A DNA stretch of 64,000 nt from contig CAMIYC010000008.1 of the NCBI GenBank assembly GCA_946402905.1, positions 27,928-91,927 on the forward strand, read 5' to 3'. The notes below the pieces were generated by a model. That model saw only the letters and a list, made by a program, of their open reading frames with translations. It was not told the origin of the DNA and made no database searches. This document shows positions 1-64,000 of the stretch, one piece after another (position 1 is the stretch's first letter; every line of letters begins with the position of its first letter). Both the position numbers and the translations under genes were made by a program. The stretch comes from an uncultured Prevotellaceae bacterium (GTDB lineage Bacteria > Bacteroidota > Bacteroidia > Bacteroidales > Bacteroidaceae).

Positions 1-1
1 G

Positions 2-850
2 AAGGGATCGGGCACGCTCTCCGGTTCAGGCAGGTATACCATCGGCCATCTCAACAATGACATCTCCTGGAACGGAAAGATAGACGGGTGCGTCATCACC
101 AAGGTGGGCAGCGGACGATGGACCCTGAGTCTGCCCTCCAACTACGGCAAGGGAAGTGCCGAGGTCAAGGGTGGTATCCTCAACCTCAACCACGTGGCGT
201 CCAATTCCCTCTTCTTCGGCGACAACCAGATTGTGGCCTCAGACAGCGGCACCATCGCCGGAAGGGCGTACGTCAGTTCGATATATGTGCAAAACGGCGG
301 TTCCCTCACCCCGGGAGATATCACCAGTGCCTATCCCGTGGGCGGTATCAAGGTGAGAAACTCCGTCTTCGCCTATGCAGGCTCTCATGTCAACTTTTTC
401 ATTTACAAAGCCACTAACACCGCCACGGCGCGTTCGTTCCTCAATGTAGAAGGGTATCTCTCGGTCGACGGCGACATCAATGTCACCATGCGCGGCTATA
501 CACCTAAGTCGGGAGATGAGATCATACTCTGGACTGCCGACAACTTCACAGGAACGCCTACAGCTGTCAACCTGCCCGACATCTCAGAATACGGGCTGGC
601 TTGGGACACCTCCGACCTGCTGAAGCCCACCGGCATTCTACGCGTCACCACGGCTGAAGCCATCCACACCATCGACGCCGGAGACATGGCTCATGCAGAG
701 GTATACACAGCGCAAGGCGTGGCCGTGGCCTCCTTCGACTGTGAGAGAGCCCAGCTGCAAAAGCATCTGCGTGCATTCGCCCCGGGCACTTACGTCATCA
801 GAATGACATCCGGACGCAGAAGCGAAACCATCAAAATAACCATCAAATAA
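2..850 (+). CDS. C-terminal part of a secreted repeat/beta-helix-like protein with a short Por/T9SS-like C-terminal domain (5' end outside window)
   Basis: Frame +2 is open from the window edge to the TAA at 850. Gly/Ser/Asn-rich beta-helix-like sequence ends in AEVYTAQGVAVASF...FAPGTYVIRMTSGRRSETIKITIK, typical of Bacteroidetes C-terminal sorting-like domains. Confidence 0.6.
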   Translation, partial: KGSGTLSGSGRYTIGHLNNDISWNGKIDGCVITKVGSGRWTLSLPSNYGKGSAEVKGGILNLNHVASNSLFFGDNQIVASDSGTIAGRAYVSSIYVQNGGSLTPGDITSAYPVGGIKVRNSVFAYAGSHVNFFIYKATNTATARSFLNVEGYLSVDGDINVTMRGYTPKSGDEIILWTADNFTGTPTAVNLPDISEYGLAWDTSDLLKPTGILRVTTAEAIHTIDAGDMAHAEVYTAQGVAVASFDCERAQLQKHLRAFAPGTYVIRMTSGRRSETIKITIK

Positions 851-859
851 GACTACATA

Positions 860-2968
860 ATGAAAAAAAGAATCGTTTGCATGTTTGCCGGCGCGATGAT
901 GGCTGGTATGGGCACGATGGCTCAGACCCCAGCCGACACACCGGCCAGTCAGATGGAGAAGCTCGATCGCGGGCTCATCGCATTCCCGACCACCTCAGGC
1001 AAGTGTTTCGTCAGCTGGCGACTGCTCGGTACGGACGACAAATACACCACCTTTGAACTGCTGAAAAACGGACAGCCCATCGAGAAAAATATCTATAAGG
1101 CTACCTCGATGACGGTCGCTGGTTCGACGTCTGACACCTTCCAAGTGGTCACGTTGCAAAATAATGTGGCCATAGACACGACTGCCGAGGTGAAACCATG
1201 GGCGAAAGCCTATCTCTCTCTTGAGCTTGACCGCCCTGAGGCCCTTAATGGCAAAGTGTATTACCCCAACGACTGTTCGGTGGGTGACGTAGACGGCGAC
1301 GGACAATATGAACTCTTCGTGAAGTGGGATCCGGAAAACTCTAAGGACAACTCCAACACCGGAGCCAGCAATCCTGTCATTATCGACTGCTACAAGCTCG
1401 ATGGCACCAAGCTATGGCGGGTCAACCTGGGAGTGAACATCAGGGCCGGTGCGCACTACACACAGTTTATGGTCTACGACTTCAATGGCGACGGCAAGGC
1501 AGAAATGATCTGCAAGACGGCACCGGGGAGCAAAGACGGCACAGACACCTTTGTGTCGTATGCCGCCACCGACGCTGCGATCAAAGGCACGAGCAACACC
1601 GTAGACCTGCGTGACGGCAATGGACGCATCCTCAAGGGAGCGGAATATCTCACCGTCTTTGAAGGACTGACAGGCAAGGCCCTCCACACCATCTGGTATA
1701 CCCCCAACCGGGCCGGAAAATTCAACCAGGCAAGCGACCATCCCGAGAAAAGTTTCTGGAATGACAACTATGGCAACCGTGCCGACCGTCATCTGGCCTG
1801 CGTGGCCTATCTCGACGGTCCAGACAAGAATCCCAGTGCGGTGATGTGCCGCGGCTATTACACCAGGGCCTATCTCTGGGCTGTGGACTTCGACGGCGAA
1901 CAGCTGAAGCACAAATGGCTGCACGCCTCGGTCAACAGGAACACAGTGGAACTCTACGATGCCGACTGGAACAAGACGACGAAAACCTACAGCAGCAATA
2001 CCAGCGGTGTGGGCAATTACTTCACCATGTTTGGCAACGGCAACCACAACCTCTCCGTCGGTGATGTCGACGGCGACGGATGCGACGAGATCATCTGGGG
2101 AAGCGGAGCCGTCGACAATGACGGAAATTTGCTCTACAGCGTGGGATTCGGACATGGCGATGCCATCCATCTGGCCGACCACGACCCCGACCGCCCAGGC
2201 TATGAGGTGTTCGACGTGCATGAGGAGAGCACAGGCGACTATGGAGCCGACCTGCACGATGCCGCCACCGGTGAGGTGCTTGTGCGCAAGACTTCCACCC
2301 GTGACACAGGCCGTGGACTGGCCGCCGACTATGACTCCAATTACCGTGGGTCAGAGTTCACATACGCCACACAGACCAGCAGCTATAAAATCGACGGCAC
2401 TGCCATCTATAATGCCAATCCTGGTATGAACTTCCGCCTCTTCTGGGACGGCGACGAGTATGAGGAATTGCTTGATGACGTGACGATCACAAAATGGAAG
2501 AATGGCACGTCGCAGTCGCTCGGTATCGGATTCAGCCGCAACGCGCTTTCTTCATTCGGGTTCCCGGGCTCTTGCAACGGCACAAAAGCCACGCCATGCC
2601 TCACCGCTGACCTCTTCGGCGACTGGCGCGAGGAAGTGATCTTCTGGAGCAAGACCAATGGAGCTATCATCAACATCTATTCTTCGGCTTACGAAACCGA
2701 CTACCGTGTGCCCACCCTGATGCACGACCACATGTACCGCATGGGAGTGGCATGGGAGAACGTGGCCTACAACCAACCACCACATCTCGGCTATTTCCTG
2801 CCTGACTATATCGATACCTTCCAAGGCATCGAACCCTCCGGCATCCTGGAGGTAAGTCCTGAGACCGCCATCGGTGACGACCGCTACTACAACCTGCAGG
2901 GCGTAGAGGTGAAGCATCCGGTCAAGGGTGTGTATATCCATCGTGGAAAGAAAATACTGGTGAAGTGA
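860..2968 (+). CDS. Secreted rhamnogalacturonan lyase, PL11 family-like
   Basis: Signal peptide MKKRIVCMFAGAMMAGMGTMAQ; RGLIAFPTTSGKCFVSWRLLGTD start; FG-GAP-like DVDGDGQYE/DFNGDGKAE/DVDGDGCDE motifs; short C-terminal NLQGVEV..KGVYIHRGKKILVK tail. Confidence 0.87.
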   Translation: MKKRIVCMFAGAMMAGMGTMAQTPADTPASQMEKLDRGLIAFPTTSGKCFVSWRLLGTDDKYTTFELLKNGQPIEKNIYKATSMTVAGSTSDTFQVVTLQNNVAIDTTAEVKPWAKAYLSLELDRPEALNGKVYYPNDCSVGDVDGDGQYELFVKWDPENSKDNSNTGASNPVIIDCYKLDGTKLWRVNLGVNIRAGAHYTQFMVYDFNGDGKAEMICKTAPGSKDGTDTFVSYAATDAAIKGTSNTVDLRDGNGRILKGAEYLTVFEGLTGKALHTIWYTPNRAGKFNQASDHPEKSFWNDNYGNRADRHLACVAYLDGPDKNPSAVMCRGYYTRAYLWAVDFDGEQLKHKWLHASVNRNTVELYDADWNKTTKTYSSNTSGVGNYFTMFGNGNHNLSVGDVDGDGCDEIIWGSGAVDNDGNLLYSVGFGHGDAIHLADHDPDRPGYEVFDVHEESTGDYGADLHDAATGEVLVRKTSTRDTGRGLAADYDSNYRGSEFTYATQTSSYKIDGTAIYNANPGMNFRLFWDGDEYEELLDDVTITKWKNGTSQSLGIGFSRNALSSFGFPGSCNGTKATPCLTADLFGDWREEVIFWSKTNGAIINIYSSAYETDYRVPTLMHDHMYRMGVAWENVAYNQPPHLGYFLPDYIDTFQGIEPSGILEVSPETAIGDDRYYNLQGVEVKHPVKGVYIHRGKKILVK

Positions 2969-3990
2969 TGACGAGAGATGAAGAACGTGCCGTCTCACCT
3001 TTCACACTCACTATCCTGAACTGGTTTGAGCGCCATGGCAGGGAACTGCCGTGGCGCATGACCAGAGACCCTTACGCCATCTGGCTCTCTGAGGTCATCC
3101 TGCAACAGACCCGCATAGAACAAGGACGACCCTACTGGGAACGCTTCATTCGTCGCTGGCCCACGGTAGAGTCGCTGGCGGAAGCCACAGAGGACGAGGT
3201 GCTGCGCGAATGGCAGGGTCTGGGCTATTACTCACGTGCACGCCACCTGCGCCAGGCAGCCCGCCAGATCACAGAGATGGGTGGATTCCCTGCCACCTAT
3301 GAGCAGATCAGACTGTTGAAAGGTGTCGGCGACTATACGGCAGCGGCTATAGGCAGCATCGCTTTCGGGCTGCCCGTGGCCGCTGTCGACGGTAATGTAT
3401 ACCGGGTGTTGTCCAGGCATTTCGGTGTCTCCACGCCGATCAACTCTACTGAAGGCAAAAAGGAATTTGCACTGCTGGCGCAGTCGCTCTTGCCAGTGTC
3501 AAGAGCGTCGGCGTTCAATCAGGCAATGATGGATTTCGGGGCATTGCAGTGCACACCACAGTCTCCGCGTTGTTCCGACTGTCCGTTGCAGGAGTCTTGT
3601 GTCGCCTTGAGGGAAGGCAGGGTGGGGGAACTGCCGGTAAAAGAAAAGAAAGTGAAAGTCAAGGAGCGTCTGTTGGCCTATTATTATATCCGGTGCCAGG
3701 GAGAGGTGGCGATGCACCGCCGGGGTGATGGCGATATATGGCAGGGCCTCTGGGAGCCCTATATCGAAGAGGCTTCCCATGGATCAATCCCCACAGAAGG
3801 CCCCATGCTTATACGTAAGGGGGTGAAACATGTACTGACACACCGTGTCATCCGGGCTGATTTCTACTTGTGGACTCCTGATGCCAAACCTGCTTTGCCC
3901 GCTGATTACATCTGGATACCAGAGGCCGACCTCGACCAGTATGCCGTGCCACGGCTGGTGGAGCTTCTCTTCCAGGCAGTCAATGAATGA
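2965..3990 (+). CDS. mutY: A/G-specific adenine glycosylase
   Basis: HhH-GPD fold sequence (WRMTRDPYAIWLSEVILQQTRIEQGRPYWERF, LKGVGDYTAAAIGSIAFG), FeS cluster cysteines (CSDCPLQESC), MutT-like C-terminus. Overlaps upstream CDS by 4 nt. Confidence 0.95.
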   Translation: MMTRDEERAVSPFTLTILNWFERHGRELPWRMTRDPYAIWLSEVILQQTRIEQGRPYWERFIRRWPTVESLAEATEDEVLREWQGLGYYSRARHLRQAARQITEMGGFPATYEQIRLLKGVGDYTAAAIGSIAFGLPVAAVDGNVYRVLSRHFGVSTPINSTEGKKEFALLAQSLLPVSRASAFNQAMMDFGALQCTPQSPRCSDCPLQESCVALREGRVGELPVKEKKVKVKERLLAYYYIRCQGEVAMHRRGDGDIWQGLWEPYIEEASHGSIPTEGPMLIRKGVKHVLTHRVIRADFYLWTPDAKPALPADYIWIPEADLDQYAVPRLVELLFQAVNE

Positions 3991-4103
3991 GGACTCGCTA
4001 TATGTTTTTTTATTTTTCTGCAAATTTTTGTGTATTATGCACCAACAGAGGTGGTGTTTGGAAAGGAATCCGAGGAAAAGGTAGCTTCTATCATGCCATC
4101 GGC

Positions 4104-4262
4104 ATGCCAATCAATATCCATGAACTGATAGGGCGTGAGATCACTGATGATGAGATCAAGGAGATGGTAAGGAAATACAGCCACGACTACACCATCACCC
4201 AAGGACGTTTCAAAGTGCTCAAGCCGGAAGACATGGAAGCCATCTACAAAATGGCCAAATAA
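4104..4262 (+). CDS. Small conserved-looking protein (52 aa)
   Basis: Internal ATG at 4104 of the longer ORF gives MPINIHELIGREITDDEIKEMVRKYSHDYTITQGRFKVLKPEDMEAIYKMAK, directly followed by a strong terminator; the sequence upstream of this ATG in the ORF looks non-coding. Confidence 0.5.
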   Translation: MPINIHELIGREITDDEIKEMVRKYSHDYTITQGRFKVLKPEDMEAIYKMAK

Positions 4263-4292
4263 AAAAAAGGGTCTCAACTGAGACCCTTTTTT
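4263..4292. terminator. Bidirectional intrinsic terminator between convergent genes
   Basis: AAAAAA-GGGTCTC-AACT-GAGACCC-TTTTTT perfect hairpin with A/T tracts on both sides. Confidence 0.9.
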
Positions 4293-4320
4293 GATGCTGA
4301 CTATGCTGTGTGTGCTATGA

Positions 4321-6585
<2,265 letters not shown>

Positions 6586-6691
6586 TAACAAAAGGCCGTA
6601 TTTTTCCTTATTTTTTGTTGCGTTTTGTTTCGCTGATGTTACATGGAGCAGTCAATGAAAGACAGATTGTATTATTCTTTCTTTTTACAAA

Positions 6692-6926
6692 TTTTTGGCC
6701 GAAAAGCTAAAGGTGGGTTCTATTAATTATGTCGAGGCGATTTTTGATTTTTAGTCGAGTGCAGAGTGTAAGTTGAAGAGGGAGTATAGCGGGCTATACG
6801 ACCGATGAGACTTGACACTATGCACCGAATAAAAACAAAAAGCGACCGAAACAGATTGAGCAGAATAATGCCTATATATCAAACAGAATTAATAGAACAC
6901 ACCTAAATGCTTTCCGGCCAAAAAAA
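6692..6926. repeat. Palindromic MITE-like element with imperfect ~32-bp terminal inverted repeats and nested inner inverted repeats
   Basis: Left TTTTTGGCCGAAAAGCTAAAGGTGGGTTCTATTAATT versus reverse complement of right end TTTTTTTGGCCGGAAAGCATTTAGGTGTGTTCTATTAATT; inner GTATAGC-GG-GCTATAC and further matching arms. Confidence 0.7.
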
Positions 6927-6964
6927 GACAGCCGAATGTGAAACGGGAAATCGCTTCAGATCAT

Positions 6965-7792
6965 TTACAGCCTCTTCTGCAACTCGCGGTACACTACGGC
7001 ATTGCATCCCACTTTTGCGACTGAGAACAGTGAGATGATAAGGGCCGTGATGATCATGGTCAGTATCTGGGAGTCTACGATCAGACTGATCAACCAGTTG
7101 ATGAGGCCAGAGGCTATTGCCATTATCAGGAAAAACACGATATCTATCCAGAAGAGGGTGGATTTATAGCCGTAAGTGATCTTCGTACTCTGTATCATCG
7201 ACTCCGACGGTGAGATTTCCTTGTCAAACATCAGATAATAGGCTTGCGACCAGCCGTAGCTGATGATGATGCCCGGCACGATGATAAACATGAAAGCGGG
7301 CAGCAATGAGATGGCCATCAGGCCCAGCAGGTTGAAAAACTCACCCATGTATTTACGGTACTGCCCGTCGAAGATAAAGGTGGGACTGATCATTCTGCCC
7401 TCGCTCTTGCTCAGAGATATGGGCAGGTTGACCATGGCGATAGTAGTGCCCACATTGATGTAGGGTATCCAGCAAGTGAGGATATATAGGATATATGCCA
7501 CAAAGATGGATAAGAAATTTTTCAGTCCGAGGCCGATGCCTTCGCAGAGCACTCCCGACACGGTGATCAGCCGTTCGCCGTCTGACCCGATGGGAGGTGT
7601 GGGTGGCACAGCCTGTGTACGGTAGGCTTCTTTGCGGGGTGGCTCCTGACGAGGTTCCTCGGTCCTGGGAGTTTCTGCATGTGGAGCCTCCTGGCTGGCA
7701 TGCTCGTCAAACCAATAGCCGCAATATCTGCACTTCTTAGCTACGGTCCTGACCATTTGTCCGCATTGCGGACATCTTTTCATCTCTTCCAT
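6965..7792 (-). CDS. Zinc-ribbon multi-pass membrane protein
   Basis: N-terminal CPQCGQMVRTVAKKCRYCGYWF, low-complexity linker, then several hydrophobic segments. Confidence 0.65.
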   Translation of the reverse strand: MEEMKRCPQCGQMVRTVAKKCRYCGYWFDEHASQEAPHAETPRTEEPRQEPPRKEAYRTQAVPPTPPIGSDGERLITVSGVLCEGIGLGLKNFLSIFVAYILYILTCWIPYINVGTTIAMVNLPISLSKSEGRMISPTFIFDGQYRKYMGEFFNLLGLMAISLLPAFMFIIVPGIIISYGWSQAYYLMFDKEISPSESMIQSTKITYGYKSTLFWIDIVFFLIMAIASGLINWLISLIVDSQILTMIITALIISLFSVAKVGCNAVVYRELQKRL

Positions 7793-7810
7793 ATAAGTTG
7801 TTTTTGGGGG

Positions 7811-9133
7811 TTATTGATTGGGGATACGGTTCACCTTCTGGAAACGGATGCCATTATTGCCCGACTGATTGTTGCTGCCAGGCTGCCTATTGGCAGGCTC
7901 AAGATGGAACCCGCTGCTGTTGGAGTTGGGAGGAGCCACCTCCTCATCGCGTGGAGGAGCCTGCCGGCTGTCATCGCGCCAGCCACGGCGTGGACGGTCA
8001 GGGCGCTGCCCGTCGATGGTACGTGGCTCACGGTAACGCGTGTCTCTGTCGCCTCTGTCTGTTGGCGGTGGCATGTCGTTAGGTCGTCTCATATTCTGGG
8101 CAGGTGGCTCGGGTTTGGCAGCCGTGGCAGATTCGGGCTTGGTTGTCTCCTTCACTCTGATGAGTGTGCCTGTCTGCGTGTTGAGCCGGTAGTAGGCGGT
8201 GTGTTTCAGGTTCTCGTCGCCCACGTCCACCTTGATATACTGGCCGTCTTCCTCTTCCTCTGCAAAGATCACGGCATCGGTCTCCGCTTCTACAGGGATG
8301 GTTTGCGACACTGTCTCATCGTCAGCGGCGGAATATTTGAACAACTCACCGTTGAAGACATAATACAAGCAGGCACGGTCGTCAGGATAAATGGCCACAA
8401 GACCCGCTTCCTCCGGCAGCGCATTGGCTACACTGTCGAGCGTTTCCTCTATCGAGAGCACCCTGGCGGCAGACTGGGCTGAGCCGGAGATTTCTTCTTT
8501 CACCGGTGTCTCTTTGGCAGGGTCGGCCGGCTTGTCGCCTTTGAAGAACAACAGATAGCACAAGGCTCCGATACCACACAACAGCAGCAAGGCCAGCAGT
8601 CCGATGACATACTTCAAAGTGTTGCTCTTGCGGGGCGGCTCAGGCTGATAGTCCCTGCGTGGTGTGGGATTGATAGGAGGTATCGGGGTGGCAGGTTCAC
8701 GACTGAGAGGTGGCTCTGGCTGAGGTTCGGCCACAGGTTCCAGTCTTTGTGAAGCCACTGGTTCATATTCTCTGACCCGAGCTGGCTCCTGTTCTCTGAC
8801 CCGAGCTGGTTCCGGTTCTCTGACCCGAGCAGGCTCTAGTTTTACGGTTGTTTCTTGTTTTGGTGGGACGGGGGGTGGTATCACTACGGTCTTTGCCTGT
8901 GGGGGAGCCGTGGCCGGTGCGACGGATTCTCCACATATAGGGCAGACGTCAAGATGAGCTTCTATAGGTTCGCCACATATCGGACAGTTTCTCATTGCAG
9001 GTTGAGAGGTTTGAGCAGGGGTAGAAGCCGGTTTGGGTTCCGGCGAAGTGTCGGGTTGCAGTTGCTCTCCGCAAAACGGGCACACTGTAGACTGGTCGTC
9101 TATCAATTCAGCACAAAATGGACATCTTTTCAT
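7811..9133 (-). CDS. Multi-zinc-ribbon single-TM protein with Pro/Glu/Arg-rich linker
   Basis: CPFCAELIDDQSTVCPFCGEQL and CPICGEPIEAHLDVCPICGESV; linker repeat EPARVREQ; TM segment YVIGLLALLLLCGIGALCYLLFF. Confidence 0.65.
   Translation of the reverse strand: MKRCPFCAELIDDQSTVCPFCGEQLQPDTSPEPKPASTPAQTSQPAMRNCPICGEPIEAHLDVCPICGESVAPATAPPQAKTVVIPPPVPPKQETTVKLEPARVREPEPARVREQEPARVREYEPVASQRLEPVAEPQPEPPLSREPATPIPPINPTPRRDYQPEPPRKSNTLKYVIGLLALLLLCGIGALCYLLFFKGDKPADPAKETPVKEEISGSAQSAARVLSIEETLDSVANALPEEAGLVAIYPDDRACLYYVFNGELFKYSAADDETVSQTIPVEAETDAVIFAEEEEDGQYIKVDVGDENLKHTAYYRLNTQTGTLIRVKETTKPESATAAKPEPPAQNMRRPNDMPPPTDRGDRDTRYREPRTIDGQRPDRPRRGWRDDSRQAPPRDEEVAPPNSNSSGFHLEPANRQPGSNNQSGNNGIRFQKVNRIPNQ
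8768..8839. repeat. In-frame 24-bp tandem repeat (3 copies, 8-aa unit EPARVREx) within the zinc-ribbon protein
   Basis: TTCTCTGACCCGAGCTGG/AGG... starts at 8768, 8792, 8816. Confidence 0.85.
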
Positions 9134-9257
9134 AATATCTATAGGATAATAATGGTTAATGTTTTGTTTTCTTTGTAAATATACACAATAATCATCAATT
9201 ACATCCGAAGATGTAATAACAAAATCAAAATATTAAGGTATATTTGCAGATGATAAC

Positions 9258-9297
9258 AAAAAATAAGAATTTCCGTAATCAATGATTACGGAAATTC
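9258..9297 (-). terminator. Intrinsic terminator whose hairpin includes the last codons and stop of the GH43 gene
   Basis: GAATTTCCGTAATCA-A-TGATTACGGAAATTC (15-bp arms) followed on the minus strand by TTATTTTTTG. Confidence 0.75.
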
Positions 9298-10745
9298 CAT
9301 TTTGAATTGTCGCTGTTGAAATCATATTCAGCCAGCGTAGGGTTGCTGTCGCTCACCGAATACAATACATATTTTTTATTCAGTCCGGGTTGTCCCGGTA
9401 TCACCTTGGGCATGATTCTGAAGGTGCCGTCGGTCAACTGTTCGATGCGCCACAACTGTTCGTCTGCTCCGCTGAAGGTTTCGACAGTGGTCAGTTCAGC
9501 TTTTTCTGTGGCGGCCAGGGCGCGTTCAGTTCCCTCTATGGTGATTTTATAATATGGTCCTCCCAGGTATCCGCCAGCCTCAGGCACGGCCTTGACTGTC
9601 CATCTCTGATGAGGTCTGAACATATAGTCGCCCACGCGCACATCGATATTTCCCGCGGGCCAAGTGTCCTTCACCTGATCGAGTGTCTGGTTGGCGATGG
9701 GTTTCACGGGCTCGTCATTGTTGCGGTTGAACCATCCCCGCCTCTCCTGGTGGATACGCACGAAGTCGACAGCCAGTTCGAGGGCATAGCCACGGCGTTC
9801 AGACTCTATCTCATAGGTGCCTTCTTTGAAACGGTCGCCCGCCACAGGCCATCCATTGCGCCACAGCAGTGGTCGGATGCCCAGCACACTTCGTCCGCCC
9901 TGATCGAAATCGGCTTCGAAGTGGCACGACATGATCTCTACGCCCTCGTCGATAATGGTTCGCCCGAAATGGCCTGGGCCTGTCACGCGGTCGCCGGCTG
10001 CAATGACCATCTTGCCGCCTCCGTGATACATGTCACGCCCCACGTTGTCGACGTATGGTCCGCCCACATGGCGCGAGCGTCCTACCACGATGTTATAGGT
10101 GGAGTTGACACCATCGCAGCAGGTGCCATGTGTGCCCAGGAGATAGTACCATCCATCGCGGTAGATCAGGTCGGTGGCCTCGCAGTCGATGGCCACGTCC
10201 TTGGCTTCATTGCCTGCCACGCGCAGTCCGGTCTTCGGGTCAAGTTCGATCATGCGGATGGTGCCGAAATAGGTGCCGTAGGTGGCCCAGAGCCGTCCGG
10301 TAGTGGGGTCCAGAAGCAGGCAGGGGTCGATGGCGTCGTTGTCTTCCATGCCGTCAGACGAAGCCACCTCTATCGCCTCGGTGTATTTGAAGTCGGGCGA
10401 CTTGGGGTCGAGCGTTTTGTTCCACATCGTGAGGATACGTCCGTTATGGCCGCCGCCCAGACCGCCGCCGGTGGCTCCATAGATGACGAGGTATCTGTCG
10501 CCGAGCTTCATGGCGTCGGGTGCAGCTCCTCCACCGGGTCGTTCCGCACCTCCGTGCCAGGTCCAGCCGTCCTCTGAGATCAGTCCGCCCCCCCCCGTGC
10601 CGAAGGTGTAGTATTTGCCGTCACACTCCACGATGGTCGACGGGTCGTGGATATAGGGCTGTCCGACTTGTGCGGAAGCTGAAGTAGCGCCACAAATGAG
10701 CATCACTCCGCAGGTTGCGAAAAATTGTCTGTATTTCATTTTCAT
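9279..10745 (-). CDS. GH43-family protein (arabinanase/arabinofuranosidase-like)
   Basis: QPYIHDPSTIVECDGKYYTFGTGGG, DAIDPCLLLDPTTGRLWATYGTY, signal peptide. Confidence 0.87.
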   Translation of the reverse strand: MKMKYRQFFATCGVMLICGATSASAQVGQPYIHDPSTIVECDGKYYTFGTGGGGLISEDGWTWHGGAERPGGGAAPDAMKLGDRYLVIYGATGGGLGGGHNGRILTMWNKTLDPKSPDFKYTEAIEVASSDGMEDNDAIDPCLLLDPTTGRLWATYGTYFGTIRMIELDPKTGLRVAGNEAKDVAIDCEATDLIYRDGWYYLLGTHGTCCDGVNSTYNIVVGRSRHVGGPYVDNVGRDMYHGGGKMVIAAGDRVTGPGHFGRTIIDEGVEIMSCHFEADFDQGGRSVLGIRPLLWRNGWPVAGDRFKEGTYEIESERRGYALELAVDFVRIHQERRGWFNRNNDEPVKPIANQTLDQVKDTWPAGNIDVRVGDYMFRPHQRWTVKAVPEAGGYLGGPYYKITIEGTERALAATEKAELTTVETFSGADEQLWRIEQLTDGTFRIMPKVIPGQPGLNKKYVLYSVSDSNPTLAEYDFNSDNSKWNFRNH

Positions 10746-10799
10746 ATTCTGTTTTCAGATCGTTGTTTACCTTCTATTCTTTACTCTTTTCCTGATGGA

Positions 10800-12830
10800 T
10801 TATTTGGCTTTCACTATCGTATAGTTGGTCACGGGATTGCCGTGGTCGTCGATCAGTCTCACGCAGAAGTCGCTCATGCCCGGGCCGTTGATGACAGTGC
10901 CGCGGATCACGTTGCGCCCCTTGCGGAGAGTGATACGCCGGGAGGTGCCGTCGTCGCGCACCATTCGGCGGTCGTTGGACAGCAGCAGGGCTTCCTCGCC
11001 GTTCACCCACCACATCGAGGCCCCGTTGGAGCCTACAGCCAGTCTCACATCCTTCATTTCCTCAGGGCAGTCGATCACGGTGACCATCCAGAAGTGTACG
11101 CCATAGACTTGCTTGCCGAGCAGGTCGGCGAAACGGAAAAGTTTCACATTGTAGTTGACACTCTCCGTGTCGTGCCAAGTGAGGGTCTGTTTGCCCACCT
11201 TCACTTTCTGTCCGTCTTTTGGCAGTATGCTGAATTGTCCCTTGAACGCCTCTTTGCCAAATTGCTCTCTGAGGTAGGTATCGGTGAAGACGGTATTGCT
11301 TGGATTGGGTTTGTCGATAGGCTCCAGTATCATCCACCGGCGAATGTAGCCATCGCCATCGGGCTGCGAGACATCGCCTTGAGGTGTATTAAAATAGGTG
11401 GGGCGGTTCTTGAACATCACCCAGTCGACACACACTTCCTCGCCCTCGCAGGTCACCACCAGGTCGGTCACTCCTTTGGGCGTGTATTCCAGAGGTGCTG
11501 TCAGAGTGAGCCATTGACCGCTCATATTGCGGCGGAAGGGACCGTTCTCGCTTACGACGGTCATTTTGATCTTCCCAATGACCTTGCCTTTTGGGTCTTT
11601 CTCACGTACATACAACTCTGTGTTGGCATTGGCTTTGGCGCATACCACCATATATCCGTCTTTGACACCGGAGAAGTCGACATCATTGAACTTCACCCAA
11701 CTGCCTTTTCGGGGCAGGTCGACATACCATCCGCGGAAGCAGTTGGTCGTATCGTGATATTCTGCAGCAACACCGGTGCTCACGTCGCTGAAGCGGTCGA
11801 TCTCTATCTTGGTCGTGGCAGGTCTTACTCCCACGCCACGCAGGGTCTCTTTCACCTCTTTGATGGTGCCGTCGGCATTGAAGTATACTTTTTCTATACA
11901 TGCAGACCGCCGTTTGTCCATCGACGGTGAGAAATAGTTGCGGTGATAGAAAAGATACCACTGGCCTTTATACTCAATCAGACTGTGATGGTTGGTCCAG
12001 CATCCATTGTCGTGCTCCGCCATGATCAGGCCCTTGAACTCCCACGGACCAAGCGGATTCTTAGACATAGCGTAGGCCAGGGTCTCCGTGCCGCCCTCTG
12101 TGCGCACCCAGGGGAAACTGAGGTAATACCAGTCGCCACGCTTGAAGGCGAAAGGCCCCTCCTTGAAACCGTCGGGCAGTCCTTCCATGGTTTGTCCGCC
12201 CACATACATCGGAGGCATCTGTTGCTGGTTGGCTTCGCCGCCCGGACGCTGGGGGAAGGTCACTTTCTGCAGTTCGCCGTCGAGTTCCTTCATATTGCTC
12301 TTCAACTTACCTCCGCGGATACCCATCCCCGACCAGTAAAGGTATGCCGAACCGTCGTCGTCGATGAGCACACAGGGGTCGATGCCCGACACACCTTTGA
12401 TCGGCTCCGGCTCAAGAGTGAACGGTCCCTCGGGCTTGTCGGCAGTGGCCACACCGATGGCGAAGCCACGTCCTGTCTTCGGTCCGTTGGGGAAATAAAA
12501 ATAATACTTGCCGTTTTTGTATACACAGTCTGGTGCCCACATGGAGTATCCGTCGGGTTTTCCCCAGGGCACCTTCTCCTGAGAGACGATCATTCCGTGG
12601 TCAGTCCAGTCGCAGAGGTCATCTGAGGAGAAGACGTGGTAATCGGCCATGCAGAACCAGTCTTGACGCTGCCCCTCGGGCGCGGGGATGTCGTGAGACG
12701 GATAGACATATACCCTGCCGTTGAACACCCTGGCTGTGGGGTCGGCAGTGAACTGGTCGCGAATGATAGGGTTTTGCGCCTGGAGCGTGAGTGTTATTCC
12801 AAGCAGTAATAGAGATAGATTTTTCTTCAT
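10800..12830 (-). CDS. GH43-family beta-xylosidase/arabinofuranosidase with C-terminal CBM6-like region
   Basis: Start reset to MKKNLSLLLLGITLTLQAQ; NPIIRDQFTADPTARVFNGRVYVYPSHD, MWAPDCVYKNGKYYFYFPNG, GIDPCVLIDDDGSAYLYW. Confidence 0.88.
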   Translation of the reverse strand: MKKNLSLLLLGITLTLQAQNPIIRDQFTADPTARVFNGRVYVYPSHDIPAPEGQRQDWFCMADYHVFSSDDLCDWTDHGMIVSQEKVPWGKPDGYSMWAPDCVYKNGKYYFYFPNGPKTGRGFAIGVATADKPEGPFTLEPEPIKGVSGIDPCVLIDDDGSAYLYWSGMGIRGGKLKSNMKELDGELQKVTFPQRPGGEANQQQMPPMYVGGQTMEGLPDGFKEGPFAFKRGDWYYLSFPWVRTEGGTETLAYAMSKNPLGPWEFKGLIMAEHDNGCWTNHHSLIEYKGQWYLFYHRNYFSPSMDKRRSACIEKVYFNADGTIKEVKETLRGVGVRPATTKIEIDRFSDVSTGVAAEYHDTTNCFRGWYVDLPRKGSWVKFNDVDFSGVKDGYMVVCAKANANTELYVREKDPKGKVIGKIKMTVVSENGPFRRNMSGQWLTLTAPLEYTPKGVTDLVVTCEGEEVCVDWVMFKNRPTYFNTPQGDVSQPDGDGYIRRWMILEPIDKPNPSNTVFTDTYLREQFGKEAFKGQFSILPKDGQKVKVGKQTLTWHDTESVNYNVKLFRFADLLGKQVYGVHFWMVTVIDCPEEMKDVRLAVGSNGASMWWVNGEEALLLSNDRRMVRDDGTSRRITLRKGRNVIRGTVINGPGMSDFCVRLIDDHGNPVTNYTIVKAK

Positions 12831-13053
12831 ATAGAGATGATAAAATGTTTTCTCCACAAAATAAATACAAAAATAGCAACAATCCAATAACCTTTTTCAA
12901 ATTTTTTGCCAGATGCAACATGACAAAATATTTTTGACACTCAAGAAAAAGGATGAAGCTTAGGGCTTTTGTCCGTTGACCGAAAAACACCAACACACAA
13001 ATCAAGGAATCATTTCCAGCCAAAAAAGAATGTGAAAAGAAAAAAGCCAAATA

Positions 13054-13085
13054 TTTGTTCCTTCACTAAAAAATGTGTAATTTTG
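13054..13085 (+). promoter_or_regulatory. Bacteroidetes-type promoter (TTTG-N20-TAATTTTG)
   Basis: TTTG 13054-13057 and TAATTTTG 13078-13085, 15 bp before ATG 13101. Confidence 0.7.
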
Positions 13086-13100
13086 CAAAAAATACACCAC

Positions 13101-14294
13101 ATGCCATCAATAGCCATCTACGCCATCACTTCGGAACTCCATGATGCAGATGCTGTTCATTCAGCCACCATAGAATTCCTCAACAGTCTTGGTTTCGACT
13201 ACGATCTAAGAGGCGACGATTTCTCTGACTATGGCTCTCATGCCCTACACCTTATTTTTATACGTACAGGTGGTACTGAAGGCCAGTTCAAAAAGATCCT
13301 GCCCTTGCTTCAGAGGCAGTCAGGGCAACCTGTCTATCTGTTGACCTCCGGCAAGAGCAATTCGCTGGCTGCTTCGATGGAAATCCTTTCTTATTTGTAT
13401 CAGCACCATATCAGTGGAGAGATTATACATGGCAGCGCGGCCTATATCTCACAAAGAGTCTCGATGCTGGAAAAAGCAGAATCGGCCAAGCGGAAGTGGA
13501 GCCGGTGTCGGCTTGGTGTTGTCGGCAAGCCTTCAGACTGGCTGATCTCCAGCGGAACGGATTATGACGTGGTGAAGCAGCGGACAGGCATTTCGCTGGT
13601 GGATATACCGATGGATGAACTGCTCGCCCTCTATGAGCAGACCCCCGTACGAGACGATGTGCAGAAAACCGGTATCGGGCCTGTAGACCTGGCTCTCGCT
13701 GGTGCGTACCGCATTTATGATGCCCTGAGGGCAGTCGTCAAGAAATACGAGCTCAGCGGTTTCACCATCAGATGTTTCGACCTGCTCAGCGCAGTACACA
13801 ACACCGGATGCCTGGCTCTGGCAAAACTCAACGCTGAGGGCATCGTGGCTGGATGCGAGGGTGATATCCCTGCTATGCTGACGATGGCTATCGCACAGTC
13901 TGCGCTTTCATGCAGCGGTTTTCAGGCCAATCCCGCCTTTGTCGACGTAGATGCGGGAGAGATACTTTTCGCTCATTGCACCATCCCGTTTGACATGGTG
14001 GAGCGATTTGAGTATGACACGCACTTTGAGTCAGGTATCGGAGTAGGCATCAGGGGCTTTGCGCCGTGCGGTCCTGTGACGGTATTCAAAGTCTCCGGCG
14101 ATCTTACGCGCCATTTCATCGCTGAGGGTGAACTCCTCGCCTGTGAGTCAAGCCCCGGACTCTGCCGCACACAGATGCGCATCCGGTTGAATGACAAAGA
14201 GGCTGCCAGCTATTTCCTGAGACATCCCATCGGCAATCATCATATCATCGTACAGGGTCATCACCGGGCTTTGTTCAAGCAACTACTGATGTAG
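13101..14294 (+). CDS. L-fucose isomerase-like protein (sugar isomerase fold)
   Basis: MPSIAIYAITSELHDADAVHSATIEFLNSLGFDYDLRGDDF...; C-terminal SGDLTRHFIAEGELL...HHIIVQGHHRALFKQLL resembles fucose/arabinose isomerase C-terminal regions. Confidence 0.55.
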   Translation: MPSIAIYAITSELHDADAVHSATIEFLNSLGFDYDLRGDDFSDYGSHALHLIFIRTGGTEGQFKKILPLLQRQSGQPVYLLTSGKSNSLAASMEILSYLYQHHISGEIIHGSAAYISQRVSMLEKAESAKRKWSRCRLGVVGKPSDWLISSGTDYDVVKQRTGISLVDIPMDELLALYEQTPVRDDVQKTGIGPVDLALAGAYRIYDALRAVVKKYELSGFTIRCFDLLSAVHNTGCLALAKLNAEGIVAGCEGDIPAMLTMAIAQSALSCSGFQANPAFVDVDAGEILFAHCTIPFDMVERFEYDTHFESGIGVGIRGFAPCGPVTVFKVSGDLTRHFIAEGELLACESSPGLCRTQMRIRLNDKEAASYFLRHPIGNHHIIVQGHHRALFKQLLM

Positions 14295-14304
14295 ACCGAC
14301 TTAT

Positions 14305-14326
14305 TTTGTTGCAAAATTGCAACAAA
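14305..14326. repeat. Perfect inverted repeat TTTGTTGCAA-AA-TTGCAACAAA (terminator or operator)
   Basis: 10-bp arms located 11 bp after the upstream stop codon and ~130 bp before the downstream ATG. Confidence 0.6.
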
Positions 14327-14453
14327 CACGTTTTTGCCATTCAAGTCAAATGTCAAATTTTTAAATGAATTAGAAAGTACTATTTCGACAGTATTCTTCT
14401 CTTTTTAATACTTATCAAACCTATAAGGCAAACCATCAACCACTTATAACAAA

Positions 14454-16202
14454 ATGGAATCAACAGGAAGTGTTATTTTTTTAGTGTTCCGCTTACTTGG
14501 TTCATTAGCGCTTTTGATGTATGGTATGAAAACCATGAGTGACGCCTTGCAAAAGATGGCGGGTCCCCAGCTCCGTCATGTACTTGGCGCTATGACCACC
14601 AACAGGTTTACCGGCATGCTCACGGGTATCCTGGTGACCGCTGCGGTGCAGTCGTCTACAGCTACGACAGTGATGACCGTGTCGTTTGTCAGCGCGGGGC
14701 TTCTTACGCTCGCACAGGCCATCAGCGTCATCATGGGAGCCAATATCGGTACTACGCTGACGGCTTGGATCATGTCGGCTGGATTCTCATTCAACATTAC
14801 CGACTTTGTTTATCCCGCTTTTTTCATAGCCATTATCCTTATCTATAATAAAAGAAGACGCACCGTCGGAGATTTCCTCTATGGCATCGCTTTCATGTTT
14901 CTCGGTCTCGGCACGCTCAGACAGACTGGCATCGACATGAATCTCGGAGAGCAGGAGGCAGTGCTCAATTTCTTCTCCAGCTTCGACCCTCATAGTTTTT
15001 CCACCACCTTGCTCTTCCTCCTCATAGGCGGTGTGCTCACTATGTGCGTACAGTCGTCGGCAGCTGTCATGGCCATCACCATGATTTTATGCTCCAGTGG
15101 AGTGCTGCCCATCTACCAGGGCATCGCACTGGTCATGGGTGAGAATATCGGTACCACGGTGACCTCTAACATTGTGGCACTCTCAGCGGGCACACAGGCC
15201 AGAAGGGCAGCATTCGCCCACATGTTCTTCAACTTGTTTGGCGTGTGCTGGATACTCCTTATCTTCCAGCCTTTTGTCAATATGGTGTGCTCTTTGGTCG
15301 GATATGACGTGACCATGACCAAGGAAGCCGTCGGACAGGAAGCTTTCCTGGCCAACGCTGCCAAACTGAGTTTTGTGCTTGCCGCATTCCACACCTGTTT
15401 CAACCTGGCCAATACCGGCATTCTCATCTGGTTTATACCGCAGATAGAAAAGCTGGTGTGCCGTGTGATTAAAACGAAGACCGACGTCGATGACGAGGAT
15501 ACCCGACTGCGTTATATCAGCAGTGGTATCATGAAGACCCCAGAGATCTCTGTGCTGCAGGCCCAGAAGGAAATCGGTCTCTTCGGTATGCGCATCCAGC
15601 GTATGTTTGGCATGGTGCAGAATCTCTTTGAGATGAGTATGAAGAATCCTGCTGATGTAGACAAAAACGAGCGTGAGGAATTCAAAAAGTTATACGATCG
15701 CATCGAGAAATATGAGGGTATCTCCGACAATATGGAGATAGAGATAGCCAATTATCTGGAGCAAGTAGGCGACGCTCACCTGTCTGATGAGACAAAGAGC
15801 AAGATCCGTCAGATGATGCGTGAGATCAGTGAAATCGAGAGTATCGGCGACGCCTGCTACAACCTGGCCCGCACCTTGCACCGCAAACAAGAGTCGGGCA
15901 AAGTGTTCACTGAGTCTCAGACCAAGGACCTCATGGTCATGATGCAACTCACAGACGACGCGCTCACACAGATGAACAAAGTGATGAACGGAAGAAAAGA
16001 AGAAAACTCGATCAACGAGACATTCAGGATCGAAAACGATATCAACTCTATGCGAGACCGGTTGAAGTCAGGCAATATCGAGGCCATCAACAACCATCAG
16101 TATGATTACGCCGTAGGCACCATGTATACCGACTTGATCGGAGAATGCGAGAAACTGGGCGACTATGTCGTCAATGTGGTCGAAGCCAGGTTCGGACAGT
16201 AA
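14454..16202 (+). CDS. Na+/phosphate cotransporter family protein with C-terminal PhoU-like domain
   Basis: Duplicated TAAVQSSTATTVMTVSFVSAGLL / TMCVQSSAAVMAITMILCSSG motifs; GANIGTT/GENIGTT; C-terminal helical PhoU-like region. Confidence 0.92.
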   Translation: MESTGSVIFLVFRLLGSLALLMYGMKTMSDALQKMAGPQLRHVLGAMTTNRFTGMLTGILVTAAVQSSTATTVMTVSFVSAGLLTLAQAISVIMGANIGTTLTAWIMSAGFSFNITDFVYPAFFIAIILIYNKRRRTVGDFLYGIAFMFLGLGTLRQTGIDMNLGEQEAVLNFFSSFDPHSFSTTLLFLLIGGVLTMCVQSSAAVMAITMILCSSGVLPIYQGIALVMGENIGTTVTSNIVALSAGTQARRAAFAHMFFNLFGVCWILLIFQPFVNMVCSLVGYDVTMTKEAVGQEAFLANAAKLSFVLAAFHTCFNLANTGILIWFIPQIEKLVCRVIKTKTDVDDEDTRLRYISSGIMKTPEISVLQAQKEIGLFGMRIQRMFGMVQNLFEMSMKNPADVDKNEREEFKKLYDRIEKYEGISDNMEIEIANYLEQVGDAHLSDETKSKIRQMMREISEIESIGDACYNLARTLHRKQESGKVFTESQTKDLMVMMQLTDDALTQMNKVMNGRKEENSINETFRIENDINSMRDRLKSGNIEAINNHQYDYAVGTMYTDLIGECEKLGDYVVNVVEARFGQ

Positions 16203-16271
16203 GTCGATAGACTTGACATCGCCTCTTCTCTCTATAAAAAGATAACATTCCAAACTATACGCCATTGCAAT

Positions 16272-17006
16272 ATGACTGAGAGCAGAATACTCATCGTAGA
16301 TGACGAAGAAGACCTTTGCAACATCTTGCAGGTCAACCTTGAGACAGCTGGCTATACCACTGTCGTGGCATATTCCGCCGAGGATGCCTTGAAGAAACTA
16401 CAAGTCGAAAGCGCGTCGCCTCTGGAAGGTGATACGGAGCAGCTGCCTTTCAGCCTGATTTTGCTCGACGTGATGATGCCGGGAATGTCGGGCTTTCAGT
16501 TGGCGAAACAACTGAAGTCAAATCAGCGTTTTCACAAAATGCCCATCATTTTCCTCACCGCCAAAGACTCTCTCGAAGACACACTCACCGGTTTCAGTCT
16601 CGGTGCTGACGATTATATATCCAAACCTTTCTCTGTAAAAGAGGTGATGGCCAGAGTCAGAGCCGTCATCAGCAGGACGTATCCTGATGAGAACGAGGCT
16701 GTCAGCCTGGCCAGCTATCTGGGGCTGAAGATGGACAATGACAAGAAGACGGTGGAAGTAGACGAAACTGTCATCCCTTTCACCCGCACCGAATTTGAGT
16801 TGCTATGGCTGCTGCTTAACAATCGTAATGTAGTGTTCAGCCGGCAGGAACTGATCAAGAGGGTATGGCCCAAAGATGTCATTGTCACCGGGCGTACCAT
16901 AGATGTCAATATCAACAGGCTGCGCAAGAAAATCGGCCGTTATGCACCTTGTATCGCCACACGGCAAGGTTTCGGATATTTTTTCCAGGAAGACGAACTG
17001 AAATAA
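16272..17006 (+). CDS. OmpR-family response regulator (RprY-like)
   Basis: Receiver ILIVDDEEDLCNIL...LILLDVMMPGMSGFQL...IIFLTAKD; winged-helix VWPKDVIVTGRTIDVNINRLRKKIG. Confidence 0.93.
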   Translation: MTESRILIVDDEEDLCNILQVNLETAGYTTVVAYSAEDALKKLQVESASPLEGDTEQLPFSLILLDVMMPGMSGFQLAKQLKSNQRFHKMPIIFLTAKDSLEDTLTGFSLGADDYISKPFSVKEVMARVRAVISRTYPDENEAVSLASYLGLKMDNDKKTVEVDETVIPFTRTEFELLWLLLNNRNVVFSRQELIKRVWPKDVIVTGRTIDVNINRLRKKIGRYAPCIATRQGFGYFFQEDELK

Positions 17007-17025
17007 TCCAGGATATAGAACAGCA

Positions 17026-17805
17026 ATGTTGATTTCAAAAAACCAATATCTTAAAGGGTTTGGCATTACGGTCCTGATCCTCGCGCTTGTGCGCTGTGTC
17101 TTTCCGTCGATAGCCCGGCCCGATCACTTGGCTACCGAGTCTCTTTCAGATACCATCCAGCAGGAAGACACCTCTCGACAGGTCTTACAGGCTGAGGTCC
17201 ACAACGTCTCAGCCAGACAGGACACGGTCCAGAAAAAACACCCCATCTATGGTGTGGTGAGCTATCATCGGGCTTTCCCCGACTCCAATGATGTACAACT
17301 GGCATCGGCGCAGAAATACGGCGTAAGCCCTGTCGCCAACCGTGACGAGGCAGAAGACCGCAAGTCAGAACTGGTCTACATGGGCTCCAGCCCGTTCTTC
17401 CACATCGACCCTCTCAAGAGCAGCATTCCCTATCTGGTGCCGAGAGCCTCGGTGCTGCTTCATGATATAGGCCGCAATTTTTTCGACAGTCTGCGAGTGA
17501 AGCAGATACCGTTGCATCAGATCATCGTCACCAGCATCCTCAGAAGCGAGGAGGATGTGGCCCGGCTCAGGCAAGTCAATCGCAACACCTCAGAAAACAG
17601 CTGCCATCGGTATGGCACCACATTTGACATCTCATACAACCGCTACAAGACGGTGAGCGACCCTCAGGGTCCCAGACGCAGAGAGGTGCAGAATGACACC
17701 CTGAAGTGGGTATTGAGCGAAGTGCTCAACGACCTGAGAAAGGACGAACGATGCTATGTGAAGTACGAGGTGAAACAGGGGTGCTTCCATATCACCGTGA
17801 GATGA
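17026..17805 (+). CDS. DUF5715-like membrane-anchored/secreted protein
   Basis: N-terminal hydrophobic anchor; SELVYMGSSPFFHIDPLKSSIPYLVPRASVLLHDIGRNFFDSL, HRYGTTFDISYNRY. Confidence 0.7.
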   Translation: MLISKNQYLKGFGITVLILALVRCVFPSIARPDHLATESLSDTIQQEDTSRQVLQAEVHNVSARQDTVQKKHPIYGVVSYHRAFPDSNDVQLASAQKYGVSPVANRDEAEDRKSELVYMGSSPFFHIDPLKSSIPYLVPRASVLLHDIGRNFFDSLRVKQIPLHQIIVTSILRSEEDVARLRQVNRNTSENSCHRYGTTFDISYNRYKTVSDPQGPRRREVQNDTLKWVLSEVLNDLRKDERCYVKYEVKQGCFHITVR

Positions 17806-17809
17806 TGCG

Positions 17810-19801
17810 TCATTTGTTCTTTCTGTCGCGCTCTTTGATGATGCCATGGCGATAGGCGTAGAGCAGTTTCTCCAGATCGGCTATCTGTCCCCTGATTTCT
17901 TTACCCTTGTCGGTGTCGGCTACACGCATACGCTGTGCCGACATCTCAACGATTTGTATGGTACTCTTGATGTCAGTACCTCTGAGTACGGCATCACGGG
18001 CAGAGGTGAATGGCTCATGCTGCACCAGTTCAAAGCCGCGGCTGTGGTATACCAGTGTATATCCGGCGATACCGGTCTCTTTGTGATAGGCCTGAGAGAA
18101 TCCGCCATCGATGACCATCAGTTTGCCATTGGCCTTGATCGGATTTTCGCCTGTCTTCACATGCACGGGCACATGTCCGTTGATAATATGGCGGTTGGGA
18201 CCTTCCACTTCGAAGGCATCCATGATGCGGTCGCAGATTTCCTCGTTGTCGCGCAACTTGAAATAGAAGCCTTTCTCTTCTTTGTGGGTCTCTTTGGCCG
18301 TCAGGAAATACCGCTCAAAGGTGGCCATCTTCGACTTGTCAAACAAGGGGGAGTCCTTGCCACACCACAGGTAGAGGAAATAGTCGATGGCGTTCTGTCG
18401 CAGTAGGGGCTCGGTGTCATACTGAAAGGCGGCGCGGATCACCATGCCGATATTGTGCATCAGTTCCTTGCCCTTGTATTTCTTTCCGTTGGGCAGCTCC
18501 ACCTCCTTGAGCGAACCGTCTTCGCAGAGTGGAATCGAGGCATGGAAGAGCAGGTTGTTGTTCACCACCGCATACATGCAGCCATGACGCAGCATCATGC
18601 GGATGTGCTGGTGCAGTTTCTCGCTGACAGCAAAAGAATGGTGCAGTTTAGCCATCAGCGCAGTCTCCGACTCTGTAAGCCGGTAAGGATGTGAGGGGTC
18701 GATAGTGGGGAAGTGATGACTCGTCATCTCATATTCCTTGCCGTCGACGGTATAGACACCGCGCTCATAATCAATATGACTGAGCACCATGCGGTCGGAC
18801 ATCTTCCATTCGGGATGCCGTTCAAACAATTGCGACTCTATCTTGAACTGTATCACGGAGATGGCTTTGTGCATGCGTGCCGTGAGCATCTGCGTCTTCG
18901 TGTCGGTGTCAGCGTTCTCGCCGTTTAGTCTGGGCTTGAATTCCTCACAGGGATCGTCTCCATAGGTGTCGATGGCAAAAGTAGCCAATGGTATGAGGTT
19001 GATGCCATATCCCTCTTCGAGGGTCGTCAGATTGGAGTATCTGAGTGAAAGTCGTATCACGTTGCACATGCAAGCCTCGTTGCCCGCACACGCACCCATC
19101 CACAGGATGTCGTGGTTGCCCCACTGTATGTCCCAGCTGTGATAGGTGAGCATAGTGTCGAGTATGATGTGCGCGCCCGGCCCCCTGTCATAGATGTCGC
19201 CCAGGATATGCAGCTGGTCGATGGCCAGACGGTGTATCACATTGGAGATGGCGATGATGAAGTCTTCGGCACTGCCGGTGGAGATAATGGTGTCGATAAT
19301 GGCACTGACGTATGCGCTCTTGTTAGTGTCTTCCGTACGCTCATGCAGCAGCTCCTGGATGATGTAGCTGAACTCGGGTGGCAGGGCCTTCCTTACTTTT
19401 GAGCGGGTATATTTGCTCGACACGTCACGGCATACCTTCACCAGGTGGTGTATAGTGATGTGATACCAGTCTTCGATGTCTTCCTCTGATTCTTTCACCA
19501 ACTCCAGTTTTTGGGCGGGATAGTAGATCAGCGTACACAACTCCTTCTTCTCCGACTCCCGGATCTCGTTGCCGAAAATCTCATTCACTTTGCGCTTGAT
19601 ATTGCCGGAGGCGTTTTTAAGCACATGTTGGAATGCCTCGTGCTCACCGTGGATGTCAGCCAGGAAGTGTTCTGTCCCCTTGGGCAGGTTGAGAATGGCT
19701 TGCAGGTTGATGATTTCTGTGCTGGCTTCGGCTATTGTCGGAAAAGTCTGCGACAACAGCTCCAAATATCTCATGTCTTTTTCAATTGTACTTGCTTTCA
19801 T
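17810..19801 (-). CDS. fbp: Fructose-1,6-bisphosphatase, class III (Fbp/YydE-type)
   Basis: FLADIHGEHEAFQHVLKNASG, LHILGDIYDRGPGAHIILD, WGNHDILWMGACAGN. Start set to ATG at 19801; the longer ORF start is a TTG. Confidence 0.93.
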   Translation of the reverse strand: MKASTIEKDMRYLELLSQTFPTIAEASTEIINLQAILNLPKGTEHFLADIHGEHEAFQHVLKNASGNIKRKVNEIFGNEIRESEKKELCTLIYYPAQKLELVKESEEDIEDWYHITIHHLVKVCRDVSSKYTRSKVRKALPPEFSYIIQELLHERTEDTNKSAYVSAIIDTIISTGSAEDFIIAISNVIHRLAIDQLHILGDIYDRGPGAHIILDTMLTYHSWDIQWGNHDILWMGACAGNEACMCNVIRLSLRYSNLTTLEEGYGINLIPLATFAIDTYGDDPCEEFKPRLNGENADTDTKTQMLTARMHKAISVIQFKIESQLFERHPEWKMSDRMVLSHIDYERGVYTVDGKEYEMTSHHFPTIDPSHPYRLTESETALMAKLHHSFAVSEKLHQHIRMMLRHGCMYAVVNNNLLFHASIPLCEDGSLKEVELPNGKKYKGKELMHNIGMVIRAAFQYDTEPLLRQNAIDYFLYLWCGKDSPLFDKSKMATFERYFLTAKETHKEEKGFYFKLRDNEEICDRIMDAFEVEGPNRHIINGHVPVHVKTGENPIKANGKLMVIDGGFSQAYHKETGIAGYTLVYHSRGFELVQHEPFTSARDAVLRGTDIKSTIQIVEMSAQRMRVADTDKGKEIRGQIADLEKLLYAYRHGIIKERDRKNK

Positions 19802-19806
19802 CGTAT

Positions 19807-21057
19807 TCAATTATAGTTAACTAGTCTTTGTCTGATTTTTTCCGTGCCACTGTCGTCTATAGCCTCAGTGGGCATGAAGCCTTCGCCCAGGTAGGCCACT
19901 TCCGAGAGCACCTGGCACACCCTGCCGCACAGCTTGGTCAGTCCGAGACGGCTCATCGCCTGCTGAAGCTGATATTCATCACAGTCGAGATTGCGGAGCG
20001 CCTCGTAGAAGTCACAGAGGTGACGGAGGCTCAGCGACCGGTTGGACAGGTGCCATCTGATATTGAGCAGCATGATGCAGATGGAACGGATGGCGGCGTT
20101 TTGCCGGCTGACGGTGGCATCAAGCTTCGACAGAAGTCGCTTGCTGTCAGACATGATGACGTCGGCAGCAAGATTGTTTTTCGATTTGGGATACAGGGGC
20201 GTGAACCTCGGCACGTCCTCCAGGTCGGTGTGGGCGTTGGATAATTGCATGCGGAGGGCTCCCTCGGCGATCTGGCCGTAGACACCTTGCTCACGTGCAA
20301 AAAGGAGTACCTTACGCCACTGTGTGGGCGAAAGGCTTCGCAGATTGAGTATGTCCTCCGCACAGAGAGGTTGCCGTTCTGTCTCCTTGGCCATGCTCAG
20401 GTGCAGCAGAGCACTCACGGCCTCCTGGCAGTTGATGTCGAGATGCCTGGACGACTCTGTGTTGAGCACCTGATGGTACAAAGCGACCAGCTGATCGGCA
20501 TATTCCTGATACTGTGAGGTCTCACGGTCGGCGGGCACCTCTATAAAGGAGACTCTCCTGCTGATGCCCTCATTCAATATATACTGTCCTTCTTCTTCGT
20601 CACACACCTGAATGGCCGAGGCGTGCCGTGTCATCTCTTTCTGATAGAGTATCATTTTCCAGGTGCGCATGCCATATTCTGCGTCGATATACTCCGGATT
20701 CATGCCGCCATAAGGTGAAAACACGACAGGGAAGCCACGCTTTCGCGACCACAGCTCGATACGTGAGTTGAGATAGTTGTACGAACCGTGGATATGTACG
20801 ATGTCGGGCATGAGCCGGTAGAGCAGTATGACATATCGTTTGTGGAAGGCAAGGAGATTGACAAATCCATGATTTTTGCCTCCTATCTGTGTGGTGGGAA
20901 TGAAATGAGTATGCAGATACTCCTCATTGAATTCCGAAAGGCTGACCATATGGACATCCGCGCTTTTCTCCATCTGATGGAGCACATGTGGAAGAAATTG
21001 AAGTTGCTCGGAAACCTCTGTCGGATTGGGTATGAAATGAAGTATCTTAAGTGCCAT
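19807..21057 (-). CDS. Glycosyltransferase-4-like N-terminal domain fused to an uncharacterised helical C-terminal domain
   Basis: MALKILHFIPNPTEVSEQLQFLPHVL...PDIVHIHGSYNY...VVFSPYGGMNPEY; the C-terminal half (~210 aa) lacks a GT-B nucleotide-binding domain and looks alpha-helical. Confidence 0.6.
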   Translation of the reverse strand: MALKILHFIPNPTEVSEQLQFLPHVLHQMEKSADVHMVSLSEFNEEYLHTHFIPTTQIGGKNHGFVNLLAFHKRYVILLYRLMPDIVHIHGSYNYLNSRIELWSRKRGFPVVFSPYGGMNPEYIDAEYGMRTWKMILYQKEMTRHASAIQVCDEEEGQYILNEGISRRVSFIEVPADRETSQYQEYADQLVALYHQVLNTESSRHLDINCQEAVSALLHLSMAKETERQPLCAEDILNLRSLSPTQWRKVLLFAREQGVYGQIAEGALRMQLSNAHTDLEDVPRFTPLYPKSKNNLAADVIMSDSKRLLSKLDATVSRQNAAIRSICIMLLNIRWHLSNRSLSLRHLCDFYEALRNLDCDEYQLQQAMSRLGLTKLCGRVCQVLSEVAYLGEGFMPTEAIDDSGTEKIRQRLVNYN

Positions 21058-21166
21058 GAATGTTACAATATTCGACAAAATTAATACTTAAAATGATTTC
21101 AGCCAAATTTTGCCCCTAAAATTTCATTCTCCCGGCTTGATTTATCATTAATATGTTTTTTTTTAT

Positions 21167-21174
21167 TAATTTTG
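21167..21174 (+). promoter_or_regulatory. Candidate -7 element TAATTTTG
   Basis: TAATTTTGC 23 bp upstream of ATG 21198. Confidence 0.5.
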
Positions 21175-21197
21175 CACCGCATATAAATACATGTATT

Positions 21198-21833
21198 ATG
21201 TTCAGAGCAGCCCTATTTGATTTAGATGGTGTCGTTTTTGACACAGAGTCACAATATTCTGTTTTCTGGGGAGACGTATGCCGCAAATATCATCCGGAAC
21301 TGCCTGGTTTGGAAAACAAGATCAAAGGTCAGACTCTGGTACAGATATTTGACGCGTATTTCAACGGCATGGACGAGGCGAAGAAAGATATTGTAGCACG
21401 TCTCGATGAATATGAGAGCCGGATGACCTATGACTATGTGCCTGGCTTTGAGACCTTCGTTTCAGACCTGAAGGCTAATGGTGTGCTCACGGCACTGGTC
21501 ACCAGCAGCAACATCGCCAAGATGCAAAGTGTCTACCGGTCTCGGCCGGAACTGCTCGACACTTTCAACCTCATCCTCACTTCAGAGAATTTCAGTGAGA
21601 GCAAGCCTGCCCCGGATTGTTATCTGCAGGCTGCCCGTGAACTTCATGTCAAGACCTCAGAATGCCTCGTCTTTGAAGACAGTTTCAACGGTCTCAAGTC
21701 GGGCACGTCAGCAAGGATGCGTGTCGTGGGGCTCTCCACCACCAATCCGGCGGATGTGATCGCACCGCTCTGTCAGCTGGTCATAGCCGACTTCAGCCAC
21801 TTCAGCCACCAGCTCTGTCTCAACCTATTCTGA
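21198..21833 (+). CDS. HAD-superfamily hydrolase, beta-phosphoglucomutase-like
   Basis: AALFDLDGVVFDTE, ALVTSSN, KPAPDCYLQAARELHV, CLVFEDSFNGLKSG. Confidence 0.92.
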   Translation: MFRAALFDLDGVVFDTESQYSVFWGDVCRKYHPELPGLENKIKGQTLVQIFDAYFNGMDEAKKDIVARLDEYESRMTYDYVPGFETFVSDLKANGVLTALVTSSNIAKMQSVYRSRPELLDTFNLILTSENFSESKPAPDCYLQAARELHVKTSECLVFEDSFNGLKSGTSARMRVVGLSTTNPADVIAPLCQLVIADFSHFSHQLCLNLF

Positions 21834-21837
21834 TATC

Positions 21838-23028
21838 ATGGACACACAGAATACTCCTATCCATTTCCGTCTGTGGAACCGTGACTTCTGGTTGCTGGCT
21901 TTTGCCAATATGCTGGTGACGATGGCGGTGTATATGCAGATCGTCTTGTTGCCCAGGATGCCATACGTCGACTCTCTTTCCCAGTGGGGGTCTGTGGCCG
22001 GCTTGATGATAGCTTATGCCGTGGGGCTGTATCTGCTGGGAGGATGCTGCTCATATCTCGTGCAGCGCAAACGGCGCAACAAAGTCTGTATCATATCCAT
22101 CCTTCTTCTGGCGTTGCTCCTTGTCGCTCCACACTATGTAGGACAATGGGGCGTTGCTGTTTTCTTCCCCTACCTCCTGCTGATAGCCAGATGCCTTGCC
22201 GGGGCTTTGTTCGGCATCTCTCAGATGATCCTGTCCAGCACGTTAGTGGTCGATTGCAGTGAGTCGTTTCAGCGCACCGAGGCCAATTATGCCGAGGCAT
22301 GGTTCGGACGCCTGGCAATAGTCCTTGGCCCACTCGCGGCCATCCTGATCTCACAGTTCTGCGGCCACCAATGGTCGGTGTGGGTGTCGGCTGGGCTGGC
22401 TGTGGGGGCTGCACTACTGATCATGCTGGTCGACTTTCCCTTCCGTGCACCGGAAGAGAACACGAGGCTGTTCAGTCTCGACCGCTTCTTCCTTCCGACG
22501 AGCTGGCTGCTGTATGTCAATCTGCTCATGGCCACTACTGCCGTGGGCATTTGCCTACATTACGCCCTCTCCAGCGTCGTGTTTCTTTCATGGCTCCTGG
22601 TCGGTTTCCTGCTGGCAGTGCTGGCTGAGAAATATATCTTTGTCAATGCCGAATTGAAATATGAGACGGTGCTGGCCCTGGCTTGCATAGCTCTGGCTAT
22701 CTACCTGCTGTCTGTTTCAGGCCGTATGCAGGCCTGCGTGGCTTTCATGCTGACAGGGCTGGGATGTGGGTTGATCGGCTCCAGGTTCTTGTTGTCGTTT
22801 ATCAAACTGAGCAGGCATTGTCAGAGAGGCACTTCACAGAGCACGTTTTTCCTGGCATGGGAGACGGGGCTCGCACTGGGGCTCGCCGTCCCATGGATTT
22901 TCCGCTTAGCCAGCGGCTTATCCGTTTGGCGCAGTTCACTCCTTATGGCGTTTTGTATAGACCTTTGTGCACTGCTCCTTTATCTGCTATTTACTCACCG
23001 CTGGTACATGAAACATAAAAATCGATAA
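21838..23028 (+). CDS. MFS-type transporter
   Basis: Twelve or so hydrophobic segments, FRLWNRDFWLLAFANMLVTMAVYMQIVLLP. Confidence 0.8.
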   Translation: MDTQNTPIHFRLWNRDFWLLAFANMLVTMAVYMQIVLLPRMPYVDSLSQWGSVAGLMIAYAVGLYLLGGCCSYLVQRKRRNKVCIISILLLALLLVAPHYVGQWGVAVFFPYLLLIARCLAGALFGISQMILSSTLVVDCSESFQRTEANYAEAWFGRLAIVLGPLAAILISQFCGHQWSVWVSAGLAVGAALLIMLVDFPFRAPEENTRLFSLDRFFLPTSWLLYVNLLMATTAVGICLHYALSSVVFLSWLLVGFLLAVLAEKYIFVNAELKYETVLALACIALAIYLLSVSGRMQACVAFMLTGLGCGLIGSRFLLSFIKLSRHCQRGTSQSTFFLAWETGLALGLAVPWIFRLASGLSVWRSSLLMAFCIDLCALLLYLLFTHRWYMKHKNR

Positions 23029-23033
23029 ACCCT

Positions 23034-25379
23034 ATGAAAAAACAACTACTACACCTAAAGGCATTCCTAGTCATCGTGGCTGCTTGTTGCGCCACCATGG
23101 GTGCGTATGCCCAGAGCGGCCAAGTGGTTAAGACCGACACACGCTACGCCCGTGGAGCGACCATGGCTTTCGGCCGTATGACGGTCTCTGGCATTCCCTC
23201 TGCTGAGATTTCTGAGCAGGGCTTCTGCTGGAGCGAGTCGCCCGAACCTACCGTCGACGATTTTAAGACCACTAAATTCCTCACCAACGGTGGTAGGATC
23301 TACTGGCTTCAAGATCTCACGCCCGCCACGAAGTATTACATGAGAGCCTACGTGCTTAAGAAAGACCAGGAAGTGGTCTATGGCGATGTCATTCGTTTCT
23401 ATACCATCCCCAAGGGTCAGATCACGTTCAACATCCGTCAGAGCAGTGATGCGGCAGCCGACGAGCGCATACGCGGCGCTGTGCAGAAAGCCATCGACTA
23501 CTGGAACGACCTGACAGAGATGAAAGGTTTCTCTCCCAGTGTGGGCTACAATCCCGGTACCCCGACAGCCGAGTGTTCCTACGGCGGATGGATGAGCGTA
23601 GGCTCCAACCAGTCTTACCAGAAGGCGGGCACTATCATGCACGAGATGCTTCATGGGTGTGGTGTGATCCCCTGGGCCGACACAGAATGGAGCCGTTTCA
23701 ACCTGCGTTCGGGGTCATCCAATGCTGCCGGCTATGCCACGGGATCCGGACTCTGGCTTGGCGACAGAGTGACAGAGGTGCTGAGGTTCTGGGATAACAG
23801 CACCACCGCCCAGCTCAACGGCGACTATCAGCACATGTGGCCTTACGGCATCAACGGCGCTCACGAGGACAATGGCACCGACTTACTTTATATCGGCAAT
23901 TCGCTGATATGCCAGGCGCTGGGCGAAGACGGACTGCAGCACACCAACCAGCTTTTTGCTGAACCCTACTATGCCTTTGACCATCAGGACGACGTGAAGT
24001 ATTATATCAAGAACGAAGACACTGAGCGCGGTCTGTATAATGCTGTGCTCGTGCCTGCTGCCGGCAAGCGCCTGGCCTGGAAGGAAATGACCGCCGAGGA
24101 AGCTGCTTCCAACGACAGTTGCGCATGGTATGTCACCTTCTCTCCCGACAAGCAGTACTACCAGATACGCAATGCTTCCACAGGCCAGTATATCACCTAT
24201 ACAGGTAGTGATTTCAGGCTTTCAGACACGTCGGTGCCGTCAAACTCAGAACAGCTGCAACTGATGAAGGGCAGGGTAGATGTCGGCAATATGAAGGCAA
24301 GGGGATTCTGGATGATCTCTCCGGCATCAAACTGGACGCCAGCCTGTCTGCAAGCCAATGCCAACGGAGCTACCACGGGCGCTACCTTCAATATCGCCAA
24401 CTCAGCTACTTCACAACGCTGGCTGATTCTCACCGCTGACCAATTGTCTGAATTGTCGTCAAGCCTGATCAATAGTATCGTCGCCGAGGTGACAGACAAA
24501 ATAGGACATATCCGTGCCCTTGCTGCCGTGCCGCATACTGAGGACGCCGAGGGAGTAGACGACGCGCTCAATGACGCGCTCAGCGAGATCGAATCACAGC
24601 TCGCCCTGACCACCACTACCGTGGCGGCTCAGTCGTTGATGGAAAAAGCCGACGCTGCTGCCTTTGATTTCCTGGCCAATGCCACCCCGACCGATGTAGA
24701 GCAGCCTTTCGACCTGACTTATTTGCTCCGCAATCCAGACCTGGAAAGTGCCGACGGCTGGTCTTCGGCTCCGACCATCAACTATTCCTGCGGCGAGTAT
24801 TATGAGAAGACTTTCGACTTCAACCAGATTGTCAAGAATCTTCCTGAAGGTACTTATCAGTTCAGGGCACAGGCTTTCCAGCGTCCAGGCCGGTCTACCG
24901 AGTGTAGCAACAACCAAGTCACGGCTTATATCTACGCCGGACTCAAAAGCACCCGTGTGGCACATATCACGTCTGGCGCACAGACCACCAAACTGGGTGG
25001 CAGCGAGTCCAGCGTGGGAGGGAAGTATTTCCCCAATGACATGCAGGCCGCCAGTATCTATTTCAACAAAGGGCTTTATGAAAACCGTATCACCTCTTCG
25101 GTACCACATGACGGAGGACAACTGAAAATGGGTATCCGCAGCAGCACGATGAACAGTTATTACTGGTGTATCTTCGACGATTTCCGTCTTTGTTATTTCG
25201 GGTCGTTGTCGATCGATGAGGTGAATGGCATTCAAACACCTATCGTAGAGCACGCTGACCTGCCCGCCACAGGAGTCTATAGCCTGACTGGTGTGAAGCA
25301 GTCAGATTCTGCCGACGATATCTCTCATTTGCCAGCGGGCATTTACATCATCAACGGCAAAAAGACAATGATAAAATAA
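23034..25379 (+). CDS. Secreted protein with putative zinc-metallopeptidase motif, ricin/lectin-like middle region and short C-terminal sorting-like tail
   Basis: Signal peptide; HEMLHGCGVIPW (HExxHGxGxxPW); QYYQIRNASTGQYITYTGSDF; GVYSLTGVKQ...LPAGIYIINGKKTMIK. Confidence 0.65.
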   Translation: MKKQLLHLKAFLVIVAACCATMGAYAQSGQVVKTDTRYARGATMAFGRMTVSGIPSAEISEQGFCWSESPEPTVDDFKTTKFLTNGGRIYWLQDLTPATKYYMRAYVLKKDQEVVYGDVIRFYTIPKGQITFNIRQSSDAAADERIRGAVQKAIDYWNDLTEMKGFSPSVGYNPGTPTAECSYGGWMSVGSNQSYQKAGTIMHEMLHGCGVIPWADTEWSRFNLRSGSSNAAGYATGSGLWLGDRVTEVLRFWDNSTTAQLNGDYQHMWPYGINGAHEDNGTDLLYIGNSLICQALGEDGLQHTNQLFAEPYYAFDHQDDVKYYIKNEDTERGLYNAVLVPAAGKRLAWKEMTAEEAASNDSCAWYVTFSPDKQYYQIRNASTGQYITYTGSDFRLSDTSVPSNSEQLQLMKGRVDVGNMKARGFWMISPASNWTPACLQANANGATTGATFNIANSATSQRWLILTADQLSELSSSLINSIVAEVTDKIGHIRALAAVPHTEDAEGVDDALNDALSEIESQLALTTTTVAAQSLMEKADAAAFDFLANATPTDVEQPFDLTYLLRNPDLESADGWSSAPTINYSCGEYYEKTFDFNQIVKNLPEGTYQFRAQAFQRPGRSTECSNNQVTAYIYAGLKSTRVAHITSGAQTTKLGGSESSVGGKYFPNDMQAASIYFNKGLYENRITSSVPHDGGQLKMGIRSSTMNSYYWCIFDDFRLCYFGSLSIDEVNGIQTPIVEHADLPATGVYSLTGVKQSDSADDISHLPAGIYIINGKKTMIK

Positions 25380-25387
25380 CAAAAAAG

Positions 25388-25419
25388 AGATCCGAAACTA
25401 TTGTTTCGGATCTTTTTTT
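25388..25419. terminator. Bidirectional intrinsic terminator between the HExxH gene (+) and tRNA (-)
   Basis: GATCCGAAAC-TATT-GTTTCGGATC with T-tract on + (TTTTTTT) and on - (CTCTTTTTTG). Confidence 0.9.
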
Positions 25420-25420
25420 G

Positions 25421-25495
25421 TAGGGACGATCGGACTCGAACCGATGACCTCTTCAATGTGACTGAAGCGCTCTAAACCAGCTGAGCTACGCCCCT
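25421..25495 (-). tRNA. tRNA-Val (anticodon CAC as read)
   Basis: Minus-strand AGGGGCGTAGCTCAGCTGGTTTAGAGCGCTTCAGTCACATTGAAGAGGTCATCGGTTCGAGTCCGATCGTCCCTA folds as a cloverleaf: acceptor AGGGGCG/CGTCCCT, anticodon stem CTTCA/TGAAG, loop GTCACAT, T-arm ATCGG-TTCGAGT-CCGAT; no encoded CCA. Confidence 0.95.
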
Positions 25496-25511
25496 GTCGT
25501 AAAACTGGATG

Positions 25512-25542
25512 CAAAATTACACATTTTTCGCGAACCACCAAA
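25512..25542 (-). promoter_or_regulatory. Bacteroidetes-type promoter of the tRNA gene
   Basis: On minus strand TTTG (25539-25542) N19 TAATTTTG (25512-25519), 16 bp before tRNA 5' end. Confidence 0.8.
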
Positions 25543-25559
25543 ATTTTTCGGTGTTTTTT

Positions 25560-28004
25560 TTAATCTACCCTTATTTTTATGGTGCTGTTGCCCACTTTCA
25601 CGATATTAATGCCACGATGTGACAACGTCAGAGCAGTGACATCACCCGTGGTGACTTCCTCGTCCAGGCACTGACCTTGTGTGTTGTATACCCTGACGGG
25701 CACACCAGCCCTAAGCCCCTTCAGCACCACCTGGCGGCCGTCTTGCTGCCAAGCCCAGTCTGACATCGGTTCGGTGGTGATTCCGGTATCGATGCCCAGT
25801 TGTGCCTGAATGATCAGCTGGTTGCAATCGGGCATGTCAAACTCGTAATTCTCTCCTTCGACTTCCGTGGTGGAAGTGCCGTTATTCGTAACAGTGATCA
25901 CCGACCACCTGACCACCTTTTTCCCGTCAACAGGCTTACTTGTCAGTTTCACCCTGCGGTTGGCGAAGAATTTCCCGTTAAAAGTGCCATTGCTCAGCCT
26001 GACACCGTTGAACTCAAAGCTCACAGCGTCGAGGTCTTCCTGCACGAGGTTGGAATTGATGGTCAAGGATACCAGATTGCCCAGGGCATAATAGTCTTTC
26101 AGGTGCTGGTAAAAATAATTGGGACGCTGCGACAGCCAGTTGCGTGCTGTGGTCAGCTCAGAGTTGTAGTCGGGCCACCATTGGTTGATGAGTTTACGGT
26201 GGTGGGGATACTCTTTCCTGAACAGCTCATACATGTCATCCCAGATGGCACGGGTGCCTTGACTGTTCATGAAGTCGCCCATGTAGATAGCGGCCCTGTC
26301 GATGAACTCACGCCTGAAGTCTTCGTTGTCCATCATACGTCTGAACAGGCGTGTGTGCTCATACTGATTGGCCCAGGAGCGGTTGGAGTCGTAGTTGGGG
26401 TCGTAGATCCATTTGATGGAATTGTAATTGGCGGGACTGCCATACAACCCTATTCCGAAGTCGGTGTCTTTGGCCACAAAGCGCCAACGCCCGTCGTCGC
26501 TGCGCTTGCGCCACATCACGATATTGTTGCCGGGGAAGTCCTGGTTGTTGTAAAACAGGTTCATTACCATCAGGTTGATAAACTCCTGCCAGTCTATCCA
26601 CTGGGCATATTCCTCCAGACTATGGCCATGCTCGGTGTAGAACTGTGTGAAAGCGTTCCAGTTTTCCCTGTCTCCCGTTTTCAGGTCATCCCAGTTTTCG
26701 AGCATGTCGATGTCTTCCAAGCCGTCGTAGTTGGTGTATATGTTGTCTACGGTGCTGCGCTCGCGTATATTGAGCATTCCCTTATAGGTGCCGTTCACAT
26801 AGAAGATGGCCGGTCGCCAGGCCTGCCAGTCAAGATCGGTATGCCGGGCCATAGTCCGCTGGATGATGGCATCACGCATGTAGAGATAGTCGAAGTCGTT
26901 GCCCGCGTTTCTGAGGAGTATGGATTTGAAGTCGTCGAGCCCGGGTTTCTGATCCGGGAAGAACTCATAAGTCAGTCTTTTCTTGCCGAAACGTTTGTTG
27001 GCATAGACGACCAGCGATCTGGGGTTGCTTCCGCGGGAGGCTCCTCCCTGCACCCGGGTCTCACACACCTGATTGATCACGCTCTCCGCGCCTTCTTGTT
27101 CAAACAACTCGATATTGATGGGCCTGCGCCAGTTATGCTCGTAGTTTTTTGCGTTGCTGGAGTAATTGCCATCCACATAGATCCCTTTCTTGTTGTCATA
27201 AAAATAAGATTTGTCTGTCACGATAGAGACGACGGGCAAAGTGACCTCACGTGGATGGAAAATATAAGAATGTGTGGTGGCACGAGGGGAGAGGTATCCG
27301 TAGCAAAACAGTTTGGCACGGATGGTTCTGGTGGATTTGATAGTCATGGAGGTCTTGTATTCAGCGCTCGACCTCGTCGGTTCGCTCCCGTCGGTGGTCA
27401 TTCGTATCACGGTGCCCTCAGGACTGCCTTCCGGGACAGAAAGGCTCAACTTGATCTGCTCGTTGCCGGTCACCACGCGCCCGGACTCACTGAAAACGGG
27501 TTCACCGAGAATCTCTGTGCACAGCACGCCACAGTTGGCTGCCGACGGGGTGGGGGTGTATTGGTATCCCCATTCGCCTGCGCCGTCGTTTTTCCTCCCA
27601 TACGCCACATTCGGAGCAGGTTGTTTGCCCAAGTCTATCACGGCATCGACTCTTTGTCCCTCATGAAAGAGATAGACCGAAGAGTGTTTGCCCGACTCCA
27701 GCCGGAAGTTGGTGTGCTGGTTTTTGGCCTCCCTGTCGCAGTAGACTATGTAATACTGGTGCGCGGCGAGCGTGCTGTTGGGCAGCGCCCATGCTTCAGT
27801 GGCATCATCGGTCAGTCCCAACTGGTATTTGCCGAGAGCCACCGGCGACTCGCCACTGTTGTACAACTCAACCCAAGAGTCGGGAAACTCATTGAGGTCG
27901 TCCATCATACAGTCTACATTCGACTGCATCAACTCGTTGATGATCACCTGACCTCTTATCGGTAAGGCAATCATCAGCACGACACACCATATTGCTATTC
28001 TCAT
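25560..28004 (-). CDS. Secreted CotH-kinase-family protein with N-terminal lamin-tail domain
   Basis: Start set at MRIAIWCVVLMIALPIRGQ; VIINELMQSNVDCMMDDLNEFPDSWVELYNSG (LTD); CotH-like VSIVTDKSYFYDNKKGIYVDG, TRVQGGASRGSNPRSLVVYANKRFGKKRLTYEFF, FVAKDTDFGIGLYG. Confidence 0.83.
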   Translation of the reverse strand: MRIAIWCVVLMIALPIRGQVIINELMQSNVDCMMDDLNEFPDSWVELYNSGESPVALGKYQLGLTDDATEAWALPNSTLAAHQYYIVYCDREAKNQHTNFRLESGKHSSVYLFHEGQRVDAVIDLGKQPAPNVAYGRKNDGAGEWGYQYTPTPSAANCGVLCTEILGEPVFSESGRVVTGNEQIKLSLSVPEGSPEGTVIRMTTDGSEPTRSSAEYKTSMTIKSTRTIRAKLFCYGYLSPRATTHSYIFHPREVTLPVVSIVTDKSYFYDNKKGIYVDGNYSSNAKNYEHNWRRPINIELFEQEGAESVINQVCETRVQGGASRGSNPRSLVVYANKRFGKKRLTYEFFPDQKPGLDDFKSILLRNAGNDFDYLYMRDAIIQRTMARHTDLDWQAWRPAIFYVNGTYKGMLNIRERSTVDNIYTNYDGLEDIDMLENWDDLKTGDRENWNAFTQFYTEHGHSLEEYAQWIDWQEFINLMVMNLFYNNQDFPGNNIVMWRKRSDDGRWRFVAKDTDFGIGLYGSPANYNSIKWIYDPNYDSNRSWANQYEHTRLFRRMMDNEDFRREFIDRAAIYMGDFMNSQGTRAIWDDMYELFRKEYPHHRKLINQWWPDYNSELTTARNWLSQRPNYFYQHLKDYYALGNLVSLTINSNLVQEDLDAVSFEFNGVRLSNGTFNGKFFANRRVKLTSKPVDGKKVVRWSVITVTNNGTSTTEVEGENYEFDMPDCNQLIIQAQLGIDTGITTEPMSDWAWQQDGRQVVLKGLRAGVPVRVYNTQGQCLDEEVTTGDVTALTLSHRGINIVKVGNSTIKIRVD

Positions 28005-28052
28005 TTTTTCCATTTCTCTCGCCACACTATTTCTCCATTTTCAATCTCCCCT

Positions 28053-28130
28053 CCTTTGGAGGGGCTGGGGGAGGTTATTCCTTTGGAGGGGCTGGGGGAG
28101 GTTATTCCTTTGGAGGGGCTGGGGGAGGTT
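28053..28130. repeat. 27-bp G-rich tandem repeat, three copies (CCTTTGGAGGGGCTGGGGGAGGTTATT)
   Basis: Copies start at 28053, 28080, 28107; the first is preceded by CCCCT giving a CCCCTCC-TTT-GGAGGGG hairpin. Confidence 0.95.
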
Positions 28131-29392
28131 TAATCTACCAGACACTTGTCCAGTTCGCGGGCGATGGCTTTCTTGTCCAGATTCTGTCCGATAAACACGA
28201 TTTTCTGCATTCGGTCGCCATATTGCTCATCCCAGTCTCTGCGCAGCCCGGGCTCCTGCTCCATCATACGGGCCAGTTCGTCTTTAGGCATCGTGGCATA
28301 CCATTGTCCGGCGTTACGAATAGAGACTTGTTTGCCGGCTTGTTCAAATAGATAGCAGGTGTCCTTTTCATCCTCAAAGTAGCAAATCCCTTTGGTGCGG
28401 ATGATGCCCTGTGGCCATTTCCGTGCTACAAACTCGTCGAAAAGGGCGAGATCCATCGGCTGGCGACGGAAATACACATAGGTGCCGATACCATATTCTT
28501 CCACCTCGCCGCCATCATGATGATGATGGTGGTGATGATGGTGATGCTCCTCATCATGGTCGTGATGGTGATGCTCCTCATCATGGTCGTGATGATGCTC
28601 ATGACCTTCCTCCTCATCGTCGTCATCGTCATCGTCGTCCTCATCCTCATGCTCATCGTGTGCACCCTCTATCTCGCTCACCCAGGCGGCGGAGGTGGCC
28701 ACCTCATTGAAGTCGAACTTATGGGTGTTGATGATGCGCGAAAGGTCCACATCACCATAGTCACACTCTATGATGTCAGCCTTGGGCTGAAGGGCACGCA
28801 CGATTTCCTTGATCTTCTTCAGCTCTGATTCCGACACTTCTGATGCCTTGTTCAGAAGCACGATGTTGCAGAACTCGATTTGCTGGATGACCAGATTCTC
28901 GATATCCTCTTCGTCGATATGGGGTTTGAGCAAGTCAAGACCGCTGCCGAACTCGTCTTTCATTCGCAAAGCATCGACCACGGTGACGATACAATCGAGC
29001 CGGGCCAGGCCATCTTTCACATAATCCATGCCCATAGTGGGGATAGAACAGATGGTCTGGGCGATGGGTGCAGGCTCGCAGATGCCGCTGGCCTCAATGA
29101 CGATATAGTCGAAGCGCTGCATACGCGTGATGTCGCGCAGTTGTTCGACGAGGTCCATCTTCAGCGTGCAGCAGATACATCCGTTCTGCAGGGCCACAAG
29201 GCTTTCGTCTTTTTTGCCTACGATGCCGCCTTGCTCTATCAGGGTGGCATCGATGTTCACTTCGCCGATGTCATTGACGATGACGGCAAATTTGATGCCG
29301 CGCTTGTTGGTGAGTATTCTGTTTAATAATGTAGTTTTGCCGCTGCCCAAATAACCCGTGAGCAGCAATACGGGAATTTCATTGATAGTCAT
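28130..29392 (-). CDS. COG0523/CobW-family GTPase (putative metallochaperone) with His/Asp/Glu-rich insert
   Basis: LLTGYLGSGKTTLLNRIL (Walker A), CICCTLKMDL (CxCC), insert HDEHEDEDDDDDDDDEEEGHEHHHDHDEEHHHHDHDEEHHHHHHHHHHDGG. Start set to MTINEIP at 29392. Confidence 0.93.
   Translation of the reverse strand: MTINEIPVLLLTGYLGSGKTTLLNRILTNKRGIKFAVIVNDIGEVNIDATLIEQGGIVGKKDESLVALQNGCICCTLKMDLVEQLRDITRMQRFDYIVIEASGICEPAPIAQTICSIPTMGMDYVKDGLARLDCIVTVVDALRMKDEFGSGLDLLKPHIDEEDIENLVIQQIEFCNIVLLNKASEVSESELKKIKEIVRALQPKADIIECDYGDVDLSRIINTHKFDFNEVATSAAWVSEIEGAHDEHEDEDDDDDDDDEEEGHEHHHDHDEEHHHHDHDEEHHHHHHHHHHDGGEVEEYGIGTYVYFRRQPMDLALFDEFVARKWPQGIIRTKGICYFEDEKDTCYLFEQAGKQVSIRNAGQWYATMPKDELARMMEQEPGLRRDWDEQYGDRMQKIVFIGQNLDKKAIARELDKCLVD
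28541..28594. repeat. 27-bp tandem repeat encoding part of the His-rich metal-binding insert
   Basis: GTGATGCTCCTCATCATGGTCGTGATG at 28541 and 28568. Confidence 0.9.
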
Positions 29393-29455
29393 AATTAAAA
29401 TAAAATATGTGTCGGCTCTTATAAGACACTTATGCCTCAAAACCTTTTCGGGTTG

Positions 29456-29463
29456 CAAATTTA
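29456..29463 (-). promoter_or_regulatory. Candidate -7 element TAAATTTG upstream of the COG0523 gene
   Basis: CAAATTTA on + strand ~64 bp upstream of ATG 29392. Confidence 0.4.
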
Positions 29464-29608
29464 CTATAAAAAAACAAATTTTAGTCTATTTATTCTGTTA
29501 AAACCATAGATATTCCCAATAAATTCATTATTTTTGCCTCAGATATTATCATGGACACCTATTCGATTACTACTACTGCATCTCATCTAACTTCAATCTG
29601 TACTTTTT

Positions 29609-31186
29609 ATGAAAAAAGATAAAGATCCAAAAGACTACGAAGAAACACTCTCCAAACTGGTCGAACTGACAAAAGATTTCACAGAAGACGATTGGGCGGA
29701 CATTATGAAGATCATGACCGGCGACATCAACCCCGCTGAGATTATCAACAAAAGATTTTATACCTACGACCGCCCTGACTATCAGAAATTCTGCACGGGG
29801 ATGATCCAATGGCTCGGCCCATTCTGGAATGCCCGTGAAGATGATGATATGCACGCATTATGCCGCTTCGTCGACAGCGATTTCAAGAAACTTTCGGCTC
29901 AGCAGAAAGAAGATGATATGAGGGAATACCTGTATACGCTGTTCCGTCTTTTCGACCCGACGCGCACCTATCTTCCCGTCAAGTTATTTGGTCCGCTTTG
30001 GCTGATGGAAAAATATAAGATGACCCAGTGTCTCGACCTGGTCTTGGAAATACTCAGGCAAGACGCATATTTCTATTATTGCTTTTTCTGGGAGAGACAG
30101 GAATTAATGAGTGCTGCTCTTTACCAGATTGGGAGTGGACAACTGGAGCAACTGGAGGAATTCCTCTATGAAGATAACCTCATACCTCAAGTCAAGAACG
30201 TGGTGTTTGACACCATCGTCATGACCGCCATCCGACAGCCGCAAAAGAGACTGGAGATTGTCGGCATCATCACTCAATACTTGAAGCACTGCCAGAGTCT
30301 GCTCAAGGAAGATGGGATACTCTACAAAACCATGAGTGAAATTACCAGGTCTCTTGCCACAGCGCATATTACGGAGGCAATGCCGCTTGTAAAATCGATT
30401 TACGAAGAATTGGACGATGAAAACATTCTCTATGAACTGAGTGAAGTGGAGGATACTATGTTTGACGAGAAAGCAGAATTTGTCTGTCCTTACGAGTCAT
30501 TAGACGAATGCATGGACCATTGGCTGTACAAAGAGGAGGATGAAATGGATGACGATGCAATGGAGCCCTATGAAGACGATGACGAATACGACGATGATGA
30601 CATGGACAGATATGATGGCATCTACAATCTGGACTTGAATGCCAAGCGGCTGACCGTCACTGTCCGTCTGATGGATGCCCCCGAAGAGGTGATGCGAAAG
30701 ATCGACGTGCCTTCCAATATCTACCTCTCCGATCTGGCCGAGGTCATCATGCACAGTTTCGGACGCAGTGACATACCTGAGAATTACGAGTTTACCGACC
30801 GTGACAAGTACAGGTATACTCCCTATCTGGATGCCTATTTTAACAAGAAAGAATACACCATGATGTATGATGCCTATGATTGTACACTCAGCGAAATCCT
30901 TAAGAAAAAAGGCGACATAGCCAGTTTTGACATTCTGAAAAACAAGAGGCCCTACTGGCATCATACCTTAGTGCTCGAAAAGACAGGTAGATACACTCAG
31001 AAGACAGTGCAGTATATCAACCTCATCGACGGCCGGGGTGCCTACCCTCCGAAAAGCGTCAACAATACCGACAAATACCGCAAGCGTTTTGCTCAGGGAA
31101 ATTTGCCTCAGCCCGATTTCAAAAAAATCAAGATGGAGCTCCAAGAGTATGATGAGATCAACGGAGCCCCCATGGAATTAGAATAA
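29609..31186 (+). CDS. DUF1186-like / plasmid pRiA4b Orf3-like domain protein
   Basis: HEAT-like N-terminus (LEEFLYEDNLIPQVKNVVFDTIVMTAI); acidic linker DDDEYDDDDMDRYDG; C-terminal LTVTVRLMDAPEEVMRKIDVPSNIYLSDLAEVIMHSFGRSD. Confidence 0.6.
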   Translation: MKKDKDPKDYEETLSKLVELTKDFTEDDWADIMKIMTGDINPAEIINKRFYTYDRPDYQKFCTGMIQWLGPFWNAREDDDMHALCRFVDSDFKKLSAQQKEDDMREYLYTLFRLFDPTRTYLPVKLFGPLWLMEKYKMTQCLDLVLEILRQDAYFYYCFFWERQELMSAALYQIGSGQLEQLEEFLYEDNLIPQVKNVVFDTIVMTAIRQPQKRLEIVGIITQYLKHCQSLLKEDGILYKTMSEITRSLATAHITEAMPLVKSIYEELDDENILYELSEVEDTMFDEKAEFVCPYESLDECMDHWLYKEEDEMDDDAMEPYEDDDEYDDDDMDRYDGIYNLDLNAKRLTVTVRLMDAPEEVMRKIDVPSNIYLSDLAEVIMHSFGRSDIPENYEFTDRDKYRYTPYLDAYFNKKEYTMMYDAYDCTLSEILKKKGDIASFDILKNKRPYWHHTLVLEKTGRYTQKTVQYINLIDGRGAYPPKSVNNTDKYRKRFAQGNLPQPDFKKIKMELQEYDEINGAPMELE

Positions 31187-31204
31187 AATCTTAAAGATAG
31201 ACCA

Positions 31205-32206
31205 ATGATGTACAAAAAAATGTATAAACTGTTAATGGTTGTCGTACTGTCAGCTGTGACTTTGAGAGTATGCGCCGGGAATCAGAAATTTCCTACGGGC
31301 AAGTTGATATCATACTCCTTTATCCGTGGCGGCGGCATGAACCCATTGGACTTCACTGTCTATGAAATCCGCCGGGAGAATGCAGCTGGTAATGGACAGC
31401 TCACAGTCAGCGGGCCCTGTGAGGGCGAACTCATCACGATGGATGTAGGCGACGAGGTGTTCGATCACTGCCTGACTCTTATCCGGCAGCACCACCTGGA
31501 GCGTTCCAAAGGCTATTACAAGTCGAAATTCGAACTGCTCGACGCACCATCATCCAGCTTTAGCATCACCTTCACCGACCCATACGACAACATCAACGGT
31601 AGTGGAGACATGCCTGATTTTATCTGGCAGGCCATCAACGACATACACCGCTATTTGACAAGCGTGGTGGGCGACCGCAAACCCGAGGGACATGTAGACC
31701 GGATCTATGGAGCCGAAGGGGTAGCGGGAATGCACTGGACCGACGGGGTGAAGACTTATACAACGGCTGAGGAGTCAATGAAAGAACTGAAATGGGCCCT
31801 CCGTGGAAAAGACGACGGGGTGCATGGCAGCGAACCCGACGGCATGGGCTTCTCCAGGTTTCATGACGGCGACCAGCATTATGTGCTCATCCACGACTAC
31901 AAGAATCATGTTTGCCGGCTCTTCTTCAGTTATGACGGCAACAAGGATTCCTGGAAACGGATAGTGAGACAGCAACAGGCACGAGCCGGCAAGAGCAATG
32001 AGTTGTCGAAGATGGTCAACGAATGTTTCCTCTTTCGTCCGGTAATCGAAAGGCTTACCCTCAAACAGCTGGAGCAGTTGCTCGACAGCATACCCATGCG
32101 TACTGGCGAGCATTATGGCCATTTCGCCTCCTATACTGACATCGGTGGAGTCAACCGCGAACTACTCGCCTCGGAGATAGCACTGCGCAATGGTAGTGAG
32201 AAATAA
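31205..32206 (+). CDS. Secreted hypothetical protein
   Basis: Signal peptide-like MYKLLMVVVLSAVTLRVCAG; no recognised domain. Confidence 0.6.
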   Translation: MMYKKMYKLLMVVVLSAVTLRVCAGNQKFPTGKLISYSFIRGGGMNPLDFTVYEIRRENAAGNGQLTVSGPCEGELITMDVGDEVFDHCLTLIRQHHLERSKGYYKSKFELLDAPSSSFSITFTDPYDNINGSGDMPDFIWQAINDIHRYLTSVVGDRKPEGHVDRIYGAEGVAGMHWTDGVKTYTTAEESMKELKWALRGKDDGVHGSEPDGMGFSRFHDGDQHYVLIHDYKNHVCRLFFSYDGNKDSWKRIVRQQQARAGKSNELSKMVNECFLFRPVIERLTLKQLEQLLDSIPMRTGEHYGHFASYTDIGGVNRELLASEIALRNGSEK

Positions 32207-32234
32207 CAGCCTGATGACATTCTGGTTGTTCACG

Positions 32235-32270
32235 CAAAAAAACTACGCAAACGTTTGCGTAGTTTTTTTG
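32235..32270. promoter_or_regulatory. Perfect 36-bp palindrome: candidate LacI-family operator and/or intrinsic terminator
   Basis: CAAAAAAACTACGCAAACG|CGTTTGCGTAGTTTTTTTG read as one dyad centred on CpG at 32252/32253; contains CGCAAACGTTTGCG. Confidence 0.8.
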
Positions 32271-32285
32271 TTTTTAGTATTTTTG
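32254..32285 (+). promoter_or_regulatory. Bacteroidetes-type promoter of the lacI-family gene
   Basis: TTTG 32254-32257, N20, TATTTTTG 32278-32285; ATG at 32315. Confidence 0.75.
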
Positions 32286-32314
32286 CAGAAAATTTTAAAC
32301 AATCTTTTACCTGC

Positions 32315-33328
32315 ATGAAACAACGCCGCACTTCTCTTAAAGACCTGGCCGAGCAACTGGGAGTCTCTATTGCCACCGTCTCAAGGGCGCTCAGAGGGAG
32401 CCATGAGGTGGGTGACGAGATGAAAGAAAAGGTAAGGACGCTGGCCAAGCAACTCAACTACCGGCCCAATCCCTTCGCACAAAGTCTGCGTAAAGAGGCC
32501 CCGCGCATTATCGGAGTGGTGGTGCCCAATCTTGTGACACACTACTATGCTGCCGTGCTCGACGGCATCGAAGACTATGCCCGTCAGCAAGGCTACTCCG
32601 TATTCAGCTCCAACAGCCATGAAGACCACATACGTGAAGAACAGGCTATAGACAATTTTATTTCCATGCACGTCGAAGGTATCATCGCCTGTCTCGCTCA
32701 GGACACCGTAGACTATTCCCATTTCCGGGAAATCTATGACATGGGCATACCTCTGGTATTCTTCGCCCGCACCTGTCTGCCGGAGCTGTTCTCGCAGGTA
32801 GTGGCCAATGGGGACGAGGCGGCACAACAGGCCACACAGCATCTCATTGACCACGGCGCGAGGAAAATAGCCTTCATAGGAGGTCCCAATCATCTCGACA
32901 TGGTCATACGACGCAAACACGGCTATCTGGAGGCACTTCGCGAGAACAGGATACCGATAGAAAGAGATCTCGTGAGGTGTGGAAAAATCGATTTCGACAC
33001 CGCACGCAACGCCACTATCTCGCTACTCGAAAGTGCCAATCCGCCCGATGCAATCCTGGCCTTCAACGACATCATCACATACGCGGCTTTCGACGCCATC
33101 AAGAGCAAGCACTTGCGAATACCTCAGGATGTGGCCATCATGGGATTTACTGACGGCGAATCAGCCGCCTTCGTCACCCCAAAACTTTCCGCCATTATGG
33201 ATCAGGCACGGCTGCAAGGCATGAAGGCCTGTGAACTGCTGTTGAAAAATATCAACGGTGATAAAACCATCCGCAAAGAAGTGGTGCCCATGATCCTCAA
33301 GATCAGAGACAGCAGCGTAAAAAAATAA
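32315..33328 (+). CDS. LacI-family transcriptional regulator
   Basis: RTSLKDLAEQLGVSIATVSRALRGSHEVGDEMKEKV HTH; periplasmic-binding-like IIGVVVPNLVTHYYAAVLDGIEDYARQQGY. Confidence 0.95.
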   Translation: MKQRRTSLKDLAEQLGVSIATVSRALRGSHEVGDEMKEKVRTLAKQLNYRPNPFAQSLRKEAPRIIGVVVPNLVTHYYAAVLDGIEDYARQQGYSVFSSNSHEDHIREEQAIDNFISMHVEGIIACLAQDTVDYSHFREIYDMGIPLVFFARTCLPELFSQVVANGDEAAQQATQHLIDHGARKIAFIGGPNHLDMVIRRKHGYLEALRENRIPIERDLVRCGKIDFDTARNATISLLESANPPDAILAFNDIITYAAFDAIKSKHLRIPQDVAIMGFTDGESAAFVTPKLSAIMDQARLQGMKACELLLKNINGDKTIRKEVVPMILKIRDSSVKK

Positions 33329-33401
33329 AGGGGAGATAGCATTCCTGGAGTGACTAGTCTTCCTAGAGAGAACAAGCAACTTATCAACTAAAATAAATAT
33401 C

Positions 33402-36344
33402 ATGAACCTAAAATCAATTATTTCCATCATGCTCCTGACGGGCGCTTCGTGTGCATACGCCGCAGGATTCGTGAAAAATGGCAACAGCGTGACCATCAAT
33501 GTCGCTTCGCCGGCCTCCGACGGTGCGAAAATCGTGTGTCTGCAGGTCGTCAATGACAACATTATCAGAGTACGCGCTACGTGCGAAGAGGCTCTGCCGC
33601 AGAAAAGCAGCCTCATTATCGTGCCGCAAAAAGCCAAGCCTCAGTTTGAGGTGACGGAAGACAACAACACCGTCAGGGTAAAAGCCAAAAACGTACAGGC
33701 CGTTGTGGAAAAATCCAGCGGCAGAATCACCTTCTTTGACGCTACTGGCAAGACGCTGCTCAAAGAGGCCGACAAAGGAAAGACATTCAAAGCATTCCGC
33801 GTGCCCGAGCGTGAACTGGGCGTGCCCACACGCCAGCTCTCCGAAAGCGAGCTGAACGGACTCACCTGGAGAGCTCTTTTCGAAAACCAGCCCGATGAGA
33901 AAGCCATTTACGGACTCGGGCAGCACCAGGCAGAGGAGATGAACATGCTCGGCAAGAACGAAGAACTCTATCAGTATAACACCAAAGTGAGCGTGCCGTT
34001 CATCATGAGCAACATGAATTATGGTATCCTCTGGGACAGCTATAGCCTCGGACGTTGGGGTAACCCCAACGATTATCTCCAGCTCAACCGTGCTTTCAAG
34101 CTCTACGATAAAAACGGGCGTCCTGGACATCTCACCGGCACCTATGTCGATAAGAATGGACAAAAAGTGGTGCGCGACGAAGACTCCATCTACTATGAGT
34201 TCGACTGTCCTTCGACTTCTGCCATCGGCAACGCCACCGAACCAGGCGGCATCAAAAACCTGCCCAAGGGCTTTAATCTCGACGGTGCACAGGTGGTCTA
34301 CGACGGATTTATCGAAGCACCACAGACCAGCCTCTATCACTTTATCCTATACTATGCCGGATATATGAAAGTGTATATCGGCGGAAAAGAAGTGGTGGCC
34401 GAACGCTGGCGCACTGCCTGGAACCCTAACTCTTGGAAATTCACTGCACCCCTGACCAAAGGCAAGCGCACACAGCTGCGCATAGAGTGGAAGCCCGACG
34501 GCGGTGTGAGCTACTGCGGTCTGCGTGCCGCCGTGCCAACCACACCCAAGGAGCAGAAGATGATCAGCATCTGGAGCGAAATGAGTCGCGACATGGACTA
34601 CTATTTCATCGCTGGCAAGAATATGGACGAGGTGATCAGCGGATACCGCACACTCACCGGCAAGGCCTCGGTCTATCCTAAGTGGACACTCGGATTCTGG
34701 CAGAGCCGCGAACGCTACAAGAGCAGCTACGACATCGAGTCGACACTCGCAGAATTTCGCAAGCGTCATATCCCTGTTGACAACATTGTGCAAGACTGGA
34801 ACTACTGGGCACTGCCCGACTGGGGAAGTCATCAGTTTGAAGCATCACGGTTCCCCAATCCTCAGGCTATGCTTGACAGTGTACACCAGATGAACGGACG
34901 CTTCATGATCTCGGTATGGCCCAAATTCTATGACACTGTAGACAACTACAAGGAACTCGACAGCAAGGGATGGATCTATCAGCAGGCTATCAAAGACGAT
35001 ATCCACGACTGGCTCGGATTCACAGGCTCTTTCTACGACGCTTACGACGCCAATGCCCGCAAGATGTTCTGGAGACAGATGAACGACAATCTCTACACGA
35101 AATTCAAGTATGGCATCGATGCCTGGTGGATGGACGCCTCTGAACCCAATGTGCGCGACTGCACCCCGGTGTGGTACCGCAAGGCCCTAAGCGGACCCAC
35201 CGCACTGGGCACCTCGACCGAATACTTCAACGCATACTCCATCGTCAATGCCGACGCTATCTACAACGGACAGCGCAGTGTCAACCCCAATCAGCGTGTC
35301 TTCCTGCTCACCCGCAGCGGATTCGCCGGCGAACAGCGTTACTCCACTGCTACATGGAGCGGCGACATCGGTACGCGATGGGAGGATATGCGCTCGCAGA
35401 TGACAGCCGGACTCAACTATTCTATGAGTGGGCTGCCCTTCTGGGGCATGGACCAGGGTGGATTCTCCGTGGAAAGCCGATATGTCAAAGCCCAGCAGGA
35501 GTATGACAAGACGGGAGTAGAGAATGCCGACCTCACTGAGTGGCGCGAACTGCAGACCCGCTGGAACCAGTTCGGGTGCTTCATCCCGCTCTATCGTGCC
35601 CATGGCCAGTGGCCGTTGCGCGAAGTATGGAACATCGCGCCAGAGGATCATCCAGCCTATAAGACCATCGTATGGTACGACCGCCTGCGCTATCACATGA
35701 TGCCATATCTTTACAGTATGGCCGGATGGGTACACTTCAAAGACTATACCATGATGCGCGGTCTGGCCATGGACTTCAACGGCGACGACCATGTGTACGA
35801 CATCGCAGACCAGTGGATGTTCGGACCTGCCTTCATGGCATGCCCGGTGGGTTACTACCAGGCCCGCAACAGAAGCGTATACTTCCCCAAGCAGTGCGGA
35901 TGGTATGACCTCTATACAGGACAATATGTCGAAGGAGGACAACAACTGGTGGTAGACGCTCCCTATGAGCGCATGCCGGTATACGTCAGAGAGGGTAGTA
36001 TCGTGCCCTTTGGCCCCGAGATGGAATGGAGTGACGAGAAACCTGCCGAACTGATCAATCTTTATGTTTACGAAGGTGCCGACGCTTGTTTCCAGCTTTA
36101 TGAAGACGAAGGGACCAACTACAACTACGAGAAAGGCAAATATGCCACCATCGATATGCGCTACGACGAGGCTTCCAAGACACTGACCATCGGCAAGTGC
36201 AACGGTTCGTTCAAGGGAATGCTCAAGAACCGCCGCTTCAATGTGGTGACCATCTCCAAGAACCAGCCCAAGCCGCTCAACCTCATCAACCCGGAGGGAC
36301 AACTGGTCAATTACAGTGGAAAGGAAATAAAGATCCAACTTTAA
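33402..36344 (+). CDS. GH31 alpha-glucosidase/alpha-xylosidase with PA14-like insert
   Basis: Signal peptide; AIYGLGQHQAEEMNML; VYDGFIEAPQTSLYHFILYYAGYMKVYIGGKEVV (PA14); KYGIDAWWMDASEPN (nucleophile region). Confidence 0.92.
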   Translation: MNLKSIISIMLLTGASCAYAAGFVKNGNSVTINVASPASDGAKIVCLQVVNDNIIRVRATCEEALPQKSSLIIVPQKAKPQFEVTEDNNTVRVKAKNVQAVVEKSSGRITFFDATGKTLLKEADKGKTFKAFRVPERELGVPTRQLSESELNGLTWRALFENQPDEKAIYGLGQHQAEEMNMLGKNEELYQYNTKVSVPFIMSNMNYGILWDSYSLGRWGNPNDYLQLNRAFKLYDKNGRPGHLTGTYVDKNGQKVVRDEDSIYYEFDCPSTSAIGNATEPGGIKNLPKGFNLDGAQVVYDGFIEAPQTSLYHFILYYAGYMKVYIGGKEVVAERWRTAWNPNSWKFTAPLTKGKRTQLRIEWKPDGGVSYCGLRAAVPTTPKEQKMISIWSEMSRDMDYYFIAGKNMDEVISGYRTLTGKASVYPKWTLGFWQSRERYKSSYDIESTLAEFRKRHIPVDNIVQDWNYWALPDWGSHQFEASRFPNPQAMLDSVHQMNGRFMISVWPKFYDTVDNYKELDSKGWIYQQAIKDDIHDWLGFTGSFYDAYDANARKMFWRQMNDNLYTKFKYGIDAWWMDASEPNVRDCTPVWYRKALSGPTALGTSTEYFNAYSIVNADAIYNGQRSVNPNQRVFLLTRSGFAGEQRYSTATWSGDIGTRWEDMRSQMTAGLNYSMSGLPFWGMDQGGFSVESRYVKAQQEYDKTGVENADLTEWRELQTRWNQFGCFIPLYRAHGQWPLREVWNIAPEDHPAYKTIVWYDRLRYHMMPYLYSMAGWVHFKDYTMMRGLAMDFNGDDHVYDIADQWMFGPAFMACPVGYYQARNRSVYFPKQCGWYDLYTGQYVEGGQQLVVDAPYERMPVYVREGSIVPFGPEMEWSDEKPAELINLYVYEGADACFQLYEDEGTNYNYEKGKYATIDMRYDEASKTLTIGKCNGSFKGMLKNRRFNVVTISKNQPKPLNLINPEGQLVNYSGKEIKIQL

Positions 36345-36362
36345 CATCATCATCCGCGTAAG

Positions 36363-38810
36363 ATGAAGAAACTGTTTCTATCTACCTTCATCGCTCTTCT
36401 TGCCGTGACCACAGCCACGGCAAGAGAGCGTAAATGTTTTGACGAAGGCTGGCTCTTCGTACTGGCCGATTCATTACAGATGTCTCTCAGCAATTATGAT
36501 GACACATCATGGAGACAACTTGACCTGCCCCACGACTGGGCCATTGAGGGCGACTTCCTGCCCTCCAACCCTTCCGGTGCGGGCGGAGGAGCCCTGCCCG
36601 GTGGCGTGGGATGGTATCGCAAGCACTTCCAGGCCCCCGAGGGTCAGCGCGTGTTCATCGAGTTCGACGGCGTGTACATGAATGCCACCGTGTATGTCAA
36701 CGGAGAGAAGTTGGGAATGCGTCCTTACGGGTACAGTTCGTTTGAATATGAACTGACACCCTATCTGAAGAAAAACGCAGACAACGTAATCGCCGTGAGA
36801 GTGGACAACAGCGACCAGCCCAATTCGCGGTGGTATAGCGGATGTGGCATCTACCGTCACGTATGGCTCACTGCCACATCAGAGCAGTGTGTAGATCACT
36901 GGGGCGTTCATGTAGAGACCGACGGAAAGGGAAACATCACGGTGAACACCACCATAGACAACGGAAAAAGCAATGCGCCGCTCCCCGAAATACGTCACAC
37001 GGTCTATGACGCGCTGGGGCAGGCAGTCGCCTCCTCCAAATGGACCAAAGGACAGACAGTCAAGATGAGGGTGCGAAAGCCCCAGTTATGGTCCACCGAC
37101 CATCCTTATGTCTACTGTGTGAAGACAGAACTGAGAGACGCCGCCCACCGTGTCATCGACACTTATGAGACGACCACTGGGTTCAGGTATTTCCAGTTTG
37201 ACCCCCAAAAAGGATTCTCGCTCAACGGAAAGTCTATGAAGATCAACGGCGTGTGTGAGCATCATGACTTGGGATGCCTCGGCGCGGCAGTCGCTGAGGA
37301 TGCGCTGCACCGCAAACTGACCATCCTCAAGCAGATGGGTGTCAATGCGGTAAGATGCTCGCACAATCCACCGGCTCCCGAACTGCTCAATATGTGCGAC
37401 ACTATGGGACTGATCGTGATGGACGAATCGTTTGACATGTGGCGACGCAAGAAGACACAAAACGACTATGCCAGATTCTTCGACGAATGGCATGAGCGCG
37501 ATCTCTCTGATCTCATCCGCCGTGACCGCAACCATCCCTCCATCCTGATGTGGAGCATCGGCAATGAGGTGCTCGAACAATGGTCGTCGGCAGAAGCTGA
37601 CACACTCACGCTCGAACAGGCCAACCTGATTCTCAACGCGGGGCATGACGCCTCGACACTGGCCAAGGAGGGAGAGATGAGCGTCAACTCACTGCTCACC
37701 AAGCACCTCGTGGAAATCGTCAGAAAACTGGACTCCACACGGCCTGTCACGGCTGGATGCAACGAGCCGGATCCCGGCAACCACCTGTTCAAAAGCGGTG
37801 CCCTCGACATCATCGGCTTCAACTATCACCATCAATGGGTGAAAGACGTGCCGCGAAATTTCCCAGGCAAACCTTTCATCTTCAGCGAGAGCGTCTCGGC
37901 CCTGCAGACACGGGGATTCTATATGATGCCAAGCGACTCGGTCTTTGTGGCTCCCAAGGAATGGTGGTTGCCTTATACTGATCCGTCGTTCAAATGCAGC
38001 GCTTACGACAACATGCACGCGTCGTGGAGCAGCACGCATGAAGAGACCTGGGATGTGGTGAAACACAACGACTTCGTGGGAGGACAGTTCATCTGGACGG
38101 GCTTCGACTACATCGGCGAACCCACGCCGTATGCCTTCCCTGCCAGAAGCAGCTACTTCGGCATCATCGACCTGGCAGGATTTCCCAAAGACACGTATTA
38201 CATGTATCAAAGCGAATGGACAGACACTCCGGTGTTGCATCTTTTCCCACACTGGAACTGGATCGAGGGCCAGACGATAGATATCTGGTGTTACTACAAT
38301 CAGGCCGACGAGGTGGAACTCTTTATCAATGGACGGAGCCAGGGCGTACGACGCAAGGCAGACAGCCATCAGTATCATGTGATGTGGAGAGTGACCTTTG
38401 AACCGGGAGAAGTGAAAGTCGTGGCCAGAAAAGAGGGCAAGGAGGTGAGAAACCAGGTGATCAAGACTGCAGGTGCACCCCACCACATCCGTCTTACTGC
38501 CGACCGTGACGCCATGCGTGCCAACGGCAAAGACCTGACATTCGTCACCGTGGAGGTAGTGGACAAAGACGGCAACCTGTGTCCCAACGCCGAGAACCAG
38601 ATCTTCTTTGACGTGAAAGGCAACGCCACCATCGCTGGTGTAGACAACGGATGCCAGACCTCCATGGAACGGTTCAAGGCCAACCATCGCAAAGCGTTTT
38701 ACGGCAAAAGTCTCGTCGTACTGCGTTCCGGCAAGTCGAAAGACCAGATCGTGCTTACAGCCAAGAGTGCCGACCTCAAGACGGCTTCTTTACAGTTCAA
38801 CATTGAATAA
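36363..38810 (+). CDS. GH2-family beta-galactosidase-like glycoside hydrolase
   Basis: LPHDWAIEGDF, VRCSHNPPAPELLNMCDTMGLIVMDESFDMW, HPSILMWSIGNEV, PFIFSESVSA. Confidence 0.92.
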   Translation: MKKLFLSTFIALLAVTTATARERKCFDEGWLFVLADSLQMSLSNYDDTSWRQLDLPHDWAIEGDFLPSNPSGAGGGALPGGVGWYRKHFQAPEGQRVFIEFDGVYMNATVYVNGEKLGMRPYGYSSFEYELTPYLKKNADNVIAVRVDNSDQPNSRWYSGCGIYRHVWLTATSEQCVDHWGVHVETDGKGNITVNTTIDNGKSNAPLPEIRHTVYDALGQAVASSKWTKGQTVKMRVRKPQLWSTDHPYVYCVKTELRDAAHRVIDTYETTTGFRYFQFDPQKGFSLNGKSMKINGVCEHHDLGCLGAAVAEDALHRKLTILKQMGVNAVRCSHNPPAPELLNMCDTMGLIVMDESFDMWRRKKTQNDYARFFDEWHERDLSDLIRRDRNHPSILMWSIGNEVLEQWSSAEADTLTLEQANLILNAGHDASTLAKEGEMSVNSLLTKHLVEIVRKLDSTRPVTAGCNEPDPGNHLFKSGALDIIGFNYHHQWVKDVPRNFPGKPFIFSESVSALQTRGFYMMPSDSVFVAPKEWWLPYTDPSFKCSAYDNMHASWSSTHEETWDVVKHNDFVGGQFIWTGFDYIGEPTPYAFPARSSYFGIIDLAGFPKDTYYMYQSEWTDTPVLHLFPHWNWIEGQTIDIWCYYNQADEVELFINGRSQGVRRKADSHQYHVMWRVTFEPGEVKVVARKEGKEVRNQVIKTAGAPHHIRLTADRDAMRANGKDLTFVTVEVVDKDGNLCPNAENQIFFDVKGNATIAGVDNGCQTSMERFKANHRKAFYGKSLVVLRSGKSKDQIVLTAKSADLKTASLQFNIE

Positions 38811-38822
38811 TCACAGCTCATT

Positions 38823-41162
38823 ATGAAAAGGTTTTTTATCACATGTATCGCCGTGGCTTTGGGATGGACTGCCCAGGCGCAGATTCAGACCAGTGCAGGT
38901 GTACAGTATTTGCAGAACACTCCCAGGGACATGTCGACCGACTTCTACGACTTGTCCAACACATATTTCCTGGCAGACAGCCTCGCTGAGTATAACCAGG
39001 CTCAGGCCTCCGGGAAAATCAACTGGAAGCGATACCGTCTTTCACCTCGTCAGGCCTTCAACCTCAACGGCTACTGGCCTGTGAGGATGCAGATGCTCGA
39101 TTTCCCCGACACTCAGTACGACAACGACCCCGACCTGCGCTTTGACTTACAGTTTGTCAACGAGCGGACGGTCAGGGTCCGACTGCTCACCACACCGATC
39201 TTGCCCAAAGACGAGACCGACAGCGATCCGATGTTCTCTGATGAGTTCAAGCAGAGACTGCGTGGCGCCACCTCTGCTTCCGCCCATGGATGGAGCTGCA
39301 CCGACAACGGAAAGGCGATCGTATATAAAGGCAAGAACGGTATCATTGAGATTCAGAAATATCCCTGGCGCCTGGTGCTGAGAGACCTCAATGGCAAGAT
39401 ACTCACACAGACACGTGCCATCGTAGACAACGACTCTACGCAGGTGAAACTGCTGCCGTTCTCGTTTATCAAACGTGGAGCCGACAACTCCAGAAGCATC
39501 AATCCTGTATTCTTCTTGTCGCCGGGGGAGAAAATCTTCGGATGCGGCGAGTCGTTCACCTCGCTCAACAAAGTAGGCCAGAAAGTACACCTGTATGTCA
39601 CCGATCCTCAGGGACCGGAGACCGATGGTATGTACAAGCCGGTTCCGTTCTATTTCAGCAATCGCGGCTACGGTGTCTTCATGCACACCAGCGCCCCTGT
39701 CACCTGTGACTTCGGTGCTTCCTACATCGGCGCACAACGGCTGTTTATGGGCGACGAGACGATGGACTTCTTCATCTTCTTCGGCGAACCCAAAGACATA
39801 CTCAACGCCTACACCGACATTACCGGCAAAAGCCCGATGCTGCCCCTCTGGACCTTTGGCACCTGGATGAGCCGCATCACCTACTTCTCGCAGAAGGAAG
39901 GACTGGAAATAGCCCGCCAGCTGCGTGAGCATAAGATACCCTCAGACGTGATCCATTTCGACACGGGATGGTTTGGGGTAGACTGGCAGTGCGACTATCA
40001 GTTTGCCAAAGACAGGTTCCCCGATCCGGTGTCGATGCTGAAATCCATGCGCAAGGACGGTTTCAGGGTCTGTCTGTGGCAGTTGCCCTATTTCACGCCC
40101 AAGAACCGCTATTTCAACGAGCTGGTGGAAAATGGCATGCAGGTGAAAAATGCGATGGGCGGCATGCCTTACGAGGATGCCGTACTCGACCTCTCCAATC
40201 CCGCCACGGTCAAGTGGTATCAGGACAAGATAGGCGGACTGATCAAACAAGGTGTCAGTGCCATCAAATGCGACTTCGGCGAGGCGGCTCCGTTCAACGG
40301 TCTCTATGCCAGTGGCAAGACCGGATACTATGAGCACAACCTCTATCCACTGCGATACAATATGGCGTTGTGGAATGCCGTCAAGGAATATTCCGGCGAG
40401 GGAGTGATCTGGGCACGTAGTGCTTGGGCCGGCTCCCAGCGATATCCGCTGCACTGGGGTGGCGATGCCGCGACCAATGATATCGGTATGCTCGGCGACC
40501 TGCGTGGCGGACTCAGTTTCGGGCTGAGCGGATTCTCGTTCTGGAGCCACGACATGGGTGGTTTCGTCACAGCCTCGCCAGAGGATATTTACCGCCGCTG
40601 GCTGCCGTTCGGATTCCTCTCTTCTCACACGCGGGCTCACGGTGCACCTCCTACAGAGCCGTGGCTCATCAGCAAGTCCTTCACCGACGCGTTCCGTCGG
40701 TGTGCCGAGATGAAATACCGCCTCATGCCGTATGTCTACGCACAGGCCAAAGACTGCTCCAACCGCGGACTGCCTATGGTGCGGGCCTTGCTGGTGGAGT
40801 TTCCCGACGACCCGGGAGCTTGGAACGTAGAAGACGAATACATGTTCGGATCGCAGATCCTCGTGGCACCGTTGATGGAGAGCGGCAAGCAGCGGGTATG
40901 CTATCTGCCTAAGGGCAAATGGATAGACTATCAGAGCGGAAAAGTATACGACGGGGGCTACCAGACGATACAGGCTGGTGATATACCTTGCGTGATCCTC
41001 GTGCGCGACGGTTCGCTCATACCCCATGTACCCGTAGCACAGTCTACCGACAAAATAGACTGGAGCAAGGTGGAGCTGAAGCCTTATAAGGCTGATGCCC
41101 GGAAGTGCAAGGGACTACTCTTCAAACCCGGCGACGCCGACGTCACTGAAATCAGCGATTAA
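38823..41162 (+). CDS. GH31 alpha-xylosidase-like protein (YicI-like)
   Basis: KIFGCGESFTSLNKVGQKV, PLWTFGTWMSRITYFSQKEGLEIARQLREHKIPSDVIHFDTGWFGVDWQCDYQF, GVSAIKCDFGEAAP. Confidence 0.92.
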   Translation: MKRFFITCIAVALGWTAQAQIQTSAGVQYLQNTPRDMSTDFYDLSNTYFLADSLAEYNQAQASGKINWKRYRLSPRQAFNLNGYWPVRMQMLDFPDTQYDNDPDLRFDLQFVNERTVRVRLLTTPILPKDETDSDPMFSDEFKQRLRGATSASAHGWSCTDNGKAIVYKGKNGIIEIQKYPWRLVLRDLNGKILTQTRAIVDNDSTQVKLLPFSFIKRGADNSRSINPVFFLSPGEKIFGCGESFTSLNKVGQKVHLYVTDPQGPETDGMYKPVPFYFSNRGYGVFMHTSAPVTCDFGASYIGAQRLFMGDETMDFFIFFGEPKDILNAYTDITGKSPMLPLWTFGTWMSRITYFSQKEGLEIARQLREHKIPSDVIHFDTGWFGVDWQCDYQFAKDRFPDPVSMLKSMRKDGFRVCLWQLPYFTPKNRYFNELVENGMQVKNAMGGMPYEDAVLDLSNPATVKWYQDKIGGLIKQGVSAIKCDFGEAAPFNGLYASGKTGYYEHNLYPLRYNMALWNAVKEYSGEGVIWARSAWAGSQRYPLHWGGDAATNDIGMLGDLRGGLSFGLSGFSFWSHDMGGFVTASPEDIYRRWLPFGFLSSHTRAHGAPPTEPWLISKSFTDAFRRCAEMKYRLMPYVYAQAKDCSNRGLPMVRALLVEFPDDPGAWNVEDEYMFGSQILVAPLMESGKQRVCYLPKGKWIDYQSGKVYDGGYQTIQAGDIPCVILVRDGSLIPHVPVAQSTDKIDWSKVELKPYKADARKCKGLLFKPGDADVTEISD

Positions 41163-41190
41163 AAAGGGAGACCGGTGAAATCCGGCTCCC
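41161..41190 (-). terminator. Intrinsic terminator overlapping the cobT stop codon
   Basis: Minus strand GGGAGCCGG-ATTTCA-CCGGtCTCCC-TTTTT. Confidence 0.7.
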
Positions 41191-42233
41191 TAAAAATACT
41201 TTGTGATCTTGGCATTCTTGAAATTGTTCATCTCGTTGATCATACGCACCGACGAACAGACGATGGGGTAGGCGCAAAGGGCACCCGTGCCCTCGCCGAG
41301 CCTCATGCCAAGATGAAGCAACGGTTCTGCGCCCATCAGACTGAGCATCCTCTGGTGGCCGCTCTCATCACCGCAATGACCGAATATCATGTAATCCTTG
41401 GCGGCGGGATAAAGCTGGCAGGCGGCCATGGCACATGCCGACATGATAAAACCGTCGACAAGTATCAGGATCCTGCGCTCAGCAGCACGGAGCATGGCAC
41501 CAATGGCTGCCACCATCTCGAAGCCGCCGAAATAGCGTATTACATCGACGGTGGAATATTGTTCATGGCGGCGTAGAAAATTGTTCAGAGCCAGGCTGAG
41601 TACTTTATTTTTATGATACATTCCTTCGGTATCGAGACCGGAGCCGGCACCAATACATTCTCTCAGGGGCAGTTCGCCCCAGATGCTCATCCATATACTT
41701 GAGGGAGAGGTGTTTCCGATGCCCATCTCGCCGATACAGATGATGTCGCTATCGTAGGCATAGCGGTCTACCAGCGTGACACCCACCTCGATCGTGCGGT
41801 CGAACTTCTCGACATCCATGGCAGCCTCATGCAGGAAGTCCTTGGTGCCTCGGGCTATTTTGAAATCGAGGATACCATCCACGCCATGAAAAACGTAATC
41901 CACTCCCACATCCACGATATGTAACCGAAATCCATGCTGACGGCAGAACATATTAACACCGCCGCCACCTCGGGTGAAATTGATCATCTGCTGCCAGGTC
42001 ACCTCTCGGGGCGACAAACTCACATTCTCGTACTCAATGCCATGGTCGCCACCCAGTAAGAAGTGGGTGGGATTACGCAGGGTGGGGCAGAGGGTTTGCT
42101 TTGCAAGGCAGATCTGCATGGCGAGTGTCTCCAAACGGCCTAAAGCGCCTTTGGGCTTGTTCAGGTTGTCTATTTTATCCTGGATGACAGGACGCAGGGT
42201 CTCGTCGGGCTTTTCTATCTTAAAATGTCTCAT
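41190..42233 (-). CDS. cobT: Nicotinate-nucleotide--dimethylbenzimidazole phosphoribosyltransferase
   Basis: KIDNLNKPKGALGRLETLAMQICLAKQTL, GGDHGIEYENVS, GEMGIGNTSPSS, MRLGEGTGALCAYPIV. Confidence 0.95.
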   Translation of the reverse strand: MRHFKIEKPDETLRPVIQDKIDNLNKPKGALGRLETLAMQICLAKQTLCPTLRNPTHFLLGGDHGIEYENVSLSPREVTWQQMINFTRGGGGVNMFCRQHGFRLHIVDVGVDYVFHGVDGILDFKIARGTKDFLHEAAMDVEKFDRTIEVGVTLVDRYAYDSDIICIGEMGIGNTSPSSIWMSIWGELPLRECIGAGSGLDTEGMYHKNKVLSLALNNFLRRHEQYSTVDVIRYFGGFEMVAAIGAMLRAAERRILILVDGFIMSACAMAACQLYPAAKDYMIFGHCGDESGHQRMLSLMGAEPLLHLGMRLGEGTGALCAYPIVCSSVRMINEMNNFKNAKITKYF

Positions 42234-42234
42234 G

Positions 42235-42777
42235 TCATTTGATTTTTACAGCTATTCCACTGACCATCAGGTATACATCGTCGGCATGACGGGCGATGTA
42301 TTGGTTCATCCATCCCTGAAGGTCGGTGAAGTGGCGTTGCACTACGTGTTCACTCACACCGCCACTGCCGATCTCATTGGTCACGAAGATATAGGTGGCG
42401 TCGTGGGCGGTGAAGCGGTCAAACTCCTTTTTTAAGGCTTCAAGGGCTTGGTCTACTGTTTGGTGCCAGTCTTTCTGGTTGTCGGGGGTGGTATCCTCGG
42501 GATTGAAAAAGAAATTTGTACACCAGAGGGTGATACAGTCAATAACTGCCACTCGACCAGTCAGGTCGTGGTGGCTCAGGTATCGCTCTTCCTCGATGTT
42601 CGTCCATTGAGGTCCGCGACGCAGCTGGTGCATCTCCACACGGTGCCTGAACTCTTCATCCCAGATGTGTGCCGTAGCCACATAGACGGGTGTCGCACTC
42701 AGGCTCAGGGCCAGTTGTTCGGCATAGCTGCTTTTGCCGGACCTTTGGCCGCCGGTGATTAAGATAACACGTCTCAT
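42235..42777 (-). CDS. cobU: Adenosylcobinamide kinase / adenosylcobinamide-phosphate guanylyltransferase
   Basis: VILITGGQRSGKSSYAEQLAL, VYVATAHIWDEEFRHRVEMHQLRRGPQW, FVTNEIGSGGV. Confidence 0.94.
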   Translation of the reverse strand: MRRVILITGGQRSGKSSYAEQLALSLSATPVYVATAHIWDEEFRHRVEMHQLRRGPQWTNIEEERYLSHHDLTGRVAVIDCITLWCTNFFFNPEDTTPDNQKDWHQTVDQALEALKKEFDRFTAHDATYIFVTNEIGSGGVSEHVVQRHFTDLQGWMNQYIARHADDVYLMVSGIAVKIK

Positions 42778-43571
42778 GATGGGATAATCACTCTAAGTTG
42801 CTCTCGGTCGAAGACGATGCCGTCTCTCTCTACAAAGCGGTTGAGAGCACCCTCTGCAGCCAGCGTCGACGGGGTGCCAATGCTGATACGGTCGCGCTCC
42901 ATCAGCCAGATTTTGTCGGCTATCTGCAGCGTGAGTTCCAGGTCGTGGGTTGAGAGGAAGATGGTCTTCTGTGTGGTGCGCGAGAGGCGGAGCAGTAGTT
43001 GCATCATCTCCACCTTGCTGGGGAAGTCAAGAAAGGCGGTGGGCTCGTCAAGAAAGACAACGGGGGTCTGTTGAGCCAGCGCTTTGGCGATCATCACCTT
43101 CTGCCTCTCGCCGTCGCTGAGCGTCTGTATCATGCGGTTTGACAGGTTGCTGATGCCGACCATGGAGATGGACTCGTCGACCACCTGACGGTCATTGGCA
43201 GACAGAGTGCCCCAGAATCCGGTATAGGGACTTCTGCCGAGTCCCACCAGTTCTTTCACAGTCATATTCTGTATGTCTGGTTTGTGGGTGAGCACGATGC
43301 CGATGAGTCGCGCCAGTTCTTTTTCGGTATATGTGTCCAGGTCTTTGCCGTGGAGCATGATCTTTCCACTTAGTCTGGGCTGGAAGGCGCAGAGGGTGCG
43401 CAGAAGTGTGGACTTGCCGATGCCATTGGGACCGATGAGACAGGTCAGCTCTCCCGCACGGAGGCTGGCGTTGATGTCGCGCGCTATGATTTTCTCATGT
43501 CCCTTCTTGCCCAGGTATCCTATACCCAGATGTTCCAGACGGATCGTGTCTTTTGTAGTTATTGTTTCCAT
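42774..43571 (-). CDS. ABC transporter ATP-binding protein (FecE/BtuD-like)
   Basis: Walker A GPNGIGKSTLLRTL, signature LSDGERQKVMIAKAL, Walker B PVVFLDEPTAFLD. Start set to METITTK at 43571; promoter supports this. Confidence 0.9.
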   Translation of the reverse strand: METITTKDTIRLEHLGIGYLGKKGHEKIIARDINASLRAGELTCLIGPNGIGKSTLLRTLCAFQPRLSGKIMLHGKDLDTYTEKELARLIGIVLTHKPDIQNMTVKELVGLGRSPYTGFWGTLSANDRQVVDESISMVGISNLSNRMIQTLSDGERQKVMIAKALAQQTPVVFLDEPTAFLDFPSKVEMMQLLLRLSRTTQKTIFLSTHDLELTLQIADKIWLMERDRISIGTPSTLAAEGALNRFVERDGIVFDREQLRVIIPS

Positions 43572-43600
43572 GGGATGGAGTGGTTTCGCTGATTGGCCAA

Positions 43601-43632
43601 CAAAATTACTAAAAATATGGAGAAAGGCCAAA
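43601..43632 (-). promoter_or_regulatory. Bacteroidetes-type promoter for the ABC ATPase-cobU-cobT genes
   Basis: Minus strand TTTG (43629-43632) N20 TAATTTTG (43601-43608). Confidence 0.75.
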
Positions 43633-43662
43633 TTTACTCATGCACAGAAATGCAAAAATGTA

Positions 43663-43873
43663 TTTATTTCATTTTGCGCTCGATTTTCACCAACTTTGAT
43701 TTCTTCGAAATCCAAATTAGGAGGCACCTCGGCAAAAGAAATAAATAAATTTATTTCATTTTGCTCTCGATTTTCACTAACTTTGATTTCTTCGAAATCC
43801 AAGTTAGGAGGCACCTCGGCAAAAGAAATAAATAAATTTATTTCATTTTGCTCTCGATTTTCGCTAACTTTGC
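43663..43873. repeat. 87-bp tandem repeat, two full copies plus a 37-bp third partial copy
   Basis: TTTATTTCATTTTGCTCTCGATTTTCACTAACTTTG... starts at 43663, 43750, 43837; each full copy carries AACTTTGATTTC-TTC-GAAATCCAAGTT. Confidence 0.95.
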
Positions 43874-43881
43874 AGTCAACT

Positions 43882-43940
43882 CTGGGAACGCGGGCGTCCT
43901 CGCCCGCCACAGATGCGGGCGAGGACGCCCGCGTTCCCAG
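43882..43940. repeat. Perfect GC-rich inverted repeat, 26-bp arms, 7-nt loop
   Basis: CTGGGAACGCGGGCGTCCTCGCCCGC-CACAGAT-GCGGGCGAGGACGCCCGCGTTCCCAG. Confidence 0.97.
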
Positions 43941-43991
43941 GCAAAGCAGTGAAATAACAACTTCGTTATATAGAAGAGCAAAAAGGGATAA

Positions 43992-44546
43992 ATGATTTAC
44001 ATCAACGACCAAATCAACCAGATCGACATGCGGCAAGCACTTGCCGTCATACCATCCTATCGCCGCGAACAGGCGCTGCGCTTCAAACACGAACAGGGCC
44101 AGCGGCTCTGCGTGGCGGCCTATCTGCTGTTGCATGAGGCCCTGATGACAGAATATGGCATCACGGAATATCCCCGTTTTGAGTATGGCGAGCATGGAAA
44201 GCCTTTTCTGGCAGACTATCCTGACATTTATTTCAATCTGAGCCACTGTCAGGCGGCGGCGGCATGTGTGATTGGAGACCATCCGGTAGGGATTGACATC
44301 GAACAAATCACCAGGTACAAAGAATCTCTGGTGCGGTATGTCATGAACGAAGATGAGATCGCTGAAATCAATGGGGCTCTCCGGCCGGATGTGGCATTCA
44401 TCAAGTACTGGACGATGAAAGAGGCGTTGATGAAGACTTCCGGACAGGGCATCAGCAATGACATGAAAAATGTACTGAGGGGTGATGAGCCGTTTGTCAC
44501 CATCATCAATCAGGCGAAGGGGTACGTCTGTACTGCATTGATGTAG
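43992..44546 (+). CDS. 4'-phosphopantetheinyl transferase superfamily protein
   Basis: EYGEHGKPFLADYPDIYFNLSHCQAAAACVIGDHPVGIDIEQI, YWTMKEALMKTSGQGI. Confidence 0.92.
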   Translation: MIYINDQINQIDMRQALAVIPSYRREQALRFKHEQGQRLCVAAYLLLHEALMTEYGITEYPRFEYGEHGKPFLADYPDIYFNLSHCQAAAACVIGDHPVGIDIEQITRYKESLVRYVMNEDEIAEINGALRPDVAFIKYWTMKEALMKTSGQGISNDMKNVLRGDEPFVTIINQAKGYVCTALM

Positions 44547-44573
44547 CCTTCAACCCACAGCATCTTCTACATC

Positions 44574-45377
44574 TCAGCTTCTCACTCTCAACTCCCAGCA
44601 GGCCACCGCAGCCGCAGCGGCCACATTCAGCGAGTCTACCTGGTGAGACATCGGTATGCGCACCACATAGTCGGCCTCCGTGATCGTCTGCAAAGGTAGG
44701 CCGTCTCCTTCCGTTCCCATGATGATAGCGAGTTTAGGCGTATTCTTCAGTGTAGGATGGTCGATGGGCACCGACTGGTCTGTCAGTGCCATGGCTGCCG
44801 TCTTGAAACCGTAATCACGCAGCTGCGAAATGCTGCCTTCTATCCATGTCCAGGGCACGAGAAACACGCTCCCCATCGACACGCGCACAGAACGACGGTT
44901 CAGCGGGTCGCATGAGTTGGGAGTCAGCAGCACGGCGTCGATACCGAGGGCAGCAGCCGAGCGGAAGATAGCTCCGATGTTGGTCGTGTCGACCACACCG
45001 TCGATGACCACGATGCGGCGGGCGTTTTGGCAGATTTCACTCAGCGGCACCCGTGGCGGGCGACGCATCGCACAGAGTACGCCACGCGTAAGGGTATATC
45101 CCGTCAGCGACGACAGTAAGTCTCTCTCGCCGGTATAGACGGGGATGTCTCCGCAGCGGCGTATGATCTCGGCGGCATCTCCCTCGATATGTTTCCGCTC
45201 GCAAAGGAGTGCCTGGGGTTGATAGCCGGCGTTTAGCGCCACCTGTATCACCTTGGGGCTTTCTGCGATGAAAATGCCCTTTTCTGGTTCGATGCGGTTT
45301 CTGAGTTGTGCTTCAGTCAGGGTATGGAATATTTCCACCCCGGGATGTGACAGTGATGTGATTTCTATGATGGCCAT
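44574..45377 (-). CDS. TrmH/SpoU-family RNA 2'-O-methyltransferase
   Basis: VVIDGVVDTTNIGAIFRSAAALGIDAVLLTPNSCDPLNRRSVRVSMGSVF, IIMGTEGDGLP, IPMSHQVDSLNVAAAAAVACWE. Confidence 0.95.
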   Translation of the reverse strand: MAIIEITSLSHPGVEIFHTLTEAQLRNRIEPEKGIFIAESPKVIQVALNAGYQPQALLCERKHIEGDAAEIIRRCGDIPVYTGERDLLSSLTGYTLTRGVLCAMRRPPRVPLSEICQNARRIVVIDGVVDTTNIGAIFRSAAALGIDAVLLTPNSCDPLNRRSVRVSMGSVFLVPWTWIEGSISQLRDYGFKTAAMALTDQSVPIDHPTLKNTPKLAIIMGTEGDGLPLQTITEADYVVRIPMSHQVDSLNVAAAAAVACWELRVRS

Positions 45378-45425
45378 GTCTTTTTTGCTTGGTGAGGCAA
45401 AATTACAAAATTTTGTCGTATTTAT

Positions 45426-45456
45426 TTTGTTCTTCTGCCGGTTTTCGCTATCTTTG
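45426..45456 (+). promoter_or_regulatory. Bacteroidetes-type promoter TTTG-N19-TATCTTTG
   Basis: TTTG 45426-45429, TATCTTTG 45449-45456, ATG at 45464. Confidence 0.7.
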
Positions 45457-45463
45457 TGAGCAT

Positions 45464-45952
45464 ATGAACGAGATTATTGTTATTTCACTGATCGTCGCCG
45501 TCATCCTGGGGGTTGTCTTCTGGAGGCGGAAGGGCGGGGAAGAGGTCTCCGACTTCGTGGAGCCATCCTATCATCCTTCAGGCAAGCAATGGGTATTTAA
45601 CGGCATCCTCGACATCGAGAATCCACCCAAGGACAATAGCTGTCTGGTGGGATACAAAGGACGTGTGCAGCTGATGACCCGCAAGGGGTATATGCTGTAT
45701 GAGATGCAGGTAGACTCGGCAAGCCTTTCCCGTGATGATGTGGGTGTCTACGAGGTCGACGTACAGGCCGGTAACGGCTCTTCGCTGTCGGTCTGCCATC
45801 AGGGCAGAGTGATCGGCCGCCTGGATTCCATTCCTTCCTGGCTATCAGCCAAATCCGCCGACATGAAAAAAGTGAGGGCATACGCTTTCATCGCCTGTCA
45901 GACCAGTCAGGACGGCGATGAGTATTATGGAGATGTGTGTATCGGGAAATGA
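45464..45952 (+). CDS. Small membrane-anchored hypothetical protein
   Basis: MNEIIVISLIVAVILGVVFWRRKGGEE anchor followed by a ~135-aa soluble domain; promoter immediately upstream. Confidence 0.65.
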   Translation: MNEIIVISLIVAVILGVVFWRRKGGEEVSDFVEPSYHPSGKQWVFNGILDIENPPKDNSCLVGYKGRVQLMTRKGYMLYEMQVDSASLSRDDVGVYEVDVQAGNGSSLSVCHQGRVIGRLDSIPSWLSAKSADMKKVRAYAFIACQTSQDGDEYYGDVCIGK

Positions 45953-45960
45953 CCGCCCGG

Positions 45961-47703
45961 TCACTCCGAGGTCAGTTTCTTGACCCTCTTTTTGGCCTCC
46001 CTGCCTTCAGGATAGAGTTTCAGCGCTTTGCGATAGTTGGCGATGGCGGCCTCGGGCATGCCTTCCTTCTCGCAGTCCTTGCCCAGCAGCACATACTCGG
46101 CGGCCAGTTTTTTCAGAAACTGGTCCATGTGGGCTTTTTCTTCCTTCAGACGCTGGTTTTCAGCGTTCACTTGATTGAGATGTGACAACTTGCGCCGGAT
46201 GAGCCTTTTCACAGCCGGTTTCTCAATGTCATAACGATGATGGATGGCTTTGAAGAAATTGTCGAGAAAGGTGTCGAAATCGCCTTTGTCAAATGCTTCT
46301 ACGGCGTCATGGTATTCTTTGTCGGCCATCGAGCTGGCAAGCACATTGCTGATCAGCCGCTGGTTGTTGTAACTGGTGGCAAACCTGGTCACCTCACGGC
46401 TCACGAAGATGTCACGCATCTGGATAGGCTCTTTCAGTGAGATACCCTCCAGCGAAACACATCGCGACAGGGCCACATAGGTCTGGCCACAGGCGAAAGC
46501 GCCACCGGAGAAGTCGATGCTGACATGGTTGAATGTCAGACCCTGGCTTTTGTGCACGGTGATCGACCAGGCCAGTTTGACAGGAAACTGCACAAAGCGC
46601 CCGATCTCATCCTCTTCTATCTTCTGTTCTTTCTCATTGAAGGTGTAGCGCATGTTGCTCCAGTAGTCGCGCCCTACTTCGTATTCGTCGCCATTCTCGG
46701 TCATGACGGTCAGCGTGTCATACTCTCCGCCTTCCACTTCTATCGCGGTGATGACACCCAGCGTGCCGTTCACCCAGCGGTGATCCATGTCGTTCTTGAT
46801 AAACATCACCTGTGCTCCCACCTTGACCTCAAGATTCAGGGCGGTGGGCAGACTGCTCTCAGGAAATTCGCCCGACAGTTCGCCATGTGCGACGACGATA
46901 TCGCCGGGCAGGTCGCGCAAGTGCTGCTCATTGATATAGTCTACGGTGTCGCGACGTGTAGACAGGGTGATGGAGAGCTGGCCGGAGTCATCCTCCGACG
47001 ACTGCCCCACGCGGCTGTTGAGCAGCAGAAGATCCTGATGACTGACCTGGCTGGTGCGTATCTTGTCGAGCAATTGGATAAAGTCGGGATCATTCTGGCG
47101 ATATACTTTCCTCAGCTCGATACTGACCAGTTGCATCTCCTTGAACACTTTAGCGTCAAAGAAAAACATGGATGGGTAGAACGGACGTAGCAACTGCCGG
47201 TCTTCTTCTTTGACCACAGGTTCGAGTTGGTAGATGTCGCCAACAAACAGCACCTGCTTGCCGCCAAATGGCTCCAGGCGGTTGCGGGTGTAGATGCGCA
47301 GCACCTTGTCAACGAAATCGATGATATCTGCCCGCACCATACTGATCTCGTCGATGATGATCAGGTCGACCTCACGGATGATCTTGCGCTTGGCACCAGT
47401 GTATTTGAGCGTATCGCGGATGTTTCTCTCAGAGAATTTGGTGTCGGTAGGCAGTATGGGATGAAAGGGTATCTTGAAAAAACTATGCAGGGTGACGCCA
47501 CCTGCGTTGATGGCAGCGATGCCCGTAGGAGCCAGCACTACATATTTCTTCTTGGTGTGCGCACAGATGTATCTCAGAAAGGTAGACTTGCCCGTACCCG
47601 CCCTGCCGGTCAGGAAGAGTGAGCGGTGGGTATACTGTACAATCTGAAGCGCATTCTGAAACTCAGGATTGTCGGTGTCTATATGCTGAATATCCGTCTG
47701 CAA
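45961..47703 (-). CDS. PIF1-like helicase with C-terminal coiled-coil/TPR-like extension
   Basis: LFLTGRAGTGKSTFLRYI, VLAPTGIAAINAGGVTLHSFF, LIIDEISMVRADIID, AWSITVHKSQGLTFNHV, YVALSRC; C-terminal AIANYRKALKLYPEGREAKKRV. Confidence 0.92.
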   Translation of the reverse strand: MQTDIQHIDTDNPEFQNALQIVQYTHRSLFLTGRAGTGKSTFLRYICAHTKKKYVVLAPTGIAAINAGGVTLHSFFKIPFHPILPTDTKFSERNIRDTLKYTGAKRKIIREVDLIIIDEISMVRADIIDFVDKVLRIYTRNRLEPFGGKQVLFVGDIYQLEPVVKEEDRQLLRPFYPSMFFFDAKVFKEMQLVSIELRKVYRQNDPDFIQLLDKIRTSQVSHQDLLLLNSRVGQSSEDDSGQLSITLSTRRDTVDYINEQHLRDLPGDIVVAHGELSGEFPESSLPTALNLEVKVGAQVMFIKNDMDHRWVNGTLGVITAIEVEGGEYDTLTVMTENGDEYEVGRDYWSNMRYTFNEKEQKIEEDEIGRFVQFPVKLAWSITVHKSQGLTFNHVSIDFSGGAFACGQTYVALSRCVSLEGISLKEPIQMRDIFVSREVTRFATSYNNQRLISNVLASSMADKEYHDAVEAFDKGDFDTFLDNFFKAIHHRYDIEKPAVKRLIRRKLSHLNQVNAENQRLKEEKAHMDQFLKKLAAEYVLLGKDCEKEGMPEAAIANYRKALKLYPEGREAKKRVKKLTSE

Positions 47704-47714
47704 GGGTTCACATC

Positions 47715-50159
47715 TTATAGTTCATACACATTCTCCGCGGGCGGAGGGCTGTAGGGGTCTTCTTCGTATGTGGGCGGATCGGCAGGCACAGGCACCGGGG
47801 CTCCATAGTCATCCCATTCGGGTGCAGCTTGCTCGTCCAGGGTGTCGGACACGGCGCGCACGGGCACGTAGGCAGGACGGTTGTTGCAGTTGATCAGGTC
47901 GGTGTTGATATCTTCGCCGCCGGGAATCATAAAGTGAGACACATAATTGGCAAACTCGCTCTTGCTGAGCACACCGATCAGGAAACGGCCGCAGATGGGG
48001 AGCGCTGTGCGTGCACCTTGGCCCAAAGCTCCCGACGCGAAATGGATATTGCGATATTCGCCGCCTACCCATGCGCCGCACACCAGTTTGGGTGTCACGG
48101 CAATAAACCAGCCGTCGGAGTTGTTGTTGGACGTACCTGTCTTGCCGCCGCAGTCCAGCCGGCTGAAATAAGGGCCGATATAGTAGTTCAGACTGCGCGA
48201 GGTGCCTTCCTTCACACCAGCCATCAGCATCTGCTGCATGAGATAGGCAGTCTTGTAGGGAATGGCGCGTGTGGCGTCTTGCGGACCTTCGTACACCAGG
48301 TTGCCGTCGCCGTCTTCTATCCTGGTGACCAGCACCGGCTCATGCACCTTGCCGTCGTTGGCGATGGTACTATAAGCATTGACCATCTCAAGCAAGTTCA
48401 CGTCGGAGGCCCCGAGGATGGTCGAGGGATGTGTGTCGAGGTTGCTTTTGATACCCATGTCGTGAGCGGTGCGGATGATGTTTTTCAGTCCCATCTCCAT
48501 GCCCAGACGCACCGCCACGGAATTGGTGCTACGGGCAAAAGCTTGTTTCAGGGTGATGGAGTCGCCCGAGAAACGCTTGCTGGCATTCATCGGCGTCCAG
48601 TATTTCTCGGTGTGGGTCTTCTCGTCGTAGACAGGAATGCTGACAGCCTCGTCGCGACGCTTGTCGCAGGGCGTGAGACCCTGGTTCATCGCTTCCGTGT
48701 AAACAAACATCTTGAACGTCGAGCCAGGCTGGCGCATGGCAGTCACCTTGTCATATTTCCAGATGTTGTAGTCGACATCGCCCACCCAGGCCAGCACAGC
48801 GCCCGTCTGTGGCTCCATGGCGATGAACCCGGTATGCAGAAACTTCACCATGTAGCGGATGGAGTCGAGGGTGCTCATCTCGGTCTCAAACATGCCCTTT
48901 GAATAGTCGAAGAGCTGCACGCGATGGGGCTTGTTGAGATAGAAGTCGATGGAGTCGGCATTGCCATGATAACGCTCATGCAGATATTCATAGACGGGCA
49001 GTTTCTTGGCGATGTTCTCAATGAAATTAGGCACGATGTTGCCTTTCTCGTCTCTCCAGGGCACCTGGTTGCCCCAACTGGCGTCGAATTTAGCCTGCGT
49101 GTCTTTCATCTGACGATGCACCTCATCCTCTGCCACGGTCTGCATGCGGGTGTCGATGGTTGTATAGATCTTCAGTCCCGAGGTGTAGAGGTCGTAGCCA
49201 GTGTCGTGGCACCATTTCTCCAGACTGTTCTCCACGGCATCCTTGAAATAGGCGTATTTGTTGTTGGTCGCGGTCTCTACCGAAAAAGAGAGCTTGGTGG
49301 GCTTGGAGGCAAGCCGTTGATATTCTTCCATGCTCAAGTGCCCCTGCCGCACCATCAAGGTCATCACCACGTTGCGGCGCATCTCGCTGTTTTTGGGGTT
49401 TAGCACGGGATTATAATACGAGGTGGCTTTCAGCATGCCTACGAGCACAGCCGACTGATCGACGGTCAGTTCCTGCGGGGTGATGTTGAAGTAGGTTTTA
49501 CAGGCGGTCTTGATGCCAAAGGAGTTGGAACCGAAATCTACCGTATTGGCATACATCGTGAGTATCTCCTTCTTGTCGTAGACCATCTCCAGCTTTGTGG
49601 CGATGATCCATTCCTTGCTCTTGATGATCAGTATACGCAAGCCCGGTATGTTGCCCAGCAGACCGGTGGAGTTGTGGGTGCGCATACGGAAGAGGTTCTT
49701 GGCCAGCTGCTGAGTGATGGTCGATGCGCCGCGGGGCTTGCGTCGCATCACGGCATCTTTGACCGCACCCAGGATACCTCTGAAGTCTATGCCTTTGTGA
49801 CGGTAGAAGCGCTCGTCTTCGGTGTCGACAAGGGCATCCCAGAACACAGGATTGACGTCCTCGTATTCCACAGGGCTCCTGTTCTCATTGTAGTATTTGC
49901 CGATCTGCTTGCCGTCGGCACTGTATATCTCTGAGGCGGCATTGCGGGGTGGGTTGAGAATCTCGTAAAAACCGGGCGACTTGCCAAACAGGCCGAGGAA
50001 ATTGAAATCTACCATGCCGAAATACAGCACTGAGACGACCAGAAAAGTCATCATTCCAGAAAATAACTTGACATACCATCTCCTTCCTTTGAAAAGGTGT
50101 ATGTACCACCGACAGGGTCGTACGATCAGGAAGTGGTAAAGCTTTTTGATGATCTTCAT
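47715..50159 (-). CDS. Class A penicillin-binding protein (PBP1A-type)
   Basis: Transglycosylase EDERFYRHKGIDFRGILGAV, RGASTITQQLAKNLF; transpeptidase RQPGSTFKMFVY, STNSVAVRL, GKTGTSNNNSDGWF. Confidence 0.95.
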   Translation of the reverse strand: MKIIKKLYHFLIVRPCRWYIHLFKGRRWYVKLFSGMMTFLVVSVLYFGMVDFNFLGLFGKSPGFYEILNPPRNAASEIYSADGKQIGKYYNENRSPVEYEDVNPVFWDALVDTEDERFYRHKGIDFRGILGAVKDAVMRRKPRGASTITQQLAKNLFRMRTHNSTGLLGNIPGLRILIIKSKEWIIATKLEMVYDKKEILTMYANTVDFGSNSFGIKTACKTYFNITPQELTVDQSAVLVGMLKATSYYNPVLNPKNSEMRRNVVMTLMVRQGHLSMEEYQRLASKPTKLSFSVETATNNKYAYFKDAVENSLEKWCHDTGYDLYTSGLKIYTTIDTRMQTVAEDEVHRQMKDTQAKFDASWGNQVPWRDEKGNIVPNFIENIAKKLPVYEYLHERYHGNADSIDFYLNKPHRVQLFDYSKGMFETEMSTLDSIRYMVKFLHTGFIAMEPQTGAVLAWVGDVDYNIWKYDKVTAMRQPGSTFKMFVYTEAMNQGLTPCDKRRDEAVSIPVYDEKTHTEKYWTPMNASKRFSGDSITLKQAFARSTNSVAVRLGMEMGLKNIIRTAHDMGIKSNLDTHPSTILGASDVNLLEMVNAYSTIANDGKVHEPVLVTRIEDGDGNLVYEGPQDATRAIPYKTAYLMQQMLMAGVKEGTSRSLNYYIGPYFSRLDCGGKTGTSNNNSDGWFIAVTPKLVCGAWVGGEYRNIHFASGALGQGARTALPICGRFLIGVLSKSEFANYVSHFMIPGGEDINTDLINCNNRPAYVPVRAVSDTLDEQAAPEWDDYGAPVPVPADPPTYEEDPYSPPPAENVYEL

Positions 50160-50278
50160 GCTAAAGGCTGGATGATGGATATGATGTCACAAATTTAGTA
50201 ATTATTTCGGAATAACCGATGCGAGGAGGCATTTTTTTCTTCGCTTCCGTCAAGTTTTCATCTCCGATGACAGGAAAT

Positions 50279-50650
50279 CTATTTGAGAAACGCGAAATAA
50301 ACAGCCATGACCAGACACACGAATGAGGCTACGTGATTCCAGTGGAATGACTCACCATGGAAGAAAAGGGTGACGAAGATAGAGAAGACGGTCAGCGAGA
50401 TGACCTCCTGGATCACCTTCAGCTGCATCAGCGTGAAGGGGCCTCCGTTTTCGATGAATCCGATACGGTTGGCCGGCACCTGGAGGGAATATTCGGGCAG
50501 GGCAAGCATCCACGAACAGAGAATGACGACATAAAGCGGTGTGTGGTCAGTGAAGACATGCACCTGCTGCAGTTTCAGATGCCCGTACCAAGCGAAGGTC
50601 ATGAATATGTTGGATACGGTAAGAAGTCCGATGGTGTATAACTGGTTCAT
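50279..50650 (-). CDS. DMT-family small membrane protein (DUF486-like)
   Basis: SNIFMTFAWYGHLK...SWMLALPEYSLQVPANRIGF...QLKVIQEVISLTVF. Confidence 0.88.
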   Translation of the reverse strand: MNQLYTIGLLTVSNIFMTFAWYGHLKLQQVHVFTDHTPLYVVILCSWMLALPEYSLQVPANRIGFIENGGPFTLMQLKVIQEVISLTVFSIFVTLFFHGESFHWNHVASFVCLVMAVYFAFLK

Positions 50651-50653
50651 GAA

Positions 50654-51562
50654 TTAAGAATTGATTTTTTGCTGTATGTATGACATGATTCCGTCAAAAT
50701 CGTCTGGATGGAACCAGCGTACGGTTTCATCCCGTTTATACCAGGTGATTTGCTTGCGAGCGTATTTACGGGTGTTGTTTTGTATACGGGTGATAGCATT
50801 GTCGAGGGTGCACAGTCCATCAAGATACTCGAACATTTCCTTGAAACCCACTGTGTTGAGTGAATTCTCCGAACGGTAGGGATACACCCTTAATGCCTCT
50901 TCTATAAAACCATGGTCTACCATGGACAAGACTCGGCGGTTGATGCGGTCGTAAAGTTCTTGGCGCTCGCGGTGGAGACCTATCTTCACGGTCGTGAACC
51001 ATCGGGGGGCGCACTGCCGCGTGCGGAATGAAGTGTACGTGCGGCCGGTACAATGACATATTTCAAGGGCATGCACCACACGCCGGGTGTTGCGACGGTC
51101 TACAATGGCGTAATAGGCGGGGTCGAGCACACGCAACTCCTCGACCAAACGCTGCAGGCCCTCGTGCTCCAGCCTGTCTTTCATGTAAGCCCTGGTCTCT
51201 TCGTCGATGGTGGGTATGTCATCGATACCGTTGCATACAGCATCTACATACATCATGCTGCCGCCCGACATCAGGGCCACGTCTGAATGTGTGAAGGCTT
51301 CGTCGGTTTGAAGCAGTGACAGCACGTCTTGCTCAAAGCGAGACGCACTGTAATAGTCGGTAAGATGCAGCTGCCCCACAAAGTAATGCTTCACCCGCGA
51401 CAGCTGTGCATGGTCAGGGGCGGCGGTGCCAATAGGTATCTCGGCATACATCTGTCTCGAGTCGGCGTTGATGACGGGTATGCCAAGACGCTCCGCAACA
51501 CGGAGGCACACCTCTGTCTTGCCGACTCCTGTCGGCCCCACTATCACGAGAAGCACTTTCAT
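50654..51562 (-). CDS. miaA: tRNA dimethylallyltransferase
   Basis: VIVGPTGVGKTEVCLRVA, INADSRQMYAEIPIGTAAP, YARKQITWYKRDETVRWF. Confidence 0.95.
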   Translation of the reverse strand: MKVLLVIVGPTGVGKTEVCLRVAERLGIPVINADSRQMYAEIPIGTAAPDHAQLSRVKHYFVGQLHLTDYYSASRFEQDVLSLLQTDEAFTHSDVALMSGGSMMYVDAVCNGIDDIPTIDEETRAYMKDRLEHEGLQRLVEELRVLDPAYYAIVDRRNTRRVVHALEICHCTGRTYTSFRTRQCAPRWFTTVKIGLHRERQELYDRINRRVLSMVDHGFIEEALRVYPYRSENSLNTVGFKEMFEYLDGLCTLDNAITRIQNNTRKYARKQITWYKRDETVRWFHPDDFDGIMSYIQQKINS

Positions 51563-51577
51563 CAGAAACGGAGCATG

Positions 51578-52348
51578 CTACCGGATGATACCTCTTTGTG
51601 AGCTGGATACGAAATCGAGGATATAATTCACTTCGGGTGTCAGTGGCAATGTCTTTCTCACCTCTTCTATACCTTCGGAGATGATGCCCTTGGAGTAAAT
51701 CGTGCGATAGGTATTGTGGATGAGGTCTATCAGCTCACGATCAAAACCCCGTCGGCGCAGGCCGATGATATTGACACCGGCATACCTGATGGGCTCTTTG
51801 CCGGCGATAATATACGGTGGGATGTCCTGGCTGGTGCGACAACCTCCCTGCACCATCACGTAGCCACCGATATGGCAGAACTGATGACAGAGCACTGCCG
51901 CGCTGATGATGGCATTGTCGTCGACGGTCACCTCGCCGGCAAACTTGGTGGAGTTGCCGATGATGAGGTTGTTGCCGAAGAAACAGTCATGGGCTATGTG
52001 CACATTCTCCATGAGCAGACAGTTGTTGCCTATCTGTGTGGTGCCTTTGGAGGCGGTGCCACGGGAGATGTTCACATTCTCACGGATACTATTGTTGTCG
52101 CCGATCTCGCAGATGGTGTCTTCGCCTTTGAATTTCAGGTCCTGTGGCTTTGCGGAGATACTTGCACCGGTAAAAAACTCATTGCCATTGCCGATGCGGG
52201 CACCGTAATTGATCGTGACACCATTCTGGAGCAGATTGTTGTCACCGATCACGGTATTGCGGTCTATATAACAAAAAGGACCGATGATATTATTATCGCC
52301 TAGTTGAGCTTCTGGATGGACATAGGCCATCGGACTGATTTGGTTCAT
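51578..52348 (-). CDS. lpxA: Acyl-ACP--UDP-N-acetylglucosamine O-acyltransferase
   Basis: Left-handed beta-helix hexapeptides; ENVNISRGT, MENVHIAHDCFFGNNLIIGN. Start set to MNQISPMAYVHPEAQLG at 52348. Confidence 0.95.
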   Translation of the reverse strand: MNQISPMAYVHPEAQLGDNNIIGPFCYIDRNTVIGDNNLLQNGVTINYGARIGNGNEFFTGASISAKPQDLKFKGEDTICEIGDNNSIRENVNISRGTASKGTTQIGNNCLLMENVHIAHDCFFGNNLIIGNSTKFAGEVTVDDNAIISAAVLCHQFCHIGGYVMVQGGCRTSQDIPPYIIAGKEPIRYAGVNIIGLRRRGFDRELIDLIHNTYRTIYSKGIISEGIEEVRKTLPLTPEVNYILDFVSSSQRGIIR

Positions 52349-52373
52349 ATCACTTGGGTTGTATTTACATTGC

Positions 52374-53759
52374 TTATTTGTTCTTGACAATCTGAGCAGT
52401 GAAGGTGGCTTCGGCCACCACATGGTCGCCGACAAACATGTAGCCCTTCATGCTACTTACGCCATGACGCACCGGATGAAGCAATTCCACACGGAAAAGA
52501 AGGGTGTCGCCAGGAACAATCTTCTGACGGAACTTCACGTCGTCGATCTTCATGAAATAGGTAGACCATCTCTCCGGCTCCTCCAGCGTATTGAGCACCA
52601 GCAGACCGCCACATTGTGCCATGGCCTCTACCATCAGCACGCCAGGCATCACTGGTTCCTGGGGGAAGTGTCCCTGGAAGAATGGCTCATCGGAGGTCAC
52701 GTTCTTCACGCCGACGATGCTGTTGGGGCCGATAGCGATCACCTTGTCTACCAGTTGCATGGGATAACGGTGGGGAAGGAGCTCGCGTATACGGTTGTTG
52801 TCCATCACGGGAGTGTCGTTGGGATTGTATATCGGGGCCTGAATCTCGTGCTTCCTGATCTCACGTCGCATGAGCCGTGCAAACTTGTTGTTGATCGTAT
52901 GCCCGGGACGAGTGGCGATGATGCGGCCTTTGATGGGCTTGCCGATCAGGGCCATGTCGCCGATTACGTCGAGCAGCTTATGGCGGGTGCACTCATTCTC
53001 CCATACCAGAGGCTTGGGCTGGATGTAGCCCAGCCGGGTGGCATCCATCGTAGGCACTTTCAGCAGCGAGGCCAACTTGTCAAGCTGCTCCTGCGAAATC
53101 TGACGCTCATAGATGACAATGGCATTTTCCATGTCGCCGCCCTTGATGAGGTTGGCTTTAAGCAATGGCTCTATGTCCCTGACAAACACGAAGGTGCGGG
53201 CGGGGGCTATCTCGTCGGCAAATTTCTCAATGTTGTCCAAGGTGGCAAACTGGCTATTGATAAATTTAGACTCAAAAGAGCACATCGTCGTGATGCTGAA
53301 CTCGTCGTCGGGCAGGATGGTGATACAACTGCCGGTCTCCTCGTCCTTGACCTCAATCTTATGACGGATGATATAAAAGTCCTTGGGAGCGTTCTGCTCT
53401 TCGATGCCCACCTGCCTGATTTTCTCCACATACATGGCAGCACTGCCGTCGAGAATGGGAAACTCAGGACCGTTGACCTGCATCAGGCAGTTGTCTATGC
53501 CCAGCGCGTATAGGGCAGAGAGCGCGTGCTCCACGGTCGACACACGCACATCCTTCGACTGCAGCACCGTGCCGCGCTGAGTGTCGGTCACATGCTCTGC
53601 TATCGCGTCGATCACAGGCTGACCCTCGACATCTATTCTCTGTATCTTATATCCTGTATTCTCAGGGGCAGGATTAAAAGTCACCGTCAGGTTCAAACCT
53701 GTATGAAGGCCTTTCCCGTACAGGGAGAAACTGCCTTTGAGCGTTTTCTGTTTATTCAT
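52374..53759 (-). CDS. lpxC-fabZ: Bifunctional UDP-3-O-acyl-N-acetylglucosamine deacetylase / (3R)-hydroxyacyl-ACP dehydratase
   Basis: LpxC start [42 protein letters not shown]; Fab[40 protein letters not shown]. Confidence 0.96.
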
Positions 53760-54798
53760 TATGTCCTGTTTTTTCCTTTAGTTCCTCTATTTCTTGCTGG
53801 AGTCGTGATATCTCTTTATACATTTCCGGCAAACGGCGGAATATGGCCATCGACTTGAAGTAGGGCCTGGTTTCCATCGGAGGTGTACCTATCATCGTGC
53901 GGTTGCTCTCTACGCTGCTGTTGACACCCGACTGGGCACCCATGTTCACATGGTCGCCCACGGTGATGTGACCAGCCACGCCTACCTGACCGCCAAACAT
54001 ACACCATTGGCCTACTTTAGTGCTGCCGGCTATACCTACCTGGGCCGACATCACGGTGTTCTCGCCGATATCGGTGTTGTGGGCGATCTGCACGAGATTG
54101 TCGAGCTTGACACCTTTTCTCACATAGGTGCTGCCCATCGTCGAGCGGTCTACGCAGGTGTTGGCGCCAATCTCCACGTTGTCTTCTATCGTCACAATGC
54201 CGATCTGAGGTATCTTGTCGTAACCGTCGGCACTGGGAGCGAACCCGAATCCGTCGGCACCTATCACACACCCTGCGTGCAAGGTCACCGAGTTGCCGAG
54301 ACGACAGTCATGATAGATCGTCACATGGGGATAGATCAAGCACTGATTGCCCAGACTGACGCCATCGCCGACATAGGCCTGAGGATAAATCTGGCAGCCG
54401 TCGCCCACGACGGCATGATCTCCGATATAGGCGAAAGCGCCAATGTAGCAATCCTTGCCTATCTGTGCGGTGGGTGAGATAAAAGCCTGCGGGTCGATGC
54501 CTGTCTTGCGGGGTTTCATCGACTCATAGAGCTGCAGCAGCCTGGCCACGCTCTCATAAGCATTCTTCACACGTATCAGAGTGGCCGAGACGGGGTGCTC
54601 CAGGGCAACGTCGTCATTGACCAGCACAATGGTCGAACGGGTGTCGTACAGGTAATGAGTATATTTGGGGTTGGACAAAAAAGAAATGCCTCCCGGCCTT
54701 CCCTCTTCTATCTTGGCGAAAGAGTTAACGGTAGCCTCAGGGTTACCTTCCACTCTGCCTTGCAAAAATTCTGCTATCTGTTTAGCCGAAAACTCCAT
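53752..54798 (-). CDS. lpxD: UDP-3-O-(3-hydroxyacyl)glucosamine N-acyltransferase
   Basis: [33 protein letters not shown]; hexapeptide repeats with ADGFGFAP and [17 protein letters not shown]. Start could also be the ORF Met at 54831. Confidence 0.94.
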
Positions 54799-54847
54799 GT
54801 CAAATTCCAGTTTTTCCGTTAAAGTGTGCAAATATAATCATTTTTAT

Positions 54848-56068
54848 TCAGAATCTCTGATAACAGAGGTAATATTTACGTATTTTTTTAGAAAGCAGTG
54901 CTACGTTTAAGATTTCTGAAGCTTCTGCGATATCTTTCATCGTGCCGTCTTTGTAAAGGATAGTGATGTGGTCGTCATTGACATCATACATGTCTTTCTG
55001 TATCTCACTCACGGTATACAGATATTTCACATCGGCCCTCGAAACGGAAGTGTGACTGATGATTTCATCCTCCACCTCTCGCAAACGTTCCTCACTGAAG
55101 GGCTGCTCGCTCACCTCCACCCTGAACGGGCGACGCTCCACGATATCGTCGGAGAGCATCCTCAGCACTGTGTCGTCGCTCTTGCGCCATTCCTTGATGG
55201 CACAATAGATGTCGTTGTCGTCGAGCGCACTGTAGTGGCGGAGCACCGCTTCGTCGGCCTGAAAGGTATGCTGGTCGACATGATGCCGCAGGAAAAACTT
55301 CAGCGACGGCGACGCGAAGAGGTCGGCACCCTGCTGCACGAGATACTTGGCACGCAAAAGCACATTTACCAGCACCTTCTCGCTGGCCACGGTGGTCTTG
55401 TGCAGATAGACCTGCCAGTACATCAGACGGCGGGAGGTGAGATAATTCTCTATGGAATAAATGCCCTTGGAGTCGACCACCAGATGGTCGTCTACCACAT
55501 TGAGCATCTTGATGATGCGCGCCGATCCGATATTGCCTTCGGTCACGCCGGTGAAGAAACTGTCGCGGCGCAGATAGTCGAGACGGTCCATGTCGAGCTG
55601 GCTGCTGATCAACTGATGCAGGAAGCGCTTGGGATACTGGTCTTTGAAAATCTTCAGCGCAAGGTTGAGCCCGCCGTTCATCTCATGGTTGATCTGTTCC
55701 ATCATCATCAGTGAGATGTCTTCATGCGACACACCGTGTATCAGTGTGTTCTCCAGCACATGGGAGAATGGGCCGTGACCGATGTCGTGCATCAGGATGG
55801 CGGCTTTCATGGCCTCGGCCTCACTGTCGAAGATGAAAATGCCCTTCTGCGAGAGAGACAGTAATGCCTCGCTCATCAGGTAGAAGGCACCCAGCGAATG
55901 CTGGAAGCGGGTGTGCTGCGCACCGGGATAGACCACGGATGCCAGTCCAACCTGCTTGATATGACGCAGACGCTGCATCAATGGGTGATTGACGATGTCC
56001 ATCAGCAGGCCGCCGGGGACCTTGATGAATCCGAAGACAGGATCGTTGATGATTTTTCCCTCACTCAT
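54848..56068 (-). CDS. HD-domain phosphohydrolase
   Basis: RLRHIKQVGLASVVYPGAQHTRFQHSLG, ILMHDIGHGPFSHVLE. Confidence 0.92.
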   Translation of the reverse strand: MSEGKIINDPVFGFIKVPGGLLMDIVNHPLMQRLRHIKQVGLASVVYPGAQHTRFQHSLGAFYLMSEALLSLSQKGIFIFDSEAEAMKAAILMHDIGHGPFSHVLENTLIHGVSHEDISLMMMEQINHEMNGGLNLALKIFKDQYPKRFLHQLISSQLDMDRLDYLRRDSFFTGVTEGNIGSARIIKMLNVVDDHLVVDSKGIYSIENYLTSRRLMYWQVYLHKTTVASEKVLVNVLLRAKYLVQQGADLFASPSLKFFLRHHVDQHTFQADEAVLRHYSALDDNDIYCAIKEWRKSDDTVLRMLSDDIVERRPFRVEVSEQPFSEERLREVEDEIISHTSVSRADVKYLYTVSEIQKDMYDVNDDHITILYKDGTMKDIAEASEILNVALLSKKIRKYYLCYQRF

Positions 56069-56080
56069 CGGCTGCGGGTG

Positions 56081-56911
56081 TCAACAGATCCCTGCTTTGG
56101 CCAGCTCGGCGGCCATTTCGTCTCTCAATGCCCTGGCCTTTTCTGCGGCCCAGAGGGCGAAATCCTCGTCAGAGCCGGCATAGATGATGCCCCTGGACGA
56201 ATTGACCAGCAGTCCACAGTCGGAAATCATGCCATAGCGGCATACTTCCTGCAGACTGCCGCCCTGAGCACCCACACCGGGCACTAACAGGAAATGGTGC
56301 GGAGCCACGCGGCGGATGTCCTCGAACATCGCACCCTGGGTGGCACCCACGACATACATCATGCGGTCGGGGCCGGCCCATTGTTGTGATACTCTGATCA
56401 CCTTCTCAAACAGGCGCTCATGGCCGGTGTCTTCGGTCAACTGAAAGTCATGAGAGCCCTTGTTGCTGGTGAGGGCAAGCAGGATGACCCATTTGCCGTC
56501 ATACTCCAGGAATGGCGACACGCTGTCTTCACCCATATATGGGGCTACGGTCAGTGAGTCGACATCGTATTCCTCAAAGAAGGTACGTGCATACATCATC
56601 GAGGTGTTGCCGATGTCGCCACGCTTGGCATCGGCTATGGTGAAATGGGTGGGATAATACTTGCGCAGATACCGGATGGTGCGCTCAAACGACACCATCC
56701 CCTTCACACCTGTGCTCTCATAGAAGGCCAGGTTGGGCTTATAAGCCACGCAATAGGGTGCCGTGGCGTCGATGATGGCTTTATTGAACGTGAAAATCGG
56801 GTCTTCCTCCTGTAACAGGTGCTGGGGTATCTTTTGTATGTCGGAGTCCAATCCCACGCAGAGGAAAGAACGCTTGTCTTTGATCTGCTGTACGAGGTGC
56901 TGTCTGTCCAT
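56081..56911 (-). CDS. pyrF: Orotidine-5'-phosphate decarboxylase
   Basis: [48 protein letters not shown]. Confidence 0.95.
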
Positions 56912-56928
56912 ATTCGATAACTCAAAAA

Positions 56929-58041
56929 TTATAGTTCGTTTTCTTTCATCCGCTCTGCGTTCTCAGCCACAGTGAGGGCATCGATCATGTCCTGAATGTC
57001 GCCGCCGAGAAATCCTTGCAGGTCGTGGGTGGTATAGCCGATGCGATGGTCGGTCACCCGGCCCTGGGGGAAATTGTAGGTGCGGATCTTGGCAGAGCGG
57101 TCGCCGGTGCTCACCAGACTCTTGCGGCGCGACGCAATGTCGTCCATATACTTCTGGTGCTCCTTGTCATAAATAAATGTATACAGGCGCGAGAGGGCAC
57201 GCTCCTTGTTCTTGGGCTGGTCGCGGGTCTCGGTACACTCGATGAGTATCTCCTCGGTCTCGCCGGTGTTGGGATTCTTCCACATATAACGCAAGCGCAC
57301 ACCGCTCTCCACCTTGTTCACATTCTGACCGCCGGCACCACTGGAGCGGAAGGTGTCCCACTTGATCTCACCCTCGTTGATGTTGACCTCAAACTTGTCG
57401 GCCTCGGGCAGCACGGCCACGGTGGCGGCAGAGGTGTGCATGCGGCCCTGGGTCTCGGTGGCAGGCACACGCTGCACACGGTGCACCCCCGACTCGTACT
57501 TCAGCGTGCCGTAGACATCGGTACCGCTTACGGCGAAGTCAATCTCCTTGTAACCGCCCACGGCACCCTCGCTCACGCTCGTGATGGAGAGCTTCCATCC
57601 CTTGGAGTCGCAGAAACGCTTGTACATCTGGAAGAGGTCGCCGGCGAAGAGACAGGCTTCGTCGCCACCGGTGCCGGCGCGAATCTCCATCTGCACATTC
57701 TTGGCGTCTTCAGGGTCTTTGGGCACCAGGGCTATCTTGATCTCTTCTTCCAGCTTGGGCTGGAGCTCCTCGTTGGCAGCCAGCTCCTCGCGGGCCATCT
57801 CACGCAGGTCGGGGTCGCTCTCGTTGGCAATGATATCCTTGGCCTCTTTGATGGTGGTCAGGCAGGCGATATATCTTTTCCTGGCATCCATGATGGAGCC
57901 AAGTTCTTTATATTCGCGGGTGAGCTTCACGTAGCGCTCCTGGTCAGCGATGACGGAGGGGTCGGTGATGAGCGTCGAGATTTCCTCGAAACGTGACTCC
58001 AGTCCGTCAAGTTTTTCAAGTATGCTGTTGTTGTCGGGCAT
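56929..58041 (-). CDS. prfA: Peptide chain release factor 1
   Basis: [59 protein letters not shown]. Confidence 0.97.
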
Positions 58042-58069
58042 ATTTGTAGTGTAAAGTTTGGTTTAGGGA

Positions 58070-59242
58070 TTACTGATATTCAAAAACTCCGTGCTCAGTC
58101 TGTATGCTCAGGCTTCTCGGACCTTCTTCGATATGTCCTACAATCTGTGCGTCGACATCGAAGCTGCTGCTCAGGGCGATCACGTGCTGAGCGGTCTCAG
58201 GGTCGGTATAGATTTCCATGCGATGACCCATGTTGAACACTTGGTACATCTCTTTCCAGCTGGTGCCGCTCGACTGCTGGATAAGGCGGAAGAGCGGGGG
58301 AACAGTAAACATGTTGTCTTTGACCACACGGCAGTTGTCGCCCACGAAATGGAGCACCTTGGTCTGTGCGCCTCCCGTACAGTGCACCATGCCATGGATG
58401 CGGTCGCGATACTGACTGATGACTCGCTTGATGATCGGGGCGTAGGTGCGGGTGGGGGAGAGCACGAGCCGTCCGGCATCGACTTCCACGCCTTCCACAC
58501 GGTCGGTCAGTTGCTTCATGCCAGAGTATATCAGAGACTCCGGGATGGCATGGTCGTAGCTCTCAGGGTAACGCTCGGCCAGCAACTTGGCAAACACATC
58601 GTGGCGGGCAGAAGTGAGTCCGTTGCTGCCCATACCGCCGTTGTAGCTGCTCTCATAGGTGGCCTGTCCGGTGGAAGACAGACCTACAATCACGTCGCCG
58701 GGACGAATGTGCGCATTGTCAATGACCTCTGAACGCTTCATGCGACAGGTCACCGTGCTGTCTACAATGATGGTGCGCACCAGGTCGCCCACGTCGGCAG
58801 TCTCACCGCCTGTGGGATAGATGCCGATGCCCATCTCACGCAACTCGGCCAGCAGCTCGTCGGTGCCGTTGATGATGGCCGAGATCACCTCGCCGGGTAT
58901 CAGGTTCTTGTTCCGGCCGATCGTACTGGATACAAGTATATTGTCTACGGCCCCCACGCAGAGCAGGTCGTCGGTGTTCATCACTATGGCGTCCTGCGCG
59001 ATGCCTTTCCATACACTCATGTCGCCGGTCTCGCGCCAATACATATAAGCGAGCGACGACTTGGTGCCCGCTCCGTCGGCGTGCATGATGTTACAATACT
59101 CTGGGTCTCCTCCGAGAATATCGGGGATGATCTTGCAGAATGCCTGTGGGAAGAGACCCTTGTCGATGTTTTTTATAGCGTTGTGTACATCCTCCTTGGC
59201 GGCGGAGACACCTCTTTGCATATAGCGTTTCGTCTGATCCAT
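58070..59242 (-). CDS. purM: Phosphoribosylformylglycinamidine cyclo-ligase (AIR synthase)
   Basis: MHADGAGTKSSLAYMYW, VMNTDDLLCVGA, IYPTGGETADVGDLVRT, GDVIVGLSSTGQATYES. Confidence 0.92.
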   Translation of the reverse strand: MDQTKRYMQRGVSAAKEDVHNAIKNIDKGLFPQAFCKIIPDILGGDPEYCNIMHADGAGTKSSLAYMYWRETGDMSVWKGIAQDAIVMNTDDLLCVGAVDNILVSSTIGRNKNLIPGEVISAIINGTDELLAELREMGIGIYPTGGETADVGDLVRTIIVDSTVTCRMKRSEVIDNAHIRPGDVIVGLSSTGQATYESSYNGGMGSNGLTSARHDVFAKLLAERYPESYDHAIPESLIYSGMKQLTDRVEGVEVDAGRLVLSPTRTYAPIIKRVISQYRDRIHGMVHCTGGAQTKVLHFVGDNCRVVKDNMFTVPPLFRLIQQSSGTSWKEMYQVFNMGHRMEIYTDPETAQHVIALSSSFDVDAQIVGHIEEGPRSLSIQTEHGVFEYQ

Positions 59243-59256
59243 ATCCGTAAATTGTG

Positions 59257-60000
59257 TTATCTGCCGTTCCAGAACTCCCAGCTGGCAAAGGCCTGCAGGA
59301 GCAACATCTCAAGTCCGTTTTTCACGGTCGCACCCTGTTGGGCGCCTTTGTGCATAAACATGGTGGTGTCTGGATTGTAAATTAAGTCGTAGAGCAGGTT
59401 GTGGCTGTCCATCGCCTCGTAGGGCAGCTGAGGACATTCATTGGTATGGGGGTACATACCACAGGGCGTGCAGTTGATGATCACGTTGTATTCGTGGATG
59501 TCATCGGCCGTGAGCTTGTCATACTGCACCGTGCCAGGACGCTCAAAACGGCTCACGAGCACAGACTCTATGCCCAGCGACTTCAGACCGAACCTCACCG
59601 CTTTCGAGGCGCCGCCGGTGCCGAGTACAAGGGCTTTTTTATGAAATGACTCCAACAATGGCTCAATGCTCTGGGTGAAGCCGATCACATCGCTGTTGAA
59701 GCCTTTCAGAATCGACTTGTTGCCCTTGTGCTCCACTTTGATCACGTTCACCGCACCGATGGCACGGGCCTCGGGGGTCACATAGTCGAGATAACTGATC
59801 ACTTTCTCCTTATAGGGGATGGTCACGTTGAGCCCCTTGAGCTGCGGGTTGGAGGCGATGACCTCGGCCAGGTTTTCGATGGAGGGTATTTCAAAATTGA
59901 CATATTCTGCGTCAATGCCCTCGTTCTGGAACTTCTCGTTGAAGTAATTGATGGAGAAGGAGTGGCCTAAAGGATAGCCGATCAATCCGTATTTGTCCAT
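59257..60000 (-). CDS. aroE: Shikimate dehydrogenase
   Basis: YGLIGYPLGHSFSINYFNEKF, LKGLNVTIPYKEKVI, LVLGTGGASKAVRFGLKSLG. Start set to MDKYG at 60000. Confidence 0.94.
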   Translation of the reverse strand: MDKYGLIGYPLGHSFSINYFNEKFQNEGIDAEYVNFEIPSIENLAEVIASNPQLKGLNVTIPYKEKVISYLDYVTPEARAIGAVNVIKVEHKGNKSILKGFNSDVIGFTQSIEPLLESFHKKALVLGTGGASKAVRFGLKSLGIESVLVSRFERPGTVQYDKLTADDIHEYNVIINCTPCGMYPHTNECPQLPYEAMDSHNLLYDLIYNPDTTMFMHKGAQQGATVKNGLEMLLLQAFASWEFWNGR

Positions 60001-60011
60001 TGTTGAAAAAA

Positions 60012-60746
60012 TTATTTTGTTGCGAAATACATCGTACATATACCGAACGTCATCCTCCGGAAGGATGCCTCGGCGAAGCCGGAACGCTGTAGGATACCAG
60101 CCATCACTTCTCCTTGCGGAAACGCCTCGATGGTGGCCGAGAGATAGCGGTAGGCCTGCATGTCACGGGAGATAATCCTGCCATAGGCAGGCAGGATGAG
60201 GCGGGAATACATCTTAAACAGCTGCTTCATCGGAAAGCGTGTGGGATGGGTCAGCTCCACGATGCTGAGATGACCGCCTGGTTTCAAGACCCGGCACATC
60301 TCTCTGAGTCCCTGTTCCAAGTCGGAAAAGTTGCGTATGCCGAAGGCAGCTGTCACGGCATCATAGCTCTCATCGGGGAAACTCAGGCGCATACAGTCTT
60401 CCTTGGCAAAGGTGATGATGTCTGACAGACGGGCCTTGGCCACTTTCCGGCGGCCTATCTCCATCATGCCCTCTGAGATGTCGGCTGCCGTCAGACGGGC
60501 AGGATGAAGCATCAGGGCGGTCTGAATGGCGAAGTCGCCGGTGCCGGTGGCAATGTCGAGGATGGACTGGGGGTGAAAGGGCTGCAACTGCGAGATGGCA
60601 CGCTTGCGCCAGCTCTTGTCGATGTCGAACGACATCCAGTGGTTGAGCACGTCATAGTGAGTGGCGATGGAGTCGAACATCCGCTCCACCTGCTCGCCCT
60701 TGTCGCCCTCGTCGCCGTATGGCTTGATTCGCTCCTGCTCGTACAT
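60012..60746 (-). CDS. menG: Demethylmenaquinone methyltransferase
   Basis: [75 protein letters not shown]. Confidence 0.95.
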
Positions 60747-60750
60747 CTGC

Positions 60751-61701
60751 CTATTTCAGTGTGGACAGGTATTGGCTTACGTTCTTCTCAATACGCTGTG
60801 CAAGGTCGGCGTCTGCCGAGGCCTTGACAAATGATTCGCCGGTGATATGCTCGTACAGCTCGATATACCTCTCACTCACGCTCTCGGCATATTCGTCGGT
60901 GATCTCAGGCATCACCTGGCCGGGCTCGTTCATGAAGTCATGCTCGATAAGCCACTGGCGCACAAACTCCTTCGACAGCTGGCGCTGGGGTTCTCCCTTC
61001 TCGAAGCGCTCCTCATAACCATCGGCATAGAAGTAGCGGCTGCTGTCGGGGGTGTGTATCTCATCAATCAGGTACACCTGGCCGTCACGCTTACCAAATT
61101 CGTATTTCGTGTCGACGAGGATGAGACCATGACGGGCAGCAATCTCCTGACCGCGGGCGAAAAGACGACGGGTGTAGTCTTCCATCACGGCATAGTCCTC
61201 GGCACTGACGATACCCTGCGAGATGATTTCTTCTCTCGAGATGTTCATGTCATGACCCTCATCGGCCTTCGTAGTGGGGGTGATGATCGGCTCGGGGAAG
61301 CGCTCATTCTCGCGCATGCCGTCGGGGAGCGTCACGCCACAAAGCTCGCGGCAGCCCTCCTTGTAGGCGCGCCATGCCGACCCCGTGAGAATAGACCTGA
61401 TGATCATCTCTACTCGGAATCCCTCGCACTTCAGGCCTACGGTCACCATCGGGTCAGGGGTGGCCATTTTCCAGTTAGGACAGATGTCGGAAGTGCTGTC
61501 CAAGAATTTGGCGGCTATCTGGTTGAGCACCTGACCTTTGAAGGGTATGCCCTTGGGCAGGATCACATCAAATGCCGAAATGCGGTCAGTGGCCACCATC
61601 ACCAGGAGGTCGTTGTTGATGTCGTATACGTCTCTCACCTTACCATGATAGACACTCTGCTGTCCTTCGAAATGGAAGTCTGTGTTAGTCAATGCTTTCA
61701 T
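60751..61701 (-). CDS. purC: Phosphoribosylaminoimidazole-succinocarboxamide synthase
   Basis: [64 protein letters not shown]. Confidence 0.95.
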
Positions 61702-62668
61702 TGTTGTTGTTATCTTTGGATTTTAATATTGTCTGTCTGTCGGCACGCTCATAGGCGTTGACGATGCGTGTCACCAGCTTATGCCTGACGATGTCTTTCT
61801 TTTCCATCGTGACAAAGCCGATTCCTTCTACGTCGCGCAACAGGTCGAGGGCTTCACTCAGGCCGCTGCGCTGACCGCGCGGAAGGTCTATCTGGGTGAG
61901 GTCGCCGGTGATGATCATCTTAGTATTCCAGCCCATACGGGTGAGAAACATCCTGATCTGGGCAGGGGTGGTGTTCTGAGCCTCGTCGAGTATCACGACG
62001 GCGTCGCTCAGTGTGCGGCCACGCATGAAGGCAAGGGGGGCAATCTGGATGATGCGCTTGTCCATCATCTCCTGGAGCTTCTGGGCGGGGATCATGTCTT
62101 CAAGGGCATCGTAGAGGGGCTGCAGGTAGGGGTCGATCTTGTCTTTCATGTCGCCGGGAAGGAAACCCAGTTTCTCGCCTGCCTCTACAGCCGGACGGCT
62201 GAGGATGATTTTCTTGGCGGTCTTCTCCTTCAGTGCCCGCACGGCAAGCGCTATGCTCAGATAGGTCTTGCCGGTACCGGCGGGACCCTCGGCAAACACC
62301 ATATCGTTGCGGTCGTAGAGGTCGATCAGGCGTTGCTGGTTTTCGCTGCGGCCTTTGATCGCACGGCCGGAGATACTGTATACGACCACCCCCTTGACAC
62401 TGTCGGCCTTGGTCTTATGGCCGTTGATGATGTCAAGGATGTCTTCCTCGCTGATGGTGTTGTATTTGAGTATATGCTGGCGCATCTGCTCCACGTTTTC
62501 CTCAAATCTCGTGGTCTCTTCATCTTCACCAAGCACCTTGATGACATTGCCGCGGGCCACAATTCTCAATTTGGGGAACAATGCCTTCAAGATCTGGAAA
62601 TGAGAATTCTTGATACCATAAAAAGCAATGGGATCAATATCTTCTAATACTATATGCTTTTCTATCAA
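61685..62668 (-). CDS. PhoH-family ATPase (start likely TTG at 62668)
   Basis: [74 protein letters not shown] element at 62723-62730 lies inside the longest ORF, favouring the internal (L)[17 protein letters not shown] start. Confidence 0.92.
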
Positions 62669-62722
62669 TGCGGAAAACGATTTTGTAAGATGTATGTATG
62701 CACCATGTTTCAATTCACTTTG

Positions 62723-62730
62723 CAAAGGTA
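62723..62730 (-). promoter_or_regulatory. Candidate -7 element TACCTTTG for the phoH-family gene
   Basis: CAAAGGTA on + strand; ~55 bp upstream of the proposed TTG start. Confidence 0.5.
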
Positions 62731-62812
62731 CATATTTATTCTGAAATGACCAAAAACATCTTGTAAAACATGTTTTTGCAAGGAAATTATGCATGATTTG
62801 ACAAAATTTAAG

Positions 62813-62820
62813 TACCTTTG
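62813..62820 (+). promoter_or_regulatory. Candidate -7 element TACCTTTG for the tcdA-like gene
   Basis: TACCTTTG 14 bp upstream of ATG 62835. Confidence 0.45.
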
Positions 62821-62834
62821 TCGAAAAATGTGCG

Positions 62835-63572
62835 ATGCCAGAGGATAATGATATATTTCAGAGGGCAGAATTGCTCCTGGGTGAGGAGTTCATGCAGCGT
62901 GTAGCCGACAAGAGAGTCATCATTTTCGGCGTGGGAGGTGTAGGCTCATGGTGTGCCGAGGGCCTTGTTCGAACGGGCATCAGACACCTGACCATCGTTG
63001 ACTCCGACATCGTATGCGTCAGCAATATCAACCGGCAGCTGATGGCCACCACAAAGACGGTGGGACGTGTCAAGGTGGAGGTGCTCAGAGAACGGCTGCT
63101 CTCCATTAACCCGGAGGCCGAAATCATCGCCATACAGCAAGTATTCTCTGAGGAGACCGCCAGTGCATTCTGTCTGGACAGTTATGACTATGTGGTCGAT
63201 GCCATCGACTCTCTCAAAGACAAAGCGCACTTGCTGCTGACGGCTTGCCAGACAAAGGCTACGCTTTTCTCTTCCATGGGGGCGGCACTGAAAATGGATC
63301 CCACGCGCATCAAGGTGGCAGAGTTTTGGAAAGTCCAAGGCGACCCGCTCGCACGTGCGCTGCGCAATCGGTTCAAACGCAACGGTGTCTTCCCGAAACG
63401 TAAGTTCAGATGTGTCTTTTCTGATGAACTGCTGAAAAACAAATGCCAGGGTCCCACAGCCTCCCAAGCGCAAGTCAATGGTTCACTGGTGCATATCACA
63501 GCCATCTTTGGATTCACCCTCGCCGGACTGGTCATCCGCGATATTGCCGACAGGCAAAATAAAGGCTGTTGA
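62835..63572 (+). CDS. tcdA: tRNA threonylcarbamoyladenosine dehydratase (ThiF/E1-like)
   Basis: VIIFGVGGVGSWCAEGLVRTGIRHLTIVDSDIVCVSNINRQLMA, YVVDAIDSLKDKAHLL. Confidence 0.93.
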   Translation: MPEDNDIFQRAELLLGEEFMQRVADKRVIIFGVGGVGSWCAEGLVRTGIRHLTIVDSDIVCVSNINRQLMATTKTVGRVKVEVLRERLLSINPEAEIIAIQQVFSEETASAFCLDSYDYVVDAIDSLKDKAHLLLTACQTKATLFSSMGAALKMDPTRIKVAEFWKVQGDPLARALRNRFKRNGVFPKRKFRCVFSDELLKNKCQGPTASQAQVNGSLVHITAIFGFTLAGLVIRDIADRQNKGC

Positions 63573-63651
63573 ATAAGCTAACATCAGACAGGAGGAATTC
63601 ATGAAAAGGCATTTTGAGTTTTTTTAACAAAATCTCAACAGAAAGAGTTTT

Positions 63652-63683
63652 TTTGTCTGATTAGGAAAAAACTGATATCTTTG
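63652..63683 (+). promoter_or_regulatory. Near-ideal Bacteroidetes promoter TTTG-N20-TATCTTTG
   Basis: TTTG 63652-63655; TATCTTTG 63676-63683; first ATG at 63692. Confidence 0.7.
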
Positions 63684-63777
63684 CATACAATATGGCGGAC
63701 ATTCCCGCTATCATCCAAGAAATAAATTGTTTCAGCATTCTATTGTTTCTAAATCAATCTATAAAAGTGACAACATC

Positions 63778-63836
63778 CCCTCGCCAGCCCGCTCGCCCTT
63801 TCGCTCGCCAACCCGCTCGCCAACCGCTCACCCCCT
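63778..63836. repeat. Degenerate ~12-bp tandem repeat (CGCTCGCCAACC-like)
   Basis: CGCTCGCC at 63790, 63802 and 63814, with degenerate units at 63778 and 63825. Confidence 0.7.
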
Positions 63837-63998
63837 CGTTCGGTATGCTGCTGCATTGCAGCAGCCCATCAAGCAGACCATGTGACCGACACCAAAGCCG
63901 ACATCCCTGAAAAAAGCTACATTACAAAAAGCCAGTGAGTAGGAAACGTCGCCATTCGCAGCCCTGCGGTACCATTTGACCGTGCGCTCAAGCTCTGC
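63828..63998 (-). CDS. C-terminal fragment of a possible Sel1-repeat-like protein (5' end beyond the window)
   Basis: Minus frame open from the window edge to TGA at 63828: AELERTVKWYRRAANGDVSYSLAFCNVAFFRDVGFGVGHMVCLMGCCNAAAYRTRG; LERTVKWYRRAANGD resembles a Sel1 repeat. Confidence 0.4.
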   Translation of the reverse strand, partial: AELERTVKWYRRAANGDVSYSLAFCNVAFFRDVGFGVGHMVCLMGCCNAAAYRTRG

Positions 63999-64000
63999 CA

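Follow-up and report, generated by a model that had tools for sequence, protein, structure and literature searches.

Between two minus-strand genes, encoding a family-10 glycosyl hydrolase/esterase (4321-6534) and a zinc-ribbon protein (6965-7792), the window (the whole 64,000-nucleotide stretch of Prevotellaceae DNA analysed here) carries a sequence that reads as one palindrome inside another. The question raised by this locus is whether such a structure is a mobile element, a structured RNA, or both. The inverted-repeat arms, inner and outer, that a first-pass annotation placed at 6692-6926 are present and lie far beyond chance, the 261-nt region folding at -90.8 kcal/mol (z -9.2; 0 of 200 shuffles equal) and the inner hairpin (6729-6855) giving a z of -8.6.

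Extent of the element and its insertion site

A search of the window's own genome (G000, a draft in 117 contigs) for 6680-6940 produced dozens of matches, the edges of which lie just inside 6692-6926. Reading the flanks of every copy sets the element at 6712-6903, i.e. 192 bp of the form GGTGGGTTCTATTAATT...AATTAATAGAACACACC. There are 34 full-length copies (two of 191 and 190 bp), 19 of them identical to the window copy; such draft copy numbers are underestimates, because these elements break short-read assemblies. An exact 4-bp target duplication, AT-rich in sequence, flanks 28 of the 34 (TATA seven, TTAA six, TTTA five, TAAA four, TTAT three, and ATAA, TCTA and TGTA one each), and fixes the limits, so that the extent of 235 bp first proposed was wrong. 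Since copies occur with both TTAT and ATAA duplications, the flanking A/T belongs to the target and not to the element. Duplications likewise flank internally deleted forms, which are 101, 73 and 53 bp in length, and fragments are present too. The features of the element and its site are as follows.

6712..6903, + (the structured strand, set by the hairpin): 192-bp MITE, its ends fixed by target duplications among the 34 full-length copies
6708..6711, no strand: left target-site duplication TAAA, identical to 6904-6907
6904..6907, no strand: right target-site duplication TAAA, identical to 6708-6711
6712..6728, +: left terminal inverted repeat GGTGGGTTCTATTAATT, kept as GGNNGGTTCTATWAATT in relatives
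6887..6903, -: right terminal inverted repeat, reverse complement GGTGTGTTCTATTAATT
6856..6886, no strand: variable spacer between the hairpin and the right terminal repeat, poorly conserved in sequence, yet with overall element length staying near 192
6692..6707, no strand: left arm of an older target palindrome, TTTTTGGCCGAAAAGC, outside the element
6909..6926, no strand: right arm of the same palindrome, GCTTTCCGGCCAAAAAAA, outside the element

The terminal inverted repeats are 17 bp long and 16/17 identical, and the element holds no gene-length ORF, in agreement with the earlier reading. Its multiple copies, terminal inverted repeats and target duplications make the 192-bp unit almost certainly a MITE, as a mobile element one of an ordinary kind, and the 34 full-length copies, 19 of them identical and 28 with exact duplications, show that it has amplified recently in this genome. 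The wording 'MITE/REP-like' thus survives in its first half only: REP/REPIN (RAYT) sequences are 20-40-nt palindromes without target duplication, whereas the element is 192 bp long with 17-bp repeats and a 4-bp duplication. The copies and duplications that the annotation had suggested looking for have homologues in relatives within the genus, which are 187-195 bp long (mostly 192), have GGNNGGTTCTATWAATT ends and 4-bp duplications, and are patchily distributed, 69 of 299 genomes carrying the element. One copy, in L102 (genome G163), has a ~50-bp internal duplication of the 3' arm and totals 242 bp. Contigs of G094 (L206-L217) and G295 often end within elements, the breaks in G094 falling mostly near the hairpin apex.

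The outer arms, taken at first for the termini of the element, are indeed inverted repeats, but they are absent from all other copies, and the flanks, when rejoined without the element, refold into a single hairpin around TAAA (z -6.3). The arms are therefore target and not element: the MITE has jumped into the loop of an older, unrelated palindrome, and 'nested palindrome' was literally right. That terminators or hairpins are a general target was considered and rejected, the 34 rejoined sites having a mean z of -0.48 and the window site being the exception; the target palindrome was also rejected as an intrinsic terminator, the T-run lying before the stem and the A-run after it. By a simple ORF criterion, 31 of the 34 sites are intergenic.

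The hairpin and its apical motif

Apart from the poorly conserved ~30-nt spacer at 6856-6886, the 192-bp element could, as suggested, fold as one hairpin; its structured features are the following.

6729..6855, +: conserved structured hairpin, covariance model R1, 46 pairs
6775..6808, +: apical motif GAAGAGGGAGTATAGCGGGCTATACGACCGATGA, with GA mismatches round an A-U/U-A pair and a GG/CC step, then a 6-bp stem and a CGGG loop
6784..6799, +: apical stem-loop GTATAG-CGGG-CTATAC

The interiors of relatives differ by up to ~30% in sequence and have a similar fold. In an alignment of 32 hairpins (A1), standard pairs amount to 86.8% versus 71.2% after shuffling, and double changes occur in 35 of the 46 pairs (217 cells versus 70.6 ± 7.6 shuffled), a signal destroyed by shifting the partner by 1-3 columns. 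As the 46-pair structure was picked with the A1 sequences in view, an independent set was tested, comprising 60 distinct sequences from outside model building, aligned by R1. Here 91.9% are paired versus 64.7% shuffled, with 674 double changes versus 197 ± 15 affecting 42 of the 46 pairs, the exact ratios being upper bounds since alignment by R1 leans towards the structure and the sequences are related. The proposal that arm mismatches might be compensated in other copies is thus strongly borne out.

The substitutions are also informative as to strand. On the window hairpin, R1 scores 130 bits on the + strand and 30 on the - strand. In the independent set there are 164 G-U cells versus 32 A-C cells (312 and 183 when shuffled), and in the apical part of A1, 50 versus 10. 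Because a G-U on the + strand is an A-C on the other, tolerance of the former and not of the latter implies that selection sees the + strand and that the selected molecule is one strand. The hairpin is therefore likely a single-strand structure under selection. Because single-stranded DNA likewise tolerates G-T over A-C, that the strand is most likely RNA is something we infer rather than read from the pairing; the structured RNA offered by the annotation as an alternative to a MITE would then hold alongside it. Among the young copies in the window's genome, variable sites are fewer in the hairpin than in the rest (7/127 versus 14/65; Fisher p 0.0013); the test in G560, a genome from a different genus of the family, was poor and did not reproduce the difference. 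The window copy has no Rfam match at E<=10; relatives have only matches below the gathering score, mostly to microRNA precursors, which were rejected as artefacts that any long hairpin gives.

The apex has the layout GAAGA-GG-GA-[6 bp]-CGGG-[6 bp]-GA-CC-GATGA, and may be read as GA mismatch steps with one A-U pair and two G-C pairs between them. This A-U pair becomes U-A in eight of the 32 A1 sequences and also in the G560 element. The pairs of the 6-bp stem (A1 pairs 69-84 to 74-79) are broken in 0-1 of the 32 sequences; UA/CG exchanges occur in 12 sequences and AU/GC exchanges in 16. Conservation across Prevotellaceae and Muribaculaceae is strongest in the non-Watson-Crick GA mismatches and the unpaired CGGG loop. 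A 34-nt apex pattern, in which variation was allowed solely at covarying stem positions, occurs at at least 106 places in the genome collection; among the matches listed, all are Bacteroidales records, with carriers including Prevotella, Prevotellamassilia timonensis, Xylanibacter caecicola, Marseilla massiliensis, Muribaculaceae, Paramuribaculum and Muribaculum. No viral contig has the apical motif.

One hairpin between different ends

A class-wide R1 scan outside the window's own genome returned only G560 and a weak match in G425. The hairpin is found in elements of ~190-200 bp in Prevotellaceae and Muribaculaceae, with varied target duplications and at least seven unrelated types of terminal repeat, some assignments of type coming from single loci and automatic scoring. 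The G560 elements are exactly 192 bp long with GAAACTGTTTTGAATTT ends, and 14 of the 16 copies show a 3-bp TNA duplication. Elements with GAAACTGTTTAAATTTAATT ends are 183-197 bp long and have TTA/TAA duplications, those with AGTAGSTGTTCAAAATTAA ends are 195-200 bp long with no clear duplication, and those with GAGAGTGTTTGGATTTAAA and GAGTGTGTTTACTTTTAAA ends have TTA/TCA and TTA duplications, respectively. Further hairpin-bearing types have GAWGTGATTWAAACTTTTT and ATAAATTGGTACGATTTGAG ends, and G186 adds AAACCCAAATCGGTCGTTAG. R1 aligns full length to nearly all end types, implying that one homologous hairpin, beyond the apex alone, is common to them. In the open-access literature searched, no precedent was found for one covarying structured module common to MITEs with unrelated ends.

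In G186 (L384-L391) the hairpin is very dense, with 2-5 copies in several of the sampled 20-kb stretches and at least two types of terminal repeat adjacent to one another. G425, from another Bacteroidota family, may add an end type: a 253-bp MITE-like element at L136:1483-1736 has IS982-like ACCTGAGTTCGAT ends and a TAGCGGGCTA apex as in the hairpin, at a weak 34 bits. At L195:990-1090 and L198:about 620-820 there are AAACCCAAATCG-type ends with short tandem repeats inside (CCAGTCGGA, GGGGCGGAC).

Two sister MITE types have IS5-family partners by their ends. Next to one G560 copy lies an insertion sequence of 899 bp that has almost identical ends and encodes a 276-aa transposase of the IS5 family (NF033580, E 2.6e-68), and an IS5-family element in G308 has GAAGTGATTTAAACTTTTT ends, matching the Muribaculum type of hairpin element. 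The matching autonomous transposase that the annotation had envisaged can thus be named for a sister element in another genus and not for the window's own type of terminal repeat: no autonomous insertion sequence with GGTG...AATT ends (GGTG[GT]GTTCTATTAATT) was found in the window's draft genome or in sampled relatives, and lone GGTG ends in G000, G094 and G186 have no transposase there. Neither the IS5 nor the IS982 elements contain the hairpin themselves. In G010 the ends of IS1380 elements are CCTTAATTCCGCAG, and an IS982 element in the same genome was rejected as a partner despite partial likeness of its ends, which are ACGTGAGTTCGATGAATT with apparent 6-7-bp duplications. At G000:C98:6675-7016 (L068) there is a truncated IS1380-type transposase at a contig end, profile positions 1-80 being joined to 327-364. 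Plasmid and phage records gave no match to the element; five viral contigs with the 17-bp end, none of them with the motif or a convincing paired element, were rejected as chance.

Explanations and known systems

The reading we prefer, with a probability of roughly 0.7, is that the window element is a non-autonomous DDE-type MITE, moved in trans, with a hairpin cargo selected as a folded single strand, most likely RNA. The transposase would come in trans from an insertion sequence whose ends match, recognise the 17-bp terminal repeats and insert the 192-bp unit into 4-bp AT-rich targets, with TNNA preferred, mostly between genes; the ends and duplications, along with the IS5-family partners of the sister types, suggest movement in trans. 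The cargo, a ~125-nt imperfect hairpin selected as the folded + strand, would set this MITE apart from an ordinary deletion derivative; the module rides in MITEs with other terminal repeats, hence with other transposases. Probably an RNA read from neighbouring promoters, the hairpin would benefit the element itself, helping it to spread or persist, and not any particular gene nearby. A sigma-70 scan found no promoter of the element's own, the left end lying only ~17 nt from the hairpin and the consensus not covering Bacteroidota promoters. Bursts of nearly identical copies, specific to the species (G000, G560), together with a structure kept across lineages and ends, suggest that only hairpin-intact masters keep spreading. 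A bolder extension, which we offer tentatively and think doubtful, is that non-autonomous elements exploit any DDE transposase at hand by means of the hairpin, a portable selfish single-strand module, the hairpin and not the ends being the unit that persists; capture would have placed it between the ends of various insertion sequences, and it might help recruitment in trans or host tolerance.

It is improbable that the MITE is an ordinary one in which mutation bias, i.e. arm-templated correction of a quasi-palindrome, and not selection maintains the pairing of the hairpin. In long imperfect palindromes, one arm is known to be corrected against the other. Transcripts of bacterial MITEs fold in general (PMC10969869, PMC2229807). 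Correction should, however, remove mismatches, whereas the GA mismatches and the CGGG loop are what the two families have conserved best, and, being strand-blind, it does not predict tolerance of G-U over A-C on one strand only. Somewhat less probable again is that the hairpin acts as single-stranded DNA, either as substrate of a second recombinase or by folding back on the lagging-strand template so as to expose paired ends (cf. IS200/IS605, RAYT/REPIN). The 192-nt strand does fold as DNA (-42.7 kcal/mol, z -9.7), a preference for G-T over A-C is expected there as well, and in G000 the hairpin strand favours the G-rich strand (19/25, p 0.015). This replication-strand bias, however, was rejected as a general property, being absent from G560 (8/19) and G186 (7/15) and from the whole (34/59, p 0.30). 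Moreover, terminal repeats with target duplications mark double-strand DDE transposition; HUH enzymes do not leave this signature.

As for a host-beneficial or neighbour-regulating RNA (an mRNA processing site, stabiliser or terminator), the precedents are NEMIS and ERIC, for which such roles have been proposed (PMC10969869), and the location is suitable in that sites are mostly intergenic and rarely between divergent genes (3/31). The orientation argues the other way: relative to neighbouring genes in G000 the hairpin strand is same in nine cases, opposite in nine, convergent in nine and divergent in three, the balance of gene strand is 35/64 (p 0.53), and a hairpin with no preferred orientation to genes or to GC skew speaks against gene-specific action in cis. 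With the patchy occurrence in the genus also counting against it, we regard this explanation as about as improbable as mutation bias. A transcription terminator or simple intergenic palindrome without mobility might be suspected from a stable hairpin between two minus-strand genes, but copy number, identical copies at unrelated loci and, decisively, exact target duplications refute it, and no terminator-like site was found at the element; its probability is negligible.

The usual view of a bacterial MITE is that of a decayed insertion sequence, the interior of which is irrelevant. Here the interior is the most conserved part, and in at least two gut Bacteroidales families it is common to elements whose ends are unrelated. 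Should spread depend on the hairpin, this would point to a general requirement, or to a host factor, in the trans mobilisation of non-autonomous elements; a hairpin acting as a stand-alone RNA would represent an abundant, so far unassigned RNA family of Prevotella and Muribaculaceae. The question is directly testable, given exact copies, sister elements and a named IS5 partner.

Among known systems, the Porphyromonas gingivalis MITEs (BrickBuilt, MITE239, MITE464/PgRS and MITE700) are, as described in the available portion of PMC4596501, likewise Bacteroidales elements without coding capacity, and resemble the hairpin MITEs in having ends that match insertion sequences of the same genome, filed under IS5. 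Their ends (GAGACCTTCGCA, ACGTGAGTTCGATATAAAGGAA, GAGACTGTTGCA) differ from those in the window, BrickBuilt has a 23-nt minisatellite core unlike anything in the window element, and that portion of the source describes no covarying hairpin. Loci with the MITE239 end among the genomes searched, in which P. gingivalis was not identifiable, are without the hairpin. ERIC and Correia/NEMIS elements, according to the accessible sections of PMC2229807 and PMC10969869, are similarly ~100-200 bp long, non-autonomous and intergenic with terminal repeats, and their transcripts fold into long stems. By contrast with the hairpin MITEs, they have TA ends and one type of terminal repeat each, and those sections describe no module across unrelated types. 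IS5-family insertion sequences (NF033580) match two sister MITE types by their ends; the window's ends and 4-bp TNNA duplication match no insertion sequence, and the insertion sequences are without the hairpin. Finally, HMP2_4205 (132 bp; PMC8040213), a palindromic candidate structured RNA of Bacteroidetes, is similar in size to the hairpin; transposons and inverted repeats go unmentioned in the main text of that source, and it may be that the hairpin is an anonymous motif in this large survey of Bacteroidetes structured RNAs.
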